Assembly (NCBI RefSeq): GCF_038066715.1
Contig: NZ_JBBUKT010000004.1
Location: 186,001-250,000 of the forward strand
Direction of reading: 5' to 3'
Origin: Luteolibacter sp. Y139
Lineage (GTDB): Bacteria; Verrucomicrobiota; Verrucomicrobiia; Verrucomicrobiales; Akkermansiaceae
DNA: 64,000 bases
In this document: positions 1 through 64,000 of the stretch, in pieces
Layout: each line of letters opens with the position of its first letter
How positions within the stretch are numbered: position 1 is the first letter of the stretch
Position numbers and translations under genes: made by a program
Notes under the pieces: model-generated
Told to the model about the DNA's origin: nothing
The model's input: only the letters and a program-made list of their open reading frames with translations
Databases searched by the model: none

Positions 1-643
1 GACGTCCGGCGATCCACAGCGCGATGAAGGCAATCACCGCGGACACGCCGGCGAGCATCCATACGCGATCATCATCTCCGGCGTGGAAGCTGCGGTAGAT
101 GGCGAGAGGGATGGTTTCCGTGACACCGGGGATGAGGCCGGCGACCATCATGGTGGCGCCGAATTCACCGAGGGCGCGGGCGAAGCCGAGCACGAGGCCG
201 GCGGCGATGCCGCGGCGGGCGAGGGGGACGCTGACGCGGGAGAAGACTTGCCATGGGGTCTTGCCGAGAGTGGAAGCGGCTTCTTCCAAGTGACGCGGCA
301 CTTCCTCGAAGGCCGTGCGGATGCAGCGGAGCAGGAGCGGGAAGGCCATGATGGCGAGGGCCAGCACGACGGCCTTCCAGGTGAAGATGATCTCAATGCC
401 AGATCGTTCTAACAGCGCGCCGAAGGGCCCTTTCTTTCCGAAGAGCTTCAGAAGCACCAGGCCGGTCACCACGGGTGGCACCACCAGTGGCAACATGACC
501 AGCGTCTCAACGAACGCCTTGCCCGGCCACTGCTTGCGGGCCAACAGCCAGCCAAGCGCGAGGCCGAAGGGCAGCGACAGGACGATCGCCGCCGCGGAGA
601 CGCCGAGCGTGAAGAGGATTAGCCTGAAATCGTCCGCCGTCAT
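1..643 (-). CDS. modB: Molybdate ABC transporter permease (3'-truncated by window edge)
   Basis: Inner-membrane permease that moves molybdate/tungstate delivered by ModA; it would pair with a ModC ATPase, expected beyond the left edge. Reading the minus strand from the ATG at 641-643 gives 214 codons (MTADDFRLILFTLG...). Hydrophobic spans are followed by the permease EAA loop (EEAASTLGKTPWQVF) and the ModB-typical GEFGAT. The sequence runs off the window, so the last helix is missing. The modA stop codon (644-646) abuts this start with no gap, so the two are co-transcribed and probably translationally coupled. Identification as ModB rather than a sulfate permease rests on the modA neighbour and the ModE-like regulator nearby. 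Confidence 0.92.
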   Translation of the reverse strand, partial: MTADDFRLILFTLGVSAAAIVLSLPFGLALGWLLARKQWPGKAFVETLVMLPLVVPPVVTGLVLLKLFGKKGPFGALLERSGIEIIFTWKAVVLALAIMAFPLLLRCIRTAFEEVPRHLEEAASTLGKTPWQVFSRVSVPLARRGIAAGLVLGFARALGEFGATMMVAGLIPGVTETIPLAIYRSFHAGDDDRVWMLAGVSAVIAFIALWIAGR

Positions 644-1372
644 TTATTCCTTCGCGAGCCCGAAGCCGCGGGCCGTGAAGATCTTCGACGCTTCTTCCGA
701 TTTCAGGAAGTCTGCAAATTTCTTTGCCTCATCCGCCTGCTTGGTGGCGGTGCAGACGGCCACCGGGTAGATGATGGCGGGGGCCTCGCCGGCCGGGACG
801 GTCCAGGCAACCTTCACCTTCTTCGAGACGGCGGCGTCGGTCTTGTAGACGATGGCGGCGTCGGCATTGCCAGCTTCGACGGCGGCGAGGGCGGCGCGGA
901 CGTTTTCGCTGCCGACGCACTTGGGGCCGATGCTTTCCCACAGGCCTTGCTTGGTGAGCCAGTTCTTGGCGTAGACGCCGGCGGGGACTGCCACGGGATC
1001 GCCGATGGAGATGCGCTTGAAGTTCGCGAGATCAGAGCCGCCGGAGACCTTGGCTTCGGATTCGTTGGGCACCACGACGACAAGTGCGTTGGTGAGGAGC
1101 TTGGTGACGTTATTCACCAGCTTGGCCTCCTCGACCTTCTTCATGTTCGCCTCGTCGGCGGAGATGAAGACATCGATGGGCGCGCCTTCCTCGATCTGGC
1201 GGGCAAGGACGTTCGATGCCGCCAGCACCGGGGTGATCTTGGTGCCGTTCGCCTTCTCATAGGCGGCACCGACTTCCTTGACGGATTCAGCGAGGCTGGC
1301 GGCGGCGGCGACGCGGAGTTCACCGGCCGCAGCGGCCAGCGAGGCGAACAGGAGAAGAAACAGGGATTTCAT
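644..1372 (-). CDS. modA: Periplasmic molybdate-binding protein
   Basis: Solute-binding component of the ModABC molybdate importer, 242 aa, the usual family size. An N-terminal signal peptide (MKSLFLLLFASLAAAAG) is followed by the family pattern LRVAAAASLAES, and then by PIDVFISAD and IGDPVAVPAGVYA, all ModA hallmarks lining the oxyanion site. It is the first gene of the modAB operon and lies downstream of the TonB-dependent receptor gene, with an 85-nt gap that contains a ModE-like dyad (1405-1428). Repression at high molybdate is therefore expected. The assignment is firm; whether tungstate is also bound cannot be told. Confidence 0.95.
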   Translation of the reverse strand: MKSLFLLLFASLAAAAGELRVAAAASLAESVKEVGAAYEKANGTKITPVLAASNVLARQIEEGAPIDVFISADEANMKKVEEAKLVNNVTKLLTNALVVVVPNESEAKVSGGSDLANFKRISIGDPVAVPAGVYAKNWLTKQGLWESIGPKCVGSENVRAALAAVEAGNADAAIVYKTDAAVSKKVKVAWTVPAGEAPAIIYPVAVCTATKQADEAKKFADFLKSEEASKIFTARGFGLAKE

Positions 1373-1404
1373 GATTCAGGGGCGGTGGCGCGAGTGACGA
1401 GAGT

Positions 1405-1428
1405 CGATATCACCATGAATAGATATTG
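1405..1428 (-). promoter_or_regulatory. ModE-like operator upstream of modA
   Basis: A 24-bp dyad with half-sites CGATATC and GATATTG separated by 10 bp, ending 32 nt before the modA ATG. Length and CG-flanked AT-rich half-sites match the dyads at 3426-3449 and 5298-5321, and resemble the known E. coli ModE operator (CGTTATAT...ATAACG). The site lies where a promoter would be, so it would act by repression. The role is inferred. Confidence 0.7.
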
Positions 1429-1457
1429 GAAATCATCCAGCGGTTTTCCGGTTCGAA

Positions 1458-3404
1458 TCAGAACTCGTAGCGAATGTCGCCGAAGAAGGTGCGGCCGGGT
1501 TCCGGGAAGCCTTCGTCCAGCTGCTGATTGCGATCGAGAATGTTGAGGACGCCGAAGCCGAGCTTTACGTCGCCGGGCAATTCGACCTCGGCCTTCACGT
1601 CGGCGGACGCGTAGATGCCGACGCGCTTGCCGGTGCTGGAGACCACGCGCGAGTCCGACCAGGTGAAGGACGGGATCAGGCGGAGGCGTTCCATGAGATC
1701 CAACTTCGAGAAGAGCGTCACCTCGTGCTCGGGGACGTTGATGATGCTGATTGCCGGGTTGGTGCGGTTTTCCGCGGAGATCCACGCGTAGTTGAAGCCG
1801 GCCTGGATGGTATCGGTGAATTTCGAAGCCATCGCGAACTCGAAGCCGCGGTGCTCGACCTCGCCGACATTCTGGAGCTGGAAGAGCCCGGCGCCTCCGG
1901 GAGTGAAGGCGACATTGTCGACGCGCTGGATGGCATCATCGATGCGGGAGAAGAAGAGGTTCGCTTCCCATTCGATGCGCTTGTCATTGGCCTTGCCGCC
2001 GATGCCGAGGTCGAAGTGATTGACGGTTTCAGGATCGAGGTTCGGGTTCGGGATCGCTTGGCCGAGGCGATACGAGTAGCGATCCTTGATGGTGGGGAAG
2101 CGGCTCTTTTCCGCCCAGCCGAGGTGGCCTTCAAGGCAATCGTTGAACTGCTGGCGATAGACGAGCTGCGGATTCCATGAGGAGTTCTTGTCGCCGTAGA
2201 GCGGGGCTCCGCTGTTCGTGTCGACGGCTTCTCGGATATCGCGCCAGTCGTAGCTGACGCCGCCGGTCAGGGAGCCGCCCTGGCCGAAGTCGTATTCTGC
2301 TTCGAAGCCAACGGAGGCGGTCTCGTCTTCGAAGGTGTAGGTGGGAGCGCCGAGGTTCGTCTCCTCGTGGTGATCCCGCTCGTAGTGGACCGCGGCGGCG
2401 AGGCGGGTGTTCTTCAGCGAGCGATTCTCGATGGTGGCGGAGGCGCCGGCGATCCAGTCGTCGTAGTAGGAATTGAAGGTGTAGCCCTTGGTCTGGGACG
2501 AGTAGGTCGCGTCGTCGAAGGAGCGGAGCAGGTTCTGGAAGGTGTCGTAGTGCCACTTGGTCTCCAGCGTGGTCTCGGTGCCGAGCGCGGTGCGGGTGAG
2601 GATGTAAACGGTGTCCTTGTCCCAATACGGCCATTGCCAGAAGCGTGGCGCGACCTTCTTGTCGTAGCCGGCATAGGGTGGTGTGCCCTTCTCGCCGCGC
2701 TGCGACCAGAAGCCGAGGACGTATTCATCGTCAACGGCCGGCGTCCAGCCGATGCGACCGGAGACGTGCCAGTCCTCGCTGTAGGAGTTGTTGCGGCGGC
2801 CGCCGTTCTCGGTGGGACGAGGAACGAAATCATCGGACAGCGGAAAGGCGCTGCGCTCGATCCAGGAGAGGTCGAATTGCCAGTAGAACTTTTCCTCGCG
2901 GCCGCCCGCGCTCAGGCCAGCGTCCCAGCCATCGCCGGAGAAGGCACCGGCGTGGACGGCGCCTTCCAGCTTCTCGGTGGGGCGGCGGGTGAAGACGTTG
3001 ATGAGGCCGCCGAGGGTGTTAGGTCCCGCGAGCACGGGGCTGATGCTCTTTGCCACTTCGATCTCGCCGGCTTCCGGCATCAGGAAGCGACCGAGGTCCG
3101 CGTAGCCATCGTAGGGGACATAAACGGGGATGCCATCGATGTGCAGCGGCACCTGGCGCAGGTCGAAGCCGCGCACGGTGACCATGCTCTCGGCACGTGC
3201 GCCCATCCGGGTCAGGCTGACGCCCGGCAGGAGATCCAGCGATTCCGCGAGATTGCGGCGCTCGAAATCCTGCACCTCCTCAGCGGTGATCCGGTGGGTG
3301 ATGCCGGGCTTCATGGCCTCGACGACCATTTCACCGAGTTCCGTCTCGGAAGTGGCCGCGGAAGCGGCGAGGGGAGCGAGGCAGAGAAGGGGAAGTGCTT
3401 TCAT
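1458..3404 (-). CDS. TonB-dependent outer-membrane receptor, probable molybdate/tungstate uptake
   Basis: 648-aa TonB-dependent receptor. There is a signal peptide (residues 1-17), then a plug domain (about 30-150) with AESLDLLPGVSLTR, VTVRGFDLRQVPLHIDGIPVY and GGLINVFTRRP. A 22-strand-type barrel follows, ending in FFGDIRYEF with the terminal aromatic residue expected for outer-membrane insertion. Substrates of such receptors are usually iron chelates, cobalamin or metals. Here the context is unusual: modA-modB lie immediately downstream, and a ModE-like dyad (3426-3449) ends 21 nt before the start codon. I infer an oxyanion (molybdate/tungstate) or molybdophore substrate. Alternatives are a siderophore receptor that is merely co-located. 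TonB/ExbBD are not in the window. Confidence 0.9.
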   Translation of the reverse strand: MKALPLLCLAPLAASAATSETELGEMVVEAMKPGITHRITAEEVQDFERRNLAESLDLLPGVSLTRMGARAESMVTVRGFDLRQVPLHIDGIPVYVPYDGYADLGRFLMPEAGEIEVAKSISPVLAGPNTLGGLINVFTRRPTEKLEGAVHAGAFSGDGWDAGLSAGGREEKFYWQFDLSWIERSAFPLSDDFVPRPTENGGRRNNSYSEDWHVSGRIGWTPAVDDEYVLGFWSQRGEKGTPPYAGYDKKVAPRFWQWPYWDKDTVYILTRTALGTETTLETKWHYDTFQNLLRSFDDATYSSQTKGYTFNSYYDDWIAGASATIENRSLKNTRLAAAVHYERDHHEETNLGAPTYTFEDETASVGFEAEYDFGQGGSLTGGVSYDWRDIREAVDTNSGAPLYGDKNSSWNPQLVYRQQFNDCLEGHLGWAEKSRFPTIKDRYSYRLGQAIPNPNLDPETVNHFDLGIGGKANDKRIEWEANLFFSRIDDAIQRVDNVAFTPGGAGLFQLQNVGEVEHRGFEFAMASKFTDTIQAGFNYAWISAENRTNPAISIINVPEHEVTLFSKLDLMERLRLIPSFTWSDSRVVSSTGKRVGIYASADVKAEVELPGDVKLGFGVLNILDRNQQLDEGFPEPGRTFFGDIRYEF

Positions 3405-3425
3405 CGTGGGGGACGAAAGCGGGAT

Positions 3426-3449
3426 CGTTATATTTCTAAAAGTATAACG
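3426..3449 (-). promoter_or_regulatory. ModE-like operator upstream of the TonB-dependent receptor
   Basis: The best of three similar dyads: perfect half-sites CGTTATA and TATAACG separated by 10 bp, 21 nt upstream of the receptor start codon. It matches the remembered ModE consensus closely. The flank on the right side (to about 3488) resembles the flank of the dyad at 5298-5321. Confidence 0.78.
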
Positions 3450-3488
3450 AGCGTCATCCCGGCCCGCGGTGATGAATTCGCTTCATCA
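3426..3488. repeat. Duplicated operator/modE-3'-end block, copy 1
   Basis: This stretch aligns with 5298-5360: the 24-bp dyad, then GCGTCAT(C/T)CCGGC, then GATGAATTCG and CTTCATC/CTCATC, with small indels. In copy 2 the right half is the coding end of the modE-like gene. Here it is non-coding, so it looks like a remnant of a segmental duplication. Confidence 0.6.
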
Positions 3489-3499
3489 TGGCTAGAACG

Positions 3500-4750
3500 C
3501 TATTGAGCGTTTTGGAGAAATGCCTCACGGGCCTCGGGGAGGGTTTCATTGAGGATAGCGAGGATCTTCCGGCGTTCCTCGGGTTCCAGGTAGGCGTAAC
3601 GTTCCCCGGCTGTGCCCCCCTGCAAGGCGGTGTGAAGGCGCTCGAAGATCAGTGTTTTGAGCGGGGAAGGCAGGGCTGAGAATGACTCCGAATAGATCAG
3701 GAAGCTGCAGCGATTGGCGAACAGGCGGTCGCTGTTGGAGAAGTCCTTGAGGGAATCGCCGTCGCTGGTGCGCGGAGTGTTGGAGGAAAACGCTTCGCGG
3801 AAGGTCTCGCTGATTTCGATGCCGCCTGGCAGGGGCGCGGCACCTCTAAACAGCAGGTGATCGACGACTTCATCGGCGATGCTAGCGAGGGGAGATTGCG
3901 TCGCTTCCGGATCGGCTGCCGCTTCCATCAGCGCGCGGCGGGAGCGATGGGACGCGCGCGTGAGGACATTGTGCATGGTCACCTGATGCTGGAAGACGAG
4001 CAGCGCGCCGGCATCGCTGGTGGCGGCGAGGTATTTCGAGGTGTCGAAGAACTCGGTGAGATCGGTGGGACGTATGGGGCTCGGGGTTGGGTTTGGCTGG
4101 TTGTTGAAAGCATTGCCGAGATGATCGGCCATGCCGGTGTAGCCGGTCACATACCAGCCACCCCAACGCTGCGCGAAGGGTGTGGCGTCATCGGTGAGTT
4201 GGAAGGCCTGGCCCGCCACGGTCTCGCCGCGCTCGGTCGCTGCGACGCTGCGCGCGATCAAGGACGGGATCTCGCGGCCGGTTTCGCCGCCGTGACAGCG
4301 CAGGCACTCGGTTTCCCGCACGAAGGTCCGGCGGTCATTGCGCGCGTCCTGTGGATCGAGGGAGTAGTAGATGGGCCCGAGTTCGGCATCGATCGAGGCA
4401 ACCTCAATGAGTCCACCGGGCATCCAGCCGACGTAGATCGAGTCGGAGAAATACAGGGCCCGCGGATTGCGAGGATCGATCAGTGAGCCCTGCAGGCTGG
4501 TCTTGGAGAAGACGACGATCTGGCTTTCGACGGGGACGTTGAGTTCCTGCAGGACGGCCCGGAGGATCTCGGCATCGGTGCCTTTGAAGGAGACTTCGTG
4601 AGCTTCGATTTTTTTCAGGAGGCGCGCGACGGCGTCGTCCGGCTTGCGGCTGGAATACTGGATTGGTGGCAATTCATAGGCTGACTTCCGGGTCTGTGCA
4701 TTGCCTGCGGCGAGCGATGCGGCCAGGAAGCAGAAGAGGACGCGTTTCAT
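3500..4750 (-). CDS. Secreted mono-haem c-type protein of unknown function
   Basis: 416 aa with a signal peptide (MKRVLFCFLAASLAAGNAQ) and one haem-binding motif CLRCH at residues 149-153, so it should be a periplasmic c-type cytochrome. The regions around the motif (DPQDARNDRRTFVRETECLRCHGG, split by me into short motifs: LDPQDARND, TFVRETE) and the later HQVTMHNVLTRASH and RCSFLIYSESF strings recur in a conserved uncharacterised planctomycete/verrucomicrobial family, as I recall it. It starts 9 nt after the stop of the sulfite-oxidase-fold gene, so the two form an operon under the dyad at 5298-5321. I infer an electron-transfer partner for a periplasmic enzyme; no substrate can be named. 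A hairpin (3496-3511) overlaps the stop codon. Confidence 0.82.
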   Translation of the reverse strand: MKRVLFCFLAASLAAGNAQTRKSAYELPPIQYSSRKPDDAVARLLKKIEAHEVSFKGTDAEILRAVLQELNVPVESQIVVFSKTSLQGSLIDPRNPRALYFSDSIYVGWMPGGLIEVASIDAELGPIYYSLDPQDARNDRRTFVRETECLRCHGGETGREIPSLIARSVAATERGETVAGQAFQLTDDATPFAQRWGGWYVTGYTGMADHLGNAFNNQPNPTPSPIRPTDLTEFFDTSKYLAATSDAGALLVFQHQVTMHNVLTRASHRSRRALMEAAADPEATQSPLASIADEVVDHLLFRGAAPLPGGIEISETFREAFSSNTPRTSDGDSLKDFSNSDRLFANRCSFLIYSESFSALPSPLKTLIFERLHTALQGGTAGERYAYLEPEERRKILAILNETLPEAREAFLQNAQ

Positions 4751-4759
4751 GACGCCCGC

Positions 4760-5254
4760 CTATTTGGCCAAGGAGACGAGCTCGATCGAAACGACCTGGC
4801 GGCAGGAACGTGCGCCTCGCTTGTCGCCGGGAGTGATCACGCGGAGAGGGGCGGCGGATGGCGGGAGGATTTCGCCGTTTTCCTTGTCGGCGAGGAGGAT
4901 GGTGCGGTTGCTGAAGTTCTCATCGAACTCCGCGAGCGAGAAGAGCACGGCGTAGTTGTCCTTGCAGCGGATGATCACGCCAACCATCAGGCCACCTCCG
5001 CGCATCTTGTCGCCCAGCGGTGCGTCGACCTTCGCGAGAAGCTCGCGCATCGCCACGCCTGAGTAGCGGCGCTCGGGTTCATCGCCTTGCTCGGGTACGG
5101 TCACTTCGGTATGGGGCAATGCGGCGAACTCGGCTTCTGTCAGGGTGATTGTCTTTTCACCAAAGCGGACGGTGAGAACCGGTTCGGCGGCGCGGAGGAC
5201 CGAGCCGATCGAAAGAAAGAGCAGGACGAGTGGAAGGATGAGGCGCTGGTGCAT
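4760..5254 (-). CDS. Secreted sulfite-oxidase-fold (molybdopterin-binding-like) protein
   Basis: 164 aa: a signal peptide (MHQRLILPLVLLFLSIGSVLRA) and a small domain resembling the oxidoreductase molybdopterin-binding (SUOX) fold. Recognisable positions are YSGVAMRELLAKVDAP, the DNYAVLFSLAEFD string matching the usual DGY...f..el, ILLADKENGEILP and APLRVITPGDK. The cysteine that ligates Mo in true sulfite oxidases is not evident; the only cysteines are in IIRCKDNY and RSCRQV. Binding of the full cofactor is therefore doubtful, and the family has many cofactor-free members. First gene of a two-gene operon with the haem protein; a ModE-like dyad lies 43 nt upstream. The name describes the fold only. 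Confidence 0.82.
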   Translation of the reverse strand: MHQRLILPLVLLFLSIGSVLRAAEPVLTVRFGEKTITLTEAEFAALPHTEVTVPEQGDEPERRYSGVAMRELLAKVDAPLGDKMRGGGLMVGVIIRCKDNYAVLFSLAEFDENFSNRTILLADKENGEILPPSAAPLRVITPGDKRGARSCRQVVSIELVSLAK

Positions 5255-5297
5255 GGCAGGAATGAAATCGCGTTCGCCATGGATAGTGGATCATCCT

Positions 5298-5321
5298 CGA
5301 TCTATTTGCGAAAGGATATCG
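5298..5321 (-). promoter_or_regulatory. ModE-like operator upstream of the sulfite-oxidase-fold gene
   Basis: A 24-bp dyad, half-sites CGATCTA and GATATCG with a 10-bp spacer, 43 nt before the start codon at 5254 and 15 nt after the modE-like stop. It shares length, end bases and central T/A tracts with the sites at 1405 and 3426. It is the most degenerate of the three. Confidence 0.6.
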
Positions 5322-5360
5322 GGCGTCATTCCGGCGTCAGGAGGATGAATTCGTCTCATC
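5298..5360. repeat. Duplicated operator/modE-3'-end block, copy 2
   Basis: Counterpart of 3426-3488. In this copy the segment 5337-5360 encodes the C-terminus of the modE-like protein (DETNSSS and stop). Confidence 0.6.
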
Positions 5361-5699
5361 GCCTGCGAGGAGCCGCCGCATTTTTCGCAGCACCGGGGAG
5401 CTGGCCTTTTCGGCGGCGGCCACGGCTTCGTGATAGAGCGCGAGCACCTTGCGGCCGGTGTCGGTGAGCGCTGCGCCGCCTTGTTCCTTGCCGCCGCGCT
5501 GGAGGGAGACCAGCGGCTCGCGGAATCGTTCGTTGAGGCCCTTCACCATTTTCCATGCCTTCATGTAGGACATTTCCATTTCCCCGGCGGCGGCTTGGAG
5601 GCTGCCGAGGGCGTCGATCTTTTCCAGCAACTCGGCCTTGCCGGGGCCGAAGGAGAGTTCGCCGGAGAGCAGGAGGCGGATCGGGCGGTCATCGGGCAT
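5337..5699 (-). CDS. modE: ModE-type regulator, DNA-binding domain only
   Basis: 120-aa regulator with the ModE/LysR-like winged helix-turn-helix: LLEKIDALGSLQAAAGEMEMSYMKAW (in pieces: IDALGSLQAAA, MSYMKAWKMVKGLN), then the wing LQRGGKEQGGAALTDTGRKVLALY. The MOP (molbindin) sensor domains of the 262-aa E. coli protein are absent, so any molybdate sensing must occur otherwise. I chose the ATG at 5697-5699, because an upstream TTG (5735) adds only 12 unlikely residues. GGAG sits just before this ATG. The gene is followed by an operator-bearing gene on the same strand and is adjacent to the whole Mo uptake cluster. Repressor of the three dyads is the natural inference. Confidence 0.88.
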   Translation of the reverse strand: MPDDRPIRLLLSGELSFGPGKAELLEKIDALGSLQAAAGEMEMSYMKAWKMVKGLNERFREPLVSLQRGGKEQGGAALTDTGRKVLALYHEAVAAAEKASSPVLRKMRRLLAGDETNSSS

Positions 5700-5749
5700 G
5701 TCTCCATGCTGGCCAATTGCCCGGCGATCGGGCAAGAGAATCGGTGGCC

Positions 5750-6785
5750 ATGGATTATCGCGAGCACGCCATCAACCGGGACTGGTCCGCGGAGGGCAAG
5801 ATCGACTTGCTGCGGCAGATGATGCGGATCCGGCGATTCGAGCAGCGGGCCTTGCACTACTACAACGGAGGCAGAATTGGCGGCTTCCTCATCCTGAGCA
5901 TCGGGCAGGAATCGGTGTCGGCGAGCGTACGATCTCTGATGGGACCCGAGGATCACGGGATCAGCGGGCCATGCCATTGCGGCGGGCCTGCCAATGGGAG
6001 CGGGGATGGCAGAGCTTTTTGGAAAGACCAATGGCTGCTCGAAAGGGAAGGGCGGGATGTTTTCTTTCTACCATCCGCTGGGGAATCACTGGGGTTGCCA
6101 TGCAACTGCCGCCGGGCAGACGCCTCTGGCGGCAGGGCTCGCCTTTGCGCTCAAGCAACGGGAGATCGCCGGGGCGGTGGTGTGTTTCCTGGGTGATGGT
6201 GCGGTGAATCAGGGCGTGTATCACGAGTCGCTGAATCTTGCCGGTTTGTTCGGGTTGCCGGTGGTCTATCTGATCGAGAACAACGGGTACGCGATGGGCA
6301 TGTCGGTGTCGCGTTCATCGCGCTTCAAGGAATGCCTTGCCCGGCGCGCTGAAGGATACGACATCGATTGGGACAGATGCGGCGATGGGGATATCTATCA
6401 GCTCCGCGCGAAGGTCTGGACGGCGCTGGAACGAGCGCGGCGCGAGAGGCGGCCGACGGTGCTGGAGGTGGAGACGTATCGCTACTACGGCTTCACGGTG
6501 GCGGACGCGAATGCCAAGAAGTATCGGACTGTCGACGAGATCGAGGAGCGGAAGAAGCGGGATCCGCTGAGGCTTTGGCGGCAGCACTTGCTTGCCGAAG
6601 GGATTCTCAGCGAAGCGGCTGCGGAGGAGATCGATTTGCGGGCGAAGGATGAGGCGAGCGAGGCGGCGAAGTTTGCGGAGGCGGGAGAGGCTCCGACGGT
6701 CGCGGAAATCGTTCGCGATGTTTATTGGGAATCCGATCACGATACCGAGGCCTCGCGGATCGGGCGCCATTTCTTCGGTGAGTAG
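5750..6785 (+). pseudogene. pdhA: TPP-dependent dehydrogenase E1 alpha subunit (pyruvate dehydrogenase type), frame disrupted
   Basis: The N-terminal part reads from ATG 5750 (MMRIRRFEQRALHYYNGGRI, IGQESVSASVRSLMGPEDH). The C-terminal part continues in the +1 frame (GHAIAAGLPMGAGMAELFGK, then the TPP motif GDGAVNQG...VVYLIENNG, and ANAKKYRTVDEIE) to the stop at 6783-6785. Both halves belong to one E1 alpha chain of about 345 aa. Between the DH of the first half and GHA of the second only 10 nt are present, where the family (from memory) has about eight residues, so a net loss of about 14 nt around 5957-5966 is likely. No E1 beta or E2 gene follows; it ends just before a convergent LysR gene. 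Either a real pseudogene, a decayed paralogue, or an assembly error. Confidence 0.8.
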
Positions 6786-6787
6786 CC

Positions 6788-7663
6788 TCAGGTGGCTTTC
6801 ACTTCGGCTTTCAAGATCGCGAGGAACTTCGCCAAGGCGGGGTTCGTGTCACCCTTGCGCCATGCGGCGGCGACGGTCCAGGTGGCGTCCTTGTCGCGGA
6901 TCGGGTGCTCGCGCAGGCCGGAGAAGCGGCTGGTGCCGGCGGATTGGGGGATGACGGTGACGCCGAGGCCGGCTTGGACGAGGGCGAGGGCGGTGGTGAA
7001 TTCCGGAACCTGCTGGATGACGCGTGGGTGAAAGCCGTGTTTGCTGCAGAGACGCAGGACGTGGCCGTAGAAGCCGGGAGAGCGAGCTTCAAGGATGCTG
7101 ACGAAGGGCAGGTCGCGGCAGTTGGCGAGCGTGGCATTTGCGGGGAGCGGGAAGGCTGCTGAGGAAACGAGGGTGAGCCGGTCCTTGATCACCGGCAGCA
7201 GCTTGAACTCGGCTGGGGCGGGCAGGCGCACGAAGCCGAGGTCCAGCTCGCCCTTGCGCAGTGCTTCGGTCTGTTCGGCAGTGGACATGTCGCGGAGGCT
7301 GATCTGGATGCCGGGTGAGGTTTCGCGCAGTTTCACGATGACCCGCGGCACGAGTTCCAGGGTGTGGAAGCCGAAGCCGAGGGAGAGTTTTCCTGATTCG
7401 CCGAGTGCCGAGGCATGGGCGCTATCCAGCAAACGATCGAAGCCCGCGACGACGCCGCGCGCTTCCTTGAGGAACTGTTTTCCCAGCGAACTCAGCGTGG
7501 TGCCGTGGCGTCCGCGTTCGAAGAGCGGCGCGCCGAGTTCGTCCTCCATGCGGTGGATCTGCTTGGTCAGGGCGGGCTGGCTCAGATTCAGCAAACGCGA
7601 GGCGCGGCCGAAGTGGAGTTGTTCCGCCAGCAGGATGAAGGACTTCAATTCGCGCATCTCCAT
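6788..7663 (-). CDS. LysR-family transcriptional regulator
   Basis: 291 aa. The N-terminal winged HTH (residues 1-60) shows the family pattern: MRELKSFILLAEQLHFGRAS, LLNLSQPALTKQIHRMEDEL and GAPLFERGRHGTTLSSLG. The remainder is a periplasmic-binding-protein-like effector domain (LSLGFGFHTLELVPRVI, ELDLGFVRLPAP, VQAGLGVTVIPQSA). It is divergent from the MFS transporter gene, 70 nt apart between start codons. In LysR systems the divergent gene is commonly the target, so regulation of that transporter is likely. The effector is unknown. Confidence 0.93.
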   Translation of the reverse strand: MEMRELKSFILLAEQLHFGRASRLLNLSQPALTKQIHRMEDELGAPLFERGRHGTTLSSLGKQFLKEARGVVAGFDRLLDSAHASALGESGKLSLGFGFHTLELVPRVIVKLRETSPGIQISLRDMSTAEQTEALRKGELDLGFVRLPAPAEFKLLPVIKDRLTLVSSAAFPLPANATLANCRDLPFVSILEARSPGFYGHVLRLCSKHGFHPRVIQQVPEFTTALALVQAGLGVTVIPQSAGTSRFSGLREHPIRDKDATWTVAAAWRKGDTNPALAKFLAILKAEVKAT

Positions 7664-7733
7664 AGCCGGAGGTTATCACGGTTATGAAATCATGCCATTG
7701 GAAGAATCGGCGGTTTCCCGGGATGATGGGCGC

Positions 7734-8948
7734 ATGAATCGGGAAGCGGCTTGCACGGGGTTGGAGGAGGTGCGGCTTGATCAGTCGCGGGCGCGCTGGG
7801 CTGCATCGGTGTTGTTCCTGGTGGATGGCGTTGGCTTCGGCACGTGGGCGGCGATGATTCCGTCGGTGAAGCAGAAGTTTGGCCTGAGCGAATCCGGGCT
7901 GAGCATTGTGCTGCTGGCGATCGTGGCGGGCGCGTTGATTTCGATGTCGCTGATTGGCCGGGCGCTGTCGCGGCATGGGAGTCGGACGATGCTTTCGTGG
8001 CTGGCTCCGGGCTATGCGGTGGCGCTGGCTTTGGTCGCGCTTGCGCCGGGTTTCGGATGGCTGCTCGGGGCGGCGATGATTTTCGGGGCGTTCAAGGGCT
8101 CGCTGGACGTATCGGTGAACGCGCAGGCGATCACGATCGAGAATGCCGGGCAGAAGCCGATCATGGCGACCTTTCAGGCGCTGTGGAGTATTGGTGGCTT
8201 GGTCGCGGCGTTGCTAGTGGGGCTCGCTTTGAAGCAGGGAATGGCTCCGCTGGTGATCACGTTGGCGATTGCAGCGGTGTTGCTGATTGCCGCACTGACG
8301 AGTTCGGGTGCGTTGGCGGGAGGTGATGCTTCGCCCGGCAAACGCAAGCGCGGGTTCTCGTTGCCGAATGGCAGGATCCTGCGGGTCGGAGCGCTGGCTT
8401 TCCTGGCGTTGTTCGCGGAAGGTGTGATGATGGACTGGAGTGCGGTGTACACTCGCACGGTGTCCGGTGCAGAGGCGTGGCTGGCGCCGCTGGCCTATGG
8501 GATGTTTTCCCTCTCTATGGCAACTGGCCGGTTCATGGGTGATCGTGTCACGGCGCGGCATGGCGGGCTGGCGGTGTTGCGAGTGAGCGGCTTGCTGACC
8601 TTTGTCGGTCTGTTGCTGATCATTGCGGTGCATCAGTGGCCGGTGACGTTCCTTGGTCTTGGCTTTGCTGGCCTCGGCCTAGCGAACCTAGTGCCGGTGC
8701 TGTTAGGTGCCGGTGGGCGGGCGCATGAGGAGAGCATCGGTCAGGGTGTGGCGATGGTCTCAATGATCGGCTACTTCGGCTTCCTGGCCGGGCCGCCGGC
8801 GATCGGCGGGCTGAGCCACTGGATCGGCTTGCCCGGTGCCTTTGGCGTGGTGGTCGTGTTCGCGCTGCTGCTGGCGGTGTGGGGACCGGGAGTCTTGGGG
8901 AGAGCCTCGGTCAATAGCGGCGGGCCATCAGGATCATCTTCGGACTGA
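7734..8948 (+). CDS. MFS transporter
   Basis: 404 aa with about 12 hydrophobic helices. It shows the MFS loop 2-3 type motif in degenerate form (GRALSRHGSRTML), and FGTWAAMIPSVKQKFGLSESGLSIVLLA at the N-terminus, typical of the FucP/YbjJ-like sugar or drug MFS branch that begins with a GxGxWxxxIPxxK motif (split: DGVGFGTWAAMIPSVKQKF). A second half begins near LRVGALAFLALFAEGVMMDWSAVY. I take ATG 7734 (MNREAA) as start; ATG 7692 is in frame and would add 14 residues. The last 38 nt overlap the convergent acetyltransferase gene. Substrate unknown; the YbjJ-like branch is my recollection. Confidence 0.87.
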   Translation: MNREAACTGLEEVRLDQSRARWAASVLFLVDGVGFGTWAAMIPSVKQKFGLSESGLSIVLLAIVAGALISMSLIGRALSRHGSRTMLSWLAPGYAVALALVALAPGFGWLLGAAMIFGAFKGSLDVSVNAQAITIENAGQKPIMATFQALWSIGGLVAALLVGLALKQGMAPLVITLAIAAVLLIAALTSSGALAGGDASPGKRKRGFSLPNGRILRVGALAFLALFAEGVMMDWSAVYTRTVSGAEAWLAPLAYGMFSLSMATGRFMGDRVTARHGGLAVLRVSGLLTFVGLLLIIAVHQWPVTFLGLGFAGLGLANLVPVLLGAGGRAHEESIGQGVAMVSMIGYFGFLAGPPAIGGLSHWIGLPGAFGVVVVFALLLAVWGPGVLGRASVNSGGPSGSSSD

Positions 8949-9348
8949 CGTAGAAGCCGGCCTTTTCATAGAAGTCCTGAGCAGGGGTTTCGCGAGCGGT
9001 CAGCGTGTAAATGCGATTCACGTTGTCGTTTTGAAGGCGGGCATGCAGTGCCTCCATCAGGCGCGCGCCGATGCCTTCGCCTTGCCGGTCATTCGCGACG
9101 CAGAACTCCAGCAGGTAGTAGTGCTGCTCTTCCTGGTAGCGTTGCCAGTAGCCGAAGGCGAGGGCGGCGATGCCAGTGTCGTCCTCGGCCACCATGCCGA
9201 GGAAGTTCGGCGTCGCGGCGCAATCGGACAGTCGCTGGAGTGAGCTTTCGAGGCTCCAGTTTTCGTCCCAAGGTGCCGCGTTGAAGACCTCGGCAAAGAA
9301 CCGGGAGCAAGCGGACAGATCAGCCGGAGTGGATTCGCGGAAGGTCAT
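8911..9348 (-). CDS. GNAT family N-acetyltransferase
   Basis: 145-aa single-domain acetyltransferase. The acetyl-CoA pyrophosphate-binding signature appears as VANDRQGEGIGARLMEALHARL (core RQGEGIGARL), preceded by beta-4 (HYYLLEFCV) and followed by IYTLTARETPAQDFYEKAGF, with the classic FYEKAGF. Its ATG overlaps the stop of the upstream acetyltransferase by 4 nt, indicating a two-gene operon of related enzymes. The acetyl acceptor is unknown. Confidence 0.88.
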   Translation of the reverse strand: MTFRESTPADLSACSRFFAEVFNAAPWDENWSLESSLQRLSDCAATPNFLGMVAEDDTGIAALAFGYWQRYQEEQHYYLLEFCVANDRQGEGIGARLMEALHARLQNDNVNRIYTLTARETPAQDFYEKAGFYVSPKMILMARRY

Positions 9349-9875
9349 GGGACGAGTGACTTGGAAAGGATCACGCTGCGGTAGTTCGTGGTCGACCAGT
9401 CGGCGTATTGGATGAAGCGGTAGCCGATTTTCTCATACCACTGGATCAGGTGATGCGCTTGCTCGGCGGTATCGAGTGCGAGTTCCCGTCCGCCGCGAGC
9501 GACGGATTCCTTTTCCAACATTTCCATCATGCGCAAGCCGAGGCCGTGACCCTGAAGGCGGGGGCTCACGCCAAACTGGCCGAAGTAAAAGACGCCGGGT
9601 TCGCGATACCATGCGCAGGATGAATTCTCGCCGGCCGTGGGATAGAGCGTGACGGTGGCGATGATCTCTCCGTTCAACTCACCAATAAACGGCACGCCAC
9701 GCTGGAGTCGGCTGAGGGTAGTCTCGTCGCTCTGATGCGTCGCGGTGTAGCGCAGCCCCATTGCGGCGAGCGGCGCGTAGGCTGCGTGCAGGAGCCGGGT
9801 GATCTCCGGGATCGAGTCGTCGTCGCGCAGGCTGCGGAGGATGACTTGATCGATGAGGGGAGCGCCAGTGGCCAT
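9345..9875 (-). CDS. GNAT family N-acetyltransferase
   Basis: 176 aa. The CoA-binding motif is visible as VSPRLQGHGLGLRMMEMLEK and the C-terminal AEQAHHLIQWYEKIGYRFI corresponds to the usual a..A..fYek.GF. FYFGQFGVSPR is the beta-4 strand leading into the motif. First gene of the two-gene acetyltransferase operon. It and its neighbour are only distantly similar, so they are not a recent duplication. Acceptor unknown. Confidence 0.87.
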   Translation of the reverse strand: MATGAPLIDQVILRSLRDDDSIPEITRLLHAAYAPLAAMGLRYTATHQSDETTLSRLQRGVPFIGELNGEIIATVTLYPTAGENSSCAWYREPGVFYFGQFGVSPRLQGHGLGLRMMEMLEKESVARGGRELALDTAEQAHHLIQWYEKIGYRFIQYADWSTTNYRSVILSKSLVP

Positions 9876-10093
9876 CGCGGGGATTTCGGCAGAATCGCGC
9901 CGGACGGTCGATGACTATGATCCCAAACGAGACAGGAGTTGTAAGGGGTGGCCACTACGACAGGGGCATTGAGATGATGCAGCTGTTGGATTCCTGATTC
10001 GGCAAACGGGAAAATTTTCCAACGAGTCAAAAAAACACGGACAAGACAGCATCGGTCCGTAGGGTGGGGCGGCGTTTTTTCCCTCATCCCCAC

Positions 10094-11812
10094 ATGCATG
10101 ACCTCATCCTCACATTCACTGGCGGCCTCGGAGTGGCACTCATCCTTGGCTATATCTCTCACCGGCTGGGACTTTCGCCGATCGTCGGCTACCTGTTAGC
10201 CGGGATCGTGGTGAGCCCGCACACGCCGGGCTACGTGGCGGATCGGCATCTGGCGGAGCAGATGGCGCACATCGGGGTGATCCTGCTGATGTTCGGAGTG
10301 GGACTGCATTTCCATTTCAAGGAGCTGCTGGCGGTGAAGCGGATCGCGGTGCCGGGCGCGATTGTCCAGAGCGCGGTGGCCACGCTGCTGAGCATGCTGG
10401 TCATGCGGGCCTTCGGCTGGTCCTGGACGCAAGGCGCGATCTTCGGCATGGCCATCGCGGTGGCGAGCACGGTGGTGCTCACCCGCATCCTGGTGGATCA
10501 CAAGCACCTGCACACGCCGGTGGGGCACATCGCGATCGGCTGGTTGGTGGTGGAGGATATTTTCACCGTCTTCGTGCTGGTGCTGATCCCCGCGATATTC
10601 GGCGGGGAGGCGACCGGAGCGGGTGCCATCACGATGGCGCTGGTGTGGACCACGCTGAAAATCGGCGCGCTGGTCGCCTTTACCTTCGTGGTGGGTGGCT
10701 GGGCGATCCCGCGACTGCTGACGGGGATCGCGCGGACGGGATCGCACGAGCTTTTCACGCTGGCGATCCTGGTGCTGGCGCTCGGCATCGCGATGGGCGC
10801 GGCGAAGTTCTTCGGCGTATCGATGGAGCTCGGTGCCTTCCTCGCGGGCATGGTCGTGGGCCGCTCGGAATTCAGCAATCGGGCGGCGACCGATGCGCTG
10901 CCGATGAAGGATGCCTTCGCGGTCCTGTTCTTCGTTTCAGTCGGGATGCTCTTCGACTTCAAAGGGCTGCTGGCAGACCCGTGGCTGGCCTTGGCGACGA
11001 TCGGGATCGTGATCGTGGCCAAGCCGCTGGCGGCGATCATCATCACCTCGGTGCTCGGCTATCCGCTGAAGACGGCACTGTCGGTGGGCGCGGTGCTCGC
11101 GCAGATCGGCGAGTTTTCGTTCATCGTCGCCACGCTTGGGATGCAGTACAAGCTGGTGGAGGAAAAGGCGTTCAATGCGCTGGTCGCGACCGCGATCGTT
11201 TCGATCACCTTGGCACCGCTGTTCTATAAATCGGTGGAGCCGATCGAGCGCTGGGTGGCGAAGCGGCCGGCGCTTTGGAGATTCCTCAACCGGCGGGTGG
11301 TCGGGGGGCCTGCGGCCGAGGAAGGCGACGGAATTCACCGTCGTGCGGTGGTGGTGGGCTACGGTCCCGTAGGCCAGACGGTGGTGCGACTGCTGAAGGA
11401 CAATGGTTTCTCGCCGGTGATCGTCGAAATGAACGTCGATACGGTGCGCGAGCTGAATGCCGCCGGGGAAAAGGCCCAGTATGGCGATGCCAGCCATCCG
11501 GCGACGCTCCATGCGGCGGGGACGGAAAAGGCGGACATCCTCGTGCTGAGCGCATCCAGCGTGAACATGGGCTGCGAGGTGATCAAGGAGGCGCGGTCGC
11601 TGAATCCGAAGATCCGGGTGGTGGCCCGGACGTCGTACTTGAAGGAGGCGGACGAGCTGTTGGCGGCGGGCGCGAATGCGGTTTTCTCGGGGGAAGGGGA
11701 GGTGGCGCTGTCGATGACGGAGAGCATTCTGGGCAGTTTCGGGGCGACGCCGGAGCAGATCGAGCGGGAGAGCGAACGGATCCGGCGGGAACTGTTTGCG
11801 CAGGCGGGCTAG
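10094..11812 (+). CDS. ybaL: YbaL/KefB-type monovalent cation:proton antiporter with TrkA-N domain
   Basis: 572-aa CPA2 family antiporter, inner membrane. Residues 1-380 form the Na+/H+ exchanger domain with about 12 helices (LGLSPIVGYLLAGIVVSPHTPG, IGVILLMFGVGLHFHFKELL, MELGAFLAGMVVGRSEF). Residues about 415-530 are a Rossmann TrkA-N/RCK regulatory domain (AVVVGYGPVGQTVVRLLKDNG, YGDASHPATLHAAG). The N-terminus MHDLILTFTGGLGVALILG closely follows E. coli YbaL, so I start at ATG 10094 and not at the in-frame 10064. Expected function is K+ (or Na+) efflux gated by NAD(H) or other ligand. It stands alone; pheS begins 59 nt downstream on the same strand. Confidence 0.92.
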   Translation: MHDLILTFTGGLGVALILGYISHRLGLSPIVGYLLAGIVVSPHTPGYVADRHLAEQMAHIGVILLMFGVGLHFHFKELLAVKRIAVPGAIVQSAVATLLSMLVMRAFGWSWTQGAIFGMAIAVASTVVLTRILVDHKHLHTPVGHIAIGWLVVEDIFTVFVLVLIPAIFGGEATGAGAITMALVWTTLKIGALVAFTFVVGGWAIPRLLTGIARTGSHELFTLAILVLALGIAMGAAKFFGVSMELGAFLAGMVVGRSEFSNRAATDALPMKDAFAVLFFVSVGMLFDFKGLLADPWLALATIGIVIVAKPLAAIIITSVLGYPLKTALSVGAVLAQIGEFSFIVATLGMQYKLVEEKAFNALVATAIVSITLAPLFYKSVEPIERWVAKRPALWRFLNRRVVGGPAAEEGDGIHRRAVVVGYGPVGQTVVRLLKDNGFSPVIVEMNVDTVRELNAAGEKAQYGDASHPATLHAAGTEKADILVLSASSVNMGCEVIKEARSLNPKIRVVARTSYLKEADELLAAGANAVFSGEGEVALSMTESILGSFGATPEQIERESERIRRELFAQAG

Positions 11813-11871
11813 AACTGCCTTTGACTCCGCCTCCGGCAGCGGGTAAGCCCTGCGCCCCGCTTTTCCCTGCC

Positions 11872-12888
11872 ATGAAGGATCAGATCGAAGCCATTCAGGC
11901 CGAGGCACTCGCCCGGATCGCCGCAGCCACCGACGCCCGTGCGCTGGACGACGCTCGCGTCGCCGTGCTCGGGAAAAAAGGCACTCTCACCGAGGTTTCC
12001 GCCGGCATGCGCGACGTTCCGAAGGAGGAAAAGGCCGCGATCGGAGCGCTGCTCAATACCGCCCGGTCCGCGATCACCGCGGCGCTGGAGGAAAAGCAGC
12101 TCGGCCTGCAGGACGCTGCCGACAAGAAGGCACTGGAGGGAATCGATTCCACACTCCCGGCTCGAGCATTGCACCATGGCTCGCTGCACCCACTGACGAT
12201 CCTGCGGCATCAGGCGATTGCGATCCTGCGGCGCATGGGCTTCGCGCTCGCCGAGGGACCGGAGATCGAGGACGAGTTCCACTGCTTCGATGCGCTGAAC
12301 ACGCCCGCCGATCACCCGGCTCGTAACGAAAAGGACACCTTTTACTTCGACTCCGGCAAGCTGCTCCGCACGCACACGTCGTCGGTGCAGGTCCGCACGA
12401 TGGAAGGGCAGAAGCCGCCGGTGCGGATCATCGCTCCCGGATCGGCGTATCGCCGTGACGAAATCGACGCGACCCACCTTTCCGTCTTCAACCAGCTCGA
12501 AGGTCTGTATGTGGACACCGATGTCTCGCTGGGTGACCTGAAGGGCACGTTGGAGTATTTCTTCCAGGAGATGTTCGGCTCCGAAACGGAAGTCCGTTTC
12601 CGACCGCATTTCTTCCCGTTCACCGAGCCGAGCTTCGAGATCGATGTGAAGCTTCATGCGAAGGGACAGGCTCCGCGATGGATCGAGGTCGCCGGCTGCG
12701 GCATGGTCGATCCGGCGGTGTTCGCGCAGATCAATGGGGCGCGCAAGGATGGTGCCTATGATCCTGAGAAGGTGACGGGCTTCGCCTTCGGTATGGGCTT
12801 GGATCGCTTGGCGATGATTCGCTGGGGCATCAAGGACATCCGCCTGCTGATCGAGAACGACGCGCGCTTCCTCAAGCAGTTCGCTTGA
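11872..12888 (+). CDS. pheS: Phenylalanine--tRNA ligase alpha subunit
   Basis: 338 aa, normal bacterial PheS length. An N-terminal coiled-coil (residues 1-90) is followed by the class II catalytic core: motif 2 region with IAPGSAYRRDEIDATHLSVF, FRPHFFPFTEPSFE, and motif 3 GFAFGMGLDRLAMIRWGI near the C-terminus. ATG 11872 gives the expected MKDQIEAIQAEA start; the open frame upstream is a shadow of the antiporter gene. The heterotetramer partner pheT starts 51 nt downstream. Confidence 0.97.
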   Translation: MKDQIEAIQAEALARIAAATDARALDDARVAVLGKKGTLTEVSAGMRDVPKEEKAAIGALLNTARSAITAALEEKQLGLQDAADKKALEGIDSTLPARALHHGSLHPLTILRHQAIAILRRMGFALAEGPEIEDEFHCFDALNTPADHPARNEKDTFYFDSGKLLRTHTSSVQVRTMEGQKPPVRIIAPGSAYRRDEIDATHLSVFNQLEGLYVDTDVSLGDLKGTLEYFFQEMFGSETEVRFRPHFFPFTEPSFEIDVKLHAKGQAPRWIEVAGCGMVDPAVFAQINGARKDGAYDPEKVTGFAFGMGLDRLAMIRWGIKDIRLLIENDARFLKQFA

Positions 12889-12896
12889 TTGAGAGG

Positions 12897-12929
12897 CACC
12901 ACGGAAGGAACACACGGAATACACGGAAA
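12897..12929. repeat. CACGGAA short tandem-like repeat between pheS and pheT
   Basis: Three units built on (A)CACGGAA occur in the 51-nt gap between pheS and pheT: ccACGGAAgg, cACACGGAAt, ACACGGAAat. Similar strings are, as I recall, dispersed in the intergenic DNA of many environmental bacteria. It occupies the position where the pheT ribosome-binding site would lie, and no clear Shine-Dalgarno is present. Confidence 0.5.
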
Positions 12930-12939
12930 TTTTTTGGCT

Positions 12940-15315
12940 ATGAACGTTTCGCTGAATTGGCTTGCGACGCATGTGGATCTCAAGGGGAAGACTCCGGAGG
13001 AGTTGGACCGCTTGCTTACCTTTGCTGGCGTCGAAGTCGAAGGGATCGAGGTGAAGGGCGTGGTGTCGGACAAGATCGTGGTCGCGCAGATCATGGAGGC
13101 CGTGCAGCACCCGAATGCCGACAAGCTGAAGGTGACGAAGGTGGATGCGGGTGAAGGCCAGCTTCGTCAGATCGTTTGCGGCGCGAAGAACTACAAGGTG
13201 GGCGACAAGGTGCCGTGCTGCTTGCCCGGTGCGAATCTGGGTAGCTTCACGATCGGTGAGACGACCATGCGTGGCGTGGAGTCGAAGGGCATGCTTGCGG
13301 CGGCTTCGGAGATCGGACTCGTGGATGCGGAGGACGGGCTGATGATTCTGCCCGAGGATTCGCCGATCGGAAAGCCGGTGAAGGAACTCTTCCATGGCGA
13401 CGTGCTGCTGGAAGTGGAGGTCACTCCGAATCGTCCGGACCTGCTCAGCCACTACGGCATGGCCCGTGAGATGGCGACGCTGCTTGAAGTGCCGCTGGCT
13501 TCTCTGGAAATTCCGGCTCGCGTGGGATTCACTGCCGATGGTGTGAAGATCGAGGCGCTGGATGCGTGCCCGTTCTACACGGCGGTGCGGATTTCCGGCG
13601 TGAAGATTGGCACCAGCCCGGCGTGGCTGGTGGAGCGACTGGAGTCGATCGGGCTGCGTCCGATCAACAACGTGGTCGATATCACCAACTTCGTGTTGCA
13701 CGAGCTGGGTCAGCCGCTGCATGCCTTCGATGCGGCCAAGGTTTCCGGTGCGCTGGTCATTCGCACGGCGAAGGATGGCGAGGAGTTCCTCGCGCTCGAT
13801 GGCCAGACCTATTCGCTGCTCGCCGAGGACTGCGTGATTTCGGACGAAGCTGGCAATGCCCTCGCCCTCGGCGGCGTGATGGGTGGTGCCGACAGCGGTG
13901 TCACTGAGACCACCACGGACATTCTACTGGAGTCGGCGTACTTCACGCCATCCCGCATCCGCCGCACCTCGCGACGCACGGCGCTTTCGTCGGATTCGTC
14001 GTATCGCTTCGAGCGTGGCGTGAACCCGGATGGCGTGCTCGCGGGCTCGGCGCTGGCGGTGAAGCTGATCCTCGAGATCGCCGGTGGCACTGCCGAGGCA
14101 GTCACGATGAAGGCAGGTGAAGCACCCGTGCTGACGAAGCCGGTGGAGCTTGATCTTGCCAAGCTCGACCAACTCACCGGTGCCAGCATTCCGCACGATG
14201 AAGCGGCGACCATTCTCACGCGCCTCGGTCTTTCGAAGAGCGCGGATAACACATGGGCGGTGCCTTCGTTCCGCGCCGACTTGCAGCGTCACATCGATCT
14301 CGTCGAAGAAATCGTGCGCGTGAAGGGACTCGATGCGGTGCCATCGCGCCTGCGCGGAACCTACGTGCCCTCGACTACGGTGGATGCCGCCTACGATGCT
14401 GACATGCGCGTGCGTGAACGCCTCGCCGGCCTCGGCTTCCACGAGTGCCAGACGATCAAGCTGATTTCCGACGCGCAGGTGACGGATGCCCTTCCGCTCA
14501 AGCCGCTGCTTCCCGGTGACACGATTCGCGTGAGCCTGCCGCTCAGTGAGGACCACGCGGTGATGCGCCCGAGCCTGATCCCCGGGCTCGTCGCTTCCGC
14601 CGAGCGCAATGTGCGCCAGGGCAACAAGGCGCTGCGTTTCTTCGAGATCGGCCGCGTCTTCCGCAATGCCGGCGGTGGCAAGGCGAAGGATCTTGAAAGC
14701 GACTCGCTCGGCCTGCTGCTTTCCGGTCACCGGTCGTCCGTCGGCTGGGCGAATCTCGAAGCGGCCGCCGACCTCTACGACCTGAAGGCAATCGTTGCCG
14801 CGCTGGTGCCGACCGCTGCGCTGCAGCTCGTGCCGCGTGCCCGCGAAGGCTTCGCGCTGGCCGCCGATATTCAGGCGGATGGCCAGAACCTCGGCACCTT
14901 TGCGATGCTGTTGCCTTCACGCCAACGTGAGCTGGATGCGCCCACGCCGGTCTTCGTGGCCGAGCTGGATTTACCGAAGCTGCGCAAGTTCGTGGCTGGC
15001 AGCCGTGACATTGCCGAGCTGCCGCAATTCCCGGGCTCGTCACGTGACCTTGCATTGGAAGCACCGGCTACGCTCGCGAATGCCGAGATCGAGCGCGTGC
15101 TGGCGAAGGTGAAGGAGCCACTGCTGACGGGCTTCGAATGCTTCGACGTGTTCCGTGACGAAAGCGGCCAGAAGCTTGCCGCCGATCGCAAGTCGATCGC
15201 GTATCGCATGCACTATCGCGCCGCTGATCGCACGCTGAAGGCGGAGGAAATCGATGCCGCGCACAAGGTGGTGGTCACGGCTCTGACCGGTGGCTTGCCG
15301 GTGAGCCAGCGATGA
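12940..15315 (+). CDS. pheT: Phenylalanine--tRNA ligase beta subunit
   Basis: 791 aa. The N-terminal tRNA-binding (OB) domain contains VVAQIMEAVQHPNADKLKVTKV and IVCGAKNYKVGDKVPCCLPG. The B5 and B3/B4 editing domains are in the middle (VEVTPNRPDLLSHYGMAREM, INNVVDITNFVLHELGQPLHAFD). The C-terminal FDX-ACB anticodon-binding domain ends with SIAYRMHYRAADRTLKAEEI. The start ATG 12940 (MNVSLNWLATHV) is the standard PheT N-terminus. It forms an operon with pheS and ends at a clear terminator (15351-15377). Confidence 0.97.
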   Translation: MNVSLNWLATHVDLKGKTPEELDRLLTFAGVEVEGIEVKGVVSDKIVVAQIMEAVQHPNADKLKVTKVDAGEGQLRQIVCGAKNYKVGDKVPCCLPGANLGSFTIGETTMRGVESKGMLAAASEIGLVDAEDGLMILPEDSPIGKPVKELFHGDVLLEVEVTPNRPDLLSHYGMAREMATLLEVPLASLEIPARVGFTADGVKIEALDACPFYTAVRISGVKIGTSPAWLVERLESIGLRPINNVVDITNFVLHELGQPLHAFDAAKVSGALVIRTAKDGEEFLALDGQTYSLLAEDCVISDEAGNALALGGVMGGADSGVTETTTDILLESAYFTPSRIRRTSRRTALSSDSSYRFERGVNPDGVLAGSALAVKLILEIAGGTAEAVTMKAGEAPVLTKPVELDLAKLDQLTGASIPHDEAATILTRLGLSKSADNTWAVPSFRADLQRHIDLVEEIVRVKGLDAVPSRLRGTYVPSTTVDAAYDADMRVRERLAGLGFHECQTIKLISDAQVTDALPLKPLLPGDTIRVSLPLSEDHAVMRPSLIPGLVASAERNVRQGNKALRFFEIGRVFRNAGGGKAKDLESDSLGLLLSGHRSSVGWANLEAAADLYDLKAIVAALVPTAALQLVPRAREGFALAADIQADGQNLGTFAMLLPSRQRELDAPTPVFVAELDLPKLRKFVAGSRDIAELPQFPGSSRDLALEAPATLANAEIERVLAKVKEPLLTGFECFDVFRDESGQKLAADRKSIAYRMHYRAADRTLKAEEIDAAHKVVVTALTGGLPVSQR

Positions 15316-15350
15316 TTTCTCCGGTTCAGTCTGACAAATCATCGTTCGAG

Positions 15351-15377
15351 AAGCCGGCGCGCGAGTGCCGGCTTTTT
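15351..15377 (+). terminator. Intrinsic terminator after pheT
   Basis: Stem AAGCCGGC (15351-15358) pairs with GCCGGCTT (15366-15373) around a 7-nt loop and runs directly into a T tract. Confidence 0.85.
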
Positions 15378-15532
15378 CGTGCTCAGTTCTGAAGGGCACA
15401 TTGCAAAAAAGAGAGAAACGGGTCGTCGCGCGATGCACCGTTAGTCCCTATTTCAAGCGGTTAGATGCGGTTGAACGCCAATGCCTTGATGTTTCTCAGG
15501 AAGCCCGTAATTTGGGCATCCGAATACCGTCG

Positions 15533-17962
15533 ATGCCTTATTTTCGTCCTCCGCGGAAGTCCTCCCCCGTTCCCTTACCCCAGTTGATCCGACTCCTGAT
15601 TGCCGCGGCGGCTGCCGTTGGCGCGTGTGGTAATGCGGCGACCACGCCGGTGACCGTGCGCGTCTCCGACTGGGCGTCGATGCCGTTCTCGGGAAACGTG
15701 TCCACCACCGCCGGCAATCCGGGCTACATGGCGCGGATCAATTTCACCAAGGAGGAGCCGGGCAATACCGGCCGGATGTGGACCTGCGACCTGAACGGGA
15801 ACCTTCACATCTTTTCGAAAGGCGGCACTCCGGCGACCCGCACGGCCGAGCTGCTGACCCAGGCGAAAAACCGCAGCGCCTATCTCGACTTCAATGGTGG
15901 CCCGACCAAATCCGACACTGCGGAGCTGGTCAATCTGCCGAATGCCACCGGCACGTCCACCAGCCAGGTGGCACCGAACGGCTTGTTCCCGCTCTTCACG
16001 AAGAAGTCGGGCTATGCCAACGGCCTTGTCACCTTCGAGTTTGATCCGGGCTATGCGACCAATGGCAAGTTCTACACGATCCACATTGAAAGCGTCAGCA
16101 GCGATGGCGACGCGGGCCGCTTGCCGGTGAAGACGAAGTTCCCCGGCTTCAATACCGCCGGCTACACGTCGACCTCGGTGATCAATCCGCTGGTGGGCAG
16201 CACAACTCGCCAGGCCGTGCTGATCGAGTGGACTGATACCAATCGCTCCAATCTGACCTTTGAAGGCACCGCGCGGGAACTGCTGCGGATCGGTTTCAAT
16301 TCGCACATCCATCCGCTCGGCGACATCACCTTCAATCCTGCCGCCGTGCCGGGCGCTCCGGAATGGGGCGTGATGTATCTGGCGTGCGGTGATGGTGGCT
16401 CGGGGGAAAATAACACGACCAAGCTGAATCCCCAGCGGCTGGACACCATCGTCGGAAAGATCCTTCGCATCATCCCTGATCTCTCGCTTCACACGAGCGA
16501 CAGCACGGTATCGACGAATGGCCGCTATCGTATTCCGAACGACAATCCCTTCGCCAACAGCGCGAATTTCAATGGAGCGCGCAAGGAGATCTGGACGCTG
16601 GGTCATCGCAACCCCCATCGCTTCTGCTGGTACGACAATGGCATCGTGGAGCCGCGGCTGCTGGTCACCGAGATCGGCCTGAATTCCTGGGAAGAAGTCA
16701 ATTTGCTGAAGCCGGGCAAGAACTACGGCTACAGCGAACGCGAGGGGCCGCAGAAGCTGGTCATCTCGTCAGGCTCACCGGCTCTGAGCAACCCGCCCTC
16801 GCCGGACTCGCTGCCGGTGCGTCTCAGCAATCTTCAGAATTTCCCGGGTGAGTTCGTGCCGGAATATCCGGTGATCGCCTATCCGCATGCTGCGGCTTAC
16901 GGCGATGCGATCTCGAGCGGTGTCTTCTACCGGGGCAGCGCGGTCCCGGCGCTTCAGGGGAAGTTCGTCTTCGCCGACATCACCACCGGCCGGGTGTGGT
17001 GCTGCGACTGGAGCGACATGCTCGCCGCCGATGATGGCGTGGCATCCACGCTCGCCAACATGCAGCCGGTCACTCTGGTGTGGGACGATCCGAATGACAG
17101 CCCGGATCTGGGTCCGCAGAGCTACGACCGCTTCTTCGAGATCGTCGAGGAGGGTTATGATTTCCGCGGTGGAGTGGATTCCGACCTGCCGGGTGGTGCG
17201 ACCATTTCAGGCAATGGCCGGGCAGACATCCGCTTGGCCGTGGATGCGAGTGGCGAGCTGTATGTGACCAGCAAGAGCGATGGCGTGATTCGCGGCCTTG
17301 GCGTCGTGATCCCGCCTGCCTTCAGCACGCAGCCGGTGGACAAGTGGATTTCCGTGGGGACGAGCGTCGACTTCACGGCGGTCGCCACCAGCAATCCTTC
17401 GCCGGGCTATCATTGGCAGCGGCTGGCGGTCGGTAGCAATGTCTGGCAGGATCTTTCCGATGACAGCGTGTGCACCGGCACGGCCACGGGCACGCTGCAC
17501 GTGCAGGCTCCCGGCCGGGAGCGCTCGGGCGATCTCTATCGCTGCGTGGCCACCTGCACTGGTGCCGAAGCCGCTTCGTATGCCGCGATGCTGGAGATGA
17601 AGATTGTCCCGACGACGTGGCTCACGACCTATTTCACCGCCACGGAGCGCGCGAACCGGTTGATCGCGGGTGACATGGCGGATCCTGATCGGGATGGCAT
17701 CGTGAACCTGCTGGAGTATGCCTTCGGTTTCGATCCGGAGAAGAACTCGGCGGCGCAGTTGCCAAAGCTCGGGAAGAACGGATCGAACGCGACGCTGAGC
17801 TTTCCTGCATCACGCGCCGACTTGATCTACGGCGCGGAGGTCAGCACGGACATGGAGACGTGGACCACCAGTGGTGTGACAATTACCACCAACGGAAGCA
17901 CCAAGACTGCGAGCTATCCGATGTCCGCTCAGAAGGCGTTCCTTCGAGTCACGGTGAAGTGA
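15533..17962 (+). CDS. Secreted PQQ-dependent sugar (glucose/sorbosone) dehydrogenase-like protein
   Basis: 809 aa. After a signal peptide (residues about 12-35) comes a six-bladed propeller of the glucose/sorbosone dehydrogenase type (residues 60-590): GYMARINFTKEEPG, MYLACGDGGSGENNTTKLN, PQRLDTIVGKILRI, WTLGHRNPHRFCWYD and LKPGKNYGYSEREGPQ. These are the PQQ/Ca2+-binding blades. An Ig-like domain follows (about 590-690, STQPVDKWISVGTSVDF...DLYRCVATCTG). The C-terminus has a calcium-binding hinge DPDRDGIVNLLEYAFGFDP and a short beta domain ending AFLRVTVK, shared with the protein at 48601-53613. I start at ATG 15533 just before the signal peptide. Probably exported to the periplasm or surface; actual substrate unknown. 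Confidence 0.87.
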   Translation: MPYFRPPRKSSPVPLPQLIRLLIAAAAAVGACGNAATTPVTVRVSDWASMPFSGNVSTTAGNPGYMARINFTKEEPGNTGRMWTCDLNGNLHIFSKGGTPATRTAELLTQAKNRSAYLDFNGGPTKSDTAELVNLPNATGTSTSQVAPNGLFPLFTKKSGYANGLVTFEFDPGYATNGKFYTIHIESVSSDGDAGRLPVKTKFPGFNTAGYTSTSVINPLVGSTTRQAVLIEWTDTNRSNLTFEGTARELLRIGFNSHIHPLGDITFNPAAVPGAPEWGVMYLACGDGGSGENNTTKLNPQRLDTIVGKILRIIPDLSLHTSDSTVSTNGRYRIPNDNPFANSANFNGARKEIWTLGHRNPHRFCWYDNGIVEPRLLVTEIGLNSWEEVNLLKPGKNYGYSEREGPQKLVISSGSPALSNPPSPDSLPVRLSNLQNFPGEFVPEYPVIAYPHAAAYGDAISSGVFYRGSAVPALQGKFVFADITTGRVWCCDWSDMLAADDGVASTLANMQPVTLVWDDPNDSPDLGPQSYDRFFEIVEEGYDFRGGVDSDLPGGATISGNGRADIRLAVDASGELYVTSKSDGVIRGLGVVIPPAFSTQPVDKWISVGTSVDFTAVATSNPSPGYHWQRLAVGSNVWQDLSDDSVCTGTATGTLHVQAPGRERSGDLYRCVATCTGAEAASYAAMLEMKIVPTTWLTTYFTATERANRLIAGDMADPDRDGIVNLLEYAFGFDPEKNSAAQLPKLGKNGSNATLSFPASRADLIYGAEVSTDMETWTTSGVTITTNGSTKTASYPMSAQKAFLRVTVK

Positions 17963-17980
17963 GGTGCAGGTGAGCTGCGG

Positions 17981-18700
17981 CTACTCCGGCCACTTGATGT
18001 CGGGTGCCTTTCCTCCCCAATAAGGCTGGCGGGGATCGAAGATGTTCATGCCTCCGATGATAACGTCGCCGTTCTTGTCGATGGTTTCAGGCCGAGCCGA
18101 GCCGTCGATGCGTAGAACGACGGCTTTTCCATTAAATGGCTTGGGATCGAACTTCCAAGTGCCTGGGATGACGGGGACCAGGAGCACGGGTGCGTTAGGA
18201 TCGGAGGAAGTGGAGAGGCCGGCGATGTAGGTGAAGGCGCACTCGCCTTTCTTCAAGGCGTCCGCTCCCAGGACGTCGTTTCCCTTGCGCGGGGTTCCTG
18301 CGGTCTTGGCCCAGAAGATCTTCTCGCTCTTGTAGGTGCTTGTGGCGATCAATTGGCGGAGCAGGTCATTGGAGCTGCTGGTGCCGAGTGAGAGTGTGGT
18401 GGCGGTTGCGGCCTTGACGGCAGGGATGGTCGAGGCGTTTGGAAATGAGCCGTAGTCATTGTCGAAGTCGATCAGTTCCAGGTTGACCTGCTTGATGTTA
18501 TTGATGGCTTCAGTGCGGTAGGCTGGCCCCTTCGGCCTGTGGATGACCGTAGCCGTAAGAAAGCCTAACAGCAGGAGGACAACGCAGCCTCCACCGCCCC
18601 AGAGGATGCATCCCATCTTCCGCCGCGATTCCAATGCCTCCGGCCCGGGCGGTGGGGCGGGAGCATCGGGTGGTGGCTGCGGTGGCAGATGAGGTTCCAT
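17981..18700 (-). CDS. Pilin-like-ectodomain membrane protein, paralogue A
   Basis: 239 aa, one of five paralogues. The order is a Pro-rich cytoplasmic start (residues 1-20), a basic patch ESRRK, one transmembrane helix (about 28-50), then AINNIKQVNLELIDFDNDYG and SFPNASTI, which resemble the helix and loop of type II secretion pseudopilins. LLRQLIA, SEKIFWAK, GADALKKGECAFTYIAGL and VVLRIDGSARPETI follow, ending DPRQPYWGGKAPDIKWPE. The DGS string recalls the '(F/V)xDGSV' element of PVC prepilin-like proteins. There is no prepilin-peptidase motif. Lies 17 nt downstream of paralogue B. Function unknown. Confidence 0.85.
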   Translation of the reverse strand: MEPHLPPQPPPDAPAPPPGPEALESRRKMGCILWGGGGCVVLLLLGFLTATVIHRPKGPAYRTEAINNIKQVNLELIDFDNDYGSFPNASTIPAVKAATATTLSLGTSSSNDLLRQLIATSTYKSEKIFWAKTAGTPRKGNDVLGADALKKGECAFTYIAGLSTSSDPNAPVLLVPVIPGTWKFDPKPFNGKAVVLRIDGSARPETIDKNGDVIIGGMNIFDPRQPYWGGKAPDIKWPE

Positions 18701-18717
18701 CGTGAGATGCGCAGGGA

Positions 18718-19434
18718 TTACTCCGGCCACTTGATGTCCGGCGGCTTGCCGTGCCAGTAGGGTTGGCGGGGGTCGAAGATGTTCATGCCGTGGATCATGA
18801 CGTCGCCGTTTTTGTCGATGTATTCGGGTTTGGCCGAACCGTCGATGCGGAGGACGACAGCCACCCCTTTGAAGGGCTTGGGATCGAACTTCTGTGTCCC
18901 GGGAATGACGGGGGCCATCAGCACGGGAGTGTCGGTATCGCTCGAGGTGGAAAGTCCGGCGATGTAGGTGAAGCCGCACTCGCCTTTCTTCAGGGCATCC
19001 GCTCCCAGGATGTCGTTTCCCTTGCGCGGGGTTCCGGCGGTCTTGGCCCAGAAGATCTTTTCGCTCTTGTTGCCTGTGGCGATCAATTGGCGGAGCAGGT
19101 CATTGGAGCTGCTGGTTCCGAGTGAGAGCGCGGTTGAGGTTGCGGCTTTGACGGCGGGGATGGTCGAGGCGTTCGGAAAGGAGCCGTAGTCGTGGTCGAA
19201 CTCGATCAACGCCAGGTTGACCTGCTTGACGTTGTTGATGGCCTCGGTGCGATCGGATGCCTTCCTTGACCTGAGAATGACCGGAGACGAAAGGAAGCCT
19301 AACAGGAGGAGGGCAGCGCAGCCTCCGCCGCCCCAGAGGATGCACCCCATCTTACGGCGTGATTCCAATGCCTCCGGGCCGGGCGGCGGAGCGGGAGCAT
19401 CGGGTGGTGGCTGAGGTGGCAGGTGGGGTTCCAT
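18718..19434 (-). CDS. Pilin-like-ectodomain membrane protein, paralogue B
   Basis: 238 aa, the closest relative of paralogue A. Long stretches are nearly identical at the DNA level, for example around 18979-19110 against 18241-18375, pointing to recent tandem duplication or gene conversion. The transmembrane helix is GGGGCAALLLLGFLSSPVIL. Compared with A it has one residue fewer in the variable ATGN/ATSTYK segment before KSEKIFWAK, and SDTDTPVLMAPVIPG in place of SDPNAPVLLVPVIPG. Same minus-strand operon, 17 nt between genes on both sides. Confidence 0.85.
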   Translation of the reverse strand: MEPHLPPQPPPDAPAPPPGPEALESRRKMGCILWGGGGCAALLLLGFLSSPVILRSRKASDRTEAINNVKQVNLALIEFDHDYGSFPNASTIPAVKAATSTALSLGTSSSNDLLRQLIATGNKSEKIFWAKTAGTPRKGNDILGADALKKGECGFTYIAGLSTSSDTDTPVLMAPVIPGTQKFDPKPFKGVAVVLRIDGSAKPEYIDKNGDVMIHGMNIFDPRQPYWHGKPPDIKWPE

Positions 19435-19451
19435 CGGAGGATGCGCAGGGA

Positions 19452-20168
19452 CTACTCCGGCCACTTGATGTCGGGAGCCTTGCCGTGCCAGTAGGGCTGG
19501 TGGGGATCGAAGAGGTTCATGCCGTTGATCATGACATCGCCGTTCTTGTCGATGGGTTCGGGTTTTGCCGAGCCGTCGATGCGGAGGACGACCGCCTTTC
19601 CTTGGAAGGGTTTTGGATCGAACTTCCACGTGCCGGGGATGACGGGGGCCAAGAGCACGGGGGCGTTCAGATCGGAGGAAGTGGAGAGGCCGGCGATGTA
19701 GGTGAAGGCGCACTCGCCTTTCTTCAAGGCGTCGGCTCCCAGGATGTCGTCTCCCTTACGCGGAGTTCCTGCCGTCTTGGCCCAGAAGATCTTCTCGCTC
19801 TTGGTTCCCGCGGCGATCAATTGGCGAAACAGGTCGTTGGAGGTTTTGTTGCCTAGGGCGAGTGTGGTGCTTGTAGCTGCCTTGACTGAAGGGATCGTCG
19901 AGGAGTTTGGGAAGGTGCCGTATTCGTTTTCGAAGTCGATCAGGGCCAGATTGATTTGCTTGATGTTGTTGGTGGCTTCGACGCGGTCGGCAGCCATGGG
20001 TGATTTGTGGATGACGGGCCTGCTTAGGCCGGCGAGTGCTGACACGAGCACGCAGCCTCCGCCGATTTTGAGGATCCATTTCATCTTGCGTCGCGACTCC
20101 TCCGCCTCCGGGCCCGGCGGTGGAGCAGGGGCGTCGGGTGGTGGCTGCGGCGGGAGAGTGGTTTCCAT
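19452..20168 (-). CDS. Pilin-like-ectodomain membrane protein, paralogue C
   Basis: 238 aa and first gene of the C-B-A operon. The ectodomain keeps all conserved blocks (ATNNIKQINLALIDFENEYG, KGECAFTYIAGLSTSSD, KPEPIDKNGDV, WHGKAPDIKWPE) but the membrane segment differs (KIGGGCVLVSALAGLSRPVI). Its start codon is 94 nt from the divergent transglutaminase start at 20263, so this gap carries the promoter for both directions. The C-terminal half is closer to A than to D or E. Confidence 0.85.
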   Translation of the reverse strand: METTLPPQPPPDAPAPPPGPEAEESRRKMKWILKIGGGCVLVSALAGLSRPVIHKSPMAADRVEATNNIKQINLALIDFENEYGTFPNSSTIPSVKAATSTTLALGNKTSNDLFRQLIAAGTKSEKIFWAKTAGTPRKGDDILGADALKKGECAFTYIAGLSTSSDLNAPVLLAPVIPGTWKFDPKPFQGKAVVLRIDGSAKPEPIDKNGDVMINGMNLFDPHQPYWHGKAPDIKWPE

Positions 20169-20262
20169 GGGCCTTGGTTAGTTTTCATGATGAGCCGGTT
20201 TCACGCAAGTTCGCTCGACGTCGTTTGCACATTTCCGCGACTGGGCCGAGGATGGCGGCGTC

Positions 20263-21108
20263 ATGCCATTCCAAATCCACGCCGAGCTTCACTATCAGGT
20301 CCTCCAGCGCACCACGGTGCTCCTGAACCTGCACGCGCTGGCGACGGCGAATCAGAAGCTCTCCGACGAGTCCTTCCAGATCACTCCCGGCGTGGCGTGG
20401 GAGGAGCTGCCGATCGAGACCTCGGGGGAGAATCGCTACATCCGCCTCGATACGGGCGACGTGACCGAGCTGGATATCACCTATTCGGTGACCGCGGAAA
20501 CACGGCACGAAATGGTGAGCCATGAGGCTCTCCATGACTTGTCGGTTTCGCAGATTCGCCGCTCTGCGCTGCCGTTTCTTTTTCCCAGCCGCTACTGTCA
20601 GTCGGATCGCTTGGGGAAACTCGCAGGGAAGGAATTCGGTGGCATCGCCCATCCCTACGATCAGGTGGTGGCCATCACCGACTGGATCTTTGAGAACATC
20701 GACTATCTCTCCGGCAGCACCGATGCCGGGACCTCGGCGTTCGATACGGTGACGCAGCGCGCCGGGGTGTGCCGGGACTTCGCGCATCTCGGCATCGCGC
20801 TGTGCCGGGCGCTGTCGATTCCCGCGCGCTACTTCACCGGCTACGCCTGCGACATGCAGCCGCCGGATTTCCATGCCTGCTTCGAGGCATGCATTGGGAA
20901 TCACTGGATCATCTTCGATCCCACCCGGCTTTCAGCGCTGAATGGCCTCGTCCGCATTGCCACCGGCCGCGATGCGGCGGACGCGTCGGTCGCCACGATC
21001 TTCGGGAAGATGCAGCTCACGGGAATGATGGTATCTTGCACCTCACCGGATTTCCAACCGCTTGGCCCGGATGACTTGGCGGGGCAAGCCATCGTGCTCG
21101 ACTCATGA
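20263..21108 (+). CDS. Transglutaminase-like protease domain protein
   Basis: 281 aa, no signal peptide, so cytoplasmic. An N-terminal beta-rich domain (residues 1-110) typical of bacterial transglutaminase-like proteins is followed by the papain-like core. The triad is visible as Cys in QRAGVCRDFAHLGIALC, His in PPDFHACFEACIG and Asp in WIIFDPTRLS. Family members are mostly peptidases or amidases rather than cross-linking enzymes. Its stop overlaps the start of the next transglutaminase by 4 nt. The pair sits between paralogues C and D of the pilin-like family and points against them. Confidence 0.9.
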   Translation: MPFQIHAELHYQVLQRTTVLLNLHALATANQKLSDESFQITPGVAWEELPIETSGENRYIRLDTGDVTELDITYSVTAETRHEMVSHEALHDLSVSQIRRSALPFLFPSRYCQSDRLGKLAGKEFGGIAHPYDQVVAITDWIFENIDYLSGSTDAGTSAFDTVTQRAGVCRDFAHLGIALCRALSIPARYFTGYACDMQPPDFHACFEACIGNHWIIFDPTRLSALNGLVRIATGRDAADASVATIFGKMQLTGMMVSCTSPDFQPLGPDDLAGQAIVLDS

Positions 21109-21992
21109 GTGACAGCCATCTGCTGAAGATCGTCCACCGCACGCACTATCGCTATGCGGCGCCGGTGACCTTTCAGACGCACCGGCTGGTGATTCGTCCG
21201 CGCGAGGGGCATGACCTGCGGGTGGAGAGCCTGCTGCTCGGCATCACGCCGCAGGCGGATGTGACGTGGACGCGGGACATCTTCGGCAACTCGGTGGTGC
21301 ACGCGCATTTCCGCGAACCGGGCGAGGAGCTGAAATTCGATGTGGAGGTGGTGGTGCGGCGCTTCTTCGATCCCGATGCCCCGCCGCTGAATGTGCACAG
21401 CCCGAGTCCCTATCCGCTGGAATATGATACGATGGAGCACGGCATCGTGGTCGGCTACTTGACGCCGGTGTTTGGCGAGGAAACGGCGGCGGTGAAGGAC
21501 TTTATCGGCACGCTGCCGAATCCCGGCGACTTCCCTAGCGCGGAGGCTTTCGTGCTAAAGCTGGCGGAAATCATTCACGAGAAGATCGGCTACGAGCGCC
21601 GTGAGCAGAAGGGCGTGCAAACGCCGGCCACGACGCTCTCACTTGGCACCGGATCATGCCGCGACGTGGCCACGCTGATGATGGAGACGCTGCGGCAGCT
21701 CGGCATCGCGGCACGGTTTGCGAGCGGCTATCTCGATTGTCCGGCGACCCGTGCGGCGCGGGGCTCCACGCATGCATGGACGGAGGCGTACTTTCCGGAG
21801 CTTGGCTGGTGTGGCTTCGATCCGACCACTGGGCGGCGTTGCGATCACCGGCACATCGTCACCGGCACGAGTCATCATCCACGCGGTGTGATGCCGGTGA
21901 GTGGTCGCTACTTCGGGGCGAGCGGTGCGTTTCTCAGCATGAACGTGGCGGTGGAGTTTTCGACGCCGGAGGCAGCTACTCTGGCCACTTGA
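21105..21992 (+). CDS. Transglutaminase-like protease domain protein
   Basis: 295 aa, same architecture as its upstream partner: beta-domain N-terminus (LKIVHRTHYRYAAPVTFQTH, RLVIRPREGHDLR) and catalytic core with Cys in GTGSCRDVATLMMETLRQLG, His in STHAWTEAYFPELGW and Asp in GFDPTTG. This is the canonical bacterial 'YxYxxPV...RLxPR' transglutaminase layout. The two genes are coupled (ATGA overlap). The 3' end overlaps convergent paralogue D by 17 nt. In other bacteria such pairs accompany alpha-E and ATP-grasp genes; none is present here. Confidence 0.92.
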   Translation: MSDSHLLKIVHRTHYRYAAPVTFQTHRLVIRPREGHDLRVESLLLGITPQADVTWTRDIFGNSVVHAHFREPGEELKFDVEVVVRRFFDPDAPPLNVHSPSPYPLEYDTMEHGIVVGYLTPVFGEETAAVKDFIGTLPNPGDFPSAEAFVLKLAEIIHEKIGYERREQKGVQTPATTLSLGTGSCRDVATLMMETLRQLGIAARFASGYLDCPATRAARGSTHAWTEAYFPELGWCGFDPTTGRRCDHRHIVTGTSHHPRGVMPVSGRYFGASGAFLSMNVAVEFSTPEAATLAT

Positions 21993-22692
21993 GGTCGGGC
22001 CGCCTGCCGTGCCAGTGCGGCAGGCTTGGGTCGAAAAGAGTCTTGCCACCGCCGATCACTACTTTGCGGTCGGAGGATCGAATGGTCTCGGGCTTGGCAG
22101 AGCCATCGATCCGCAGGATCACCGCCTTTTCGGCGAAGACATTGGGATCAAACTGATAGGAGCCCCGGATCATCGGGGTCATGACGACCGGAGTTGCGGG
22201 ATCATCCGAGGAGGTGAGCCCCGGGATGTAGGCAAAGGAGCACTCGCCCTTCTTCAAGGCATCGGAACCAAGAACTTCATTGGGTTTGCGAGGAGTGGCC
22301 GGGATGGGAGCCCAGAAGATCCTTTCGCTCTTGTTTGATGCAGCGATCAATTGGCGGAAGTAGTCGTTGGAAGTGGTGGTGCCCAAGGCCAAGGTGGTGT
22401 GGGTTTTGGACCGGACATCGGCGATCGTGGTGTCGTCGGGGAATCGGCCGTAGTCCGCATCGAAGTCGATCAAGGCGAGATTGAGCTGCTTGATGTTGTT
22501 GATCGCTTCGGTGCGCTCTGTTGCCTTCTTTGATCTGAAAATCACCGAGGCCAGAAAGCCGAAGACCACCATCAACGAGAGCGTCCCGACCACGAACAAG
22601 AGGAGAATCTTGGTCCTCGATGCTCTCACCTCCGGTCCCGGCGGTGGCGCGGGAGCATCGGGCGATGGCTGGGGCGGGAGGTGGGGTTCCAT
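21976..22692 (-). CDS. Pilin-like-ectodomain membrane protein, paralogue D
   Basis: 238 aa. Keeps the Pro-rich N-terminus, but the membrane helix is LLFVVGTLSLMVVFGFLASV, and the ectodomain is more divergent: ADYGRFPDDTTIADVRSKTH, DYFRQLIAASNKSERIFWAP, KGECSFAYIPGLTSSDDPAT, VILRIDGSAKPETI, ending WHGRRPDLKWPE. Separated from paralogue C by the two transglutaminase genes, and 12 nt downstream of paralogue E, so D and E form their own operon. Confidence 0.84.
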   Translation of the reverse strand: MEPHLPPQPSPDAPAPPPGPEVRASRTKILLLFVVGTLSLMVVFGFLASVIFRSKKATERTEAINNIKQLNLALIDFDADYGRFPDDTTIADVRSKTHTTLALGTTTSNDYFRQLIAASNKSERIFWAPIPATPRKPNEVLGSDALKKGECSFAYIPGLTSSDDPATPVVMTPMIRGSYQFDPNVFAEKAVILRIDGSAKPETIRSSDRKVVIGGGKTLFDPSLPHWHGRRPDLKWPE

Positions 22693-22704
22693 GAGGACAC
22701 GCGA

Positions 22705-23418
22705 TTACTCCGGCCATTTTAGGTCGGGTGCCTTGCCGTTCCAGTAGGGTTGGCTAGGATCGAAGAGGTTCTTGCCGTTGAGGCGCACTTCGTTGGTATC
22801 GGTCTTGATTGGCACCGGCATGGCGGAGCCGTCGATACGAAGTATGACGGCCTGGCTGTTGTAAGGATCAGGATCGAAGCGCGTGGTGCCGGGAATCATT
22901 GGCGCCATGGCGATGGGAGTTTCGGGCTCATCATTGCCGGAAAGGCCGGCGACATAGCTGTGGATGCACTCGCCTTTGGCCAGCGCGTTGTCGCCGAGGA
23001 TGTCGTTGGGCCCCCGGCGATTGTCCAAGACCGGAGCCCAGAAGAGTTTTTCGCTGGTCTTTCCGTCGGCGACGAGTTGGCGGAAAAAATCGTTCGAGGT
23101 TCGAGTTCCCAAGGCAATCGTGGTGCCGGTGGCGGCTCTCACACTTGCGATGGTGGAGGTATCCGGGAAGCGGCCGTAGTCCTGGTCGAACTGGGTCAAC
23201 TCTAGGTTGATGACTTTCAGGCTGCTGAGCGCAGAGGTACGATCAGCAGCGGGACTCTTCATGATATAGAGCGCTGCAACGACAGCCACGAGCGCCACTG
23301 CCAGTAGCACCGAGATTACGATCTCAAGCTTCGAAAGGCGAAACTTGCGAGTCTCCGGCTCGTCTTGCCGGGCACGGTCTGCCCCGGATGGCATATCAGG
23401 CAGACCGGAGGAGCTCAT
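22705..23418 (-). CDS. Pilin-like-ectodomain membrane protein, paralogue E (most divergent)
   Basis: 237 aa from ATG 23416-23418. The Pro-rich start is replaced by a polar one (MSSSGLPDMPSGADRARQDE), then a basic stretch and the helix KLEIVISVLLAVALVAVVAA. The ectodomain conserves LKVINLELTQFDQDYGRFPD, NDFFRQLVADGKTSEKLFWA, ALAKGECIHSYVAGLSGND, VILRIDGSAMP and PYWNGKAPDLKWPE. It is probably the first gene of the E-D unit and perhaps closest to the ancestral form. A GC hairpin (23442-23465) separates it from proS. Confidence 0.83.
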   Translation of the reverse strand: MSSSGLPDMPSGADRARQDEPETRKFRLSKLEIVISVLLAVALVAVVAALYIMKSPAADRTSALSSLKVINLELTQFDQDYGRFPDTSTIASVRAATGTTIALGTRTSNDFFRQLVADGKTSEKLFWAPVLDNRRGPNDILGDNALAKGECIHSYVAGLSGNDEPETPIAMAPMIPGTTRFDPDPYNSQAVILRIDGSAMPVPIKTDTNEVRLNGKNLFDPSQPYWNGKAPDLKWPE

Positions 23419-23494
23419 CGTGACAAAGCTCCACCACTTCACCCGCCCCTGCAAGCAAGGGCGGGGTTATCGAACCGAATTCATCAATCCTTCA

Positions 23495-25012
23495 TCAATA
23501 GCTGCGTCCCCAGATGGCGCGCGACTTGGTCGGCTTGCCGGTGAGGAGGCACTTGGCTTCGAGCTCGTCCTGCTTGTCGAGCGGCAGGCAGCGGATGGTG
23601 ATCTTGTGCTGCTTCGAGAGTTCGTCTTCCTCGTCGGGCGTGCCGGCCCATGGGGTGATCAGCCAGCCGGGATTGTCCTTCGCCCAGTGGGCGTGGAATT
23701 CGTCGATCGAGTCGCAGGGCACGATGTTCTCGTCGCGGAACTCGGTGGCGCGGGCGAGCAGCGTCTCGTGGATGTCCTGGAGGAGATCGCTGGCGACGCG
23801 GAGGAAGTCCTCCTTGTCCATGAACTCCTTCTCGTTGCTGGCGCGGTCGCGGCGCTGGACGCAGACCTTGCGGGTCTCGATGTCGCGCGGTCCGATTTCG
23901 ATGCGGATCGGCACACCCTTCTTGACCCACTCCCACTTCTTGATGCCGCCCTGGAGATCGCGGGTATCGACGTGCACGCGCAGCGGGTCGCCGTGGAAGT
24001 TTTTCTCGAGGCGCAGCGTTTCGGCGAGGGCCTTGCAGGCATCGAGCACCGCTTGCTTGGAGTCTTCCTTCGGTGTGACGGGGATGATGACGATCTGCTG
24101 GGTCGCGACGCGAGGTGGCAGCACGAGGCCATCGTCGTCCGAGTGCGCCATGATCAGCGTGCCGATCATGCGGGTGGAAACGCCCCACGAGGTGGTGTGG
24201 ACGAATTGCTTCACGCCATCGCGGCCGGTGAAGGAGATGTCCTGCGCCTTCGAGAAATTCTGGCCGAGGTAGTGGGAGGTGCCGGCTTGGATCGCCTTGC
24301 GGTCCTGCACCATCGCCTCGACGGTCAGCGTCATGTCGGCACCGGGGAAGCGCTCGTTCTCCGTCTTCTCGCCGGGGATGACCGGGATCGCGAGGTGATT
24401 GCGGAGGAAGTCCTCATAGACGCGATGCATCTGGCGGGTCTCGTCGATCGCCTCTTCCTTCGTCTCGTGCGCGGTGTGGCCTTCCTGCCAGAGGAACTCA
24501 GCGGTGCGGAGGAACAGGCGGGGACGCATTTCCCAGCGCATCACGTTCGCCCACTGGTTGATCAGCAGCGGCAGGTCACGATAGCTCTGCACCCAGCGCG
24601 AGAAGGCCGCGCCGATGATGGTCTCGGAAGTCGGGCGGATGATGTAGGGTTCGGCGAGTTCGCCGGAGGGGACCATCTTCACCTTGCCGGTCTTCTCGTC
24701 CTTCTGGGGCTCCAGGCGGTGGTGCGTGACCACGGCGCACTCGGTGGCGAAGCCCTCGGCGTGCTCGGCTTCCTTCTCCAGATAGGAGATCGGGATGAGC
24801 AGCGGGAAGTAGGCGTTCTGGTGGCCGGTCGCCTTGAACTTGCGGTCGAGCTGCTGCTGGATGAGTTCCCAGATGCCGTAGCCCCACGGCTTGATCACCA
24901 TGCAGCCGCGGGTTTCCGAATTCTCCGCCAGATCGGCGGCTTTCACGACCTGCTGGTACCACTCGGGGAAATCCTGGGCACGGGTCGGGGTGATGGCTGT
25001 TTTATCGGACAT
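23495..25012 (-). CDS. proS: Proline--tRNA ligase, archaeal/eukaryote-type (ProS type 3)
   Basis: 505 aa class II synthetase charging tRNA-Pro. Lacks the bacterial INS editing insertion. Diagnostic strings are DFPEWYQQVVKAADLAENS, GCMVIKPWGYGIWELIQQQL, IIRPTSETIIGAAFSRWVQS (motif 2 follows as NVMRWEMRPRLFLRTAEFLW), VHTTSWGVSTRMIGTLIMAH and the C-terminal SRAIWGRSY with the conserved terminal Tyr of this subtype. The zinc-binding C-terminal domain is reduced. Replacement of the bacterial form by this type occurs in several bacterial phyla. Transcribed toward the pilin-like family but separated by 76 nt. Confidence 0.96.
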   Translation of the reverse strand: MSDKTAITPTRAQDFPEWYQQVVKAADLAENSETRGCMVIKPWGYGIWELIQQQLDRKFKATGHQNAYFPLLIPISYLEKEAEHAEGFATECAVVTHHRLEPQKDEKTGKVKMVPSGELAEPYIIRPTSETIIGAAFSRWVQSYRDLPLLINQWANVMRWEMRPRLFLRTAEFLWQEGHTAHETKEEAIDETRQMHRVYEDFLRNHLAIPVIPGEKTENERFPGADMTLTVEAMVQDRKAIQAGTSHYLGQNFSKAQDISFTGRDGVKQFVHTTSWGVSTRMIGTLIMAHSDDDGLVLPPRVATQQIVIIPVTPKEDSKQAVLDACKALAETLRLEKNFHGDPLRVHVDTRDLQGGIKKWEWVKKGVPIRIEIGPRDIETRKVCVQRRDRASNEKEFMDKEDFLRVASDLLQDIHETLLARATEFRDENIVPCDSIDEFHAHWAKDNPGWLITPWAGTPDEEDELSKQHKITIRCLPLDKQDELEAKCLLTGKPTKSRAIWGRSY

Positions 25013-25233
25013 GGGATTGAATGCGAACGCCGAATATCCAGTGCCTTCCGAAGAATGTCGAATGAAAGGCGGCTAGGGTTGCGGCGCGCGGATTTGGAGC
25101 GGCTGACGGGAGGATTTGCACGTCTATTTTGCAGTCCGGCGGGCTGGAAACCTGGGCCACGTGAGGCGGGGATTTTCATTAGCCGGGAACCGGAATCGCG
25201 TTAGAGATGGGAAGCCTCATCCCGAACCGTTCC

Positions 25234-25935
25234 ATGAACCCGCGTCGCCTCGCCGTCCTCGCCCTCTCGCTCACGCTGATTTCCGCCCGCGCGGAAGAGG
25301 CGGCCAGCTCGTTTCCGGACCTGAAATCCCTGCCGGTGCCGGAGAACCTGACGCCCTTCCCCGGCAAGCTTTCCTACGATCCCGCCCTTACCAAAGTCCT
25401 CGATGAAGAGATGACAATGGAGGACGGAGCTCCCGAGTGCCACCGTCTCGTTTCAACCCGGCTCAACCGCGAGAATGAAACCCGCTATATTATCGACTTC
25501 GACTCCGGCCCGAGCGCGGACCCGTCCTTCGTCATCATCGATGAAAAGACGGGCGTGATCCTCGGCAGCATCGCGGGCGAGAGCCTCACGGTTCCCGGAA
25601 ACGGCTTTCTCTATGCCAGCGGCCGCGCCAACCGCCTGCATCAGGAGCAGGCAAAGTATACCATCCGCGCTGGGAAGGTCGTGGAGATCGTGCAGCCCTT
25701 CTCCTACGTCGGCCTCAAGTCGAAGGCCAAGGTGCCGCTCAAGCTTCTCGCCAAGAAGGACGGGGGCGAGGTTATCGCCAACATCCCAACGGGCGAGTCA
25801 CTCGAAGTCGTCCTCCGCGACGGCGAGCACCTGCTCATCAAGACCAACTTCGGCCTGCTCGGCTGGTGGAAGGCGAATACCAGCGTGATGGCCGACAATG
25901 CGGAGATCGAAGGGATCTATTTCGCGGGGGATTGA
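25234..25935 (+). CDS. Secreted protein with C-terminal SH3-like domain, unknown function
   Basis: 233 aa from ATG 25234, giving a clean signal peptide (MNPRRLAVLALSLTLISARA). An upstream in-frame start (25207) would add nine residues. The middle part (RYIIDFDSGPSADPSFVIID, GVILGSIAGESLTVPG) is not a family I recognise. The last 70 residues look like a bacterial SH3 domain: KLLAKKDGGEVIANIPTGES, LEVVLRDGEHLLIKTNFGLL and GWWK. SH3b domains often bind peptidoglycan or proteins in the envelope. No operon partner. Confidence 0.75.
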   Translation: MNPRRLAVLALSLTLISARAEEAASSFPDLKSLPVPENLTPFPGKLSYDPALTKVLDEEMTMEDGAPECHRLVSTRLNRENETRYIIDFDSGPSADPSFVIIDEKTGVILGSIAGESLTVPGNGFLYASGRANRLHQEQAKYTIRAGKVVEIVQPFSYVGLKSKAKVPLKLLAKKDGGEVIANIPTGESLEVVLRDGEHLLIKTNFGLLGWWKANTSVMADNAEIEGIYFAGD

Positions 25936-26003
25936 AGATCGCCCCGGGTAAATTCACCGTATGATCTCTGGAATATCTTGATGCCGCAGGAGGCATTGCG
26001 CAG

Positions 26004-27182
26004 TTGGTTGGGGTGAAACTATCGCGCGTGGTCCTTCTCTGCATTCTGATGGGGTGCGCCGGGTTCCTTGCGGGGCGGGGCGGCTTCCGGGTGAAGGACT
26101 CTTCAAGCGCAGCCTTTGGCGGTGCCGATCGCTCTGTAGATCAGCGCAATGATCGGAGATTGCGAACGGGGGCAAGAGACCAGATCGGTAGCCTCTCGGA
26201 GCAGGAAAGAGCAGGCATCCCTGCCGCGGCAAAGGCGGTGCTTTCCTCGAATTTGGACAGCGTAAGGATCGAGCGCTGGCTCGAGTTCCTCGAGAAAAAC
26301 ATGCCCCAGAATGCCGATGCCATCGCGGAGTTCTTGGAAGCGGAAAAACTGGAGGGCCGCACCTACCCGGTGGGGACCACGATGTTCTGGCAAACATGGG
26401 CGAAGGTCGATGCCGAGGGTGCGCTGGCCTATCTCCGCGGGCACGGGGATCAGGGGCAGACTGAAATGTGGAATCTAATGAAGGCTTGGGCCTATTTCGA
26501 TCCTGCCGAGGCATCCAAGGCTTTTGCCGGCTTGGGCGATTCACCATTGGGCAGATCTGCGCTTATCGGCCTGTCAGACGGTCTCGCCGGGTCGGACCCC
26601 ACAGCTGCAGTCGATTTCGCCGCTCGATTGCCCGAGGAATTCCAAGGCACTGCGGCTCGCCAAATCGCGGGTTTTGTCGTTCGTGAGTCAGGGATTGGAG
26701 AGGCTCAGGCGTGGTTCGATGCTCTGCCGGCCAAGCCGGAGGTTTTCCAGAAGGAAGCGATCGGCCTTCTATTGGAGAGCATGTGCCGCCGTTCCGAAGC
26801 GGGAGGTGTCGAGAAATTCGTCACGCAGCGGTTGGACGAATCCTGGTCTTCCAACCCCGCACTGCAGAGCCTCGCCGCGACCATGATCGCCAACAACGGC
26901 GGCTCGCCGTGGGAGTATGTGAGCAAGGCGATGGAGAAGTATCCGAACCCTGAAAACCCGCTCGCCCTCGCCAGCAACATGGCCGCGCAAAATCCGGAGT
27001 CCGCCCTCGATTGGGTGAATTTGAACCCGGATCATCGGGCAACGGATGCCATCCTCGCCGCGACCGCACGCGTCTACCTGCAACGCGGCAAGTCAGAGGC
27101 AGCCTCCGCCTTGCTGGATCGGATCAAAGATCCCGCTCTCCGTGATCAGGCCGAGGCGAAACAGGTGGTGGAGAAGAGGTGA
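26004..27182 (+). CDS. Membrane-anchored helical-repeat protein, unknown function
   Basis: 392 aa. The TTG start at 26004 has AGGAGG about 10 nt upstream; a GTG at 26013 is possible. The N-terminus is a hydrophobic anchor with a lipobox-like LMGCAG (VVLLCILMGCAGFLAG), so it may be a lipoprotein. The rest consists of degenerate helical repeats built on A-x-W-(A/V), for example MFWQTWAKVDAEGALAYLRG, LMKAWAYFDPAEASKAFAGL, SDPTAAVDFAARLP and QNPESALDWVN. Such 'DPxAA' repeat proteins are common in Verrucomicrobiota, from memory. Function unknown; likely a scaffold. Confidence 0.8.
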   Translation: MVGVKLSRVVLLCILMGCAGFLAGRGGFRVKDSSSAAFGGADRSVDQRNDRRLRTGARDQIGSLSEQERAGIPAAAKAVLSSNLDSVRIERWLEFLEKNMPQNADAIAEFLEAEKLEGRTYPVGTTMFWQTWAKVDAEGALAYLRGHGDQGQTEMWNLMKAWAYFDPAEASKAFAGLGDSPLGRSALIGLSDGLAGSDPTAAVDFAARLPEEFQGTAARQIAGFVVRESGIGEAQAWFDALPAKPEVFQKEAIGLLLESMCRRSEAGGVEKFVTQRLDESWSSNPALQSLAATMIANNGGSPWEYVSKAMEKYPNPENPLALASNMAAQNPESALDWVNLNPDHRATDAILAATARVYLQRGKSEAASALLDRIKDPALRDQAEAKQVVEKR

Positions 27183-27208
27183 TGCTGTGTTCGGCGAACG
27201 ATCGTCCG

Positions 27209-28252
<1,044 letters not shown>

Positions 28253-28330
28253 GTCCGAACGTAGGAGCGTCGCGCCAAGGGTGCCAAGTGCCAATGAGGG
28301 CAGAGAAGGGCGCAGCCGGTTCTCTTGCCC

Positions 28331-29212
28331 CTATTCCTTGTATTCTTCGAACTTCCCGTCGCGGTAGACGAAGAGCTTGTCGCTGAGGCGGTAGGGATCC
28401 TCGCCCACCACCTTTTTCACGTCGGCGCGCATCCTCTCAAGACCGTGCTTGTTCTCGCTGCCGGTCACCAACAGCGTGTCCCGGGCCGGGATGGCGACCA
28501 CGGTTTCGCCCTTCACCTTCGGGGCGCCAGAGGTCCAGACGCGATCGAGCAGCAGCAGGCTGGCTTCAAAGTTGCCATCCGTTGCCAGGAAGAAGTAGCC
28601 AGCTGCAAGCTCCTCGGTCTTTACCGGCGGCAAGAGTTTCTCAAGGTTTTCACACGCGAGCTTCCGGAGGTCCTTTTGCTCAATCTTGATCTCGGCCAGG
28701 TCCTCGGCGCCGAAGTAGCGGATGCCGCTTTCCGAATCCTCCCCATAGACCACCACCAACTCCTTGTTGAGGTCTTCGAAGACGTTTTCGACAGGCTTTT
28801 CGAAGCCTTGCCCGATCAGCGCCTTGCGGGAATCCGCCAGCCAGGCGCGATCTTTCACCACCGGCACGATGCGGGTGCGGTCGATGGGTTTATCGCCGTG
28901 CGCCAAGGCCTCGTTGCCGGAGGCGATGAAGGCTTGGACGACCTCTTCCTTTCGCGCCGGATCGGCCTGATAGAGCTTGTAGGTATTGTCGAGGAAGCTG
29001 GAGATCTTGCCACGTGCCGGGTTTGAAACCTTCAAGCTGAGGTCGCCGCTGATTTCGACGGTGAGCGAAGGATCCGCCCGGCGCCAGATCTCCGCCACCT
29101 CGCGCGTGAAGTCGGCTGGCGAGCTTGCGGCTCCCGGCGCGCCCTTGCCCGCTGGCTTTTCGGAGCAAGCGGAGAGGAGAGACAGGAGCAAGGCTAGGAA
29201 AAGGCGTCTCAT
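28331..29212 (-). CDS. Lipoprotein with DUF1444 (YtpQ-like) domain
   Basis: 293 aa. Signal with lipobox LSAC (cysteine at residue 16), so an outer- or inner-membrane-anchored lipoprotein. The body resembles DUF1444: LVVVYGEDSESGIRYFGAED, LRKLACENLEKLLPP, GNFEASLLLLDRVW, KGETVVAIPARDTLLVTGSE. The family is usually cytoplasmic in Bacillota; lipidation here is unusual. Function is unknown. Located 13 nt downstream of the PhoX-like gene, so probably co-transcribed with it. Confidence 0.82.
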   Translation of the reverse strand: MRRLFLALLLSLLSACSEKPAGKGAPGAASSPADFTREVAEIWRRADPSLTVEISGDLSLKVSNPARGKISSFLDNTYKLYQADPARKEEVVQAFIASGNEALAHGDKPIDRTRIVPVVKDRAWLADSRKALIGQGFEKPVENVFEDLNKELVVVYGEDSESGIRYFGAEDLAEIKIEQKDLRKLACENLEKLLPPVKTEELAAGYFFLATDGNFEASLLLLDRVWTSGAPKVKGETVVAIPARDTLLVTGSENKHGLERMRADVKKVVGEDPYRLSDKLFVYRDGKFEEYKE

Positions 29213-29225
29213 GAACGAAATCCGC

Positions 29226-30596
29226 TCACGCCTTCTCCCACGGCCCGGTCACCGCGACGGTCAGGCCGCGGGCTTGGAGGTTCACGAAGAACCACTTGCC
29301 GTCCGGCGAGAAGCAGCAGCCGGCGAATTCGCCTTGGGCGCTGGAATTGCGGGCGAGGGTGATGACTTTCCCTTCCGGCGTGACGCAGCGGACGTGCGCG
29401 GCGGGGGAGAAGGTCGGGTCGATGAGGTCCTCGCAGATGACGACGCCTCCCCACGGGGCGGGGCAGATGTTGTCGCCATTGGTGAGCAGGTCGCTTTCCT
29501 CGGGCTGGAGGAAGAGTTCGAGCGTGTCTTCTTTCGCGGCGTCGCCGGAGGGGTCGAGCTTGAAGAGCTGGCCGCGGCGCTTTGGGCCGCCATCGGTGCA
29601 GCAGATGAAAAAGGACTTCCCGACGCGGTGGATGCCCTCGCCGCGGGCGAAGCGGGCGGCACCGGCCTTGTAGCCGCGGACGCGGAGGTCGTCCTTGGGT
29701 GATTCGATGTCCTCCAGATCCATCCAGGTCACCTTCATGGCCTCACCGGCGGCGGGCCATCTCGAGGTGGGATCGTAGTTTTGCAGGTCGGCGGAGGGCT
29801 TGCCGACGATGACGAGCGCCTGGAGCTTGCCCTTGGTGAGGTCGTTCTTTTTCTCCGGTAGGAAGCGGTAGAGCAGGCCATCGCCGCGGTCCTCGGTCAG
29901 GTAGAGGATGCCGGTGTCGGGATCGAGGGCGACGGCCTCGTGGCGGAAGCGGCCGAGCGCCTTGAGCGGGACGGGCTTTTGCAGGCCCTGCTCGGCGGTG
30001 GCCTTCACCTCGAAGCACCAGCCGTGGCGCTGGCCCCGGTCGACGGTCAGGTCGGCTGGCTCCTCGCAGGTGATCCACGATCCCCAGGGCATCGCGCCGC
30101 CGGCGCAATTCCGGTCGGTGCCGGTCAGGGAGAGGAAATGGGCGATCTTTTCCCCCTTCACCGGGTCGAAGACGAGATTCGAGGTGCCGCCGAACGAGGG
30201 CTCCTCGCGGTTGTCGCCGGGGTCGAAGGAGAGGGCCGCGTCAAAATCCTCCGGTAGCTTGGTGTTGTTGGCGAAGGGACCCATGGCGGTCATTTCCAGG
30301 CCCAGCTCGTGATTGCAGACGAGCACCAGCTTGCCGTCCGGGCCGGCGAAAGCGGCCATGCCATCGGCCTGCCCGGGGATCTTGAAGCCGTCGTCCATCG
30401 GCTCACCGCGGGTCGCCAGGACCCGGTAGGAGAAGCCCTCCGGGAGGTCGAGGATGCCCTTGGGGTCCTTCAGCAGCGGGCCGAAGGGCTCGATGACACG
30501 TCCCGAAGGCTCGGCCATGGTGTAGCGCTGGAGGCCGAAAAAGGCGAGGCCGGTGGTGCCGAGAAAGGAGCGGCGGCTGATCATATTGTTTTCCAC
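29226..30596 (-). CDS. PhoX-family (DUF839) secreted protein, Tat-dependent
   Basis: 456 aa. The N-terminus carries a twin-arginine signal (MISRRSFLGTTGLAFFGL), predicting folded export with a bound cofactor. The body follows the PhoX/DUF839 propeller: LPEGFSYRVLATRGEPMDDG, DGMAAFAGPDGKLVLVCNHE, GGTSNLVFDPVKGE, NCAGGAMPWGSWITCEE, GRFRHEAVALDPDTGILYLT, EDRGDGLLYRF, and NICPAPWGGVVICED. Characterised PhoX proteins are Ca2+/Fe alkaline phosphatases, but many verrucomicrobial members are untested, so phosphatase activity is a family-level inference. Nothing suggesting phosphate control (no clear Pho box) was found in the 169-nt upstream gap. Confidence 0.87.
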   Translation of the reverse strand: MENNMISRRSFLGTTGLAFFGLQRYTMAEPSGRVIEPFGPLLKDPKGILDLPEGFSYRVLATRGEPMDDGFKIPGQADGMAAFAGPDGKLVLVCNHELGLEMTAMGPFANNTKLPEDFDAALSFDPGDNREEPSFGGTSNLVFDPVKGEKIAHFLSLTGTDRNCAGGAMPWGSWITCEEPADLTVDRGQRHGWCFEVKATAEQGLQKPVPLKALGRFRHEAVALDPDTGILYLTEDRGDGLLYRFLPEKKNDLTKGKLQALVIVGKPSADLQNYDPTSRWPAAGEAMKVTWMDLEDIESPKDDLRVRGYKAGAARFARGEGIHRVGKSFFICCTDGGPKRRGQLFKLDPSGDAAKEDTLELFLQPEESDLLTNGDNICPAPWGGVVICEDLIDPTFSPAAHVRCVTPEGKVITLARNSSAQGEFAGCCFSPDGKWFFVNLQARGLTVAVTGPWEKA

Positions 30597-30765
30597 TCAA
30601 CGTCCGATCCCCGGCGGGTCAAGCACCCGGGTGCCGTGTGGCGTTTTCGTTCCCGAATGGGCCGGAAAAAATCCCCGGCCGTCCGCGAGATGGAGGTTTG
30701 ACACGTCCGCAGGCGGCTGGTTGTTTCCTTCAACCTAGCAATTCATTCAAAAAAACGCCCCGCCA

Positions 30766-31437
30766 ATGAGCGAAAACGATATTCCACCGTCGAAGTCCAC
30801 CTCGTCGATTCCCGCCCCGCGCGGAACGTCTTCGATCCCGGCGCCGAAGCAGACTTCCTCCATCCCACTGAAAAAGGAGACCGTGCGGGTGACCCTCAAG
30901 GCTTCTGACGCGCCGCCGGCTGCTCCGGGTGCGCCAGTGGTGGCCGCCACCAAGCCACCGTCGCCGACGGGCATGGGTGCTCCGCCAGCCCCGTCCCTCG
31001 CTCCGACCGCTCCGGCTCCGTCCACGGGCGCGCCGAAGGCTCCGGCTCCGGCCCCGACCATCGCTCTCCGCCCCGCTGGCGCCCCGACGGCTCCAGCTCC
31101 GGCCCCGACGATCCGCCTGAATACCCCGGGTGCCCCGACCGTTGCCGGCGCTCCGGCCCGCACCGTTCCGCTTGGCGGCCCGGCTGCTGGTGGTGCCACC
31201 GTCTCCCTGCCGAAGGCGACCGTGCAGCTTCAGCCGCCGACCCAGCCGCTTGGCACCGCCACCCCGGCCTTCTCCACCTCTCCCACCATCCAGACGGATG
31301 ACGACGAGGAAAAGGGCGAAGGCATCGCGAACATCCTCTCGATCGTCGGCTTCCTCGCCGCCGCTGCCGTGCTGGTGATCCAGTTCATGACCTTCAAGCT
31401 CTGGGGCACCGAAGGCATCGGCCAACTGTTCGAATAA
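30766..31437 (+). CDS. Ala/Pro-rich protein with C-terminal membrane anchor
   Basis: 223 aa of low complexity. The N-terminus has three TSSIP repeats (STSSIPAPRG, TSSIPAPKQ, TSSIPLKK) then KETVRVTLK. The middle 120 residues are almost entirely A, P, T, G with repeated APAPT. An acidic stretch DDDEEKGEG precedes one hydrophobic helix (IANILSIVGFLAAAAVLVIQF) near the C-terminus, so it is tail-anchored. Similar Pro-rich tail-anchored proteins recur in this phylum, from memory. Function unknown. Followed after 15 nt by a tiny membrane ORF. Confidence 0.8.
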   Translation: MSENDIPPSKSTSSIPAPRGTSSIPAPKQTSSIPLKKETVRVTLKASDAPPAAPGAPVVAATKPPSPTGMGAPPAPSLAPTAPAPSTGAPKAPAPAPTIALRPAGAPTAPAPAPTIRLNTPGAPTVAGAPARTVPLGGPAAGGATVSLPKATVQLQPPTQPLGTATPAFSTSPTIQTDDDEEKGEGIANILSIVGFLAAAAVLVIQFMTFKLWGTEGIGQLFE

Positions 31438-31452
31438 TTCCATTTTCCGACC

Positions 31453-31533
31453 ATGATCTATCCCATCATCACTTTCCTGCTTGCTGCAGCGGTCCTCGCG
31501 ATCGCGTTCATGACCGGCGGCACGCCGACCTGA
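31453..31533 (+). CDS. 26-aa predicted membrane peptide
   Basis: ATG 31453 to TGA 31531-31533 encodes MIYPIITFLLAAAVLAIAFM plus TGGTPT, a single hydrophobic helix with a short polar tail. It starts 15 nt after the stop of the tail-anchored Ala/Pro-rich gene and ends before a strong hairpin (31567-31602), so it lies inside that transcript. Too short for confident calling, but composition and position argue for a real small membrane protein acting with its neighbour. Confidence 0.55.
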   Translation: MIYPIITFLLAAAVLAIAFMTGGTPT

Positions 31534-31566
31534 GCACTTCAGTCCGGCAAGTCCGTTTGATTCTGC

Positions 31567-31602
31567 AAGGACCGCATGGCCCCCCGGGGCGGTGCGGTCC
31601 TT
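31567..31602 (+). terminator. Hairpin terminator after the small membrane ORF
   Basis: Perfect 10-bp stem AAGGACCGCA / TGCGGTCCTT with a GC-rich loop, followed by GACTTTTCC. The T tract is weak, so rho-independent action is likely but not certain. Confidence 0.6.
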
Positions 31603-31634
31603 GACTTTTCCGGGGCCCTCTCCACCTTCCGCCC

Positions 31635-31955
31635 ATGGCTCAGCAATTCAACGAAAGCAATTTCCAATCCGAAGTCATCGACTCCGCCCAACCGGTCCTG
31701 GTGGACTTCTGGGCTGAATGGTGCGGACCTTGCAAGATGATCGGCCCGGTCATCGACCAGCTCTCCGGCGAACTGGAAGGCCAGGCCAAGGTGGGCAAGG
31801 TCAACGTGGACGAAGCCCGCGACCTGGCCGTGAAGTACGGCGTGCGTAGTATCCCGCTGCTGCTTTTCTTCAAGGACGGCGAGGTCAAGGACCAGATCGT
31901 CGGCGCCAACGTGACCAAGGACATGCTCAAGCAGAAGCTGCTCGCGCTGGCCTGA
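31635..31955 (+). CDS. trxA: Thioredoxin
   Basis: 106 aa, cytoplasmic disulfide reductase. The active site [14 protein letters not shown] contains the canonical WCGPC, preceded by VLVDFWA and followed by [20 protein letters not shown] with the cis-proline, and [10 protein letters not shown]. Single gene, bracketed by hairpins at 31567-31602 and 31976-32018. Confidence 0.97.
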
Positions 31956-31975
31956 GCCGCTTGACTGACTTTTTC

Positions 31976-32018
31976 GAAAACCGGCCGGGGCGAACCGCTC
32001 CGGCCGGTTTTCTTTTTT
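31976..32018 (+). terminator. Intrinsic terminator after trxA
   Basis: Stem AAAACCGGCCGG...CCGGCCGGTTTT closing a short GAACCGC loop and followed by CTTTTTT; a strong intrinsic terminator. Confidence 0.9.
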
Positions 32019-32089
32019 AACCGGTCGCCACCGGTGCGACACGCCGCTGTCTTGCCAGCGAGGCCGTGGCGGGTCTCAATCCGCGGCGC

Positions 32090-32950
32090 ATGGCCCGTCC
32101 CGGATTGATCCTGAAGCTCAGCTGCCCCGACCAACCCGGGATCGTGGCGAAGATCGCCAGCTATGTGGCCGGCCACCGTGGGAACCTGATCGAGTTCGCC
32201 CAGTTCACCGACAAGCTGTCGCTGCGTTTCTTCGCGCGGCTGGAGATCGAGACCGGGGAGCTGGATGTGGACCCGGAGGATTTCATCGAGGGCTTCGGCA
32301 CGCTCGGCCGGTCGATGAAGGCGAAGTGGCACTTCCGCCGCCTGCCCTACAAGATGCGGACCGCGGTGCTCGTTACCAAGACGGATCATTGCCTGAACGA
32401 GATCCTGTGGCGCGCCGAGATCGGCGAGATGCCGGTGGAGATCACCAGCATCATTGGCAATCGCGACGCCTGTCGCGGTATCGCCGAGCGGGCAGGCATC
32501 CCTTTCCACCTGATCGAGATGGATGGCGAGAAGAGGGCCGCTGGCTTTACCCGCATCCGCGAGATCCTCGCGGAGGAAAGCGTGGAGCTGGCCGTGCTCG
32601 CGCGCTTCATGCAGATCCTGCCGGATGACTTCTGCCGGGATTTCGAGGGGCGGCTGATCAATATCCACCACAGTTTCCTGCCGGCCTTCATCGGGGCGAA
32701 CCCGTACAAGCAGGCCTACGAGCGTGGGGTGAAGTTGATCGGCGCGACTTGTCACTACGTGACGGCCGATCTGGATGCCGGGCCGATCATCGAGCAGGAG
32801 GTCGAGCGCGTGCAGCATTTCCACGCGCCGAATGATCTCGTGCGGCTGGGGCGCAACTGCGAGCGGATCGCGTTGGCGAAGGGGATCCGCTATCATGTCC
32901 ATGACCGGACGATCATTGATGGGCACCGGGCGATTGTGTTTCCGGATTGA
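32090..32950 (+). CDS. purU: Formyltetrahydrofolate deformylase
   Basis: 286 aa. Hydrolyses 10-formyl-THF to formate and THF, balancing one-carbon pools. The N-terminal ACT domain (residues 1-85: LILKLSCPDQPGIVAKIASY, GNLIEFAQFTD) is followed by a GART-type formyltransferase domain: ITSIIGNRD, ARFMQILPDDFC, NIHHSFLPAFIGANPYKQAY, and GATCHYVTADLDAGPIIEQ, with the catalytic Asn-His-Asp set. ATG 32090 is preferred; a GTG at 32066 is in frame. Stand-alone gene, preceded by the trxA terminator. Confidence 0.94.
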   Translation: MARPGLILKLSCPDQPGIVAKIASYVAGHRGNLIEFAQFTDKLSLRFFARLEIETGELDVDPEDFIEGFGTLGRSMKAKWHFRRLPYKMRTAVLVTKTDHCLNEILWRAEIGEMPVEITSIIGNRDACRGIAERAGIPFHLIEMDGEKRAAGFTRIREILAEESVELAVLARFMQILPDDFCRDFEGRLINIHHSFLPAFIGANPYKQAYERGVKLIGATCHYVTADLDAGPIIEQEVERVQHFHAPNDLVRLGRNCERIALAKGIRYHVHDRTIIDGHRAIVFPD

Positions 32951-33009
32951 GATAGTGTGCTGACTACTTTCCGGTCGACGCTCCCTAGTCCCGCGCTGAA
33001 GATGCGTTA

Positions 33010-33777
33010 GTGCTCTTCCCGATCAGCGATGACGACCGCCACCTGATGCATCCGGCCCGGGTGACCATCGGTCTGGTGGTGGTGAACGTGGTGCTGTTCC
33101 TGTGGCAACTGTTGAATCCTGAGTTCACCAACGGCTGGAGCGTCATTCCGTATGAGATCACCCATGGGGTGGATATTAACCAAACGATCGGGATTCAGAC
33201 TCCGCAGGGAATCCAAGGGCTGACGCTCACCGCAGGTCCCTCGCCAATCTACCTCACGATCTTCTCCGCCATGTTCATGCACGGCGGCTGGATGCACCTC
33301 GGCGGCAATCTGCTCTACCTGTGGATCTTCGGCGACAACGTGGAGCACCGCTTCGGCGCGCTGAAGTTCCTCGCCTTCTATCTGGTCAGCGGGATCGTCG
33401 CGACCTTCGCACAGATCGCGATGAATCCGGATAGCGTGATTCCAAATCTCGGGGCTTCCGGCGCGATCTCCGGGGTGCTCGGTGCCTACCTCGTGCTATT
33501 CCCGCGTAACCGGGTGAATGCGGTGTTCTTCTTCACGATCGTTTCGCTGCCTGCGGTCTTTGTGCTCGGGATGTGGGGGCTGATGCAATTCGTCCAAGGA
33601 GCTGGATCGTTTTCCACCATCGGTCATCAAGGTGGTGTCGCCTATGCGGCGCACATCGGCGGCTTCATTGCCGGGGTGGTGATGGGCGTGATTTCCCGGG
33701 TGACGATGAAGACCGAGCCGGAGTCGGTGTTCCGCCGGATCTACCAGGAAGATTCGAAGGTGCGGCGGTATTGGTGA
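33010..33777 (+). CDS. Rhomboid-family intramembrane serine protease
   Basis: 255 aa with about six transmembrane helices. Catalytic Ser in NLGASGAISGVLG (GxSG), catalytic His in VAYAAHIGGFIAG, and the oxyanion-side motif HGGWMHLGGNLLYLWIFGDN with WR-loop-like features. The GTG start at 33010 is taken because no nearby ATG leaves the first helix (VTIGLVVVNVVLFLWQLL) intact otherwise. Inner-membrane protease; substrates unknown. Downstream purU and this gene share direction but have a 59-nt gap. Confidence 0.93.
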   Translation: MLFPISDDDRHLMHPARVTIGLVVVNVVLFLWQLLNPEFTNGWSVIPYEITHGVDINQTIGIQTPQGIQGLTLTAGPSPIYLTIFSAMFMHGGWMHLGGNLLYLWIFGDNVEHRFGALKFLAFYLVSGIVATFAQIAMNPDSVIPNLGASGAISGVLGAYLVLFPRNRVNAVFFFTIVSLPAVFVLGMWGLMQFVQGAGSFSTIGHQGGVAYAAHIGGFIAGVVMGVISRVTMKTEPESVFRRIYQEDSKVRRYW

Positions 33778-33840
33778 AATTGGGGTGACCGGGCAGGTCG
33801 GGATGCTACCCATGGAGGAAGCCATCCTATCTCAATCGCC

Positions 33841-34308
33841 GTGAAACGCATTCTGCTCTCGCTCCTGAGTCTAGCCGCCTTGGTTCAAGCGGATGAGGAA
33901 AAGAGGGAAGTCCCTCTCAAAGAATACAATGACTCGAAGGTTTTGGTCGGAAAGCTGGCACTACCGTTTGGAACCATCGTGCGGGTGACTTGCCGGTCCT
34001 TTGAGCCGAGTGAGGAGGAGGCCAAGCTCAAGGGCGATCCTTGGGAGCGCCAGGTTGAGATCACCTCGATCCAAGGAAAGCCGATTGATCCCGCCATCCG
34101 GATTGAATGGGGAAGTCCCAAGGAACTTCCGAAGCCACCGGTGGGAGAAAGCATTGAAGTGTGGGCTTATGAAACCGGCTCCTTTCGCGGCTTGCCGGAC
34201 GACTTGGGGAAGTATTCGGACGGGCACCTTCCTCAAGGTCATGGCTTTTGTTTTGTGAACAGGCTGATCGCGATCCGGAAGGTCACTCCCGCGGACAAAG
34301 TGAAGTAG
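33841..34308 (+). CDS. Secreted hypothetical protein
   Basis: 155 aa from GTG 33841, with a signal peptide (MKRILLSLLSLAALVQA). The remainder (YNDSKVLVGKLALPFGTIVR, VEITSIQGKPIDPAIRIEWG, ETGSFRGLPDDLGKYSDGHL) is not a family I recognise; similar strings occur in uncharacterised verrucomicrobial proteins. GC content is visibly lower than that of neighbouring genes. It ends just before the convergent vsr gene. Confidence 0.72.
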   Translation: MKRILLSLLSLAALVQADEEKREVPLKEYNDSKVLVGKLALPFGTIVRVTCRSFEPSEEEAKLKGDPWERQVEITSIQGKPIDPAIRIEWGSPKELPKPPVGESIEVWAYETGSFRGLPDDLGKYSDGHLPQGHGFCFVNRLIAIRKVTPADKVK

Positions 34309-34312
34309 AGGG

Positions 34313-34777
34313 CTACTCCTCAGCTACCTTCAGCGAGGACATCCGTGGCTTGCCTTCAATCAGTACCGGCAGGCGTTCCTCCAGCCATGCCCGGGCGGCC
34401 TTGGTCTTCACAGCGCAGGCCCACAGGGTGAGGACATGCCAGCCGAGGGTGCGAAGTTCGGTTTCCACGCGGGCGTCGCGGGCCTTGTTCCCGGCGATCT
34501 TGGCGATCCACCAGTCGCGGCGGGTATTCGGCATCTTGAAGTCGGAGCAGTGCTCGTGGCCGTGCCAGAAGCAGCCGTGGACGAAGATGACCACGCGGTG
34601 CTTCGGCAGGACGAGGTCGGGCTTGCCGGGCAGACGCTTGTTGTTCGGCCCGGCGACGGTGAAGCGGTAGCCCAGCCGGTGAACCAGCGAGCGCACCAGC
34701 AGCTCCGGCTTGGTATTGCTGCCACGGATCCGCGACATCACTTCGGAGCGCTTTTCCGCGGACCAAATATCGGCCAT
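34313..34777 (-). CDS. vsr: Very short patch repair endonuclease
   Basis: 154 aa Vsr. Nicks T:G mismatches arising from deamination of 5-methylcytosine. Family motifs are SAEKRSEVMSRIRGSNTKPE, LVHRLGYRFTVAG, LPGKPDLVLPKHRVVIFVHG (catalytic Asp), CFWHGHEHCSDFKMP (zinc/catalytic His and Cys) and RDWWIAKIAGNKARDAR. Normally linked to a dcm-type cytosine methyltransferase; none is near, so this is an orphan here. It is monocistronic and may target a methylase encoded elsewhere. Confidence 0.94.
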   Translation of the reverse strand: MADIWSAEKRSEVMSRIRGSNTKPELLVRSLVHRLGYRFTVAGPNNKRLPGKPDLVLPKHRVVIFVHGCFWHGHEHCSDFKMPNTRRDWWIAKIAGNKARDARVETELRTLGWHVLTLWACAVKTKAARAWLEERLPVLIEGKPRMSSLKVAEE

Positions 34778-34888
34778 GCGGGCAATAGGGTGGAGACTCG
34801 CGCCTAGCGCAAGCGGATAGACGGGAATCGACGAGTGGCTTCGTTTCTCTCAAGATCACTCCACCGCCAACCCAACCCAAGTCGCGCC

Positions 34889-35539
34889 ATGCACCTTCCC
34901 AATCGCCGCCGTCTCTTGAAGAACTTCACCCTCGGTGCCGCGGGCCTGTGGGTGCCCGGAGCGCTCGCCGAAGCGTTGACGCTGACGCCGAAGCAGACCG
35001 AGGGGCCGTTTTACCCGGTCAATTTGCCGCTGGATACGGACAATGACCTGATCATCCTGAATGACGGGCTGACCCCTGCGCTCGGGAACATCACCCACCT
35101 CACCGGCCGGGTGACCGATGCCAAGGGCGAGCCGATCCGCAACGCACTGGTCGAGATCTGGCAGTGCGACCAGAATGGCGTCTATCTGCACAAGGGCAGC
35201 GATGGCGGGGACAAGCGCGACAAGAACTTCCAAGGCTTCGGTCGCTTCCTGACCGGCTCCACCGGCGAATACTACTTCCGCACGATCAAGCCGGTGGCCT
35301 ATCCCGGCCGCACCCCGCACATCCACTTCGCGATCAAGATGAAGGGCCGCGATAAGTGGACCACGCAGTGCTACATCAAGGGCGAGAAGCAGAACGACGG
35401 CGACATGGTGCTGCAGGGGATCAAGGACGAGACGCAGCGTGCCTCGGTGATCGTGGATTTCCTGGCGCTGCCCGATGTGAAGACCGGTGAGCTGGCGGCG
35501 AAGTTTGACATCGTGATGGGCTACACCCCGGCGGCGTGA
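34889..35539 (+). CDS. Intradiol ring-cleavage dioxygenase-like protein, Tat-exported
   Basis: 216 aa from ATG 34889. A twin-arginine type signal (NRRRLLKNFTLGAAGLW) predicts export. The catalytic domain follows the protocatechuate/catechol intradiol fold: TEGPFYPVN, LTGRVTDAKGEPIRNALVEI, WQCDQNGVYLHKG, GEYYFRTIKPVAYPGRTPHI and HF. The iron ligands Tyr (AYPGR), His and His (HIH) are present, as is the first Tyr in GEYYFR. It is shorter than true PcaG/H; many secreted members lack a known substrate. No aromatic-degradation genes are adjacent, so the physiological role is open. Confidence 0.87.
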   Translation: MHLPNRRRLLKNFTLGAAGLWVPGALAEALTLTPKQTEGPFYPVNLPLDTDNDLIILNDGLTPALGNITHLTGRVTDAKGEPIRNALVEIWQCDQNGVYLHKGSDGGDKRDKNFQGFGRFLTGSTGEYYFRTIKPVAYPGRTPHIHFAIKMKGRDKWTTQCYIKGEKQNDGDMVLQGIKDETQRASVIVDFLALPDVKTGELAAKFDIVMGYTPAA

Positions 35540-35547
35540 AATCTGAA

Positions 35548-35577
35548 CGTAGGCGCGTTCTCACGAACGCGCCTACG
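35548..35577. repeat. Perfect 13-bp palindrome between convergent genes (REP-like or bidirectional terminator)
   Basis: CGTAGGCGCGTTC, a TCAC loop, then GAACGCGCCTACG, a perfect stem. It lies between the convergent dioxygenase and qmcA genes. No T tract is present on either side, so it fits a dispersed palindromic element or a stalling hairpin rather than a textbook terminator. Confidence 0.6.
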
Positions 35578-35600
35578 GATAGAGATAGAAGGATAACCGC

Positions 35601-36596
35601 TTACCGCAGCGGCGGTGGACCTGAGTCACCTGCAGTGCCACGCCCGGTATCAAGAATCTTCGCCAGCGCTGCGACGGTGCCACCGATGTCGCTGAGATTC
35701 TGTGGCAGGATCATGGTGTTGGTTGTCTTCGCGAGGTTGCCGAACTGGATCACGTACTGTTCCGCGATCCGCAGGTTCACGGCGTCCTTGCCGCCGGGTT
35801 GCTGGATGGCTTGGGAGATCCGGACGATTCCTTCAGCAGTGGCGTTGGCGAGCAGCTCGATCTCGCGGGCCTTACCTTCGGCCTCGTTGATTTGGCTAAG
35901 CTTCTTCGCTTCGGACTGCTTGATGACCTCCTGCTTGAAGCCTTCGGCCACGTTGATCTGGGACTCGCGCTGGCCTTCCGAGAGCGCGATCTGGGCGCGG
36001 CGCTCGCGTTCGGCACGCATCTGCTTTTCCAGCGCGTCCTGCACGGACTGCGGCGGCTTGATGTTCGCGATCTCGTAGCGGGTGATCTTGAGTCCCCATG
36101 GCTCGGACGCCTTGTCGAGTGCCTCGATCACCGCGGCATTGATCGTGTCCCGCTCCTCGAAGGTCTTGTCGAGTTCCAGCTTGCCGATCTCCGAACGCAG
36201 CGTTGTCTGCGCGAGCTGGCTGGCAGCGTAGTAGTAGTTCTCGATGCCGTAGGACGCGAGCTTGGGATCGAGCACCTGCATGTAGAGCAGGCCATCGATC
36301 TCGATGGCGATGTTGTCCTTGGTGATACAAAACTGCGGCGGCACATCCATGGCCACTTCCTTCAGCGAGTGCTTGTAGGCGACGCGGTCAAGGATCGGCA
36401 CCGTGATGTGAAAGCCGGCCTCGAGCGTCTTGTGATACTTGCCGAGACGCTCGACCACAAACGCCTGCCGCTGTGGGACGACGCGCGCGGTTTTCAACAA
36501 CGCGACCACGATCAGGACGACCAGGCCGACGATGAAAATCATGCCGAAGTTGCTGCCGTCTGCGGCGAGCACATTGAATGCGAGCGGTGTATTCAT
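35601..36596 (-). CDS. qmcA: SPFH/band 7 membrane protein (stomatin, QmcA-like)
   Basis: 331 aa. One N-terminal transmembrane helix (NFGMIFIVGLVVLIVVALL), then the band 7 domain (VVPQRQAFVVERLGKYHKTL, AGFHITVPILDRVAYKHSLK, QFCITKDNIAIEIDGLLYMQ, YYAASQLAQTTLRSEIGKLE, INAAVIEALDKASEPWGLKI) and a long coiled-coil (QMRAERERRAQIALSEGQRE). The C-terminal AEQYVIQFGNLAKTTNTMIL is typical of the QmcA branch. It is 27 nt downstream of the NfeD-like gene; the two families are almost always paired. Likely membrane-microdomain scaffold that may bind FtsH, by analogy. Confidence 0.94.
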   Translation of the reverse strand: MNTPLAFNVLAADGSNFGMIFIVGLVVLIVVALLKTARVVPQRQAFVVERLGKYHKTLEAGFHITVPILDRVAYKHSLKEVAMDVPPQFCITKDNIAIEIDGLLYMQVLDPKLASYGIENYYYAASQLAQTTLRSEIGKLELDKTFEERDTINAAVIEALDKASEPWGLKITRYEIANIKPPQSVQDALEKQMRAERERRAQIALSEGQRESQINVAEGFKQEVIKQSEAKKLSQINEAEGKAREIELLANATAEGIVRISQAIQQPGGKDAVNLRIAEQYVIQFGNLAKTTNTMILPQNLSDIGGTVAALAKILDTGRGTAGDSGPPPLR

Positions 36597-36623
36597 GGTT
36601 GGGTGGGGAAAGTCAGAGTGGCG

Positions 36624-37070
36624 TTAGTGCCGGGGGCGGACGTGAAAGGTGAGACCTTCGCGGCGCTCGATGATGACGGTTTCGCCGGCGGCGACCGGGG
36701 CCTCGCAGCGCGCTTTCCAGTTCGCGCCCTTGATTTCGACAAGGCCGTCTTGGCCGCGGCCGGGCAGGGCGTTGATCACGCGGGCCTCGCGGCCGGTGAA
36801 ATCGTCATCGACCGAACCTCCGGAGTTCGCCGAGTGACCGACGAACCACTTCTTCACGTAGCGGCGCAGGCCGAAGAGCAGGACCACCGAGCTGACGGCG
36901 AACGTCGCGGCCTGCGAACCGAGGCCGGTCGTCAATCCGAACCGCGTCGTGACCGAAGTGATGATCGCGCCGATGCCGAAGAACACGATGATCACGCCCG
37001 GCGCGAAAAATTCCGCGAGGATCAAAACGACACCGGCGACTAGCCAGAGGATTTCCGAGTCAGGGGGCAT
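36624..37070 (-). CDS. NfeD-like membrane protein
   Basis: 148 aa: two or three N-terminal transmembrane helices (WLVAGVVLILAEFFAPGVII, FFGIGAIITSVTT, TFAVSSVVLLFGL) and a C-terminal OB-fold (GREARVINALPGRGQDGLVE, GANWKARCEAPVAAGETVII) as in NfeD1b/YbbK partners. Short form without the ClpP-like protease domain. Forms an operon with the downstream qmcA-like gene. The start ATG 37070 keeps the full first helix. Confidence 0.92.
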   Translation of the reverse strand: MPPDSEILWLVAGVVLILAEFFAPGVIIVFFGIGAIITSVTTRFGLTTGLGSQAATFAVSSVVLLFGLRRYVKKWFVGHSANSGGSVDDDFTGREARVINALPGRGQDGLVEIKGANWKARCEAPVAAGETVIIERREGLTFHVRPRH

Positions 37071-37218
37071 GCGTGTATGGCAGGGTTTCGAGAGTTTTCT
37101 AACACGGGCGGACGCCCCGCCGAATTATAATCTCGTCCGAAAGCTATAGGCTTAGGCCCGAAAACATGGCGCAGAATGGCTTCTTGGCGAGACCGGGTTC
37201 TTCTCCCACGCTCCGCCC

Positions 37219-38778
37219 GTGACCACTTGGCAAACCGCCTGTTCCATCATCGAAAGCTGCCTCGCGCGCGGCGTCCGCGAATTCGTCGTCTGCGCCGGAG
37301 CGCGAAATGCCTCGCTGGTGGAAGTCCTGGCCCGGGCTGAGGCCGCGGGCTTGGCGCGAGTTTGGCGGCATTTTGAGGAGAGGAGTGCCGGCTTTTTCGC
37401 GCTGGGCCGCACCATGGCGACCGGCGAGGCGTGCGCGGTGGTCACCACCAGCGGCACGGCGGTGGCGGAATTGCTGCCCGCGGTGATTGAGGCTTTTTAT
37501 CAAGGGCGGCCATTGCTCGCGCTGACGGCGGATCGGCCGGAGCGCTTTAGGGGCACCGGGGCACCGCAGGCGATTTCCCAGCCGGGGATCTTTGGAGAGC
37601 ACGCTGGCAGCGGCGATGTCGCGGAGTGGAATCATCGTGGGCCTTGGCATTGGAACGTGGAGCTGGAGGAAGACTTCCAGCCCGGCGAATGGACCCCGGC
37701 TGAAGTGCCTGAGAATTTCCGGGCACCCTTGCCGAATTACTCGGTGGCGGTGTTGGCTCGCTGGCTCAGGGAGGATCTGTATCGCGGGCTTGTCGTGATG
37801 ATCGGCGATCTGGAGCCGGAGGATCATGAAACGGTCTTTCACTTCTGCCTCGATCTCGGTGTGCCGGTGGCAGCGGAGGCGACGAGTGGCATGCGCGAGG
37901 CGCTGGGTGCGCTCGTCTTGCCGGACTCTGACCGTATGTTGAAAGAGCATCCACCGGGGAAAGTCCTGCGTCTCGGCGGCGTGCCGAGCGGTCGCTTCTG
38001 GCGCGATTTGGAAGACCTGCCGGAGACCGAAGTGTGGAATATCACTCGGACCGGCTTTCCCGGCTTGGCACGAAATTGCGATACGATCACTTCACCCGTG
38101 GGGCGTGTGATCAAGGGGCTAGGCGATGTGGAGAATGCCGGCGATGCGCTCGACTACTTCCGTCGTACTTCGCGTCGTGCCGACGAGATCGATAATTTCC
38201 TGGAAGCCTATCCCGAGAGCGAGCCGGGCTTGTTGCGCGTGCTTTCATCATATGCCTCGACGGGTTCGTCGCTGTATCTCGGCAATAGCCTGCCGATCCG
38301 CGAGTGGAACCTCTTCGCCCAACGCGACAAGCCGGTGACGGACGTTCGCGCGAATCGCGGGGCGAATGGCATCGATGGCCAGCTTTCGACGTGGCTTGGC
38401 TGGACCGCCGATGTGGAGGACTCGTGGTGCCTCGTCGGTGATCTCACTGCTCTCTACGATCTCGCCGCTCCGGCATGGCTCGGGCAGATCGAAACGAAGG
38501 GCCGCGTCTTCGTGGTGGTGAACAATGGCGGTGGTCAGATCTTTTCCCGCCTGCCGCGTCTGGAAGCGATGAGCGAGCGGGCGAAGGACCTGATGCTGAA
38601 TCCACACGATGTCCGCCTCGACGGGTGGGCGGCGATGTGGGGGATGCGCTATTTGAAAATCACGAACGAGGATGGCTTCGATGAACTGGAGCCGGGCGAG
38701 GTGCCGCTTCTCGTGGAGGTGATCCCGGATGCCGAGGAGACGAAAGCGTTTTGGAAGGCTTGGGATGCCTTGAAGTGA
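37219..38778 (+). CDS. menD: SEPHCHC synthase (MenD), menaquinone biosynthesis
   Basis: 519 aa TPP enzyme joining isochorismate and 2-oxoglutarate in menaquinone synthesis. GTG start at 37219. Signature strings are GVREFVVCAGARNASLVEVL, VWRHFEERSAGFFALG (catalytic Glu), TTSGTAVAELLPAVIEAFYQ, RPLLALTADRPERFRGTGAP, QAISQPGIFG, NSLPIREWN, RANRGANGIDGQLSTWLG, DLTALYDL and VVNNGGGQIFSRLP (TPP/Mg site). Other men genes are not in the window. It converges on the GreA/B-like gene, with only 2 nt between stop codons. Confidence 0.95.
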   Translation: MTTWQTACSIIESCLARGVREFVVCAGARNASLVEVLARAEAAGLARVWRHFEERSAGFFALGRTMATGEACAVVTTSGTAVAELLPAVIEAFYQGRPLLALTADRPERFRGTGAPQAISQPGIFGEHAGSGDVAEWNHRGPWHWNVELEEDFQPGEWTPAEVPENFRAPLPNYSVAVLARWLREDLYRGLVVMIGDLEPEDHETVFHFCLDLGVPVAAEATSGMREALGALVLPDSDRMLKEHPPGKVLRLGGVPSGRFWRDLEDLPETEVWNITRTGFPGLARNCDTITSPVGRVIKGLGDVENAGDALDYFRRTSRRADEIDNFLEAYPESEPGLLRVLSSYASTGSSLYLGNSLPIREWNLFAQRDKPVTDVRANRGANGIDGQLSTWLGWTADVEDSWCLVGDLTALYDLAAPAWLGQIETKGRVFVVVNNGGGQIFSRLPRLEAMSERAKDLMLNPHDVRLDGWAAMWGMRYLKITNEDGFDELEPGEVPLLVEVIPDAEETKAFWKAWDALK

Positions 38779-38780
38779 GG

Positions 38781-39239
38781 CTACATCACCTCGCTCACGA
38801 AGAGCGATGGTTCGTCGAGCGAGTCGCCCATGCGCAGGCCGAGCAGCCGCTGATAGAGGGCACTGGCTGGAGTGAGCAGCGTGATTTCGCGGCCTTCCCA
38901 TTCGAGCGAGACCCCACCCGCGGCGGGGACGAGTAGGAACCACTGGTTCTCGCCATCCAAATCGACTTCGACCAGGGCACCGGCATCAATGGCATCATCG
39001 GTGCCGAATTCCGGCAGCCGCAGCGAGTCGAAGGAGGCCACGTCGCGCGCGAGATCTTCGACCTGCTTGGCCTGACCGGCAGCGAGGTAGGAGGCTTCCA
39101 AACTACGGGTGTCGTACTTGCTCTCCGCCTTGCTGCCGGGATCGGTCGCCGCGGCATGGCTGTCGCGGGCCGCTTGGCTCAAGCGGTCGAATTGGGCGCG
39201 GAGTTCGGCGCGGACGGCGTCGAGGAGTTGCTCTTTCAT
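38781..39239 (-). CDS. GreA/GreB-like protein
   Basis: 152 aa from ATG 39239 (MKEQLLDAVRAELRAQ). Two-helix coiled-coil N-terminus (LSQAARDSHAAATDPGSKAE, SKYDTRSLEASYLAAGQAKQ) of the kind found in GreA/B-domain proteins of Gammaproteobacteria and PVC bacteria, then a C-terminal FKBP-like beta domain (ALVEVDLDGENQWFLLVPAA, SALYQRLLGLRMGDSL) matching the GreA/B C-terminal core. The N-terminal hairpin lacks the classic DxxEN acidic tip, so transcript-cleavage activity is uncertain; it may bind RNA polymerase differently. Divergent from the ArsC/Spx-like gene. Confidence 0.75.
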   Translation of the reverse strand: MKEQLLDAVRAELRAQFDRLSQAARDSHAAATDPGSKAESKYDTRSLEASYLAAGQAKQVEDLARDVASFDSLRLPEFGTDDAIDAGALVEVDLDGENQWFLLVPAAGGVSLEWEGREITLLTPASALYQRLLGLRMGDSLDEPSLFVSEVM

Positions 39240-39291
39240 CGGGCGGGCGTGCAGCCTTGCGCGTCGGGGCGACCGAGGCAAGATCGGGAGC

Positions 39292-39645
39292 ATGTTGACC
39301 GTGTATGCCTACCAGGGCTGCGATACCTGCCGGAAGGCGCTGAAGTGGCTGAAGGCGCAGGGAATTTCCCACGAGGTGAAGGCGATCCGCGAGACGCCGC
39401 CGTCTCCCGCCGAGTTGAAGACCGCCGTGAAGGCACTGGGCGGCGAGCTGCGGCCGCTGTTCAATACGGCAGGTGGCGACTACCGCGAGCTGAACCTGAA
39501 GGACAAGCTGCCCTCCATGAGCGAGGCGGAGGCGGTCGCGCTGCTGTCCAAGAATGGCAATCTTGTGAAACGCCCGTTCGTGCTCGGTGACGGCGTCGTG
39601 CTGATCGGTTTCAAGGAGGACGAATGGCGGCAGACGCTGGCTTGA
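39292..39645 (+). CDS. ArsC/Spx family protein
   Basis: 117 aa from ATG 39292. The thioredoxin-like ArsC/Spx fold is shown by TVYAYQGCDTCRKALKWLKA (with CxxC at residues about 10-13), VKAIRETPPSPAELKTAVKA, LFNTAGGDYRELNLKDKLPS and KNGNLVKRPFVLGDGVVLIG, the last matching the 'dprLiKRPiv...vlvGf' signature. Closest to the YffB/ArsC-like subgroup. Either a redox enzyme or an Spx-like RNA polymerase regulator; arsenate reduction is not supported by neighbours. Divergent from the GreA/B-like gene with 52 nt between starts. Confidence 0.88.
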   Translation: MLTVYAYQGCDTCRKALKWLKAQGISHEVKAIRETPPSPAELKTAVKALGGELRPLFNTAGGDYRELNLKDKLPSMSEAEAVALLSKNGNLVKRPFVLGDGVVLIGFKEDEWRQTLA

Positions 39646-39677
39646 CCCTTTCGCTGCACTGGCGTTAGGGTCTAAGG

Positions 39678-40121
39678 ATGGAAAACCCTCTGTCAGACGT
39701 GCTGCGGCACAAGGGGAGCCATGTCAGCCGGGTGGCTCCCGAATCCACCGTCCAGGACGCGGTGCGGCAAATGAACCGCGAGCGGGTTGGCGCCTTGCTC
39801 GTGATGTGCGGCGATACGATCGTCGGGATCTTCACGGAGCGCGATCTGCTTCGCCGCGTGGTCGCCGAAGATCGCAGTCCCGCCGCCACGCAGGTGGGCG
39901 ATGTGATGACGACCGAAGTCGTCGTGGTGAAGCCTACCCGAACCGTGGGAGAAGCGATGCAAGTCGTGACCGAAAAGCGGGTTCGCCACCTGCCCGTGGT
40001 GGAGGACGGCTGCTTGCTCGGCATCATTTCCAGCGGTGACCTGACGCGCTGGACCGTGGCCGAGAAGGAGGGCCTGATTCACTCGCTGATGGACTACATC
40101 CAAGGGACGTATCCCGCGTGA
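39678..40121 (+). CDS. CBS-domain pair protein
   Basis: 147 aa made of two CBS motifs only: VAPESTVQDAVRQMNRERVG, VGIFTERDLLRRVV, VGDVMTTEVVVVKPTRTVGE, AMQVVTEKRVRHLPVVEDGC and LGIISSGDLTRW. Such proteins dimerise and bind adenosyl ligands. The C-terminal SLMDYIQGTYPA tail is seen in the stand-alone family as I recall it. It follows the ArsC/Spx-like gene after 32 nt, so co-transcription is possible. Function is sensory by analogy; target unknown. Confidence 0.92.
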   Translation: MENPLSDVLRHKGSHVSRVAPESTVQDAVRQMNRERVGALLVMCGDTIVGIFTERDLLRRVVAEDRSPAATQVGDVMTTEVVVVKPTRTVGEAMQVVTEKRVRHLPVVEDGCLLGIISSGDLTRWTVAEKEGLIHSLMDYIQGTYPA

Positions 40122-40131
40122 AGGGAATGAC

Positions 40132-41181
40132 TCAGGGATCGACCCTGGCGTCCTTCTTATCGCTCAGTGGATTTCCCCGGACTGTGCGGTCATCGGGAAA
40201 GGCCACGCGATCAGGGCCAGCGGTGAAGTAATCGCTGCTGACCCATTGGGCGCCGCTGGCGAAGGCCTTGTCGCGCATCTTGTCGTCCGGCTTGTTCACG
40301 TTGGAGCGGGTGCGAACGAGGAAGCCGGCTTTGACGAGGCGCTGGATGTCATCGAACTCGCGGACCGGATCGTTGCACTTGAACCATGCCGCGCATGGGT
40401 CCTCCGGCTTCGGCGCGCTGACGAACATCACGCGGCCTTCGAGGGAAGGATTGCCTTCCAAGTAGCGGCTGCGGATGGCGTCGGTGTTATCGAGGCAGAA
40501 GAGGAACTTGCCGCGCAGGGTGTCCACGTCGGGCCAGCCTTTTTGGACCACGGCCTCACGCAGGGTAGGGGAGTTGCCGCGCACGTCATCCGGCCGCAGG
40601 ATCCGGTTGGCGGGGATCACGGAGAGGATCTCCTTTTCCAAGGCGAGCAAGCGGTCGCGAGTGAAGGTCTCCGGCTTGGTCGGCAGCGGCGGTTCGGGCT
40701 GGTCCTTGCACTCCATCAGGATCATCACCGGGAGGTGGCGCGGATGCTTGTCGGACCATGCGAGCATTTCCGTGAGGCCGCCGGTGAGGAGCGGGCTATT
40801 GCTCCAGCAGTCGACGTCCTGCACGTGCAGGACCTTGATGCCGGGCTTCTTGAGGAGGCCGTCGGGATCGTGAGGGGGAAGCTTGGTGCCCTTCAGACCG
40901 GCGAGCTTCAGGCCGAGGGGATTCGCGAAGAGGCCGCCCTTTTCGTCCGAGAAGATATCGAGCTCGAATTGCCGGACGCCGAGGTCGAGTTGGGCGGAAA
41001 GTGCCGGGTGGGAATAGTTCCACTCGTTGGCGTCCTTGTTGAAGGCCTTCAGGGTGTCGAGGAGCTCCTTGGGCGGCGCGAGGTGATAGGAATTGTGGCT
41101 GCCGAGGGCTTGGATCTCGTTCAGCCGGGGGCCGGCGATGGCCAGGGTCGGGAGGAGGCAAGTCAGCAGGGCAACGCGCAT
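40132..41181 (-). CDS. Secreted phosphatidylinositol-specific phospholipase C-like protein
   Basis: 349 aa from ATG 41181, giving a signal peptide (MRVALLTCLLPTLAIAG). The PI-PLC-type TIM barrel shows IQALGSHNSYHLAPPKELLD (first catalytic His), LDLGVRQFELDIFSDEKGGL, KVLHVQDVDCWSN, LPVMILMECKDQPEP, and late NKPDDKMRDKAFASGAQWVS with SDYFTAGP. This matches the bacterial Ca2+-dependent PI-PLC family. In soil bacteria such enzymes hydrolyse phosphoinositides or GPI anchors; the substrate here is unverified. Divergent from the big haem protein gene. Confidence 0.86.
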   Translation of the reverse strand: MRVALLTCLLPTLAIAGPRLNEIQALGSHNSYHLAPPKELLDTLKAFNKDANEWNYSHPALSAQLDLGVRQFELDIFSDEKGGLFANPLGLKLAGLKGTKLPPHDPDGLLKKPGIKVLHVQDVDCWSNSPLLTGGLTEMLAWSDKHPRHLPVMILMECKDQPEPPLPTKPETFTRDRLLALEKEILSVIPANRILRPDDVRGNSPTLREAVVQKGWPDVDTLRGKFLFCLDNTDAIRSRYLEGNPSLEGRVMFVSAPKPEDPCAAWFKCNDPVREFDDIQRLVKAGFLVRTRSNVNKPDDKMRDKAFASGAQWVSSDYFTAGPDRVAFPDDRTVRGNPLSDKKDARVDP

Positions 41182-41314
41182 GAGCCTTCGGTTAGCGGGG
41201 ACGGTGATGAGTCGCGAGGCGAAAGCAGTGACGGATTTGCGGGGAGGTAAAATTTTGCATGCAAAAGATGGGCGATGGCTTGCCGTATTGGGGCGCTTGG
41301 TCATGCTGATTCCC

Positions 41315-43882
41315 ATGAAACCCACCTTCCCGTTGCTGGCTGTCACCTTGCTTGCCCTTGCCGGGCGGTTGGCGGGAGCGTCGCCGTTCTTCGACCCCGG
41401 GGTGCCGATTTACGCGACGCCGGTCGATGCCGGAGCGTCGGGGAGCATCGCGCGCGGTCTGCTGATCCGGACCGGTGGCGATGGCTGGCTGGTATTCGAC
41501 CAAGACCTGCTGCGGCCCGCCTTGTGGTTCCAAGCTCCGGGAGGAAAGCCGCCGGTTTCGCTGGCGATGATGTCATCGGCCTCATGGGAAAAGGCGACGC
41601 AGAAGGGCGGGGTGAAGCAGCCAGTGCCTGCGGCGGCGGGGCTGGCGCTATCGCCCGCATTGCCGGGTGTGGGGGCGGCTCCCGATGACTTGCTGAAGGA
41701 TCCGCGGCCGGTCTTTGGCAACGATGCGGGACGTGGTGGGCTGGAGAGCAGCGGCCGGCATTTCCTCGGCTATCACCTGGCGGGTGATGCGGGAGTGCTT
41801 TCCTACCAGTGTGGCGAAACGGTGGTCCGCGAATGTTACGAGGGAGATCGTAGCAACCTGAGCCGGCACCTCGCGGCCGCAGGCGGAGGGGAATTGCTTT
41901 TCCTGGTGGCGGCGGGGAATTTCGAGATCAAAGGCAGTACCGCCACTTCGCCCGTGCTACAGGTTTCCACGAATCATCCCGGTCTGAAATTGGAGGCGCG
42001 CGATGGGCATCTCTTCGCGCGTCTGGCGGCGTCGAAGCAGGAGCGGCGCGTTACGCTGAACTACGGTGCGGATCGTACGAGCGCGACCGTGAAGACTCCG
42101 GCGACCCCGGTCGCCTATCCGCCGCGCTGGAAGCAGGGGATCGACACGCGCATCGATGAAGCCACGCGCTCTGGCCCGGGTTGGGTGCTGGACAAGATCG
42201 GCCTGCCGGAAAGCAACCCGTGGAAGCGGCGCGTGCGCCCGGCGGATGTTCTCTTCCTGTCGCCGGAGAAAGCCGCGGTGGTCACCTTCGAGGGTGATGT
42301 GTGGCGACTCGATCTCGCGAGCGGGCGGGTCCGCTGGACACGCATCGCGGCCGGCCTGTGCGAGCCGCTGTCGATCGAGCAGGTGAAGGGCGTGCTTCAG
42401 GTCCATACCCGCAATGGCCTGATCCGCTTGCAGGACCTCAACAACGACGGCGAGACCGATTTCTACGAGAACCATAGTAGCTTGCTTATCCAGACTGCCG
42501 GGCTACGCGGCTATCCACTCGACATGGAGGTGGATGACGAGGGGAACACCTGGGCATCCACCGGTGGCATCGTCACCGACGACAAATCCCTGACAAACAA
42601 GCCGTCGCCGAACCCGCATGCCGGGGCGATCGTGAAGATCTCGGCCGATGGCAAGAGCGTGGAGGTATTCGGCAAGCACGCCCGCGAGCCGTTCTTCGGT
42701 CGCGACCCGCAGACCGGGCACATCGTGATGTCCGAACAGCAGGGGCACTGGGAACCCTCGTCCGGCAGCTTTCCAGTGACGGCCGGCGCGACGTTCGGCT
42801 TCGGGTATGCGAGCGAGTCGGACATGGTGCCACCGGCCGTATATATTCCGCATGAGGAGGACACCTCGTCATCATCGCCCTTGTGGGTGCATGGCAGCGC
42901 CTTCAAGTCGTGGGAAGGTGGCATTCTCCAGCTTTCGTATGGCACCGGCCGCCTGTTCCTCGTGCGTCATGGCGAAGGTTGGCCGGCGAAGGAGGGCGCG
43001 GTGATCCCGCTGGGGATCGAGACCGGCATTCCCATGCTGCACGCACGTGTCCATCCGGCGGATGGATCGATCTGGCTCGCTGGCTTTCGCGTCTATGATT
43101 CGGGCGCGCCGGATCTTGAGGCCCTTGCTCGCTTGCGCCCCGCGAAGGAACCGCTCGCCACACCGGTCGATGCCCGCGTGGTGAAGGAAGGCGTGGTGCT
43201 TTCCTTCGATGCTCCGCTTGATCCATCCTCCGTGAAACCCGAGGTGGTGCAGGCGAAGGAGTGGCAGTACCTGCGCAGCAGCAACTACGGCTCGCCCCGC
43301 CTGAAGCGCGATGGCAAGCAAGGCTCCGATCCCGTCGCGACCGGCGGCACCTTCCTCTCCAAGGATGGCAAGAGTGTCTTCATTCACATCCCGGACCTGA
43401 AGCCGACGATGCAGCTCGAAGTTTCCCACCGCTTCTGCGTAAAGGGCGGCAAGGACCAGGTGCGGTCGGTATTCTTCACGGTGTCTGCTCCTCCTGCCGC
43501 GACATGGGCTGCGCTGGGCTTCGATGCACCGAAGCTCGATGCCTCCGCCGCGAGCGTCCATGCCAGCCCGACGGCGAACGCCACGCCCACCGCGGAACTC
43601 GGCAAGGAACTGGCCACCCGCTACGGCTGCATCGCCTGCCACTCGCTTGATGGCACGAAGGAAGGCCACAGCGGTCCGACATGGAAGGGCCTCTACGGCT
43701 CCGAGCGCCGCTTCACGAAAGGCGAGCCCCGCAAGGCCGACGATGCCTACCTGCTGGAGTCGATGCTGGATCCCGGCAAGGCCATCGTCGAAGGCTACTC
43801 GCTCGGGATGGGCAGCTATGCCGGCGTGCTCAGCGACTCCGAGCAGCAGAGCATCGTGCTCTTCATCAAGTCGCTGAAGTGA
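41315..43882 (+). CDS. Large secreted haem-binding protein (DUF6797-like) with C-terminal cytochrome c domain
   Basis: 855 aa from ATG 41315. Signal peptide MKPTFPLLAVTLLALAGRLA. The N-terminal region is of the planctomycete/verrucomicrobial DUF6797 type (GSIARGLLIRTGGDGWLVFD, QDLLRPALWFQ), followed by a beta-propeller-like centre (LDLASGRVRWTRIAAGLCEP, LQVHTRNGLIRLQDLNNDGE, TDFYENHSSLLIQTA) that resembles membrane-bound dehydrogenases of these phyla. The C-terminus is a mono-haem cytochrome c: TRYGCIACHSLDGTKEGHSG (CxxCH), GPTWKGLYGSERRF, distal Met region LGMGSYAGVLSD. Periplasmic oxidoreductase, perhaps a sugar dehydrogenase with built-in electron exit. The substrate is unknown. Confidence 0.86.
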   Translation: MKPTFPLLAVTLLALAGRLAGASPFFDPGVPIYATPVDAGASGSIARGLLIRTGGDGWLVFDQDLLRPALWFQAPGGKPPVSLAMMSSASWEKATQKGGVKQPVPAAAGLALSPALPGVGAAPDDLLKDPRPVFGNDAGRGGLESSGRHFLGYHLAGDAGVLSYQCGETVVRECYEGDRSNLSRHLAAAGGGELLFLVAAGNFEIKGSTATSPVLQVSTNHPGLKLEARDGHLFARLAASKQERRVTLNYGADRTSATVKTPATPVAYPPRWKQGIDTRIDEATRSGPGWVLDKIGLPESNPWKRRVRPADVLFLSPEKAAVVTFEGDVWRLDLASGRVRWTRIAAGLCEPLSIEQVKGVLQVHTRNGLIRLQDLNNDGETDFYENHSSLLIQTAGLRGYPLDMEVDDEGNTWASTGGIVTDDKSLTNKPSPNPHAGAIVKISADGKSVEVFGKHAREPFFGRDPQTGHIVMSEQQGHWEPSSGSFPVTAGATFGFGYASESDMVPPAVYIPHEEDTSSSSPLWVHGSAFKSWEGGILQLSYGTGRLFLVRHGEGWPAKEGAVIPLGIETGIPMLHARVHPADGSIWLAGFRVYDSGAPDLEALARLRPAKEPLATPVDARVVKEGVVLSFDAPLDPSSVKPEVVQAKEWQYLRSSNYGSPRLKRDGKQGSDPVATGGTFLSKDGKSVFIHIPDLKPTMQLEVSHRFCVKGGKDQVRSVFFTVSAPPAATWAALGFDAPKLDASAASVHASPTANATPTAELGKELATRYGCIACHSLDGTKEGHSGPTWKGLYGSERRFTKGEPRKADDAYLLESMLDPGKAIVEGYSLGMGSYAGVLSDSEQQSIVLFIKSLK

Positions 43883-43886
43883 TGGA

Positions 43887-45398
43887 TCAATCCTCCGTCT
43901 TGCGGGCCCACCATACGGCGGCCACTTCCGTCACCTCGATGAACTCGCGGCCGTCATTGGTGCGGCGTTTCGTGATCGCCAACTGCAGTGGCATGCCTTT
44001 TGCCGCAACGAAATGATCGACGGTTTCCTTGGTTACGCCGTTCTCGCCTTGGAAGATGGACTTGAGGCGGGCCAGCGCGACGGAGTCCTTGCGCACCCAG
44101 GCGGTGGCTTCGCGACCCGGCATGGGGACGCTGAGGCGATAGCGGACCCAGTGCGGGCTTGGCTCGGTGCCGACCTCGGGCTTGACCAGCACGCTGAAGA
44201 CTCCGCTTTGATCGGGAGGTCCCACCAGGAGCTTGCGGAAGTGATCGTCGTTGAAGGCGATGAAGGCCTCCCAATCGATCTTGGGGCCTTCGTCGGTGAG
44301 GGTCACCGGCACCGGGAAGCCATCCGGCATGGCCTTGGTGCAGACGTTGAACACGAAGACCGGCGGCGTGGACTCGTTCTTGTTGAAATAGACCGCGCTG
44401 GCGGGGATGGGGCCTTCGCCGTTTGCGGTCGCGTACTTTTCCATCGCCGGCCTGACTTCATCCGGTGAGAGCACGAAGGCGCTGCGGGCCTGCCAATCGG
44501 GCGCTCCGAGGAAAGCAATGAGCGCTTCCTGGGCATCGGCAGCTTCGGACGGCACGGGTGTGGTAGGCGGCTGTAGCCCCATGCCGGTTTCATCCGGGGT
44601 GGGAGCTGGAGCGGGCTGTGGCGCAGGTGCGGGGGCAGGAGCTTGGGCCGGGGATCCGCCGCCGGGCTGGGTCATCGCCGAGGGCTCGACGAAATTGGGC
44701 CGGAAGTCTTTGCCAAAATGATAGCCGACCGCGGCGAGTGCCAGGACCGGGATGCTGATGCCAAGAACGAGGGGGATTTTCGAACGACGGCGCGGAGCCG
44801 ACTCGGTCTCCTTCCGTTCTTTGAGGGCCGGAATGTCGTCTGCGCTGATAGGCGCCGGGACCGGAGGTGGTGGCGGTGTGATCGAACCAGGTGTGGGCGC
44901 CGGATCGAGTCTGGGTGGCCAAATCGGCGCATCCTCAGGCGGTCGGACCGGCGAGGGAGCTGACTCAAGCTTCGGCGGGAGAGTAGATGTGGGCCCTTGA
45001 TCCAGCTTGGGTGGGACGACCGGTGCAGACTCGGGCGGTGAGACGGGTGGCTTGGCGGGTTCAGGCTCGAGCGGCAGGTCGGCTGAAGGTGGCGGATCGA
45101 GTCGACGGGGAAAAACCGGTGGCGGCTTGGAGAGCCCGATCGGTTCGGGTGCCGGTTCCGGAGGCGCAGCTGGTGCGGGAGGTACTATTGGTTCCGGCTC
45201 CGGAGGCGAAAAGGGAGCGTCAGCCTTCGGTAGGGCTGGCAGCCGCGCGGGCATGCCGATCGCCGGATCCGGGCTGACGATTTCCTGCCAGCACTTCGGG
45301 CAGGGACCCTGCATGCCGGCGATGGAAGCAGGGACGGTGAGCACGGCACCACAAGCCGGGCAGTCGAATTGCAGGGGAGCCTCCGGGGTCGAACTCAC
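43887..45398 (-). CDS. Zinc-ribbon, Pro-rich, single-pass membrane protein, unknown function
   Basis: 503 aa. An N-terminal zinc ribbon (FDCPACGAVLTVPASIAG, GPCPKCWQEI: CxxC...CxxC) of the type preceding membrane proteins in PVC bacteria, then about 150 residues of Pro/Glu-rich repeats (PPxLDPxP). A transmembrane helix (IPLVLGISIPVLALAAVGYH) and a second Pro/Ala-rich linker follow. The C-terminal domain of about 200 residues is soluble (SEAADAQEALIAFLGAPDWQ, ARSAFVLSPDEVRPAMEKYA). The layout suggests a cytoplasmic zinc ribbon with an exported domain. Function unknown. Confidence 0.82.
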   Translation of the reverse strand: MSSTPEAPLQFDCPACGAVLTVPASIAGMQGPCPKCWQEIVSPDPAIGMPARLPALPKADAPFSPPEPEPIVPPAPAAPPEPAPEPIGLSKPPPVFPRRLDPPPSADLPLEPEPAKPPVSPPESAPVVPPKLDQGPTSTLPPKLESAPSPVRPPEDAPIWPPRLDPAPTPGSITPPPPPVPAPISADDIPALKERKETESAPRRRSKIPLVLGISIPVLALAAVGYHFGKDFRPNFVEPSAMTQPGGGSPAQAPAPAPAPQPAPAPTPDETGMGLQPPTTPVPSEAADAQEALIAFLGAPDWQARSAFVLSPDEVRPAMEKYATANGEGPIPASAVYFNKNESTPPVFVFNVCTKAMPDGFPVPVTLTDEGPKIDWEAFIAFNDDHFRKLLVGPPDQSGVFSVLVKPEVGTEPSPHWVRYRLSVPMPGREATAWVRKDSVALARLKSIFQGENGVTKETVDHFVAAKGMPLQLAITKRRTNDGREFIEVTEVAAVWWARKTED

Positions 45399-45469
45399 GC
45401 GCTCAGGCTAGGAGTCTCGCGCCCGGGGTCAAGGAAGGGCCGCGCAGACGGGGTTAAAAGTTAAGAAAC

Positions 45470-45503
45470 CTAATCTTTCTCAAAGAGTTAGCTAATCATT
45501 CTC
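45470..45503. promoter_or_regulatory. 22-bp-spaced direct repeat in the promoter region of the barrel protein gene
   Basis: CTAATCTTTCTC (45470-45481) and CTAATCATTCTC (45492-45503) are 11/12 identical and start 22 bp apart, about two helical turns, in an AT-rich gap that contrasts with the GC-rich surroundings. An inverted relative AAAGGTTAGG follows at 45512-45521. The layout suits a dimeric or tandem regulator. No factor is identified. Confidence 0.4.
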
Positions 45504-45591
45504 TTCTTGCAAAAGGTTAGGGAATGCTGCTAACGCTCTCATCCCCACGTTCCGCAACCCAACGGAACGGCTTCACCCCCTACATCCCCCC

Positions 45592-46842
45592 ATGAACACT
45601 CAAGCCGGAAGGCTCTTTGGTGTACTGCTTGCCGTATCGGCAGCCGTGACCCCACACGTTCGCGCAGGCCAAGACGAGACCTGCTACCCCGACAACCGCA
45701 ACGCCACCTCGACGGCGCTTGGTAAAGGGACGCTCGGCATGGCTTGGGCGACCTCTCGCGATGTCGGCAGCCATTTGTATCGGAACCGCGCTGGTATCCG
45801 CCCGGGCAGCCGCCTGGTCGAGGAATCCGCGCCCGTGTCCACGGACTCGAAAGGCGGCATGTCTGCCAAGGGCGGCGCGAAAGTCGCCGCGATCTCCGTG
45901 CCCGTTCCCAATCGCTGGGAAGTCTTCGGCTCCATCTACTATCAGAGCGAGGACAGCGACGGCGATCGCGTCGTGAACCGGAAGAAAAAGAAGGACGACA
46001 AGTACGAGAAAGACGACAAGTACGACAAGAAGTACGACATCCGTCGGATCGGCGGTGGTGGTGGCGGCGCTGGCGCTGCACTGGTGGCCGTTCCCGGCTT
46101 CGCGTCCTCCACGGATAGCTCTCTTGAAGTCTTCGGCGGCAGCGTCGGAGCCGAGTATCACGTCAATCGCAACTGGAGCGTGGGCGTCGGCATCGGTGCC
46201 GCGCAAGGCGATCTCGACATGGGTTCGGCTGGCAGCGCCGACATCGATTCCGTCGCGATCTCGCCGTACGTTTCCTACTACCGTGCCGATACCGTGGGTT
46301 CCGCCGACCTGTGGGCGGGCCTGATGTATTCCTACGGCATGCACTCCTATGAGACCCACCGCTACACCGGCGCAGGCATCGCCACCGGTGAGCCGGATGC
46401 GGATACCCATACGATCGAGTTCAATGTCGGCCTGAATTTCGGCGAAGATGACTTCGTCCACGGCCCATACGCCGGCCTGCGCTACATCACCGGCCAGGTG
46501 GACGCCTACACCGAGGTGGGTCCCGGAGCGACCTTCTTCGGCGAGCAGGATGTGGACTCGCTGGTCTCGATCCTCGGCTACCAGGTGTCCTGGAAACTTC
46601 GCGGTGGCAGTGGCTACTGGGTGCCACAGCTTCGCGTGGGCTGGGAGCACGAGTTTGAAGATGGCAATACGACCGCCTTCGGCATCCCGTATGCAGCTGC
46701 TGACGAAGACATCGGCGTGGTCGGTGCCGGCATCGGCTACTGGTGGGACAACGGCTGGCATCTCGGCCTCGAGTATGAAGGCCGCTTTGGCAGCGACACG
46801 GAGGCCCACTATGGCGCTGTGACCGCTGGCAAGGAGTTCTAA
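45592..46842 (+). CDS. Outer-membrane autotransporter-like beta-barrel protein
   Basis: 416 aa with a signal peptide (MNTQAGRLFGVLLAVSAAVT...VRA). The C-terminal ~250 residues alternate polar and aromatic positions in beta strands (EVFGGSVGAEYHVNRNWSVG, AISPYVSYYRADTVGSADLW, YMHSYETHRYTG pattern, GVVGAGIGYWWDNGWHLGLE) and end in a Phe (VTAGKEF), as outer-membrane barrels do. Between the N-terminus and barrel lies a charged insertion KKKKDDKYEKDDKYDKKYD from a tandem 18-bp repeat (45994-46029), then a Gly run (RRIGGGGGGAG). Passenger and function unknown. Ends at a terminator. Confidence 0.82.
   Translation: MNTQAGRLFGVLLAVSAAVTPHVRAGQDETCYPDNRNATSTALGKGTLGMAWATSRDVGSHLYRNRAGIRPGSRLVEESAPVSTDSKGGMSAKGGAKVAAISVPVPNRWEVFGSIYYQSEDSDGDRVVNRKKKKDDKYEKDDKYDKKYDIRRIGGGGGGAGAALVAVPGFASSTDSSLEVFGGSVGAEYHVNRNWSVGVGIGAAQGDLDMGSAGSADIDSVAISPYVSYYRADTVGSADLWAGLMYSYGMHSYETHRYTGAGIATGEPDADTHTIEFNVGLNFGEDDFVHGPYAGLRYITGQVDAYTEVGPGATFFGEQDVDSLVSILGYQVSWKLRGGSGYWVPQLRVGWEHEFEDGNTTAFGIPYAAADEDIGVVGAGIGYWWDNGWHLGLEYEGRFGSDTEAHYGAVTAGKEF
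45994..46029. repeat. Tandem 18-bp repeat coding DDKYEK/DDKYDK
   Basis: Two adjacent units, GACGACAAGTACGAGAAA and GACGACAAGTACGACAAG (16/18 identical), encode DDKYEK and DDKYDK inside the barrel protein. A likely slippage site that could vary in copy number. Confidence 0.75.
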
Positions 46843-46867
46843 GTTTGATTTTTCCCTGCGCATCATT

Positions 46868-46901
46868 GCCCCGTCCGGTTGGTTGCCGGGCGGGGTTTTT
46901 T
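46868..46901 (+). terminator. Intrinsic terminator after the barrel protein gene
   Basis: Stem CCCCGTCCGG / CCGGGCGGGG around TTGGTTG (one mismatch pair), directly followed by TTTTTT. Confidence 0.85.
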
Positions 46902-46954
46902 GTTGGAGCGGAGTTGCGCCGGAGGGGATCGAGTGCGAGGGAAGATCACTGAAG

Positions 46955-47917
46955 ATGGCCGTGAAATTCCGAGACTACTATGAGGTGCTGGGAGTCCCTC
47001 GCGATGCGAGCAAGGAGGACATCCGCAAGGCCTTCCGCAAGCTGGCCCGCACGCATCATCCCGACGTGGCGACCGAAAAGGCGGGAGCGGAGGAACGCTT
47101 CAAGGAGATCAATGAGGCCTACGAGGTGCTCGGCGATGAGGAGAAGCGGAAGAAGTATGATGCCTTCGGCGAGCACTGGAAGCATGGCGAAGGCTTCACG
47201 CCTCCGCCGGAAAGCGGCGGCTACGGAGGATGGGAAGGCGGCGATGCGGGCGACGCCTATCACTTCGAAGGGACTGGCTTCAGTGACTTCTTCGAGAACT
47301 TCTTCGGCAACCGCGCCGGGCGTGGTGGATTTGGCGGGCGTGGCGCTGCTGCCGGTGGTTCGCGGGCGCGGCGTGGGCGGGACATCGAGTCGGAGATCCT
47401 GGTCACGCTCGACGAGGTGATGAATGGAGCCGAGCGGTCGCTGGTGATCCAGCCGCGACATCACGGCCATGCGGCAGAGAAGCGCACGGTCACGATCCGG
47501 ATTCCGAAGGGCGTGGCGGAGGGGCAGATGATCCGCGCCGCGGGCTTGGGCGAGCCGGGCAGTTCGGGTGGCGAGCCTGGCGATCTTTTCCTCCACGTGA
47601 GACTGGAGCGCCATCCGGACTACCGGGTGGTGGAGCATGATCTCTATCTGGACCTGCGGCTGGCACCGTGGGAGGCGGTGCTCGGCGCGACTGTGGCGGT
47701 GCGGACGCCGCATGGTGAGACCCGGATCAAGGTGCCGGCAGGCACGGAACCCGGGACCGAGTTACGGCTTTCCGGCAAGGGCCTTCCGAAGGGCAAGTCC
47801 GGCGAGTTCGGCCATCTTTTCGCCGTCGTTCAAGTCGTCATGCCCGCGACGGTGAGCGATGAGGAAAAGCGGCACTGGCAGGCACTCGCCGATCTCTCGA
47901 AATCCAACACGCGCTAG
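46955..47917 (+). CDS. cbpA: CbpA-type DnaJ co-chaperone
   Basis: 320 aa from ATG 46955. J domain at residues 1-70 (FRDYYEVLGVPRDASKEDIR, KAFRKLARTHHPDVATE with the essential HPD, AYEVLGDEEKRKKYD), a Gly/Phe-rich linker (GGYGGWEGGDAGDAYHFEGT, FFENFFGNRAGRGGFGGRGA) and a type II C-terminal substrate-binding region without zinc fingers (TVTIRIPKGVAEGQMIRAAG, GDLFLHVRLERHPDY, GATVAVRTPHGETRIKVPAG). It is coupled to the downstream cbpM-like gene after 4 nt, the classic arrangement. Partners DnaK; CbpM modulates it. Confidence 0.95.
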   Translation: MAVKFRDYYEVLGVPRDASKEDIRKAFRKLARTHHPDVATEKAGAEERFKEINEAYEVLGDEEKRKKYDAFGEHWKHGEGFTPPPESGGYGGWEGGDAGDAYHFEGTGFSDFFENFFGNRAGRGGFGGRGAAAGGSRARRGRDIESEILVTLDEVMNGAERSLVIQPRHHGHAAEKRTVTIRIPKGVAEGQMIRAAGLGEPGSSGGEPGDLFLHVRLERHPDYRVVEHDLYLDLRLAPWEAVLGATVAVRTPHGETRIKVPAGTEPGTELRLSGKGLPKGKSGEFGHLFAVVQVVMPATVSDEEKRHWQALADLSKSNTR

Positions 47918-47921
47918 AGCC

Positions 47922-48227
47922 ATGACCCCTTCTTCCGAATCTCCGGATGACGACGTCGTCGATCTCGAAACCGCTGCCCGTCTGTGCGGCCTGCCGACGG
48001 AGATGATCCTCGAGTTCAGTCGCACGCAGGTCATTTCCGTGGTCCGCAGCAGCGATCCGGATGCGCCGGAGTTCGACACCGTGTGCCTCCATCGCTTGCG
48101 CCAGATCGAGACGCTGCATCACGAATGGAGCATGGCACCGCGCTCGATTGGTTTCGTGATGGATCTGTTCGATCGCCTAGAAGCCGCCGAACGGGAGTTG
48201 CGGGCAATGAGGGAGCGGCTGAGGTGA
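47922..48227 (+). CDS. cbpM: CbpM-like chaperone modulator (MerR-type fold)
   Basis: 101 aa from ATG 47922. It has the MerR-like helix pattern seen in CbpM: VVDLETAARLCGLPTEMILE, LHRLRQIETLHHEWSM and IGFVMDLFDRLEAAERELRA at the end. In E. coli CbpM binds the J domain of CbpA to inhibit it and adjusts its DNA binding. The 4-nt gap after cbpA supports coupling. The sequence similarity is modest, so the role is inferred largely from position. Confidence 0.82.
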   Translation: MTPSSESPDDDVVDLETAARLCGLPTEMILEFSRTQVISVVRSSDPDAPEFDTVCLHRLRQIETLHHEWSMAPRSIGFVMDLFDRLEAAERELRAMRERLR

Positions 48228-48307
48228 GCCGGAGAGAAGTCGTTTGACCGGGAATGAAACCCGCGCACCTGTTAGGGGTCGGCGACAACCCCCGACCCCA
48301 ACACGAT

Positions 48308-48538
48308 ATGAAACTCACCTACCTGATTGCCGCCGCCTCGCTCGTCACCTTCAGCGCTTGCGAAAAGAAAGAGACGCCTGCCGTGAAGGAAAAGATCGAT
48401 GATGCGCTGGATCGCCGTCCGAATGAAGGCATCAAGGATGCCGCGGAAGACATCAAGGACTCGGCGAAAGACGTCGGTCACGATGTGAAGGACGCCGCAA
48501 AAGACCTTAAGAAGGACGTGAAGGACGCGACGCGCTGA
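48308..48538 (+). CDS. Small lipoprotein with LEA-like/amphipathic repeats
   Basis: 76 aa from ATG 48308. Lipoprotein signal with FSAC lipobox (MKLTYLIAAASLVTFSAC; Cys at residue 18), then a highly charged helix of repeats: DAAEDIKDSAKDVGHDVKDA and AKDLKKDVKDATR, with K-D-A(A)-K-D periods of 11 residues as in LEA proteins and entericidin-like factors. Predicted to coat a membrane under stress. It follows cbpA-cbpM after 80 nt, ending at a terminator. Function inferred from composition only. Confidence 0.75.
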   Translation: MKLTYLIAAASLVTFSACEKKETPAVKEKIDDALDRRPNEGIKDAAEDIKDSAKDVGHDVKDAAKDLKKDVKDATR

Positions 48539-48563
48539 ACCATTGATACCCCGCCCCATTGAT

Positions 48564-48593
48564 GCCCCGCCGGTCGATGGCCGCGGGGCTTTT
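48564..48593 (+). terminator. Intrinsic terminator after the LEA-like lipoprotein
   Basis: Stem GCCCCGC (48564-48570) with GCGGGGC (48583-48589), followed by TTTT. Confidence 0.75.
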
Positions 48594-48600
48594 CATGGCT

Positions 48601-51600
48601 TCAATCTGTTAGATCGGGGAATCGCAGGCGGAAGTATTGCTGCGAGCCGCCGGGAGGGATGACCCATGGATAGTGGGTGGCTGTCGCTTGCGCCCATGGC
48701 AGGGAAGAAATGGGCGAGGGTGGCTCGTGCAAGAGAGGCACGTCAAGGGGCTGCCATTCCAGAAGGTCGGAACTGGCTTCCAAGACGGCACCACTGGCGT
48801 GAAAGGGAAGATAGGGAATCATCAGCCAAGTCGCGGGAGCGAGGGGCTGGCCCGGGGCCGTATGGATTTCGAGCGCGGGTGGGACCGATGATGGATTTTC
48901 GGGGTCGGTGCCGAACCAGTATTCGAGATCATCGCTGGCACCGTCGTGATCCGCATCGTTGCCGGGGCTTTGATGGCTTGCTGTCTGCGGGCTGCTTGCG
49001 CTGAGAGGCGAGGCGATTCGCTCCAGACGGAAGTCATCGAGCCAGCCTTGCAGGTCCGGTTGCGTCGCCTCGGCCTCATACTCGTCAAACAGCCAGGATT
49101 CGAGACTGGCCATGAGCTGGAAGGAGACCTCGTGAGAACCCGCCGGCACTTGGACACTCATCTCCTCCCATTCGCCGGTGGTTGTCGCGTCGAGCCGCTC
49201 GACGGTGGTTCCATCGACTTGGGCCGCTAGAAAGAATCCCAGCACCGTGGGTATCACTCCGCCGCCGCCGTGAGGTGGGCCACTGCCCCCGCCACTCATG
49301 GAAATGCTCACTTCAGCGAGGCCGGCAATAGGTAGACCGGTGAAGGCGCGGGCACGGAAGGAAAGTATCGACGGCCCGTTCACCGTCGTCTTCAGCACGC
49401 GCGATCCGGAAATGGCGCGCACGGCTTCTGTCCACGAGCCATCCGCCTCGGCGTGAGCCACCGGATGCCAGGAAAGCGGGAGATCGTCGTTGGTGGAGAG
49501 CAAGACGGCGGGATCGAGCGAAGCGGCCTGATCGAGGGACCTTGCGGCTGCGTTCGTTAGAAGGAGTCCGTCCAGCCAAGCTTCCGAAGGGTCGCTGTAG
49601 CTGGTGCCGGGACCGGGCTCGTGAGACCAGCGAACCACATGGCTGCCGGCATTGACGGCCAACTCGACCCGGGTCCACGCCTCTCCTGCGGATGGAATGG
49701 GAAGCAGTCCGCCATCGAGGCTTACGCTCAGGATGCTGGAACCCCGGCGTTTCCACCAGAAACTCAGCCGCGCCGGGCCGACGACGGTGGTTTCCGCGAC
49801 TTGGTCCGAGTTGTAGCCGGTGCGACTGAGGAACGACCAAGCGCTGTCACCTCCGACCGGCGAACCGCCATCATCGCGACCAACCCAGCCGTTTGCTGTG
49901 ACGGGAGTGGGAAATTCGGCAGCTTCAGCCACCGCCTTCGCCACGCTTGAGTCGATGGAAAGCGATGCCAGCAAGGGGGTTTCGCGGCCCAGCTTGGAGA
50001 GATACGTCCATCGGCTGAACCTGCCGGGCGCCATGGCTGAGACGTGGGATTCCCATGAGCCTCCATTGCTTGTTAGATTCGCACCGTAGCCATCTTGATC
50101 CTGATATCTCCACGTGCCGCTCATTTTACCCGGGCGGCCCCACAGGGCCCGGACTTCTTCTGCACGGCTTGGGTGGAAAAAATAGAGCGATGATCCATAT
50201 CCCGGCTGCCATGCGTCCTCACCGGCCACGGTGACCGTAGAGCCGCCATTGTCTCCCGTTTCCAAGGCGAAGAGTTCCGGCACATCGACCGCGGCAGACA
50301 GCTGGGAATAGCCTCGGCGGACTGATAGATTTCCGATGCGCCACATCGCGTCGAATGCCACCGGGGATTCTTCTCCTTCTTCTCCGCCTTCCCACGGCTC
50401 TTCGTAGGGGTCGCAATTCCAGCGGATTGAATGAGGACCGGGCGGGAGAGTCAGCCGCATTCGTTGCCACGCGTGGGCGGTCATCGGAATGGCTGCGGCT
50501 CCATCGATCTGCAGCGAGTTCCGTGCATGCCAAAAGGTCCCCCAGTTCTCTGATAGCGCGGAATCCCAAGATAGCTCGCACGGGCCATGTACCTTGGTTT
50601 CCACCCAGCAGCCGCTATCGTCCAGGGTGTTCAAGACGATGGCTGGCTCGTTTTGCCGTCCGGCCCGGGAGAGCGCGACAGGTGAGACGGAGCTACTGGA
50701 CTTCCAGTTCAATCGCGGCAGGCCGCCGCCCTTGTTCAGCCCCACCCGCTTCATTGGCTGCCACGTCACTTGGTCCACCGCTCCCGCGATCCACTCCTGG
50801 TCGCCCTCCTTCCAGTCGGGGATTCGCAGGGTCAGGCGGACACGGTGCTTGCCGGGGCCTGTGATCCAAAATGGCTCCCGGCTTGCGGCACCGTCCACGG
50901 CCACCGGCGTGCCATCGATCGCGAGCGTCCAATAGATCCAAGGATTGCCGTAGAGATTGGAGTAGGCGGGCTCCAGCAGCGAAAATTCGAACAGGCCCGG
51001 GCCATTCACCGTGGTTTCCAGCCAAGCGTTTTCGCCGGATTTCACGATCGCGATTGCCGCTGTCCCGCCCATGGCTCCCGGAAGATTGCTGCCGCCGAAA
51101 GGTGCATCCCCGCCACTGTGCCATTTTACACCCCTTCCCGTATCGAGGGCTTCGGCCCACGGACTCGTGAAGTACGGGCTCCATCGTACTTGATCGAGCT
51201 CCACTCGCATGTTGACGTTATCCCGGGAGATCTCGCCAGTGACGATCCATTCGACAACGGAAGCGCCGGAATCGGGCAAACGGACCGTGACGGTCTGGGC
51301 GTGATAGGGATCGTAGAGCTCGGCGCATGTGATTCCATTGATCCGCAGCTCGGCCGAGCCGTAGTGGAGGCTACCGATGTTCTTCCACACGAACGAGAGT
51401 TCGCCGGGTCCGGTGACGGTGGTGGCCAGCCGGGATGTCTCTTCACCTGTCAGAGCGGGCGAGACTGCAAAATCATCTTCCGGGTCGTCTCGTCTCGAGC
51501 CGATCCAAGGGGCGTTCACGTCGTTCTCCCATGGGATCTCCTCGGCATCGAGTGAAGCGGCCAAATCGACGGTCGGGGTGGGAGTAAAGTGCACCCCATC

Positions 51601-53613
51601 CAGCGCTGCTTGTTCGGAGTCTCCGGCGGTGCCAAAAAACTCCCATTGCACGCGGTGGTAACCGGGGGGCAACCAATACCGCGCTGTTCGCCAGTCGGAG
51701 GATGAATCGTCATCCCCAAAGGTGCTGAAAAGTCCTGTCGTCAGGCAATCGAACCACCAATTGCCCTCTGGAATGCCTCCTTCATCCAACGAGGCGTGCC
51801 AGCGGAATTCCAAATAGCCGGGACCGACGAAGCCGGTGTTGATCTGGCACCACGTCGATTCTCCGGTGTTCCCAGGTTGCACGGATGCTCCACCCTCCGC
51901 GCCGGGGATATCCCGGGTGACGTGCCAGAGAGGCAAGGTCACGACAGGAAGGTTGGTGTCCAAGGCCGCCAGAAGCTTGCCCGGCGGATCAAGGTGAAGC
52001 ATCTGGACTCCGAAGAAAGAGGCTTCCAGGGGATCGTCGGAATCGTATCCGGGAGGAAGTTCCGCGAGCCAGCGAATGACATGGGTCCCCTGTGGAGTCT
52101 CCAACACGGCTCGTGCTGAAGCATGGAAGTCGTCAGCCACGATGAGCGGGACTCCATCCACCAATAGTTTGAGGGCTTGGGATCCCCGTGTATCCGCGAG
52201 GGTGAACGAGATTTCCATCGGGCCATCCACGGTGGTCTCCAGCCATCCTACCGGGTGCTCTCGATCGAGCACCGCCCGGACGACGTAGCCATTGAGAGTC
52301 GGCATCGGAATGGTTTCCCATCTGGCGTTTCCTCCCGTGGTGAGTGAGTCCTTCGGCAAGCCCAGCGTCTGCTCCAGGGTTTCTGGCGGAGAATTGATCT
52401 TCAGTTGATCGATCTGCACCCCTTGCTCGATCCCCGGGTTGCCAATCCTGAGCTCATGGTCGCCAGCCCCGATCGTCCAAACCAGCGTCCGCCAAGCACC
52501 GAGGGATGCTTCTCCAATGAGCACCGGTCGAATCTCACTCCCATCCACTTCGATCACCGGCCCGCTATCCGTGCGAAGGGAAAGCAGTGCGGGACCAGCC
52601 AAGCGGGTGGTGAGCGAGGTGGCGACTGGTAGAATCACCAGCGAGCCGTTGACCGCCTGGGGATCAGAAATCCCGAATGGCTCCTGCCCGCTGGTGGAGT
52701 TCGCCGTGGCGGTCCACCCGGCTTCGGATGTATCCAGAGCCGTGGCATAGGGGATCAGTGGAAGCAACTCCACGTCATCCACGGCCAGATCGAAATCGTA
52801 ACGACTTCCCGCCAGATAGTATCCGGCTTCCCACGTCGCGATGTGAGTGCCGGGGCCCACCCACGAAAGGTTTCGCTTCCAATCGCCTTCCGCGCCGAGC
52901 GTGAGCGCGTTTTTCTTTCCATCGATTCGAAAGGTGGATGGTCCATAGCCGCGGAACCTCGCATGATAGCTCAAGACGGCTGGACCCCGTACCGTTGCGG
53001 TTAGCGGTTCCTGCGGTTCCGGAGTGGCACCGGTGCTTCTCGAAATCCGCAATCCAGACCACGCGGCGCCACCGTCTCCACGATGCCAGGCATTCTGCCC
53101 CCGCCACGGCTTGTTTCCTCCGGCAGCGAGTGCGATGCCAGTCCCGGCTTTGGCCTTGTCGAGCGGGACCTCCGAGAATGGCTCCCAGCCTGCGTTGGAA
53201 AAGGCAGCTGGGCGACCATCGCTGAATTGGCGTCTGGCGCTCCACCGGACGACGTGGGCTCCTACTGGGACCTCCGCTCTCACGGCCTGGTCGTGATCCG
53301 TGGCTTCGCCTCCGGACATGACGCCATCGATCCAAACCCTTGTTCTGAACCCACCATCGCTTTTCGTATTCAGCGAGATCAGGCCCGGGCCATTGACCGT
53401 GGTTTCGACGCCGTATTCGGAGCTGGTGGAGGCAAACAGTCCACGGTCATCAGTTCGCCAGCTTGCCGCGGATACGCCGGTCAAGGCCCACGTCAGCTCC
53501 GGCGGACTTCCCAGCGCGGTGCGGATTTGTTCCTGCGTCAGATCGGCGCGAACCACCGAGGAAGCGGCGAGCCACGCGAGCAAGATCCGGGCGAAGAGGC
53601 GGGGGAAAATCAT
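48601..53613 (-). CDS. Giant secreted repeat protein (1670 aa)
   Basis: 1670 aa with a signal peptide (MIFPRLFARILLAWLAASSVVRA). It contains about ten copies of a beta-rich module of roughly 130-160 residues, each with a TTVxGPGxLSFxW strand pair and PAGxHxVxW: examples TTVNGPGLISL, TTVDGPMEISFTLA, TTVTGPGELSFVWKN, TTVNGPGLFEFSLL, TTVVGPARLSFWWKRR, KTTVNGPSILSFRA, and VGAHVVRWS, PQGTHVIRWLA, NAGSHVVRWSH, VPAGSHEVSFQ. The C-terminus has the Ca-binding DADHDGASDDLEYWFGTDPE and a small beta domain ending QQYFRLRFPDLTD, shared with the sugar dehydrogenase at 15533. Probably an exported adhesion or carbohydrate-binding protein; no catalytic domain seen. Monocistronic. Confidence 0.85.
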   Translation of the reverse strand: MIFPRLFARILLAWLAASSVVRADLTQEQIRTALGSPPELTWALTGVSAASWRTDDRGLFASTSSEYGVETTVNGPGLISLNTKSDGGFRTRVWIDGVMSGGEATDHDQAVRAEVPVGAHVVRWSARRQFSDGRPAAFSNAGWEPFSEVPLDKAKAGTGIALAAGGNKPWRGQNAWHRGDGGAAWSGLRISRSTGATPEPQEPLTATVRGPAVLSYHARFRGYGPSTFRIDGKKNALTLGAEGDWKRNLSWVGPGTHIATWEAGYYLAGSRYDFDLAVDDVELLPLIPYATALDTSEAGWTATANSTSGQEPFGISDPQAVNGSLVILPVATSLTTRLAGPALLSLRTDSGPVIEVDGSEIRPVLIGEASLGAWRTLVWTIGAGDHELRIGNPGIEQGVQIDQLKINSPPETLEQTLGLPKDSLTTGGNARWETIPMPTLNGYVVRAVLDREHPVGWLETTVDGPMEISFTLADTRGSQALKLLVDGVPLIVADDFHASARAVLETPQGTHVIRWLAELPPGYDSDDPLEASFFGVQMLHLDPPGKLLAALDTNLPVVTLPLWHVTRDIPGAEGGASVQPGNTGESTWCQINTGFVGPGYLEFRWHASLDEGGIPEGNWWFDCLTTGLFSTFGDDDSSSDWRTARYWLPPGYHRVQWEFFGTAGDSEQAALDGVHFTPTPTVDLAASLDAEEIPWENDVNAPWIGSRRDDPEDDFAVSPALTGEETSRLATTVTGPGELSFVWKNIGSLHYGSAELRINGITCAELYDPYHAQTVTVRLPDSGASVVEWIVTGEISRDNVNMRVELDQVRWSPYFTSPWAEALDTGRGVKWHSGGDAPFGGSNLPGAMGGTAAIAIVKSGENAWLETTVNGPGLFEFSLLEPAYSNLYGNPWIYWTLAIDGTPVAVDGAASREPFWITGPGKHRVRLTLRIPDWKEGDQEWIAGAVDQVTWQPMKRVGLNKGGGLPRLNWKSSSSVSPVALSRAGRQNEPAIVLNTLDDSGCWVETKVHGPCELSWDSALSENWGTFWHARNSLQIDGAAAIPMTAHAWQRMRLTLPPGPHSIRWNCDPYEEPWEGGEEGEESPVAFDAMWRIGNLSVRRGYSQLSAAVDVPELFALETGDNGGSTVTVAGEDAWQPGYGSSLYFFHPSRAEEVRALWGRPGKMSGTWRYQDQDGYGANLTSNGGSWESHVSAMAPGRFSRWTYLSKLGRETPLLASLSIDSSVAKAVAEAAEFPTPVTANGWVGRDDGGSPVGGDSAWSFLSRTGYNSDQVAETTVVGPARLSFWWKRRGSSILSVSLDGGLLPIPSAGEAWTRVELAVNAGSHVVRWSHEPGPGTSYSDPSEAWLDGLLLTNAAARSLDQAASLDPAVLLSTNDDLPLSWHPVAHAEADGSWTEAVRAISGSRVLKTTVNGPSILSFRARAFTGLPIAGLAEVSISMSGGGSGPPHGGGGVIPTVLGFFLAAQVDGTTVERLDATTTGEWEEMSVQVPAGSHEVSFQLMASLESWLFDEYEAEATQPDLQGWLDDFRLERIASPLSASSPQTASHQSPGNDADHDGASDDLEYWFGTDPENPSSVPPALEIHTAPGQPLAPATWLMIPYLPFHASGAVLEASSDLLEWQPLDVPLLHEPPSPISSLPWAQATATHYPWVIPPGGSQQYFRLRFPDLTD

Positions 53614-53695
53614 GAAGGGGAGGACGAGGACAGCACTGAATGACGAATCCCGAGTTGAGAAGTCATATCATGACTGCGGGATCGTGGGCCGGCTG

Positions 53696-54085
53696 CTAGG
53701 CCAGCACCCGGTGCACCCTGCGGAATACCAGCGCTCCGCATGCCGCGCCTAACACATCGGCGGTGAAGTCACCGAGATCGTGGGCGCTTCGATTGGGCGT
53801 GTAGGACTGATGGTGCTCGTCGATCGCGCCGACAAGGGCAGCGGCGAGCACGGTGAACCAGAAGATCTTTTTCCAATCCGGCTTCCCGGGATTGAGGCGG
53901 AAGAGGAAGGCGGAGAACAAGCCGCCGCCACCGAAGAAGTAGCCCAGGTGCTCGAGCTTGTCGTTCACATGGAACGGAAACTCGGCGGGGAGGGGATTCG
54001 GTTGGGAGGACAGCCACCAGAGGGTGCCGAACCAGACCGCATAGGCGGTGAGCCAAAACCACGGGGAGCGGATCAGGCGACGCAT
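53696..54085 (-). CDS. VanZ-like membrane protein
   Basis: 129 aa from ATG 54085. About three transmembrane segments (LIRSPWFWLTAYAVWFGTLW, GYFFGGGGLFSAFLFRLN, FTVLAAALVGAIDEHHQSYT) with the VanZ signature DEHHQSYTPNRSAHDLGDFT and DKLEHLGYFFGGGGL. Its start codon overlaps no neighbour; brnA lies 14 nt upstream and it may belong to the same transcript. Function of chromosomal VanZ proteins is poorly defined. Confidence 0.88.
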   Translation of the reverse strand: MRRLIRSPWFWLTAYAVWFGTLWWLSSQPNPLPAEFPFHVNDKLEHLGYFFGGGGLFSAFLFRLNPGKPDWKKIFWFTVLAAALVGAIDEHHQSYTPNRSAHDLGDFTADVLGAACGALVFRRVHRVLA

Positions 54086-54099
54086 GATCCCACGTGAGC

Positions 54100-54384
54100 T
54101 TACTGCTTGCGCAGTTCGTCCTCGAGGCGCTCGGCCAGCCACTGCTTCATCATCGACTGATAGTTGAGGAAGCGGGAGCGGGCGATGCGCTTGATGCGGG
54201 AAAGCATCCGCGGGTCGAAGCGCAGGGTGATGGTCGTGGATTCGCGCGAGTCGGGCTCATGGATGGAGCCGGACATGAGCCGGGCCTCCAGCTCATGGGT
54301 TTCCCAGAAGCGGGCTTCCGCTTCCTCGTCATCAAAAGCCGGAATGTCCGACCAACGGGCGATAGGCTGCATGGGCTGGCTCAT
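54100..54384 (-). CDS. brnA: BrnA-family antitoxin
   Basis: 94 aa. A type II antitoxin of the CopG/BrnA type: an N-terminal segment (RWSDIPAFDDEEAEARFWET) that usually neutralises the toxin, then a ribbon-helix-helix (STTITLRFDPRMLSRIKRIA, RSRFLNYQSMMKQWLAERLE). The ATG directly abuts the brnT stop, giving the normal toxin-antitoxin order. Expected to repress its own operon as a complex with BrnT. Confidence 0.88.
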   Translation of the reverse strand: MSQPMQPIARWSDIPAFDDEEAEARFWETHELEARLMSGSIHEPDSRESTTITLRFDPRMLSRIKRIARSRFLNYQSMMKQWLAERLEDELRKQ

Positions 54385-54657
54385 TTATTTGAACTCGGCG
54401 TACTTGCGCTCGTAGAAACGTTGTTCGCCCTCGCTCATCGGCCGTGCGGCGATGACGCGGGTGCGTTTGCCATCCGTCCAGAAGCAGACGAAGAGGAGGC
54501 GGTCCGCGACGGTGCGGCCGAGGGCGTAGAAGCGGCTTTCACCCGACTCCTGGTCGGGCAGCAGGCGCAAACCGAACGGGTCCTCAAGGGCCTCCTCGAG
54601 TTCGCGGGGCTTGATGGACTTCAGGTCGAAGTGGACGTCGATGAGGTCGAGTTCCAT
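54385..54657 (-). CDS. brnT: BrnT-family ribonuclease toxin
   Basis: 90 aa RNase toxin. The family pattern IKPRELEEALEDPFGLRLLP, GESRFYALGRTVADRLLFVC, FWTDGKRTRVIAARPMSEGE and QRFYERKYAEFK matches BrnT (EDP, R-A-R...E...Y). The N-terminal MELDLIDVHFDLKSI lacks the common 'fewDxxKa...KHG' string in full, so activity is not certain. Toxin precedes antitoxin with no gap. No signs of mobility beside it. Confidence 0.86.
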   Translation of the reverse strand: MELDLIDVHFDLKSIKPRELEEALEDPFGLRLLPDQESGESRFYALGRTVADRLLFVCFWTDGKRTRVIAARPMSEGEQRFYERKYAEFK

Positions 54658-54783
54658 GAGAATCGGTTGCGGCCCGCAGAAAACACGAGAATCGCGGGCT
54701 TGGGAATGGGAAATTGGAAATTAGGGGGAAAGCCGCATTTCAGGCCATCTAACGCCCTGAATCCGTGAATTTACAATGACCAT

Positions 54784-56715
54784 TCAATCGTCGCCAAACA
54801 GGTCAACCGCGAGGCGGGTGGCAGTCTCGGCATTGATCATGAAGGGAAGGGCTTCTCCACTGACGCGGCCGAAGAAAAGGCGGTTCCCCGGGGCGTCACT
54901 TGCGGGGGCGATGATCAATTCGCGGCGCTGGATGCCGATCTTCTTCCCATCCCCATCGAGCTGGTGGATGCCGAGGGTGAAGCGCATGGAGGGCCTGGCG
55001 AGGGCGCTCAGGGCGCCGGCGTCGTCGGGCGCGAGCCAAGTGTCACCGCGCAGCTTGAGCAGCGGTTCCAGCAGGCGGTTGGCGCGTTCGGTGATGAGTT
55101 CGGCACTGCGATCCGTCTCGCCCTCGTGGGCGGCCCAGGTTTCGTCACCCCAGTTGTATTCGAGCTTCAGCTTGGGATGGCCTTCGATCTCGCGTTCGAT
55201 GAAGGCGAGATCGATGGAGGCGACACTCCAGACGTCGGTGAGGCGCCATTGCCAGGGCTTGGTGCAGATCTCGTTGACGACGCTGTCTTCCAGCTTCATG
55301 ACCCGGGGCACATCGGCACGCCTCGCATACCAGGTGCCATCGCGGCCCTGGCCGAAGTGCAGCTCGATGAGCTTGTCGCCAGTGGTCGCGATCCGGAGCC
55401 TCAGCGCGGGGCGGTCGAGGCCGTAGGGAGCGAAATCGACGGCGGCATCACTGGGGAACCCGGTGACCTTGGTCTCCGTGACCACCTTCAGCAGCTTGTA
55501 GAGAGACACCTCATTGAGCGGCTCCATGCGGCCGGAGGGACCCCGCACTTGCCAGCGGGCGCCCTTGGGCCGGGCGAGCGCGATTTCCTCCGCAGTGGAG
55601 GGAGAAATAAGGAAGCCCTCGATGTCCTCGACCTTGAGGTCGGTCAGGCGCGGGTCGCGCAGTTCATTGACCGTGTCCGGCAGGCCGGCGACGGAGACGA
55701 GGTTTTCGGGTGGGATATCGGTCGCTGGCTTGCCGTTGGCCGCGACGGTGGGAGCCAATGGCTTGAGGCGCAGCTCGAAGACGGCACCGGGCCGGTCGCT
55801 GACGGTGGCGAAGACGGTATCAGCTTCCGGAGTGGCGGGAGGCATGATCTCCATCATCACTTCCTCGGTCTGGCCGAAGTGCTTGATCGCGATCTTCTCG
55901 CGGCCGTTCACGTCGTCCGATGGCAGGGTGACCTCGGAGCGCTCGGCGATCTTCTCGGCGCGCATCAGGTAGAGGTCGGTGAGGAGTTTCTTCACCGCGG
56001 TCTCGTCCGTGCGAAGCTCGAGTGGCTTGGTGATCATCCACGGGGCCTTGCCTCCCGTGCGAGAGAGTACCACTTCCGTCTCCGCGTTCTTGATCCGGAC
56101 GGATTGGAGGGCCACGGGATTGAAGAACAGCGGATGGTGATCGCGCAGGTGGCGCAGCCCTTCGCGGAAAAGGTAATGGATGTCACCGGTGGCTGCGTAG
56201 ATGTGGCCCCCGTGTGCACCGTCCTGCGGCTGGAGGAAGACGGTGGCGACTTCATCCTTGGTCTTGGGGTCGCGGTGGACCCACTCGGTCTTCCGGCCTA
56301 GCAAGTAGGTGGCGAGCGACTTGCCATCCTTGTCCTCGATGCGCACCCCGATGGTCCCCTCGACCAGGCCCACCTTGGCCGTGTCGATCTTGCCCTCCGG
56401 GATGATATCCTCGACGCGGGTGCCGAGGGTGAAATTCAGGATGCCGTCCGCCACGGATTGGTCCATGCGGTCGGACCACGGCTTGACCACGCGCCAGATG
56501 CCTTTCTCGAAGACGCACTCGACCTTCACGCCATTGCCGGAAAGGAGGATGCGATGGATATCCTCCGGTTTGAAGGTGTAGATGCGCTCGCCGACGGCGG
56601 TCGCCTTCGGCCCGAGCAGGCGGTCCAGGCTTCCTTCCTTGAAGCGCATCGCAGCGGTCAGGGCGACCGCAGCGGTCGCCACGAGCAGCAGCAGCGTGAA
56701 GGAGATCGAGCGCAT
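54784..56715 (-). CDS. DUF4340 protein of a Gld-like ABC operon
   Basis: 643 aa. One N-terminal transmembrane helix (FTLLLLVATAAVALTAAM) and a large exported region containing several DUF4340-type repeats, with strings such as IYTFKPEDIHRILLSGNGVK, WRVVKPWSDRMDQSVADGIL, NFTLGTRVEDIIPEG and APWMITKPLELRTDETAVKK. Third gene of a minus-strand operon after an ABC-2 permease and a GldG-like protein, 14 nt downstream of the latter. In other bacteria this trio accompanies an ATPase. The transported substrate is unknown; gliding is not implied in non-Bacteroidota. Confidence 0.88.
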   Translation of the reverse strand: MRSISFTLLLLVATAAVALTAAMRFKEGSLDRLLGPKATAVGERIYTFKPEDIHRILLSGNGVKVECVFEKGIWRVVKPWSDRMDQSVADGILNFTLGTRVEDIIPEGKIDTAKVGLVEGTIGVRIEDKDGKSLATYLLGRKTEWVHRDPKTKDEVATVFLQPQDGAHGGHIYAATGDIHYLFREGLRHLRDHHPLFFNPVALQSVRIKNAETEVVLSRTGGKAPWMITKPLELRTDETAVKKLLTDLYLMRAEKIAERSEVTLPSDDVNGREKIAIKHFGQTEEVMMEIMPPATPEADTVFATVSDRPGAVFELRLKPLAPTVAANGKPATDIPPENLVSVAGLPDTVNELRDPRLTDLKVEDIEGFLISPSTAEEIALARPKGARWQVRGPSGRMEPLNEVSLYKLLKVVTETKVTGFPSDAAVDFAPYGLDRPALRLRIATTGDKLIELHFGQGRDGTWYARRADVPRVMKLEDSVVNEICTKPWQWRLTDVWSVASIDLAFIEREIEGHPKLKLEYNWGDETWAAHEGETDRSAELITERANRLLEPLLKLRGDTWLAPDDAGALSALARPSMRFTLGIHQLDGDGKKIGIQRRELIIAPASDAPGNRLFFGRVSGEALPFMINAETATRLAVDLFGDD

Positions 56716-56729
56716 GGCGGTTCTTCAGT

Positions 56730-58313
56730 TCAGGCGCGGCGCGAGGACCAGACGAGGCCGGCGATGAGGGCTCCGAAAGCGGGCAGGAAGATCCAGTTCA
56801 CCCGGTTGATGAAGGCGATCTGGCTATCCAGCAGCGGGAGCTTGTAGCTGCCCAGCGTGCGCGGGCCGGTGCCGGCGAGGGATTCGCGACCGATGAGCCA
56901 GTTCACGCTGCTGGCGAGGAAGTCCTTGTTGATATCCGAGAAGTATTTCGGTGCGAGGAAGTCCGAGTTCGCCACCACCACCATGCGGGAGATGCGCTCG
57001 CTGAGATCATCGCGATTGGCGGCACCGCGGATGACGGCGCCTGCGATGCTGAGCGGACCGGGATTGTCCTCGCGCGGGTCGAAGGTCGGCTTCGCGGTGG
57101 AGAACTTCGTTTCACCCCAGAAGTCATTGCCCGTTTCGATCAGCACGTACGGACGGATGCCCTTCGAGGTCAGATCCTCGTTGTCCTTCTCGCGAATTTC
57201 GAGGCTGGAGGTGGAGCCTTCGAAGATGGTGGTTTTCCTGGCGAAGTCCTGGGTGAATTCCATGCCCGCGGTGAAGTTGGCGCGGACATCGGTGTGGACT
57301 TGGTCGCCCTTCTGGGAAATGACGCGGTCCTTGCGCGGGGTGATGCCCACGTTCCGGAGGAAGGCGCGCAGGCGCGGCGGCGTATCAGTGCCGCCCAGCG
57401 TGATGAGCAGCGAGGACTTCGGCCGCTCCCAGTATTCCATCAGCACTTCCAGCTCCTGGGGAGTGAAGTCGTAGGTGGGATTGACGATTGCCACGGCGGC
57501 CACGTCGTCGGGAATGCGGTCGATGCCGGAGATACGGGCACGCATGGTGACGGCATTCTGGCTGAGCAGGGTTGACTCGAAGTTGGCGAGCGGGGATTCC
57601 GCGCCCTCGCCGTTAAAGCCGCTCTTGTCGGCCAGCAGGTAAACCTTGCGCGGTTTGCCTTCGAGGGCGGAGACGATGCCGGTGGTGATGGCATCCTCGC
57701 CGAGGAAGCCGGTGATCTTGCGCTGGCTGTTCTCGCCCTTGAACTCGGTCTCGTAGCGCATCATCCGCTCCGCCTCGATGAAGTGGACGTGCGAGCTGGC
57801 ATTGCCGGCGGCCTCTTCGGTCAGGCTGGCCTGCTTCTGTTCCGCCGTGCGGGCATCGACGATGGCCAGGTCGCTGGTGAACATCGACTTGTTGAAGGAC
57901 GTCCGGAATACCTCGCCATACTCCTTTGCCACCTGCTGGGTGCGGTCGGGAGAGCGGACGGGATCGAGCAGCTCCAGCTTCACCTTTCCATCGGAGAGGC
58001 GCTTGTATTCCTCCCCCAGCGCACGGACGCGCTCGGCGATCGGGCTATTGCGGCGGAAGGCGAGCAAGAGGCGCACGGGCTCCGCGCGGTTCCTCACCTC
58101 CGGCGATTGGAGGTAGCGTTGCGTGGCAGATGAGAGTGTGTAGGCGGCATCCGCGCTCAGATCCTTCGGGATGTAGTGCTGTGAGCCCAGGTAATTTGCC
58201 GCCGCGAACAAGACCGTGACGCAGGCCACCTGTAGCAGCGAGAGCACGCCGGTGCCGAAGCGCCGCACGGGTTTCGCCGGCTTTTCCGTCTTGGGATCGG
58301 ATTCGTTGCTCAT
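56730..58313 (-). CDS. GldG-like ABC transporter auxiliary membrane protein
   Basis: 527 aa from ATG 58313. An N-terminal helix (TGVLSLLQVACVTVLFAAAN), a large exported domain of the ABC-type uncharacterised transport (GldG) family (YTLSSATQRYLQSPEVRNRA, LLAFRRNSPIAERVRALGEE, GFLGEDAITTGIVSALEGKP, KVYLLADKSGFN, VAAVAIVNPTYDFTPQELEV), and a C-terminal helix (NWIFLPAFGALIAGLVWSSR). Starts 5 nt after the stop of the permease gene, so it is coupled to it. Expected to work with that permease and an ATPase. Confidence 0.9.
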   Translation of the reverse strand: MSNESDPKTEKPAKPVRRFGTGVLSLLQVACVTVLFAAANYLGSQHYIPKDLSADAAYTLSSATQRYLQSPEVRNRAEPVRLLLAFRRNSPIAERVRALGEEYKRLSDGKVKLELLDPVRSPDRTQQVAKEYGEVFRTSFNKSMFTSDLAIVDARTAEQKQASLTEEAAGNASSHVHFIEAERMMRYETEFKGENSQRKITGFLGEDAITTGIVSALEGKPRKVYLLADKSGFNGEGAESPLANFESTLLSQNAVTMRARISGIDRIPDDVAAVAIVNPTYDFTPQELEVLMEYWERPKSSLLITLGGTDTPPRLRAFLRNVGITPRKDRVISQKGDQVHTDVRANFTAGMEFTQDFARKTTIFEGSTSSLEIREKDNEDLTSKGIRPYVLIETGNDFWGETKFSTAKPTFDPREDNPGPLSIAGAVIRGAANRDDLSERISRMVVVANSDFLAPKYFSDINKDFLASSVNWLIGRESLAGTGPRTLGSYKLPLLDSQIAFINRVNWIFLPAFGALIAGLVWSSRRA

Positions 58314-58318
58314 GGGTA

Positions 58319-59071
58319 TTAGCGGCGCCAGCGGCGGTAATCGATCACCTGATAGGTGATGAAGAGGATGAAGGCCGCGAGGCTCAGGTAATAGACGGCC
58401 GGCCGGGTATCCAGCAGGCCCTTGGTAAAGTAGTGCAGGTGCTCTTGGCTGGAGATGTAGTGGAACATCTCGGCGGCCTTGAAATTCTCGCCCCAGATCG
58501 CGGTCACGTAACCGAGGAAGTAGTGGATGACCAGCAGGCCGATGGTGAGCAGGCCGGCAATGATCTGGCTGGAGGTCAGCGCGGAGGCGAGGCAGCCGAC
58601 GGCGGTGAAGGCGGCACCCATCAGCAGCAGGATGGAGTAGGCTCCGAGCATCGCGCCCGGAGCGTAGGCCGGCGGCACGTCGGTCACCCATTCATACATC
58701 CGGAACTGGATGTAGCTGGGGATCCACAGCAGCGTGTAGAAGACCATGGCCGCGCCGTACTTCGAGAGCACCACCTGCCAGGTTCGTACCGGGGCGGTGA
58801 GCAGGCCCTCCAGCGTGCCGCTTTTCTCTTCCTCGGCGAAGAGGCGCATGGTGATCAGCGGGAAGATGAAGAGGAACCAGAACCAGAACAGGGTGGTATT
58901 GTAGGCCGAGTAAACGAGGCTATTTTGGCTGGGGGTATCGCGGAAGCCCTTCATCGCCGTCGACAGGGCGAATCCTTGCATGCCCGTCACAAAGACGAGG
59001 ACCACCCAGCCGAAGGGATTGAGAAAATACCCCTTCAGCTCCTTGCGGAGCATGATGAACAAGAGTCGCAT
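58319..59071 (-). CDS. ABC-2 type permease (GldF-like)
   Basis: 250 aa from ATG 59071, six transmembrane helices. MLRKELKGYFLNPFGWVVLV, FWFWFLFIFPLITMRLFAEE, EKSGTLEGLLTAPVRTWQVV (the 'r.sGTlE.Lla.Pvr..qiv' hallmark) and LLLMGAAFTAVGCLASALTS identify the GldF/CcmB-like family. Lead gene of a permease-GldG-DUF4340 operon. The ATP-binding subunit, usually immediately upstream, is missing; the next gene upstream runs the other way. The ATPase must be encoded elsewhere. Confidence 0.92.
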   Translation of the reverse strand: MRLLFIMLRKELKGYFLNPFGWVVLVFVTGMQGFALSTAMKGFRDTPSQNSLVYSAYNTTLFWFWFLFIFPLITMRLFAEEEKSGTLEGLLTAPVRTWQVVLSKYGAAMVFYTLLWIPSYIQFRMYEWVTDVPPAYAPGAMLGAYSILLLMGAAFTAVGCLASALTSSQIIAGLLTIGLLVIHYFLGYVTAIWGENFKAAEMFHYISSQEHLHYFTKGLLDTRPAVYYLSLAAFILFITYQVIDYRRWRR

Positions 59072-59257
59072 GGAAATCGGGCCCGCCCGCGCGGGGCCGC
59101 TTGTGTAGGGGAAGCTCCCGCGGGCGGAAACACCAAAAATCGGGGGTGTCGGGAGGCCGCTCCGGTCCCGTGGAGGCCCTGTATTCACGTGGTATGTAGG
59201 GCCCCGCTCCCGGATTTCCCCGGATTTCCCCTTTGCTACCGGCGATCCCGCCATTAA

Positions 59258-60886
59258 ATGCCGGGCGTGACTGCAAAAACCCTCCTGCTCGCCCTCGCCT
59301 TCGCGACCGTCGTTTCCACCTCGGCTCCGGCCGCGATCAGCCTCGGCACCGATGCCCCTGCCACCGTGCCGGAGATTGCCGACGGCCCGGCCAAGGCGGC
59401 GCTCGATGCCTTCCGCGAAGGCCGCCACAATGTCGGGGTCGATCTTGCCAAGCCTCTGGCGGAGAAGGGGAATGCGGACGCGCTGTTCCTGCTCGGGTTC
59501 GCCGCGGAAACCGGCCAGGGCATGCCCGCATCCCGCGACGCGGCGCTGGAAAATTACAAGAAGGCCGCCGCAGCCGGTAACAAGGACGCGACCTATCGGC
59601 GCGCGCTGATTTTGCTGAACTCGAAAGAGGAAAAGGACCGCCAGGAGGGTCGCGAGGCTCTGGAGTCCGCCGCGAAGACCGATCCCGCCAACGCCGGTCG
59701 TATCCTCGGCGAGGCATGGCTCCGCGGCCTGCTCAGCGAGAAGGCGGACTATGACAAGGCCTCCGAGTGGTGGAACAAGGCCTCGAACGCGGGCGATACC
59801 CCCTCCATCCTGCTGCTCGCCCGCCTCCACGAGGGTGCCTTCGGTTTCAAGGAAAAGGCCGATGCGAAGAAGTCGCTGGAGTTCTACCAAAAGGCCGCCG
59901 CACTGGGCGACGCCTCCGCTTTCATCCCGCTCGGATCGCGCCTGCTGAATGGCGAAGAGTCCATCCGCAACGAGAAGGAGGGCCGCGAGTGGCTCGCCAA
60001 GGCGATCGAGAAGGAACAGTGGGCCGCCTATCTCGCGCTCGGCGACTTCGAGGAGAACGTCAAAAAGAACGAGAAGGAGGCGCTGGCGAACTACAAGAAG
60101 GGTGCCGACAAGGCGCAGCCGGATTGCTTGCTCCGGGTCGCCGGGTTCTACTTCGACGGCAAGGGCGGGCTCGAGAAGAGCGAGGAAAAGGGCCGCGAGC
60201 AGCTGGTGAAGGCCGCCGAGGCGGGCAACGCGATGGCCGCTCTCGAAATGGCCTCCCGCCTGTCCAAGGAAGAGAAGCCGGACATGATGTCCGTTTACAA
60301 GTATCTGCTCTCCGCCGCGAATACCGGTATGCCCGTCGCCCAGAATGAGATCGGCCTGCTTTATGTCTCCGGTAACATGGGTCTGAGTGATCCTACCGCT
60401 GCCGTCGCGTGGTTCACCGCCGCCGCCAAGGCCGGTCACGCTGCCGCTCAAAACAATCTCGGCACCCTCTACGAGCGCGGCATGGGAGTCCCCGTGGACT
60501 ATAACAATGCTGGCCAGCTTTACTCGCTCGCCGCGAATCAGGGACACGCCGCTGCCACCACCGGCCTCGCCCGCCTGCACGCCACCGGCCACGGCACTGA
60601 CCAGAATCTGCCGAAGGCCTGGGCGCTCGCCTCGCTCGCCATCGAGCGCGGAGACGACAAGGAGGCCAAGACGCTGCTCGGCGACCTGACCAGCAAGATG
60701 AGCGGCGACCAACTCATCGAAGGGAAGAAGGAACTCGAGACCCTCAAGAAGCCGGCGGAGCCAAAGTCCGCCGATGACAAGCCCGCTGCCCCCATCAAGC
60801 CCGCCGCCGGGAAGAAGGAGGCAGTCACGCCCGCGATCGAAGTCCCCGCGCCTGACGCGCCGAAGGAAAAGAAGAAGGGCGAGTAA
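59258..60886 (+). CDS. Secreted Sel1-repeat protein
   Basis: 542 aa. Signal peptide (VTAKTLLLALAFATVVSTSA). Then about ten Sel1-like TPR repeats of 36-40 residues, for example GNADALFLLGFAAETGQGMP, AALENYKKAAAAGNKDATYR, GHAAAQNNLGTLYERGMGVP and GHAAATTGLARLHATGHGTD. The C-terminal 60 residues are Lys/Pro/Ala-rich (KPAEPKSADDKPAAPIKPAA). Probably a periplasmic scaffold. A GTG at 59267 is an alternative start. Divergent from the ABC permease operon, 186 nt apart; that gap has no other feature I can see. Confidence 0.88.
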   Translation: MPGVTAKTLLLALAFATVVSTSAPAAISLGTDAPATVPEIADGPAKAALDAFREGRHNVGVDLAKPLAEKGNADALFLLGFAAETGQGMPASRDAALENYKKAAAAGNKDATYRRALILLNSKEEKDRQEGREALESAAKTDPANAGRILGEAWLRGLLSEKADYDKASEWWNKASNAGDTPSILLLARLHEGAFGFKEKADAKKSLEFYQKAAALGDASAFIPLGSRLLNGEESIRNEKEGREWLAKAIEKEQWAAYLALGDFEENVKKNEKEALANYKKGADKAQPDCLLRVAGFYFDGKGGLEKSEEKGREQLVKAAEAGNAMAALEMASRLSKEEKPDMMSVYKYLLSAANTGMPVAQNEIGLLYVSGNMGLSDPTAAVAWFTAAAKAGHAAAQNNLGTLYERGMGVPVDYNNAGQLYSLAANQGHAAATTGLARLHATGHGTDQNLPKAWALASLAIERGDDKEAKTLLGDLTSKMSGDQLIEGKKELETLKKPAEPKSADDKPAAPIKPAAGKKEAVTPAIEVPAPDAPKEKKKGE

Positions 60887-60934
60887 CCCTCGCTACGATC
60901 TTCCATCGGCGATCTGCGATCTCCCACCTCCGCC

Positions 60935-61582
60935 ATGCGCGTTCTCGTTACTGCCGGACCCACCCGCGAGGCGTTGGATCCGGTGCGCTACCTGACGAAT
61001 CGCTCGTCGGGCAAGATGGGCTATGCCATGGCGGATGCATTCGCGCGCGCGGGGCACCAGGTCTTGCTGGTGTCCGGCCCCACGGTGTTGGACATCCCGG
61101 AAGGCGTGGATTTCCTGCCGATTGAATCTGCGGCAGAGATGTTCGAGGCAGTGCAGCGCCACATCGGCCGCATGGACGCCGCGGTCTTCGCCGCCGCGGT
61201 CGCCGACTACCGCCCCGCCGTGGTCGCGGATCAGAAGATCAAGAAGACCGGCGAAACCCTCACGCTCGAACTCGTCCGCACGCCGGACATCCTCGGCTCT
61301 GTTAGAAAAGACTTCGGCTTCACCGGCACCCTCGTCGGCTTCGCCGCGGAAACGGAGAACTTGTTAGAAAACGCCCGCGCCAAGCTTGCGCGGAAAGGCT
61401 GCGACCTCGTCATCGCCAACGACGTCTCCAAGCCCGGCATCGGCTTCGACTCGGATCGCAATGAGGTGATCCTGGTCTTCCCGGAGCATGTGGAAGCTCT
61501 GCCGGAGGATGAGAAGCATCACCTCGCTCCGAGGATCGTCCGTGAGATCGAGCGGCTGGTGGCGGAGCGTGGCGCGAAGTAG
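60935..61582 (+). CDS. coaB: Phosphopantothenate--cysteine ligase (CoaB), stand-alone
   Basis: 215 aa. Second step enzyme pair of CoA synthesis. Begins at once with the CoaB domain (MRVLVTAGPTREALDPVRYL, TNRSSGKMGYAMADAFARAG), has AAVFAAAVADYRPAVVADQK and the C-terminal signature LVGFAAETENLLENARAKLA, RKGCDLVIANDVSKPGIGFD. In most bacteria it is fused to CoaC; here CoaC is separate and not in the window. Start ATG 60935 fits the whole CoaB N-terminus. It follows the Sel1 gene by 48 nt. Confidence 0.94.
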   Translation: MRVLVTAGPTREALDPVRYLTNRSSGKMGYAMADAFARAGHQVLLVSGPTVLDIPEGVDFLPIESAAEMFEAVQRHIGRMDAAVFAAAVADYRPAVVADQKIKKTGETLTLELVRTPDILGSVRKDFGFTGTLVGFAAETENLLENARAKLARKGCDLVIANDVSKPGIGFDSDRNEVILVFPEHVEALPEDEKHHLAPRIVREIERLVAERGAK

Positions 61583-61629
61583 AGCTTGGGCAACCGGCTA
61601 GCAGATTCAAATCTCAAGGACTGACCCGC

Positions 61630-62133
61630 ATGGCACGTAAGATGAAAATTTTGTTACTGTCCCTAATGTTGGCGTCGTGCAGTAATCATGTGGCTCAAAA
61701 TGGCATCGTTGAGATGAGCCAAAAGCGTGAAGACTTAAAGTTTCCCGGGCTTGTGCGAGTGTTTCCTCGCGCTAGGCCTTCTGAGCCGTTCAAGGTGGAA
61801 TATCGCGATGACCGCGGCAAGGTCTCGTCATGTGGGATCCCGTTGAGTCAGGAGGTGATGAATTCTATACTGAATTCGAGTAATTTTGTTCCTCGCGAAA
61901 GTATGATGCGCGGCGTGGCAAATTTATATTTTCAAGGTGGATATTCCCCGTGTCCCGACGGTGATAATTTTTCAGTCAAGAAAGAGGCGGATTCCTCAAT
62001 GTGTGAGATAAACGCAGTCGATAGAAATGGTCGTTTGTGGCGATTGAAGGTGGAAAGCCGGGAGGGGAAGCATCAGTTTAGTTCAGTGGAGAAGAGGAAG
62101 GTCTATGAGAATCTTATGTTGTTCGGAGGCTGA
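61630..62133 (+). CDS. Low-GC lipoprotein of unknown function
   Basis: 167 aa. Signal with lipobox LASC (MARKMKILLLSLMLASCSNH; Cys at residue 17). AAGGA lies 9 nt before ATG 61630, favouring this start over 61642. Base composition and codon use (many AT-ending codons, such as AATTTATATTTT) are clearly unlike neighbouring genes. The body (VEYRDDRGKVSSCGIPLSQE, YSPCPDGDNFSVKKEADSSM) matches no family I know. It may be recently acquired or poorly constrained. Confidence 0.7.
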   Translation: MARKMKILLLSLMLASCSNHVAQNGIVEMSQKREDLKFPGLVRVFPRARPSEPFKVEYRDDRGKVSSCGIPLSQEVMNSILNSSNFVPRESMMRGVANLYFQGGYSPCPDGDNFSVKKEADSSMCEINAVDRNGRLWRLKVESREGKHQFSSVEKRKVYENLMLFGG

Positions 62134-62253
62134 CTGACTGGATTGGTCGAAGGGGCCCGTCCTGATCGCGCTAAATCTGGCCCTTTCATACCCTGCGCAC
62201 TGTTCAAGCAGGAGAGTGATGGAGAGCAGCGGAAACCTTTGCCGGGCCTCCGG

Positions 62254-64000
62254 TTATTTCAGGGCATCGAGGTCGGCCTTGGCCTGATGAAGGGCTTCGG
62301 AGAGTTGTTGGAGAGAGGCTTCGAGAGAGGTGCGGCGGTTAAGGACGGACTGCCGGGGCTCATTGAGGAGGGCGGGGGCCGCGCGGAGCTTGCGTTCGAG
62401 GTCGGCACGTTTGATGGCGATCGCGCGGTCGAGGGCGAGGACTTCAGCGCGGTCGACTTCGGCGGCGGGGTTGAATCGGAATTGCTGCTCGATCTGGTGG
62501 CGCCAGTGCATGAGGTCGGCGGCGAGGGAGTTGCCGAAGCCGGGGACCTGGAGGATGGCGGGGACGTTGAGGTCGAGGGCGGTTTCGATGCCGTAGGACT
62601 CTAACATGTCCTTGCGACCGGGGCCGATGTTGGGGATGGAGGCTTTGGCGATGAGGTGGCTATCCAGGTGGGCGCGGAGTGCGTGTTGCTCGCGGTCCTT
62701 GACGAGTTGGTCGTAGCGGCGCTTGCGTTCATCGGGGAGGTTTTCCCATTCCCAGAAGGTGCGGGTGAGTTGACTACGCTGGATCTCGAAGGTTTCGGCT
62801 TCGGGTTTGGCGGCGTAATCGGCAACGAGGGCCGTCATCTGGGCATCGAGAGAGTCGTGAGTCTCGGAGAAGGGTTTGAGGCTGTCAGTTGTTAGGTAGG
62901 CGATCGCGAAGCCGACGCCGGTGGCGATGATGAGCCAGAGAAACCACAGGGAGCCGGAGATGAAAGCGAGGCCGAAGAAGAGGAGCACGCCGGCGAGCAC
63001 TGCGATGGAGCGGCGCTCGGTGCGTTTCTTCCGGGCGGCGGTAGCCTGGGGTGATGGCTTGACCGGAGCGTGTGCGGTGGCGGGGGCCCAGTAGACGACG
63101 CCGGGATTCGGGATGGTGAGGACTTGCTGCCAGATGCCGGGGATATCCGCACCTCCGGTGGTGGTGCCGGTGGCGATGCCGAAGAGGATGACGCCGATGC
63201 TCTCGATGGGGCACCAGGGGCAGTTGGCATTCCCGCGAAAATGGTAGTGGGTGGGATTGATGGCGCACTGGGCCAAGCTCTTCTCGAGGCTGGAGAGCTC
63301 GGCGACCCACTCGGCGGCGGTGGGGCGGGGCTGGCTGTTAGAGCCTTCGCGACTGAAGGCGCGTTCCCAGAGGGCGGCGATGCCGGGGGAGGCAGAGTGG
63401 GGTGAAGCGGTGTAGGGGGGCGGCTCCATCTGGGTGAGGGAGACCTGGCCGCTGTAGGCGTAGCGGAATTCGCCGATGGCCTTCGGGATCGGCATCTCGC
63501 CGGTGCCGCGGTAGCGGCCGGCGAAGGGATGGCGGCCCATCTGGAGGAGCTGGAAGATGAGGATGGCGAGGCCGAAGTTATCGTGATTCGCAGTACGCGG
63601 GGTTTGCTTGAAGGACTTCTGCTGGAGTTCGGGCGGGGTGAATTGGTCGGTGCCGACCTCGCAGAGGTAGGTCTTTCCCTGCGATGAGATCTGGAAGCTA
63701 TCGCAATCGATGATGCGGACGGTGCCATCGGGCGCGACGCGGATGCCGCCGTGATTGACGTCCGCGACGAGACAGCCGGACTGGTGGAGGATGTGAAAGG
63801 CGCGGGAGAGGTTCAGGGAGACCCTGACAAGGAGACGCCAGTCCGCGTGGGGGAACTCGGCGAGGCGGCTCTTCGGACTGTAGAGGGTGTGGATGTCCTT
63901 TGAGGAGCCCATGCGGTCCATCAGGAAGCCGCCGATGCGGCCATCCGGCTTGTAGAGGACGTCCTTCGGCCAGGCTGTCAGGGCGGCGATCTCTTTCGTG
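62254..64000 (-). CDS. YegI/TerY-associated protein kinase with helix-hairpin-helix domain (5'-truncated by window edge)
   Basis: At least 582 codons; the start lies beyond the right edge. Upstream of the first ATG at 63921 the frame stays open with AWPKDVLYKPDGRIGGFL, the usual sequence after the kinase lysine region. Kinase features: CLVADVNHGGIRV (catalytic Asp), RIIDCDSFQI (Mg-binding Asp), VGTDQFTPPELQ and DNFGLAILIFQLLQMGRHPF. A CPWC knuckle, two transmembrane helices (AVLAGVLLFFGLAFISGSLW, FLWLIIATGVGFAIAYL) and a C-terminal helix-hairpin-helix (SIPNIGPGRKDMLESYGIET, VPGFGNSLAADLMHW) follow. As in E. coli YegI, it should act with a PP2C phosphatase and a vWA protein, probably beyond the edge. 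Glycine loop not visible. Confidence 0.85.
   Translation of the reverse strand, partial: TKEIAALTAWPKDVLYKPDGRIGGFLMDRMGSSKDIHTLYSPKSRLAEFPHADWRLLVRVSLNLSRAFHILHQSGCLVADVNHGGIRVAPDGTVRIIDCDSFQISSQGKTYLCEVGTDQFTPPELQQKSFKQTPRTANHDNFGLAILIFQLLQMGRHPFAGRYRGTGEMPIPKAIGEFRYAYSGQVSLTQMEPPPYTASPHSASPGIAALWERAFSREGSNSQPRPTAAEWVAELSSLEKSLAQCAINPTHYHFRGNANCPWCPIESIGVILFGIATGTTTGGADIPGIWQQVLTIPNPGVVYWAPATAHAPVKPSPQATAARKKRTERRSIAVLAGVLLFFGLAFISGSLWFLWLIIATGVGFAIAYLTTDSLKPFSETHDSLDAQMTALVADYAAKPEAETFEIQRSQLTRTFWEWENLPDERKRRYDQLVKDREQHALRAHLDSHLIAKASIPNIGPGRKDMLESYGIETALDLNVPAILQVPGFGNSLAADLMHWRHQIEQQFRFNPAAEVDRAEVLALDRAIAIKRADLERKLRAAPALLNEPRQSVLNRRTSLEASLQQLSEALHQAKADLDALK

Follow-up and report, generated by a model that had tools for sequence, protein, structure and literature searches.

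Molybdate is generally thought to pass the outer membrane via porins. The locus described here lies entirely on the minus strand of a 64-kb stretch of DNA (the window, analysed over its whole length) from positions 186001–250000 of contig C4 in a host genome of 7.1 Mb, and it places the gene for a TonB-dependent outer-membrane receptor beside genes for molybdate transport. The question it raises is what such a receptor would import and how it would be controlled. An initial annotation had proposed that three 24-bp dyads define a local ModE-type regulon that includes the receptor. Our preferred reading, to which we assign a probability of about 0.72, is that the locus encodes a TonB-dependent system that takes up molybdate or a complex of molybdenum, is repressed by a ModE-type protein and feeds ModA. 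The features are collected in Table 1; modB runs past the start of the window and its full ORF occupies 5975–6643 of a fetched stretch that extends further (L004). Searches of the window against Rfam (including the Moco riboswitch) and for tRNAs gave no match, and neither did a sigma-70 promoter scan, the model for which is uninformative in these phyla. On the plus strand at 5750–6785 a pyruvate-dehydrogenase E1-alpha-like gene is apparently split over two frames near 5960–6000 (a frameshift or a pseudogene); a second E1-alpha-like copy, 66% identical, is found at C16:7049–7821 of the host genome.

Table 1 Genes and predicted regulatory sites of the cluster, with positions in the window
Feature	Position	Strand	Basis or remark
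ModE-type winged-HTH protein, 120 aa, DNA-binding half only	5337..5699	-	TIGR00637, 2ijl, 1o7l
Site C, diverged 24-bp ModE-type dyad between modE-like stop and SO-fold gene	5298..5321	-	Probable duplicate of site B
Secreted small sulfite-oxidase-fold (SO-fold) protein, 164 aa, PruR-like	4760..5254	-	PF00174
Secreted protein, 416 aa, CLRCH (c-type haem) motif	3500..4750	-	Without Pfam or NCBIfam family
Site B, near-perfect 24-bp ModE-type operator (predicted) of receptor	3426..3449	-	PWM rank 1, conservation
TonB-dependent outer-membrane receptor, 648 aa	1458..3404	-	PF00593, PF07715
Site A, weak ModE-type dyad before modA	1405..1428	-	PWM rank 3, shuffle 29/20,000
modA, molybdate-binding protein	644..1372	-	TIGR01256 189.7 bits, over cut-off
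modB permease, 222 aa, from 643 past window start	1..643	-	ORF, orthologue adjoining in relatives

The three dyads were confirmed in position and sequence, as was their location 21–43 nt upstream of start codons. Site A, CGATATCACCATGAATAGATATTG, ends 32 nt before that of modA (1372), site B, CGTTATATTTCTAAAAGTATAACG, 21 nt before that of the receptor (3404) and site C, CGATCTATTTGCGAAAGGATATCG, 43 nt before that of the SO-fold gene (5254). All are 24 bp long, but they are less similar than the initial annotation had implied, the outer seven bases pairing (by eye) at 7/7 positions in B, 6/7 in A and 5/7 in C. The pattern CGNTAT-N12-ATANCG is matched at 10/10 letters by B and at 9/10 by both C and A, and the stricter CGWTAT-N12-ATAWCG at 12/12 by B. 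The best site had been likened to the E. coli ModE operator, and B does share the outer bases and the spacing of the published consensus, CGNTATATA-N6-TATATANCG; the core of the receptor dyads likewise equals this consensus, ATCGNTATATA-N6-TATATANCGAT (PMC545781).

For a symmetric weight matrix, 39 sites that precede related receptors served as the training set, all from other genomes and none from the window. Over all positions of the 64 kb it gives B, C and A the first three ranks at 36.4, 18.1 and 9.9 bits, the fourth being at 4.0. The training sites were gathered with CGWTAT-N12-ATAWCG, a pattern that fits the published E. coli consensus and also resembles the window sites, and the rank of A is therefore not fully independent; with a matrix from Verrucomicrobia only, the three rank 1, 2 and 7. 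When each intergenic region was shuffled 20,000 times the observed best score was reached 0 times for B, once for C and 29 times for A (p ~0.0015). The whole host genome was scanned with IUPAC patterns and with a sequence-only covariance model of 30 sites, again none from the window. The model recovered B as its only match at E ≤ 1. The loose CGNTAT-N12-ATANCG with one mismatch occurs at 79 places in the 7.1 Mb, too many for a regulon to be inferred from it, and this was dropped. From the ranks, the shuffles and the genome scan we regard B as secure, C as well supported and A as plausible only, as ModE-type dyads predicted from sequence. A search for an autoregulatory dyad before the modE-like gene gave none.

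Conservation separates the sites further. In five relatives (four of the same genus, one of the same family) the gene order is modE–dyad–receptor–SO-fold–modA–modB; a modE-like orthologue adjoins the receptor gene on its upstream side in loci L014–L019 and L021. Four of these relatives have a 24-bp dyad 15–25 nt before the receptor gene. In the fifth (L017, genome G003) the site, CGATATTCTTTAAAAAAACATATCG, is 25 bp long, its central A-run having one base more, and it precedes the receptor by 47 nt. Half-sites covary before orthologous receptors, being CGTTAT/ATAACG in some and CGATAT/ATATCG in others, and positions 3 and 22 pair in 42 among 48 distinct sites where shuffling expects 18.7; the use of two palindromic patterns is a source of bias at positions 2 and 23 and of additional G–C cases at 3 and 22, while within the CG class W–W mismatches are permitted yet rare. 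Conservation upstream of orthologues had been set as the test of the regulon, and alignment with the relatives' motifs bears it out strongly for B, with its matched half-site changes. No counterparts of A or C were found before modA, modB or the SO-fold genes of the relatives. Their modA and SO-fold genes follow the receptor gene in one operon that has B as its single site, which explains why A is weak and not conserved. The idea of a local ModE-type regulon stands, and is strengthened for the receptor, but the sites are unequal, and three independent operators of equal support are not borne out, C being an apparent duplicate of B.

The origin of C can be followed in the surrounding DNA. A segment of about 65 nt that takes in the end of the modE-like gene and all of C aligns with the stretch upstream of B with a score of 30 (best of 300 shuffles, 19.5), and the 3′ end of modE (GATGA..CGAATTCATC) is present twice in the window. 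Judged from this alignment, C arose by duplication of B together with the modE-like 3′ end and has since diverged. The receptor-facing side of B is like that of the relatives, and the simplest reading is therefore that a cassette of the SO-fold and 416-aa genes entered between the modE-like gene and the receptor, leaving an operator copy on each side. Relative to B, both members of the 3/22 pair are changed in C and still pair; one half-site position is broken. The SO-fold gene that the relatives carry between receptor and modA is missing here, its product being 35–38% identical to the window protein now encoded upstream, and A sits in the resulting 85-nt gap before modA. Homology of A to B or C outside the dyad was considered and rejected as not significant (scores 13.5 and 17.5; shuffled maximum near 19). 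The 416-aa protein, whose gene separates the modE-like and receptor genes in the host lineage, has homologues in 98 of 260 genomes of the bacterial family; the SO-fold, receptor and modE-like genes are absent from the short flanks of all 29 homologues fetched.

The 120-aa protein had been described as ModE-like, and it does have the N-terminal winged HTH of ModE, although it corresponds to the DNA-binding half only. It matches TIGR00637 with E 2.3e-19 and 69 bits, below the curated cut-off of 98.5, and phmmer relates it to PDB 2ijl (E 2.4e-17) and to E. coli ModE, 1o7l (E 5.7e-8). Profile searches gave no match to a TOBE/Mop domain in it, and it is therefore classed as a ModE-type DNA-binding protein rather than a full ModE. 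No PF03459 TOBE domain was found in the host genome or the five relatives by a search that was positive in 12 of 14 reference genomes used as control, and no ModC scored over its curated cut-off in the host (G000) or in relatives G011, G009, G015, G003 and G041, despite modA and modB beside the receptor. The regulator is restricted, within the genus, to the five receptor-bearing genomes, whereas moaA scores above its cut-off in 17 of 18 members; the system is therefore an accessory module, in a genus where molybdenum cofactor synthesis looks general from gene content. As in the E. coli ModE repression of modABC, a homologous HTH is paired with a 24-bp operator of the same outer bases and spacing (PMC545781); unlike it, TOBE domains were found neither in the protein nor in the host genome, and the target is an outer-membrane receptor. 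The single-domain ModE of Desulfovibrio and Desulfotalea is likewise a DNA-binding domain alone with molybdenum sensing unexplained, but two Desulfovibrio species use a CGGTCACG-N14-CGTGACCG dyad where the dyad here is of the E. coli type (PMC545781). Some Flavobacterium loci (L054, 3786–4187, and similar ones) have, close to the receptor gene and between those for ModA and ModB, a gene for a 134-aa TOBE-only (Mop-like) protein; together with the HTH protein this product would constitute a ModE split into molybdate-binding and DNA-binding proteins.

The receptor has the plug (PF07715) and predicted barrel (PF00593) of a TonB-dependent receptor, and LGEMVVEA near its N-terminus resembles, by eye, a TonB box. 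Its AlphaFold model (pLDDT 86) is nearest in fold to OprC (TM ~0.8), and OprC and catecholate-siderophore receptors, the nearest solved receptor structures, are ~16% identical, a relationship of fold that does not give the ligand. No NCBIfam model scored over cut-off. The motifs IPVYVPYD and W-K/Q-W-P-x-W-D and ~70 invariant columns in an alignment of 40 diverse members mark it, by sequence, as a member of a TonB-receptor subfamily without a name in the family libraries searched; among named relatives the best is that of Haloferula sp. BvORR071. A scan of genome contigs gave 362 related stretches, of which the best 80 are mostly from Verrucomicrobiota, Bacteroidota and Proteobacteria, with few from other groups. 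These 80 closest, many of them Flavobacterium, are the sample, comprising 87 non-redundant loci and 48 distinct sites, and the locus counts that follow are for this reason not independent.

Between −400 and +330 of the receptor ORF start, a CG-type dyad of at least 11/12 letters is present in 41 of the 87 loci, against 0.41% of dinucleotide shuffles; the reversed pattern is in none and other spacings are in 0–2 loci each, the signal appearing only at length 24. CAGTAT-N12-ATACTG was found in a further 25 loci, all Flavobacterium-type and again only at 24 bp, so that overall 66/87 loci have a 24-bp dyad at the receptor 5′ end and in 21/87 none was found. Some Flavobacterium (L051, L057, L047, L059, L066 and similar) have tandem dyads of this type ~65–70 bp apart upstream of the receptor. 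The fetched flanks contain a ModE-type HTH gene in 52–60 of 87–89 loci, an SO-fold protein in 61/89, ModA in about 18–20, and an ABC ATPase and a di-haem cytochrome peroxidase in 19 each; 23 dyad-bearing loci have no ModE-type gene in the fetched flank. In eight of nine scanned genomes every match at E ≤ 1 falls within the receptor locus, preceding either the receptor gene or one beside it, and in Pedobacter the dyad lies between modE and a CCP/MauG–receptor–SO-fold operon. In Runella zeae (L167, site at 1501) an unlinked dyad, CGTTATATATTTGGGGATATAACG, lies ~15 nt upstream of a gene for a TauE/SafE-family permease, possibly a molybdate permease.

The SO-fold protein, predicted to be secreted, gave a confident AlphaFold model (pLDDT 91.7) that Foldseek relates to PruR (7kom, E 1.5e-9), with Z-scores of 18.1 to sulfite oxidase and 16.3 to PruR 7rkb. 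It lacks the Cys ligand of sulfite oxidase, a Moco enzyme: there is no Mo-ligand Cys before G66 in the window protein and none conserved across 61 SO-fold proteins. The equivalent of PruR Tyr104 is invariant in the family (Y101), and the column of Trp160 is mostly Arg, as in the window protein, with Trp in some Chitinophaga. PruR, too, has no Mo-ligating Cys (PMC13259868). The protein thus resembles PruR as a small secreted SO-fold protein with the invariant Tyr and differs from it at Trp160 and in its genetic partner, a TonB receptor rather than a DcpA or DTB regulator, neither of which was found among the frequent neighbour families of the receptor loci. The recurrent neighbours of SO-fold genes are the TonB receptor, the ModE-type HTH, ModABC and the cytochrome peroxidase. 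Given the PruR-like fold, the missing ligand Cys, the invariant Tyr and the Arg at Trp160, pterin binding is possible but unproven.

The predicted operator, the gene neighbourhood, their conservation and the operator duplication upon rearrangement of the operon in the host lineage can be read directly from the DNA. In the mechanism we propose, the 120-aa protein would bind the CGWTAT-N12-ATAWCG dyad just before the receptor gene and, while the molybdenum supply is adequate, repress that gene. Scarcity of molybdenum would allow the receptor to be made, and TonB energy would then drive molybdate, or with greater likelihood a complex of molybdenum, into the periplasm. There the PruR-like protein may help to bind or release the imported compound, and ModA/ModB would then pass molybdate on. 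A broader formulation, that a phylum-spanning receptor family imports chelated or pterin-bound molybdenum under ModE-type control, with a PruR-like periplasmic partner and a sensor without any known molybdate-binding domain, is tentative and on balance somewhat unlikely.

The idea that B alone is a real operator, serving the receptor and the genes reached by read-through, with A and C chance or decayed sequences of no function, falls only a little short of an even chance: the missing counterparts of A, its seventh place with the Verrucomicrobia matrix and its absence from the genome-wide matches speak for it, as do the age and the broken half-site position of the duplicate C, while the top ranking of all three in 64 kb, each before a gene of the same pathway, and the paired change at positions 3 and 22 of C speak against it.

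The identity of the cargo admits two further explanations. The receptor might import a pterin or molybdopterin-type compound for the PruR-like protein, as cofactor salvage or a pterin carrier, with molybdenum control reflecting only cofactor demand. The closeness of the partner to pterin-binding PruR structures, the invariant Tyr (Y101) and the want of a conserved Mo-ligating Cys, as in PruR (PMC13259868), would fit; we nevertheless think this unlikely, as the presence of ModA in the operon points to molybdate, Arg predominates in the Trp160 column, and PruR has been described as too narrow to hold the cofactor itself (PMC13259868). It is more doubtful still that an ordinary siderophore receptor was captured beside mod genes and came under molybdenum control through Fe/Mo cross-talk, catecholate siderophores also binding molybdate. 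Catecholate types are indeed among the nearest solved receptors, and catechol molybdophores are known in Azotobacter. An iron/molybdenum TonB–ModA cluster has also been proposed in Acidithiobacillus ferrooxidans (PMC2631029). Against this, the operators found are ModE-type (by a search that used ModE-type patterns alone), and across phyla the receptor stays associated with ModE and with the SO-fold protein.

The ModE-repressed uptake system that we favour has partial parallels. NikR-linked TonB-dependent receptors, for example in Caldithrix, are also outer-membrane receptors under a metal-specific regulator, there for nickel with NikR, here for molybdenum with ModE (PMC5317091). The ModA–IcmP route of Pseudomonas aeruginosa is likewise a proposed outer-membrane step for molybdate, although IcmP, which depends on the H2-T6SS, belongs to the insulin-cleaving metalloproteinases and not to the TonB receptors (PMC8602904, PMC11734730). 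The Acidithiobacillus cluster also has TonB receptors beside a ModA-like binding protein, although among siderophore/iron and nif genes, and the accessible portion of that account notes no ModE operator (PMC2631029). This proposal and the Pseudomonas route (PMC8602904) are the nearest published. Our literature search found no paper joining a TonB receptor to ModE; an earlier description is still possible.

The main interest of the locus, as a variant of the ModE regulon, lies in the receptor family and the missing sensor. The family, a TonB-receptor subfamily that the searched libraries leave without a name, would gain a likely substrate class, and the long-assumed molybdophore or molybdate receptor a concrete gene for testing; the sensor raises the question of how molybdenum is sensed by a ModE without a molybdate-binding domain. 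The pairing of TonB receptor and ModE-type switch recurs in three phyla or more, which suggests that in many bacteria molybdenum, in some form, is taken through the outer membrane by active transport and not by diffusion. If this is true, active outer-membrane import of a molybdenum compound would be common in molybdenum-poor soils and waters.

Follow-up and report, generated by a model that had tools for sequence, protein, structure and literature searches.

The uptake of molybdate by Gram-negative cells is generally taken to be passive, by diffusion via porins. An operon of Luteolibacter sp. Y139 in which the gene of a TonB-dependent receptor (TBDR) adjoins modA and modB raises the question of whether molybdenum or tungsten is brought across the outer membrane by an energised receptor of its own. 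We propose that the TBDR is likely to be such a receptor, dedicated to Mo/W acquisition, because it is intact, its gene shares an operon with modA-modB and is preceded by a ModE-type operator, and the arrangement is conserved across phyla. Transport, energisation by TonB and Mo-dependent expression are inferred from sequence alone.

An intact receptor gene in a molybdate transport operon

The features of the locus are listed in Table 1, with positions counted along the window, i.e. the whole 64-kb stretch of DNA that was analysed.

Table 1 Features of the Y139 receptor locus, in window coordinates
Feature	Position	Strand	Evidence or remark
ModB permease	1..643	minus	BPD_transp_1; 3' end beyond the window, full ORF at L004:9975-10643
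ModA, molybdate-binding protein	644..1372	minus	TIGR01256 189.7 bits vs cut-off 62.5
ModE-type operator, 1 mismatch	1405..1428		before modA
TonB-dependent receptor (TBDR)	1458..3404	minus	Pfam Plug + barrel; AlphaFold2 model; homologues linked to ModE boxes
ModE-type operator, perfect core, CGTTATATTTCTAAAAGTATAACG	3426..3449		ends 21 nt before TBDR ATG
Secreted 416-aa protein, one CxxCH heme-c motif	3500..4750	minus	no Pfam match
Small secreted SUOX/PruR-fold protein, 164 aa	4760..5254	minus	PF00174 (Oxidored_molyb) 27 bits; AF2 pLDDT 92
ModE-type operator, 1 mismatch	5298..5321		before SUOX/PruR-like (164-aa) gene
ModE-like regulator, DNA-binding domain only, 120 aa	5337..5699	minus	TIGR00637 69 bits, E 2e-19

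The receptor ORF starts with ATG and encodes 648 amino acids without internal stops, i.e. it is intact. Its product matches, above the cut-off in both cases, the Pfam Plug (PF07715, 5.6e-15) and TonB_dep_Rec barrel (PF00593, 7e-27) domains, and AlphaFold2 models it as a plugged barrel (pLDDT 89, pTM 0.90). A signal peptide and a TonB box were sought by eye only, the candidate stretch being MKALPLLCLAPLAASA followed by ELGEMVVEA.

The operon runs, in 5' to 3' order, from the modE-like HTH gene through the SUOX/PruR-like and heme-c-motif genes to the TBDR, modA and modB. All five residues that bind molybdate in E. coli ModA are conserved in Y139 ModA. No modC adjoins modA-modB, and no ModC scores above the curated cut-off in the genome of Y139 or of three relatives; in all four (G000, which is Y139, G251, G178 and G243) the ATPase partner of ModA-ModB is unidentified. 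The best "modC" candidate in the Y139 genome was rejected, being PotA inside a polyamine operon.

The ModE-like regulator scores under the curated cut-off of its family model (98.5 bits), and a domain search detected no TOBE/Mop domain anywhere in the Y139 genome. The HTH-only protein is thus left without an obvious molybdate sensor, and how Mo would be sensed is unexplained. The model of the 164-aa protein superposes on the Moco domain of sulfite oxidase (PDB code: 3hbg; Z 18.0 over 133 residues) and on the PruR pterin-binding proteins (7rkb and 7kp2; Z ~16). Its annotation as a "molybdopterin-dependent oxidoreductase" is doubtful, since it has no Cys in the region of the Moco-ligating Cys and none is conserved there in its main subgroup. 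Homologues of the 416-aa CxxCH protein are absent from the other 85 receptor loci described below. Adjoining modE, an E1 dehydrogenase-like gene (5748-6785, plus strand) is seemingly split over two reading frames near 5970-5994, and it is likewise in pieces in two relatives (L033 and L034).

ModE-type operators

The consensus of E. coli ModE, ATCGNTATATA-N6-TATATANCGAT (PMC545781), provided the search core CGNTAT-N12-ATANCG, which the box in front of the receptor fits with zero mismatches. If up to one mismatch to this core is allowed, the 7.1-Mb genome of Y139 contains 79 sites; three of them fall within the present 3.9-kb span, vs 0.044 expected (Poisson p ~1e-5). The other four perfect matches in the genome were taken as chance, three for their GC-rich look and an AT-rich one (L005) for its position within an ORF. 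A version of the box with a spacer of 10 has no match in the genome, the correct spacer being 12. Control of the TBDR by ModE through its box is an inference, for which there are no expression data.

The earlier note had described a full-length TonB-dependent receptor placed between modA-modB and other Mo-linked genes, with the best ModE-like operator 21 nt before its start. All three statements held; the strand, which was omitted there, is minus.

Conservation of the link between receptor and molybdenum

At a threshold of E 1e-40 or better, receptor homologues are present in 13 of 387 Verrucomicrobiota genomes, and in 11 of these 13 loci modE adjoins the receptor, mostly with a box. ModE itself was detected in 33 genomes of the 387, namely in 12 of the 13 with the receptor vs 21 of the 374 without it (Fisher p 2e-13, only indicative as the genomes are related).

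A wider set of 86 loci comprises the best 80 from an 84,980-species collection and six more, chosen on receptor similarity alone and blind to Mo; they are spread over Verrucomicrobiota, Bacteroidota, Gammaproteobacteria and deltaproteobacterial lineages. In 41 of them a perfect ModE box is found no more than 500 bp upstream (~0.3 expected), while only seven perfect boxes occur elsewhere in the same loci (1.11 Mb). These boxes depend on a spacer of 12, other lengths giving 0 or 1. A variant, CAGTAT-N12-ATACTG, which is used by the Flavobacterium loci, occupies the same position in 20 further loci, again with spacer 12 only, so that a palindrome of ModE geometry is found within 500 bp upstream in 61 of the 86. 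Either the palindrome or a modE gene is present in 77 loci; nine have neither. The loci are related, hence the counts are not independent. In a Desulfuromonas locus without box or modE (L129), a full-length Moco-II RNA (L129:4829-4872, 61 bits vs cut-off 35) precedes the TBDR operon, a second, unrelated Mo-type control element in the place of the ModE box. Other family members without a ModE box (L042, L115, L120) lie with DUF364, FecCD, ATPase, Peripla_BP_2, TrmO, SBP_bac_6 and CobW-type GTPase genes.

The same linkage is found in well-studied bacteria. A receptor with 32% identity to the TBDR is encoded last in an E. coli operon (SBP-FecCD-ATPase-methyltransferase-ModD-receptor), present in 2102 of 5426 complete genomes (~39%). 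The ModD of this operon scores 504 bits, and a perfect ModE box lies 48 nt before its first gene; the box of CFT073 is likewise perfect, with a sequence that differs slightly. Proteus mirabilis (L152) has the same operon as E. coli (L140, L144) with its own perfect box, and on a P. aeruginosa plasmid the receptor and a perfect box are found with a small Oxidored_molyb-type gene, moaA and narIJH.

As comparative genomics, these data show that the receptor is linked to the regulation and transport of Mo/W across several phyla far more consistently than chance would allow, and that ModE box, variant box and Moco-II RNA are interchangeable carriers of this link. The reading in the earlier note of the protein as a molybdate/tungstate (or molybdophore) receptor is supported at this level; the form of the ligand is not narrowed.

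Iron and cobalamin as alternative ligands

A referee may object that the TBDR is merely one more receptor for iron siderophores or vitamin B12 which adjoins modA by accident. In favour of this, the protein is generally similar to heme, B12 and siderophore receptor models, and the partner of the receptor in the E. coli operon is currently annotated as an iron ABC transporter (iron transport). Against it, the scores are low, 85 bits on the BtuB model TIGR01779 (cut-off 599.7) and 78 bits on the siderophore receptor model TIGR01783 (cut-off 223.5), and ModE boxes accompany the receptor loci across phyla. No Fur box was found beyond chance (the best match, 12/19, is equalled by 13% of shuffles), nor did Rfam detect a cobalamin riboswitch in the window or in 21 loci. 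We consider this alternative, which the earlier note had named as iron or cobalamin limitation and which finds no support in the sequence, very unlikely. For the enteric homologue, identity with the fit iron system of E. coli was weighed and rejected, as fit comprises two permeases and fitR (PMC2593036).

A quick tree separates the TBDR family with full support from BtuB, CirA, FepA, PqqU, FhuA and FecA, the outgroup branches being long. Two placements within the family deserve mention. In L044 (G254, a genome of the same family as Y139) modE and the box are like those of Y139, while the receptor groups with alphaproteobacterial plasmid receptors, an apparent replacement of the receptor in place. 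A contig labelled Thalassovita (L064) falls among the Dyadobacter-type receptors and is probably misbinned.

Gene neighbourhoods and the form of the ligand

The neighbours supported by family models are TupA, ModA, a TOBE-domain ModE, a second TOBE protein, MoeA, FmdE, ModD, the DHOR and CCP_MauG heme proteins and Peripla_BP_2 (the TupA and MoeA matches fall under the NCBIfam equivalog cut-offs); ModB and MolBCA-like transporters are also among the neighbours, and ExbB/ExbD genes stand beside the receptor in some relatives. They form two alternating modules. In the periplasmic one, the 164-aa-type protein occurs in 65 loci, a heme protein in 37 and both in 34, sometimes with modAB or modABC. 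In the cytoplasmic one, a SAM methyltransferase (14 loci) is often found with a BtuF/FecCD ABC importer, FmdE, MoeA or a dedicated ExbBD-TonB. Heme protein and methyltransferase occur together in none of the 86 loci. In Kiritimatiellae-like operons, a conserved membrane protein of 350 aa that matches no Pfam family (L037:7031-8083 and relatives) is encoded between the methyltransferase and ExbB.

We propose that, under Mo scarcity, the ModE-like repressor would leave its operators and the receptor would capture Mo/W species at the surface, passing them into the periplasm with energy from TonB-ExbBD. There, the pterin-binding-fold protein, joined in many relatives by a heme peroxidase, would accept or degrade the ligand, and molybdate would pass to ModA. 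Elsewhere among the relatives, the receptor would supply a BtuF/FecCD-type (MolBCA-like) ABC importer, and the ligand would enter the cytoplasm to be handled by the methyltransferase, ModD, FmdE or MoeA. Several points speak against a dedicated Mo/W role: the regulator has no domain for binding molybdate, the genome is without a TOBE domain, no ModC passes its cut-off, nine of the 86 loci have neither box nor modE, and the receptor fold fits OprC and FecA equally.

Within this reading, three forms of the ligand can be envisaged. The receptor may import bare molybdate or tungstate too dilute for diffusion through porins, as the OprC/ZnuD class does for unchelated metals, which is possible. The receptor is paired directly with the oxyanion-binding ModA in Y139 and with TupA/ModA in Methylophaga, and a Foldseek search with its model returns the copper receptor OprC as top matches, with ZnuD also scoring highly. 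However, the model aligns with Z 34-38 over 525-579 residues to OprC, FecA, BtuB and CirA alike, OprC and FecA tie (Z 37.5 vs 37.3) and BtuB is only slightly lower (35.7); fold comparison does not separate the ligand classes and names no ligand. Moreover, the SUOX/PruR-type partner in most of the family and the methyltransferase module in others would be needless for a bare anion.

Alternatively, the ligand may be a Mo/W chelate (a molybdophore, e.g. a catecholate made by the bacterium itself or by another microbe) that is opened by periplasmic redox enzymes or modified in the cytoplasm. The solved receptor nearest by sequence is the catecholate receptor CirA, followed by siderophore receptors and BtuB, and either the CCP_MauG/DHOR heme enzymes or the methyltransferase, never both, accompany the receptor. 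Against this, CirA is only remotely similar (130 bits), and no chelator-biosynthesis genes were seen adjoining the receptor in the loci read. We regard the chelate as possible, marginally more so than the bare anion. In the mutual exclusion of heme protein and methyltransferase we see a weak indication that the ligand is complexed and not the bare oxyanion, and the pterin-binding-fold partner and heme peroxidases may hint the same way, without distinguishing oxyanion, chelate and molybdopterin-type compound.

The third form, which we regard as unlikely, is salvage of Mo/W as a pterin compound that other cells have shed, either Moco or products of its breakdown. The Cys-less SUOX/PruR-type protein would then bind the pterin in the periplasm and the heme peroxidases would free molybdate for ModA, an equally unlikely assignment for which there are no pterin-binding data.

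Implications

No Mo/W TonB-dependent receptor has been reported in the literature that we searched, and a 2024 review of TonB-dependent transporters mentions neither molybdenum nor tungsten; subscription journals and regulon databases were outside the search, and earlier notice is not excluded. If the dedicated Mo/W role is correct, environmental bacteria and the E. coli strains that carry the operon scavenge these metals across the outer membrane by an active, energised and perhaps chelate-based process, and the present labelling of these operons ("iron ABC transporter / TonB receptor") needs correcting. The receptor is then a named, easily deleted gene of well-studied bacteria with which to ask for which chemical form of Mo bacteria compete.

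Comparison with known systems

OprC, FecA, BtuB and CirA share the plug and barrel fold with the TBDR but differ from it in sequence (13-20% identity), in belonging to a separate clade, in their regulators and in their ligands (Cu, Fe or B12). The only published claim of a dedicated outer-membrane route for molybdate that we found concerns the H2-T6SS ModA-IcmP system of P. aeruginosa (PMC8602904), in which, unlike in the present proposal, ModA is secreted, the outer-membrane protein IcmP is of the metalloproteinase type and no TBDR is involved. PruR shares its fold with the 164-aa partner, but the identity is only 18-24% and pterin binding by the partner is without data. The H. influenzae molybdate importer MolBC-A (PMC4031551) is a BtuF/FecCD-type ABC importer, as are those that accompany the receptor in its deltaproteobacterial and enteric relatives, a likeness of family type only, drawn without sequence comparison.

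A further parallel is modABC of E. coli under ModE. Unlike the Y139 locus, the K-12 operon is without an outer-membrane receptor; E. coli ModE has molybdate-binding domains whereas the Y139 protein is HTH only, and modC is not in the Y139 operon. Common to both are the ligand residues of ModA and ModE control, inferred in Y139, through operators of the same geometry (CGTTATATTGTCGCCTACATAACG in K-12), the K-12 box ending 19 nt before the modA start vs 21 nt for the box of the Y139 receptor.

Follow-up and report, generated by a model that had tools for sequence, protein, structure and literature searches.

Anchored pilin-like paralogs without a prepilin cleavage site, and a helix matched to the prepilin of the same genome, in Luteolibacter

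Five paralogous genes of Luteolibacter sp. Y139, here A to E, encode single-anchor membrane proteins with a predicted pilin-like fold and no prepilin cleavage site; they lie in the window, the stretch of 64,000 nucleotides analysed here. Across the family to which they belong, the helix that follows the membrane anchor resembles that of the one true prepilin of the same genome more closely than those of other genomes, and one face of this helix has evolved together with the pilin of the same genome, which suggests, judging from sequence comparison, that these proteins still work together. The reading that we place first, with about an even chance of its being right, is that A to E, as anchored and uncleavable pseudopilins, attach to the processed pilin or to a common partner. 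They would then exemplify, in bacteria and apparently from several origins, the turning of a filament subunit into a fixed membrane part through loss of its cleavage site, and would illustrate that interaction partners can be brought to light by co-evolution between paralogs.

Organization of the five paralogs

As the initial annotation had it, five paralogs of 237-239 amino acids stand in two blocks, on which open reading frames, coordinates and full-length alignment agree. The blocks, C-B-A and E-D, run head to tail with spacers of 12-17 bp and are separated by two plus-strand genes for transglutaminase-core proteins (Table 1). Protein identity among A to E is 48-85%, with every pair aligned over its full length, and the homology of the tandem copies is far above chance (profile E 1e-121 to 1e-140). 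Their alignment has 84 invariant columns, which include the KGEC, LRIDGSA-type and C-terminal KWPE motifs already noticed, and one transmembrane (TM) anchor was found in each protein, as had also been proposed; we infer a cytosolic N-terminus and a periplasmic ectodomain. A and B had been called nearly identical at the DNA level, which is wrong, their identity being 84.5% and dS 0.52. The proposed absence of a prepilin cleavage site holds for all five: the PF07963 (N_methyl) model matches none of them, yet does match their prepilin homolog in the same genome (the C9 prepilin, described below), and by inspection, too, the motif is absent, the anchor of E retaining only a prepilin-like remnant (LSKLE, in LSKLEIVI). 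To call the five an undescribed family cluster was fair in so far as no Pfam or NCBIfam model above its cut-off covers them; nor was a description of the family found in the open papers searched. The proline-rich tail, searched in its own genome, has good matches among family members only, all others having E values of 0.01 or worse.

Table 1. Positions of the paralogs, their helices and related or neighbouring features (window positions unless a contig or locus is named).
Feature	Position	Strand	Remarks
Paralog A, 239 aa	17981-18700	-	Proline-rich tail (inferred cytosolic), TM anchor, predicted pilin-fold ectodomain
Paralog B, 238 aa	18718-19434	-	AlphaFold model md27ccb0fddd2
Paralog C, 238 aa	19452-20168	-	Opens the C-B-A block; 17-bp spacers
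Paralog D, 238 aa	21976-22692	-	Clusters with same-site members of G008 and G011
Paralog E, 237 aa from ATG	22705-23418	-	Frame open to 23454 with a TTG start
Genome-matched helix of A	18440-18517	-	RTEAINNIKQVNLELIDFDNDYGSFP
Genome-matched helix of B	19174-19251	-	RTEAINNVKQVNLALIEFDHDYGSFP
Genome-matched helix of C	19908-19985	-	RVEATNNIKQINLALIDFENEYGTFP
Genome-matched helix of D	22438-22515	-	RTEAINNIKQLNLALIDFDADYGRFP
Corresponding helix of E	23164-23241	-	RTSALSSLKVINLELTQFDQDYGRFP
Transglutaminase-core protein (PF21295 + PF01841)	20263-21108	+	Between the blocks; probably outside the system
Second transglutaminase-core protein (PF08379 + PF01841)	21105-21992	+	Probably outside the system
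True prepilin of the same genome, single rph-linked copy	C9:202.5-203.3 kb		Carries GFTLVELLVVIVIIAALAG; matches N_methyl
Cys-rich tandem-unit protein loci	L050 13819-14214, L051 6378-6995, L049 3372-3896		

Predicted fold and known pilin families

AlphaFold models of B and of the C9 prepilin (pLDDT 96 and 92, respectively) are alike in the order of their elements, a long α1, two short helices and then strands. Among the best VIA-align matches of B are EpsG (Z 5.0), PilV (4.8) and the gonococcal pilin (3.7), and the C9 prepilin matches PilA4 (6.3) and PilV (5.0), Z-scores that are modest (5-6 at best); Foldseek against the PDB gave no match with E below 0.001 and is not significant alone. Despite the modest scores, pilins and pseudopilins are consistently the top structural matches, which, together with shared descent, leads us to predict that A to E are pilin-like in fold. 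The earlier description of the five as pilin-like proteins without a cleavage site was therefore right, given the predicted fold, the processed-type homolog in the same genome and the tree considered below.

Among the processed relatives that the genome encodes, this homolog, the C9 prepilin, stands closest (45-49% identity with B, C and D, and the same predicted fold), but it has GFTLVELLVV and an N_methyl match and is without the proline-rich tail, the KGEC motif and the KWPE terminus. GspG major pseudopilins (TIGR01710; EpsG structure 4lw9) share the predicted fold with A to E, show weak profile similarity and include the best structural match, whereas A to E remain below the family cut-off (88.85 bits, the best score being 16.5 bits for E), have no cleavage site and differ in their C-terminal half. 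With the DUF1559/SBP_bac_10 (PF07596) and H-X9-DG prepilins, comparison groups from Planctomycetes and Verrucomicrobia, the five have in common the helix motif NN-[LIV]-[KR]-Q and, at the equivalent position, a DG(S) strand. The match to DUF1559 covers the helix alone (~35 residues), without a prepilin signal in A to E, and stays under the PF07596 gathering cut-off of 23.3 bits (at most 19.9 bits among the five, with A and E unmatched); as for H-X9-DG, A to E have F or Y where H stands ten residues before DG, and the NCBIfam matches of 98 family members include no H-X9-DG model. Set against type IV prepilins and pseudopilins, A to E lack the class III (prepilin) cleavage and methylation motif and have, by prediction, the pilin fold (long α1, globular α/β domain).

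One true prepilin per genome and repeated change of the signal

The family is widespread in Luteolibacter/Haloferula-type verrucomicrobia. At least one member was found in 45 of 57 relatives, and 11 in the 7.1-Mb genome of Y139 itself, the one genome in which every member was inspected; a contig scan with strict patterns gave five loci only. An intact prepilin signal (GFTLVELLVV) is carried by 28 of the 116 members that come from fetched loci, exactly one in each of 28 genomes, and in all remaining members a plain TM anchor, a signal peptide (e.g., L044) or a DUF4190 hairpin (L046) takes its place. The prepilin gene adjoins rph (RNase PH) in 15 loci (e.g., L043 8528-10164), including all three examined in g3, a related genus with small genomes, and at rph it is isolated, outside any secretion operon; a described role for an rph-linked pilin was not found in open papers. 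The Y139 genome also encodes a Peptidase_A24 prepilin peptidase and T2SSF genes. A single prepilin accompanied by many uncleavable copies per genome counts toward anchored pseudopilins; against them, g3 genomes have one prepilin and no array, so the pilin can do without anchored partners. Within the window's genus there is also a 6.3-Mb genome (G006, locus L066) whose record title, Akkermansia muciniphila MAG, is probably a mislabelling.

Profile and tree join A to E to the rph-linked prepilins, and hence to processed-type prepilins by common descent. On the ectodomain tree the signal status switches about seven times, at least four of them on firmly supported branches, counts that give no direction by themselves. 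At rph in G003, G015 and G024, however, one intact copy stands beside tandem degenerate ones (with signals such as KGFNWGNALF and GFTKMELAVL), and this side-by-side occurrence points to loss of the signal. A, B and C form a local expansion and G011 has a separate four-copy expansion, while D and E each cluster with members from G008, D also with one from G011. One family copy in G008, beside the E ortholog, is a broken gene split over two frames (L047 12279-13021), and one in G010 is interrupted by a stop.

Selection on tail, anchor and ectodomain

Selection on A to E is purifying, with no signal of diversification. Synonymous and non-synonymous rates, whose comparison had been recommended, give an ectodomain dN/dS of 0.16-0.32 (about 0.2). 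The TM region is the fastest-evolving part (0.34-1.1 where measurable), and the proline-rich cytosolic tail of A to D is strongly conserved (dN 0.00-0.18), being constrained at least as much as the ectodomain, with only E differing there. Of the earlier statement that anchors and N-termini vary, the part on anchors therefore stands, and that on N-termini applies to E alone.

These rates bear on two other readings of the array. Surface variation or self-recognition, raised in the initial annotation, might be expected from tandem copies, lineage-specific expansions and the broken G008 copy, but the low ectodomain dN/dS carries no diversifying signal and the differences between genomes are matched within each genome instead of diversified, so that we consider this very unlikely. 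The repeated signal change and the two interrupted copies would equally suit decaying, functionless prepilin duplicates; with tail and ectodomain under purifying selection and the matched helices maintained, we give decay hardly any credence.

A helix matched to the prepilin of the same genome

The matched helix comprises the 26 residues after the TM segment (α1-C, alignment columns 57-82). It matches the prepilin of the same genome at 0.664, against 0.524 for those of other genomes (51 paralogs, ten genomes; label permutation p = 0.0005), and a second set, of six genomes, replicates this (0.700 against 0.611, p = 0.0018), both sets being small and the statistics free of a species-tree model. 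In the remaining ectodomain the excess is only 0.025 (0.422 own, 0.397 other). When labels are permuted inside three subclades only, the helix excess is 0.086, reached in 4 of 216 arrangements (p ~0.02). In G011, for example, the prepilin and the arrays share TEASQNIRQVHIAL; G015 and G009 provide further matched helices, KQISTMLFEFDSEYG and RQIGISLFEFDAEYG, respectively. With the helix columns left out, the tree splits prepilins from array members at 100/100, so a paralog is expected to be equally distant from the prepilin of every genome, and recent whole-gene descent does not explain the match. The per-column excess rises and falls with the turn of a helix (100 degrees; p = 0.014), and the matched face points 172 degrees from the conserved one; judging from the pilin fold, the conserved residues should lie against the globular domain of the protein itself, leaving the matched ones turned toward a partner. 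Multimer assembly is the part of the earlier reading that the helix matching favours.

Matching extends to other architectures. The helix excess is 0.106 in signal-peptide forms and 0.154 in DUF4190 fusions, although the remaining ectodomain of the latter is barely recognisable, and polytopic proteins also match their own genome, the permutation for DUF4190 and polytopic proteins drawing on all 28 genomes and so being looser than the genus-limited tests, which carry more weight. Ordinary prepilins, three from other genomes and 15 others from Y139, show no such matching. Polytopic or long proteins with a short helix like the prepilin helix of their genome occur at L125 (G026), L123 (G008) and L124 (G024), that of G026 containing KQIYLLLMD, identical to its prepilin.

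Conversion between tandem paralogs is common in general, and the helix match might be no more than functionally meaningless concerted evolution by gene conversion among the tandem paralogs present here. Among 210 codons for strictly genome-specific residues, 132 agree where codon usage would predict 111, a slight excess that leaves room for older exchanges. Conversion after the genomes split, however, should give a codon identity at shared residues of at least 0.76, the prepilin orthologs having 0.762 in the same columns, and the observed value is 0.58 (0.582 within and 0.573 between genomes), which makes recent conversion unlikely; the second set repeats this, with 0.49 own, 0.49 other and 0.70 among prepilin orthologs. 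A serine in G011 is AGC in the prepilin and TCG or TCA in the arrays, G028 shares 24 helix residues but only 7 codons, and matching is confined to one side of the helix. All told, we hold conversion to be improbable as the source of the match.

Somewhat less doubtful, if still unlikely in our estimate, is that the helix face is recognised by a third partner common to all these proteins, be it an assembly platform, a chaperone or a quality-control protease, the proteins tracking it independently and never touching one another. This would accommodate a match that spans unrelated architectures, from DUF4190 hairpins and secreted forms to polytopic proteins like that at L125; yet the loci show no linked partner gene, and the ordinary prepilins that lack matching are expected to use a similar platform.

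A possible role as anchored pseudopilins

If A to E are instead anchored pseudopilins, they would have arisen by duplication of a true type IV prepilin, in this genome the rph-linked C9 copy, and, having lost the prepilin-peptidase site, should have kept the TM anchor; the peptidase, we infer, cannot release them, so they would remain in the membrane. Their periplasmic pilin domain may use α1-C to contact the processed pilin, one another or a partner common to all, and the matched face of α1-C would pack onto the processed pilin, or bring the paralogs onto each other around it. Such a set, fixed in the membrane and not extractable from it, could act as the base or dock of a short pseudopilus or regulate its length or assembly, and the conserved proline-rich tail of A to D could recruit an assembly factor. 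The matched helix would then predict which proteins bind the rph-linked pilin, whose gene is conserved across the family. We put forward more tentatively, and with less than even confidence, that the helix face is a genome-specific recognition code, by which the pilin and the anchored, secreted, DUF4190-hairpin and polytopic proteins that match it assemble only together; were this so, species-level drift of one pilin would force parallel change across unrelated architectures.

The archaellum offers a parallel, its stator being made of the archaellin duplicates ArlF and ArlG, filament-subunit duplicates that kept the fold and the N-terminal TM helix and became stationary envelope components of that machine (PMC8667602). 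The likeness is in the way of working and is not one of membership: ArlF and ArlG are archaeal and belong to one known machine, with ArlG cleaved on secretion, whereas the family described here is present in many copies within a genome, seems to have arisen several times and has a helix face matched to its genome.

Neighbouring genes

The two transglutaminase-core genes between the blocks could in principle belong with the array to a single crosslinking system. They are found within or next to it in seven genomes (G000, G003, G008, G009, G011, G012 and G015), but transglutaminase orthologs occur without a nearby family member in G001, G002, G004, G006, G007, G016 and G027, and near-complete genomes, G014 and G017 among them, carry the family and not the transglutaminase gene. 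On this co-occurrence a functional linkage was rejected, a common crosslinking system appears extremely unlikely, and we treat the pair as neighbours only. Close to the array in three genomes is a gene for a Cys-rich, tandem-unit secreted protein (e.g., GKCKDGDCDKEEDPALA), and inside the G008 and G011 arrays is one for a single-TM protein without a Pfam match (L047 9443-10030 and L048 8258-8962).
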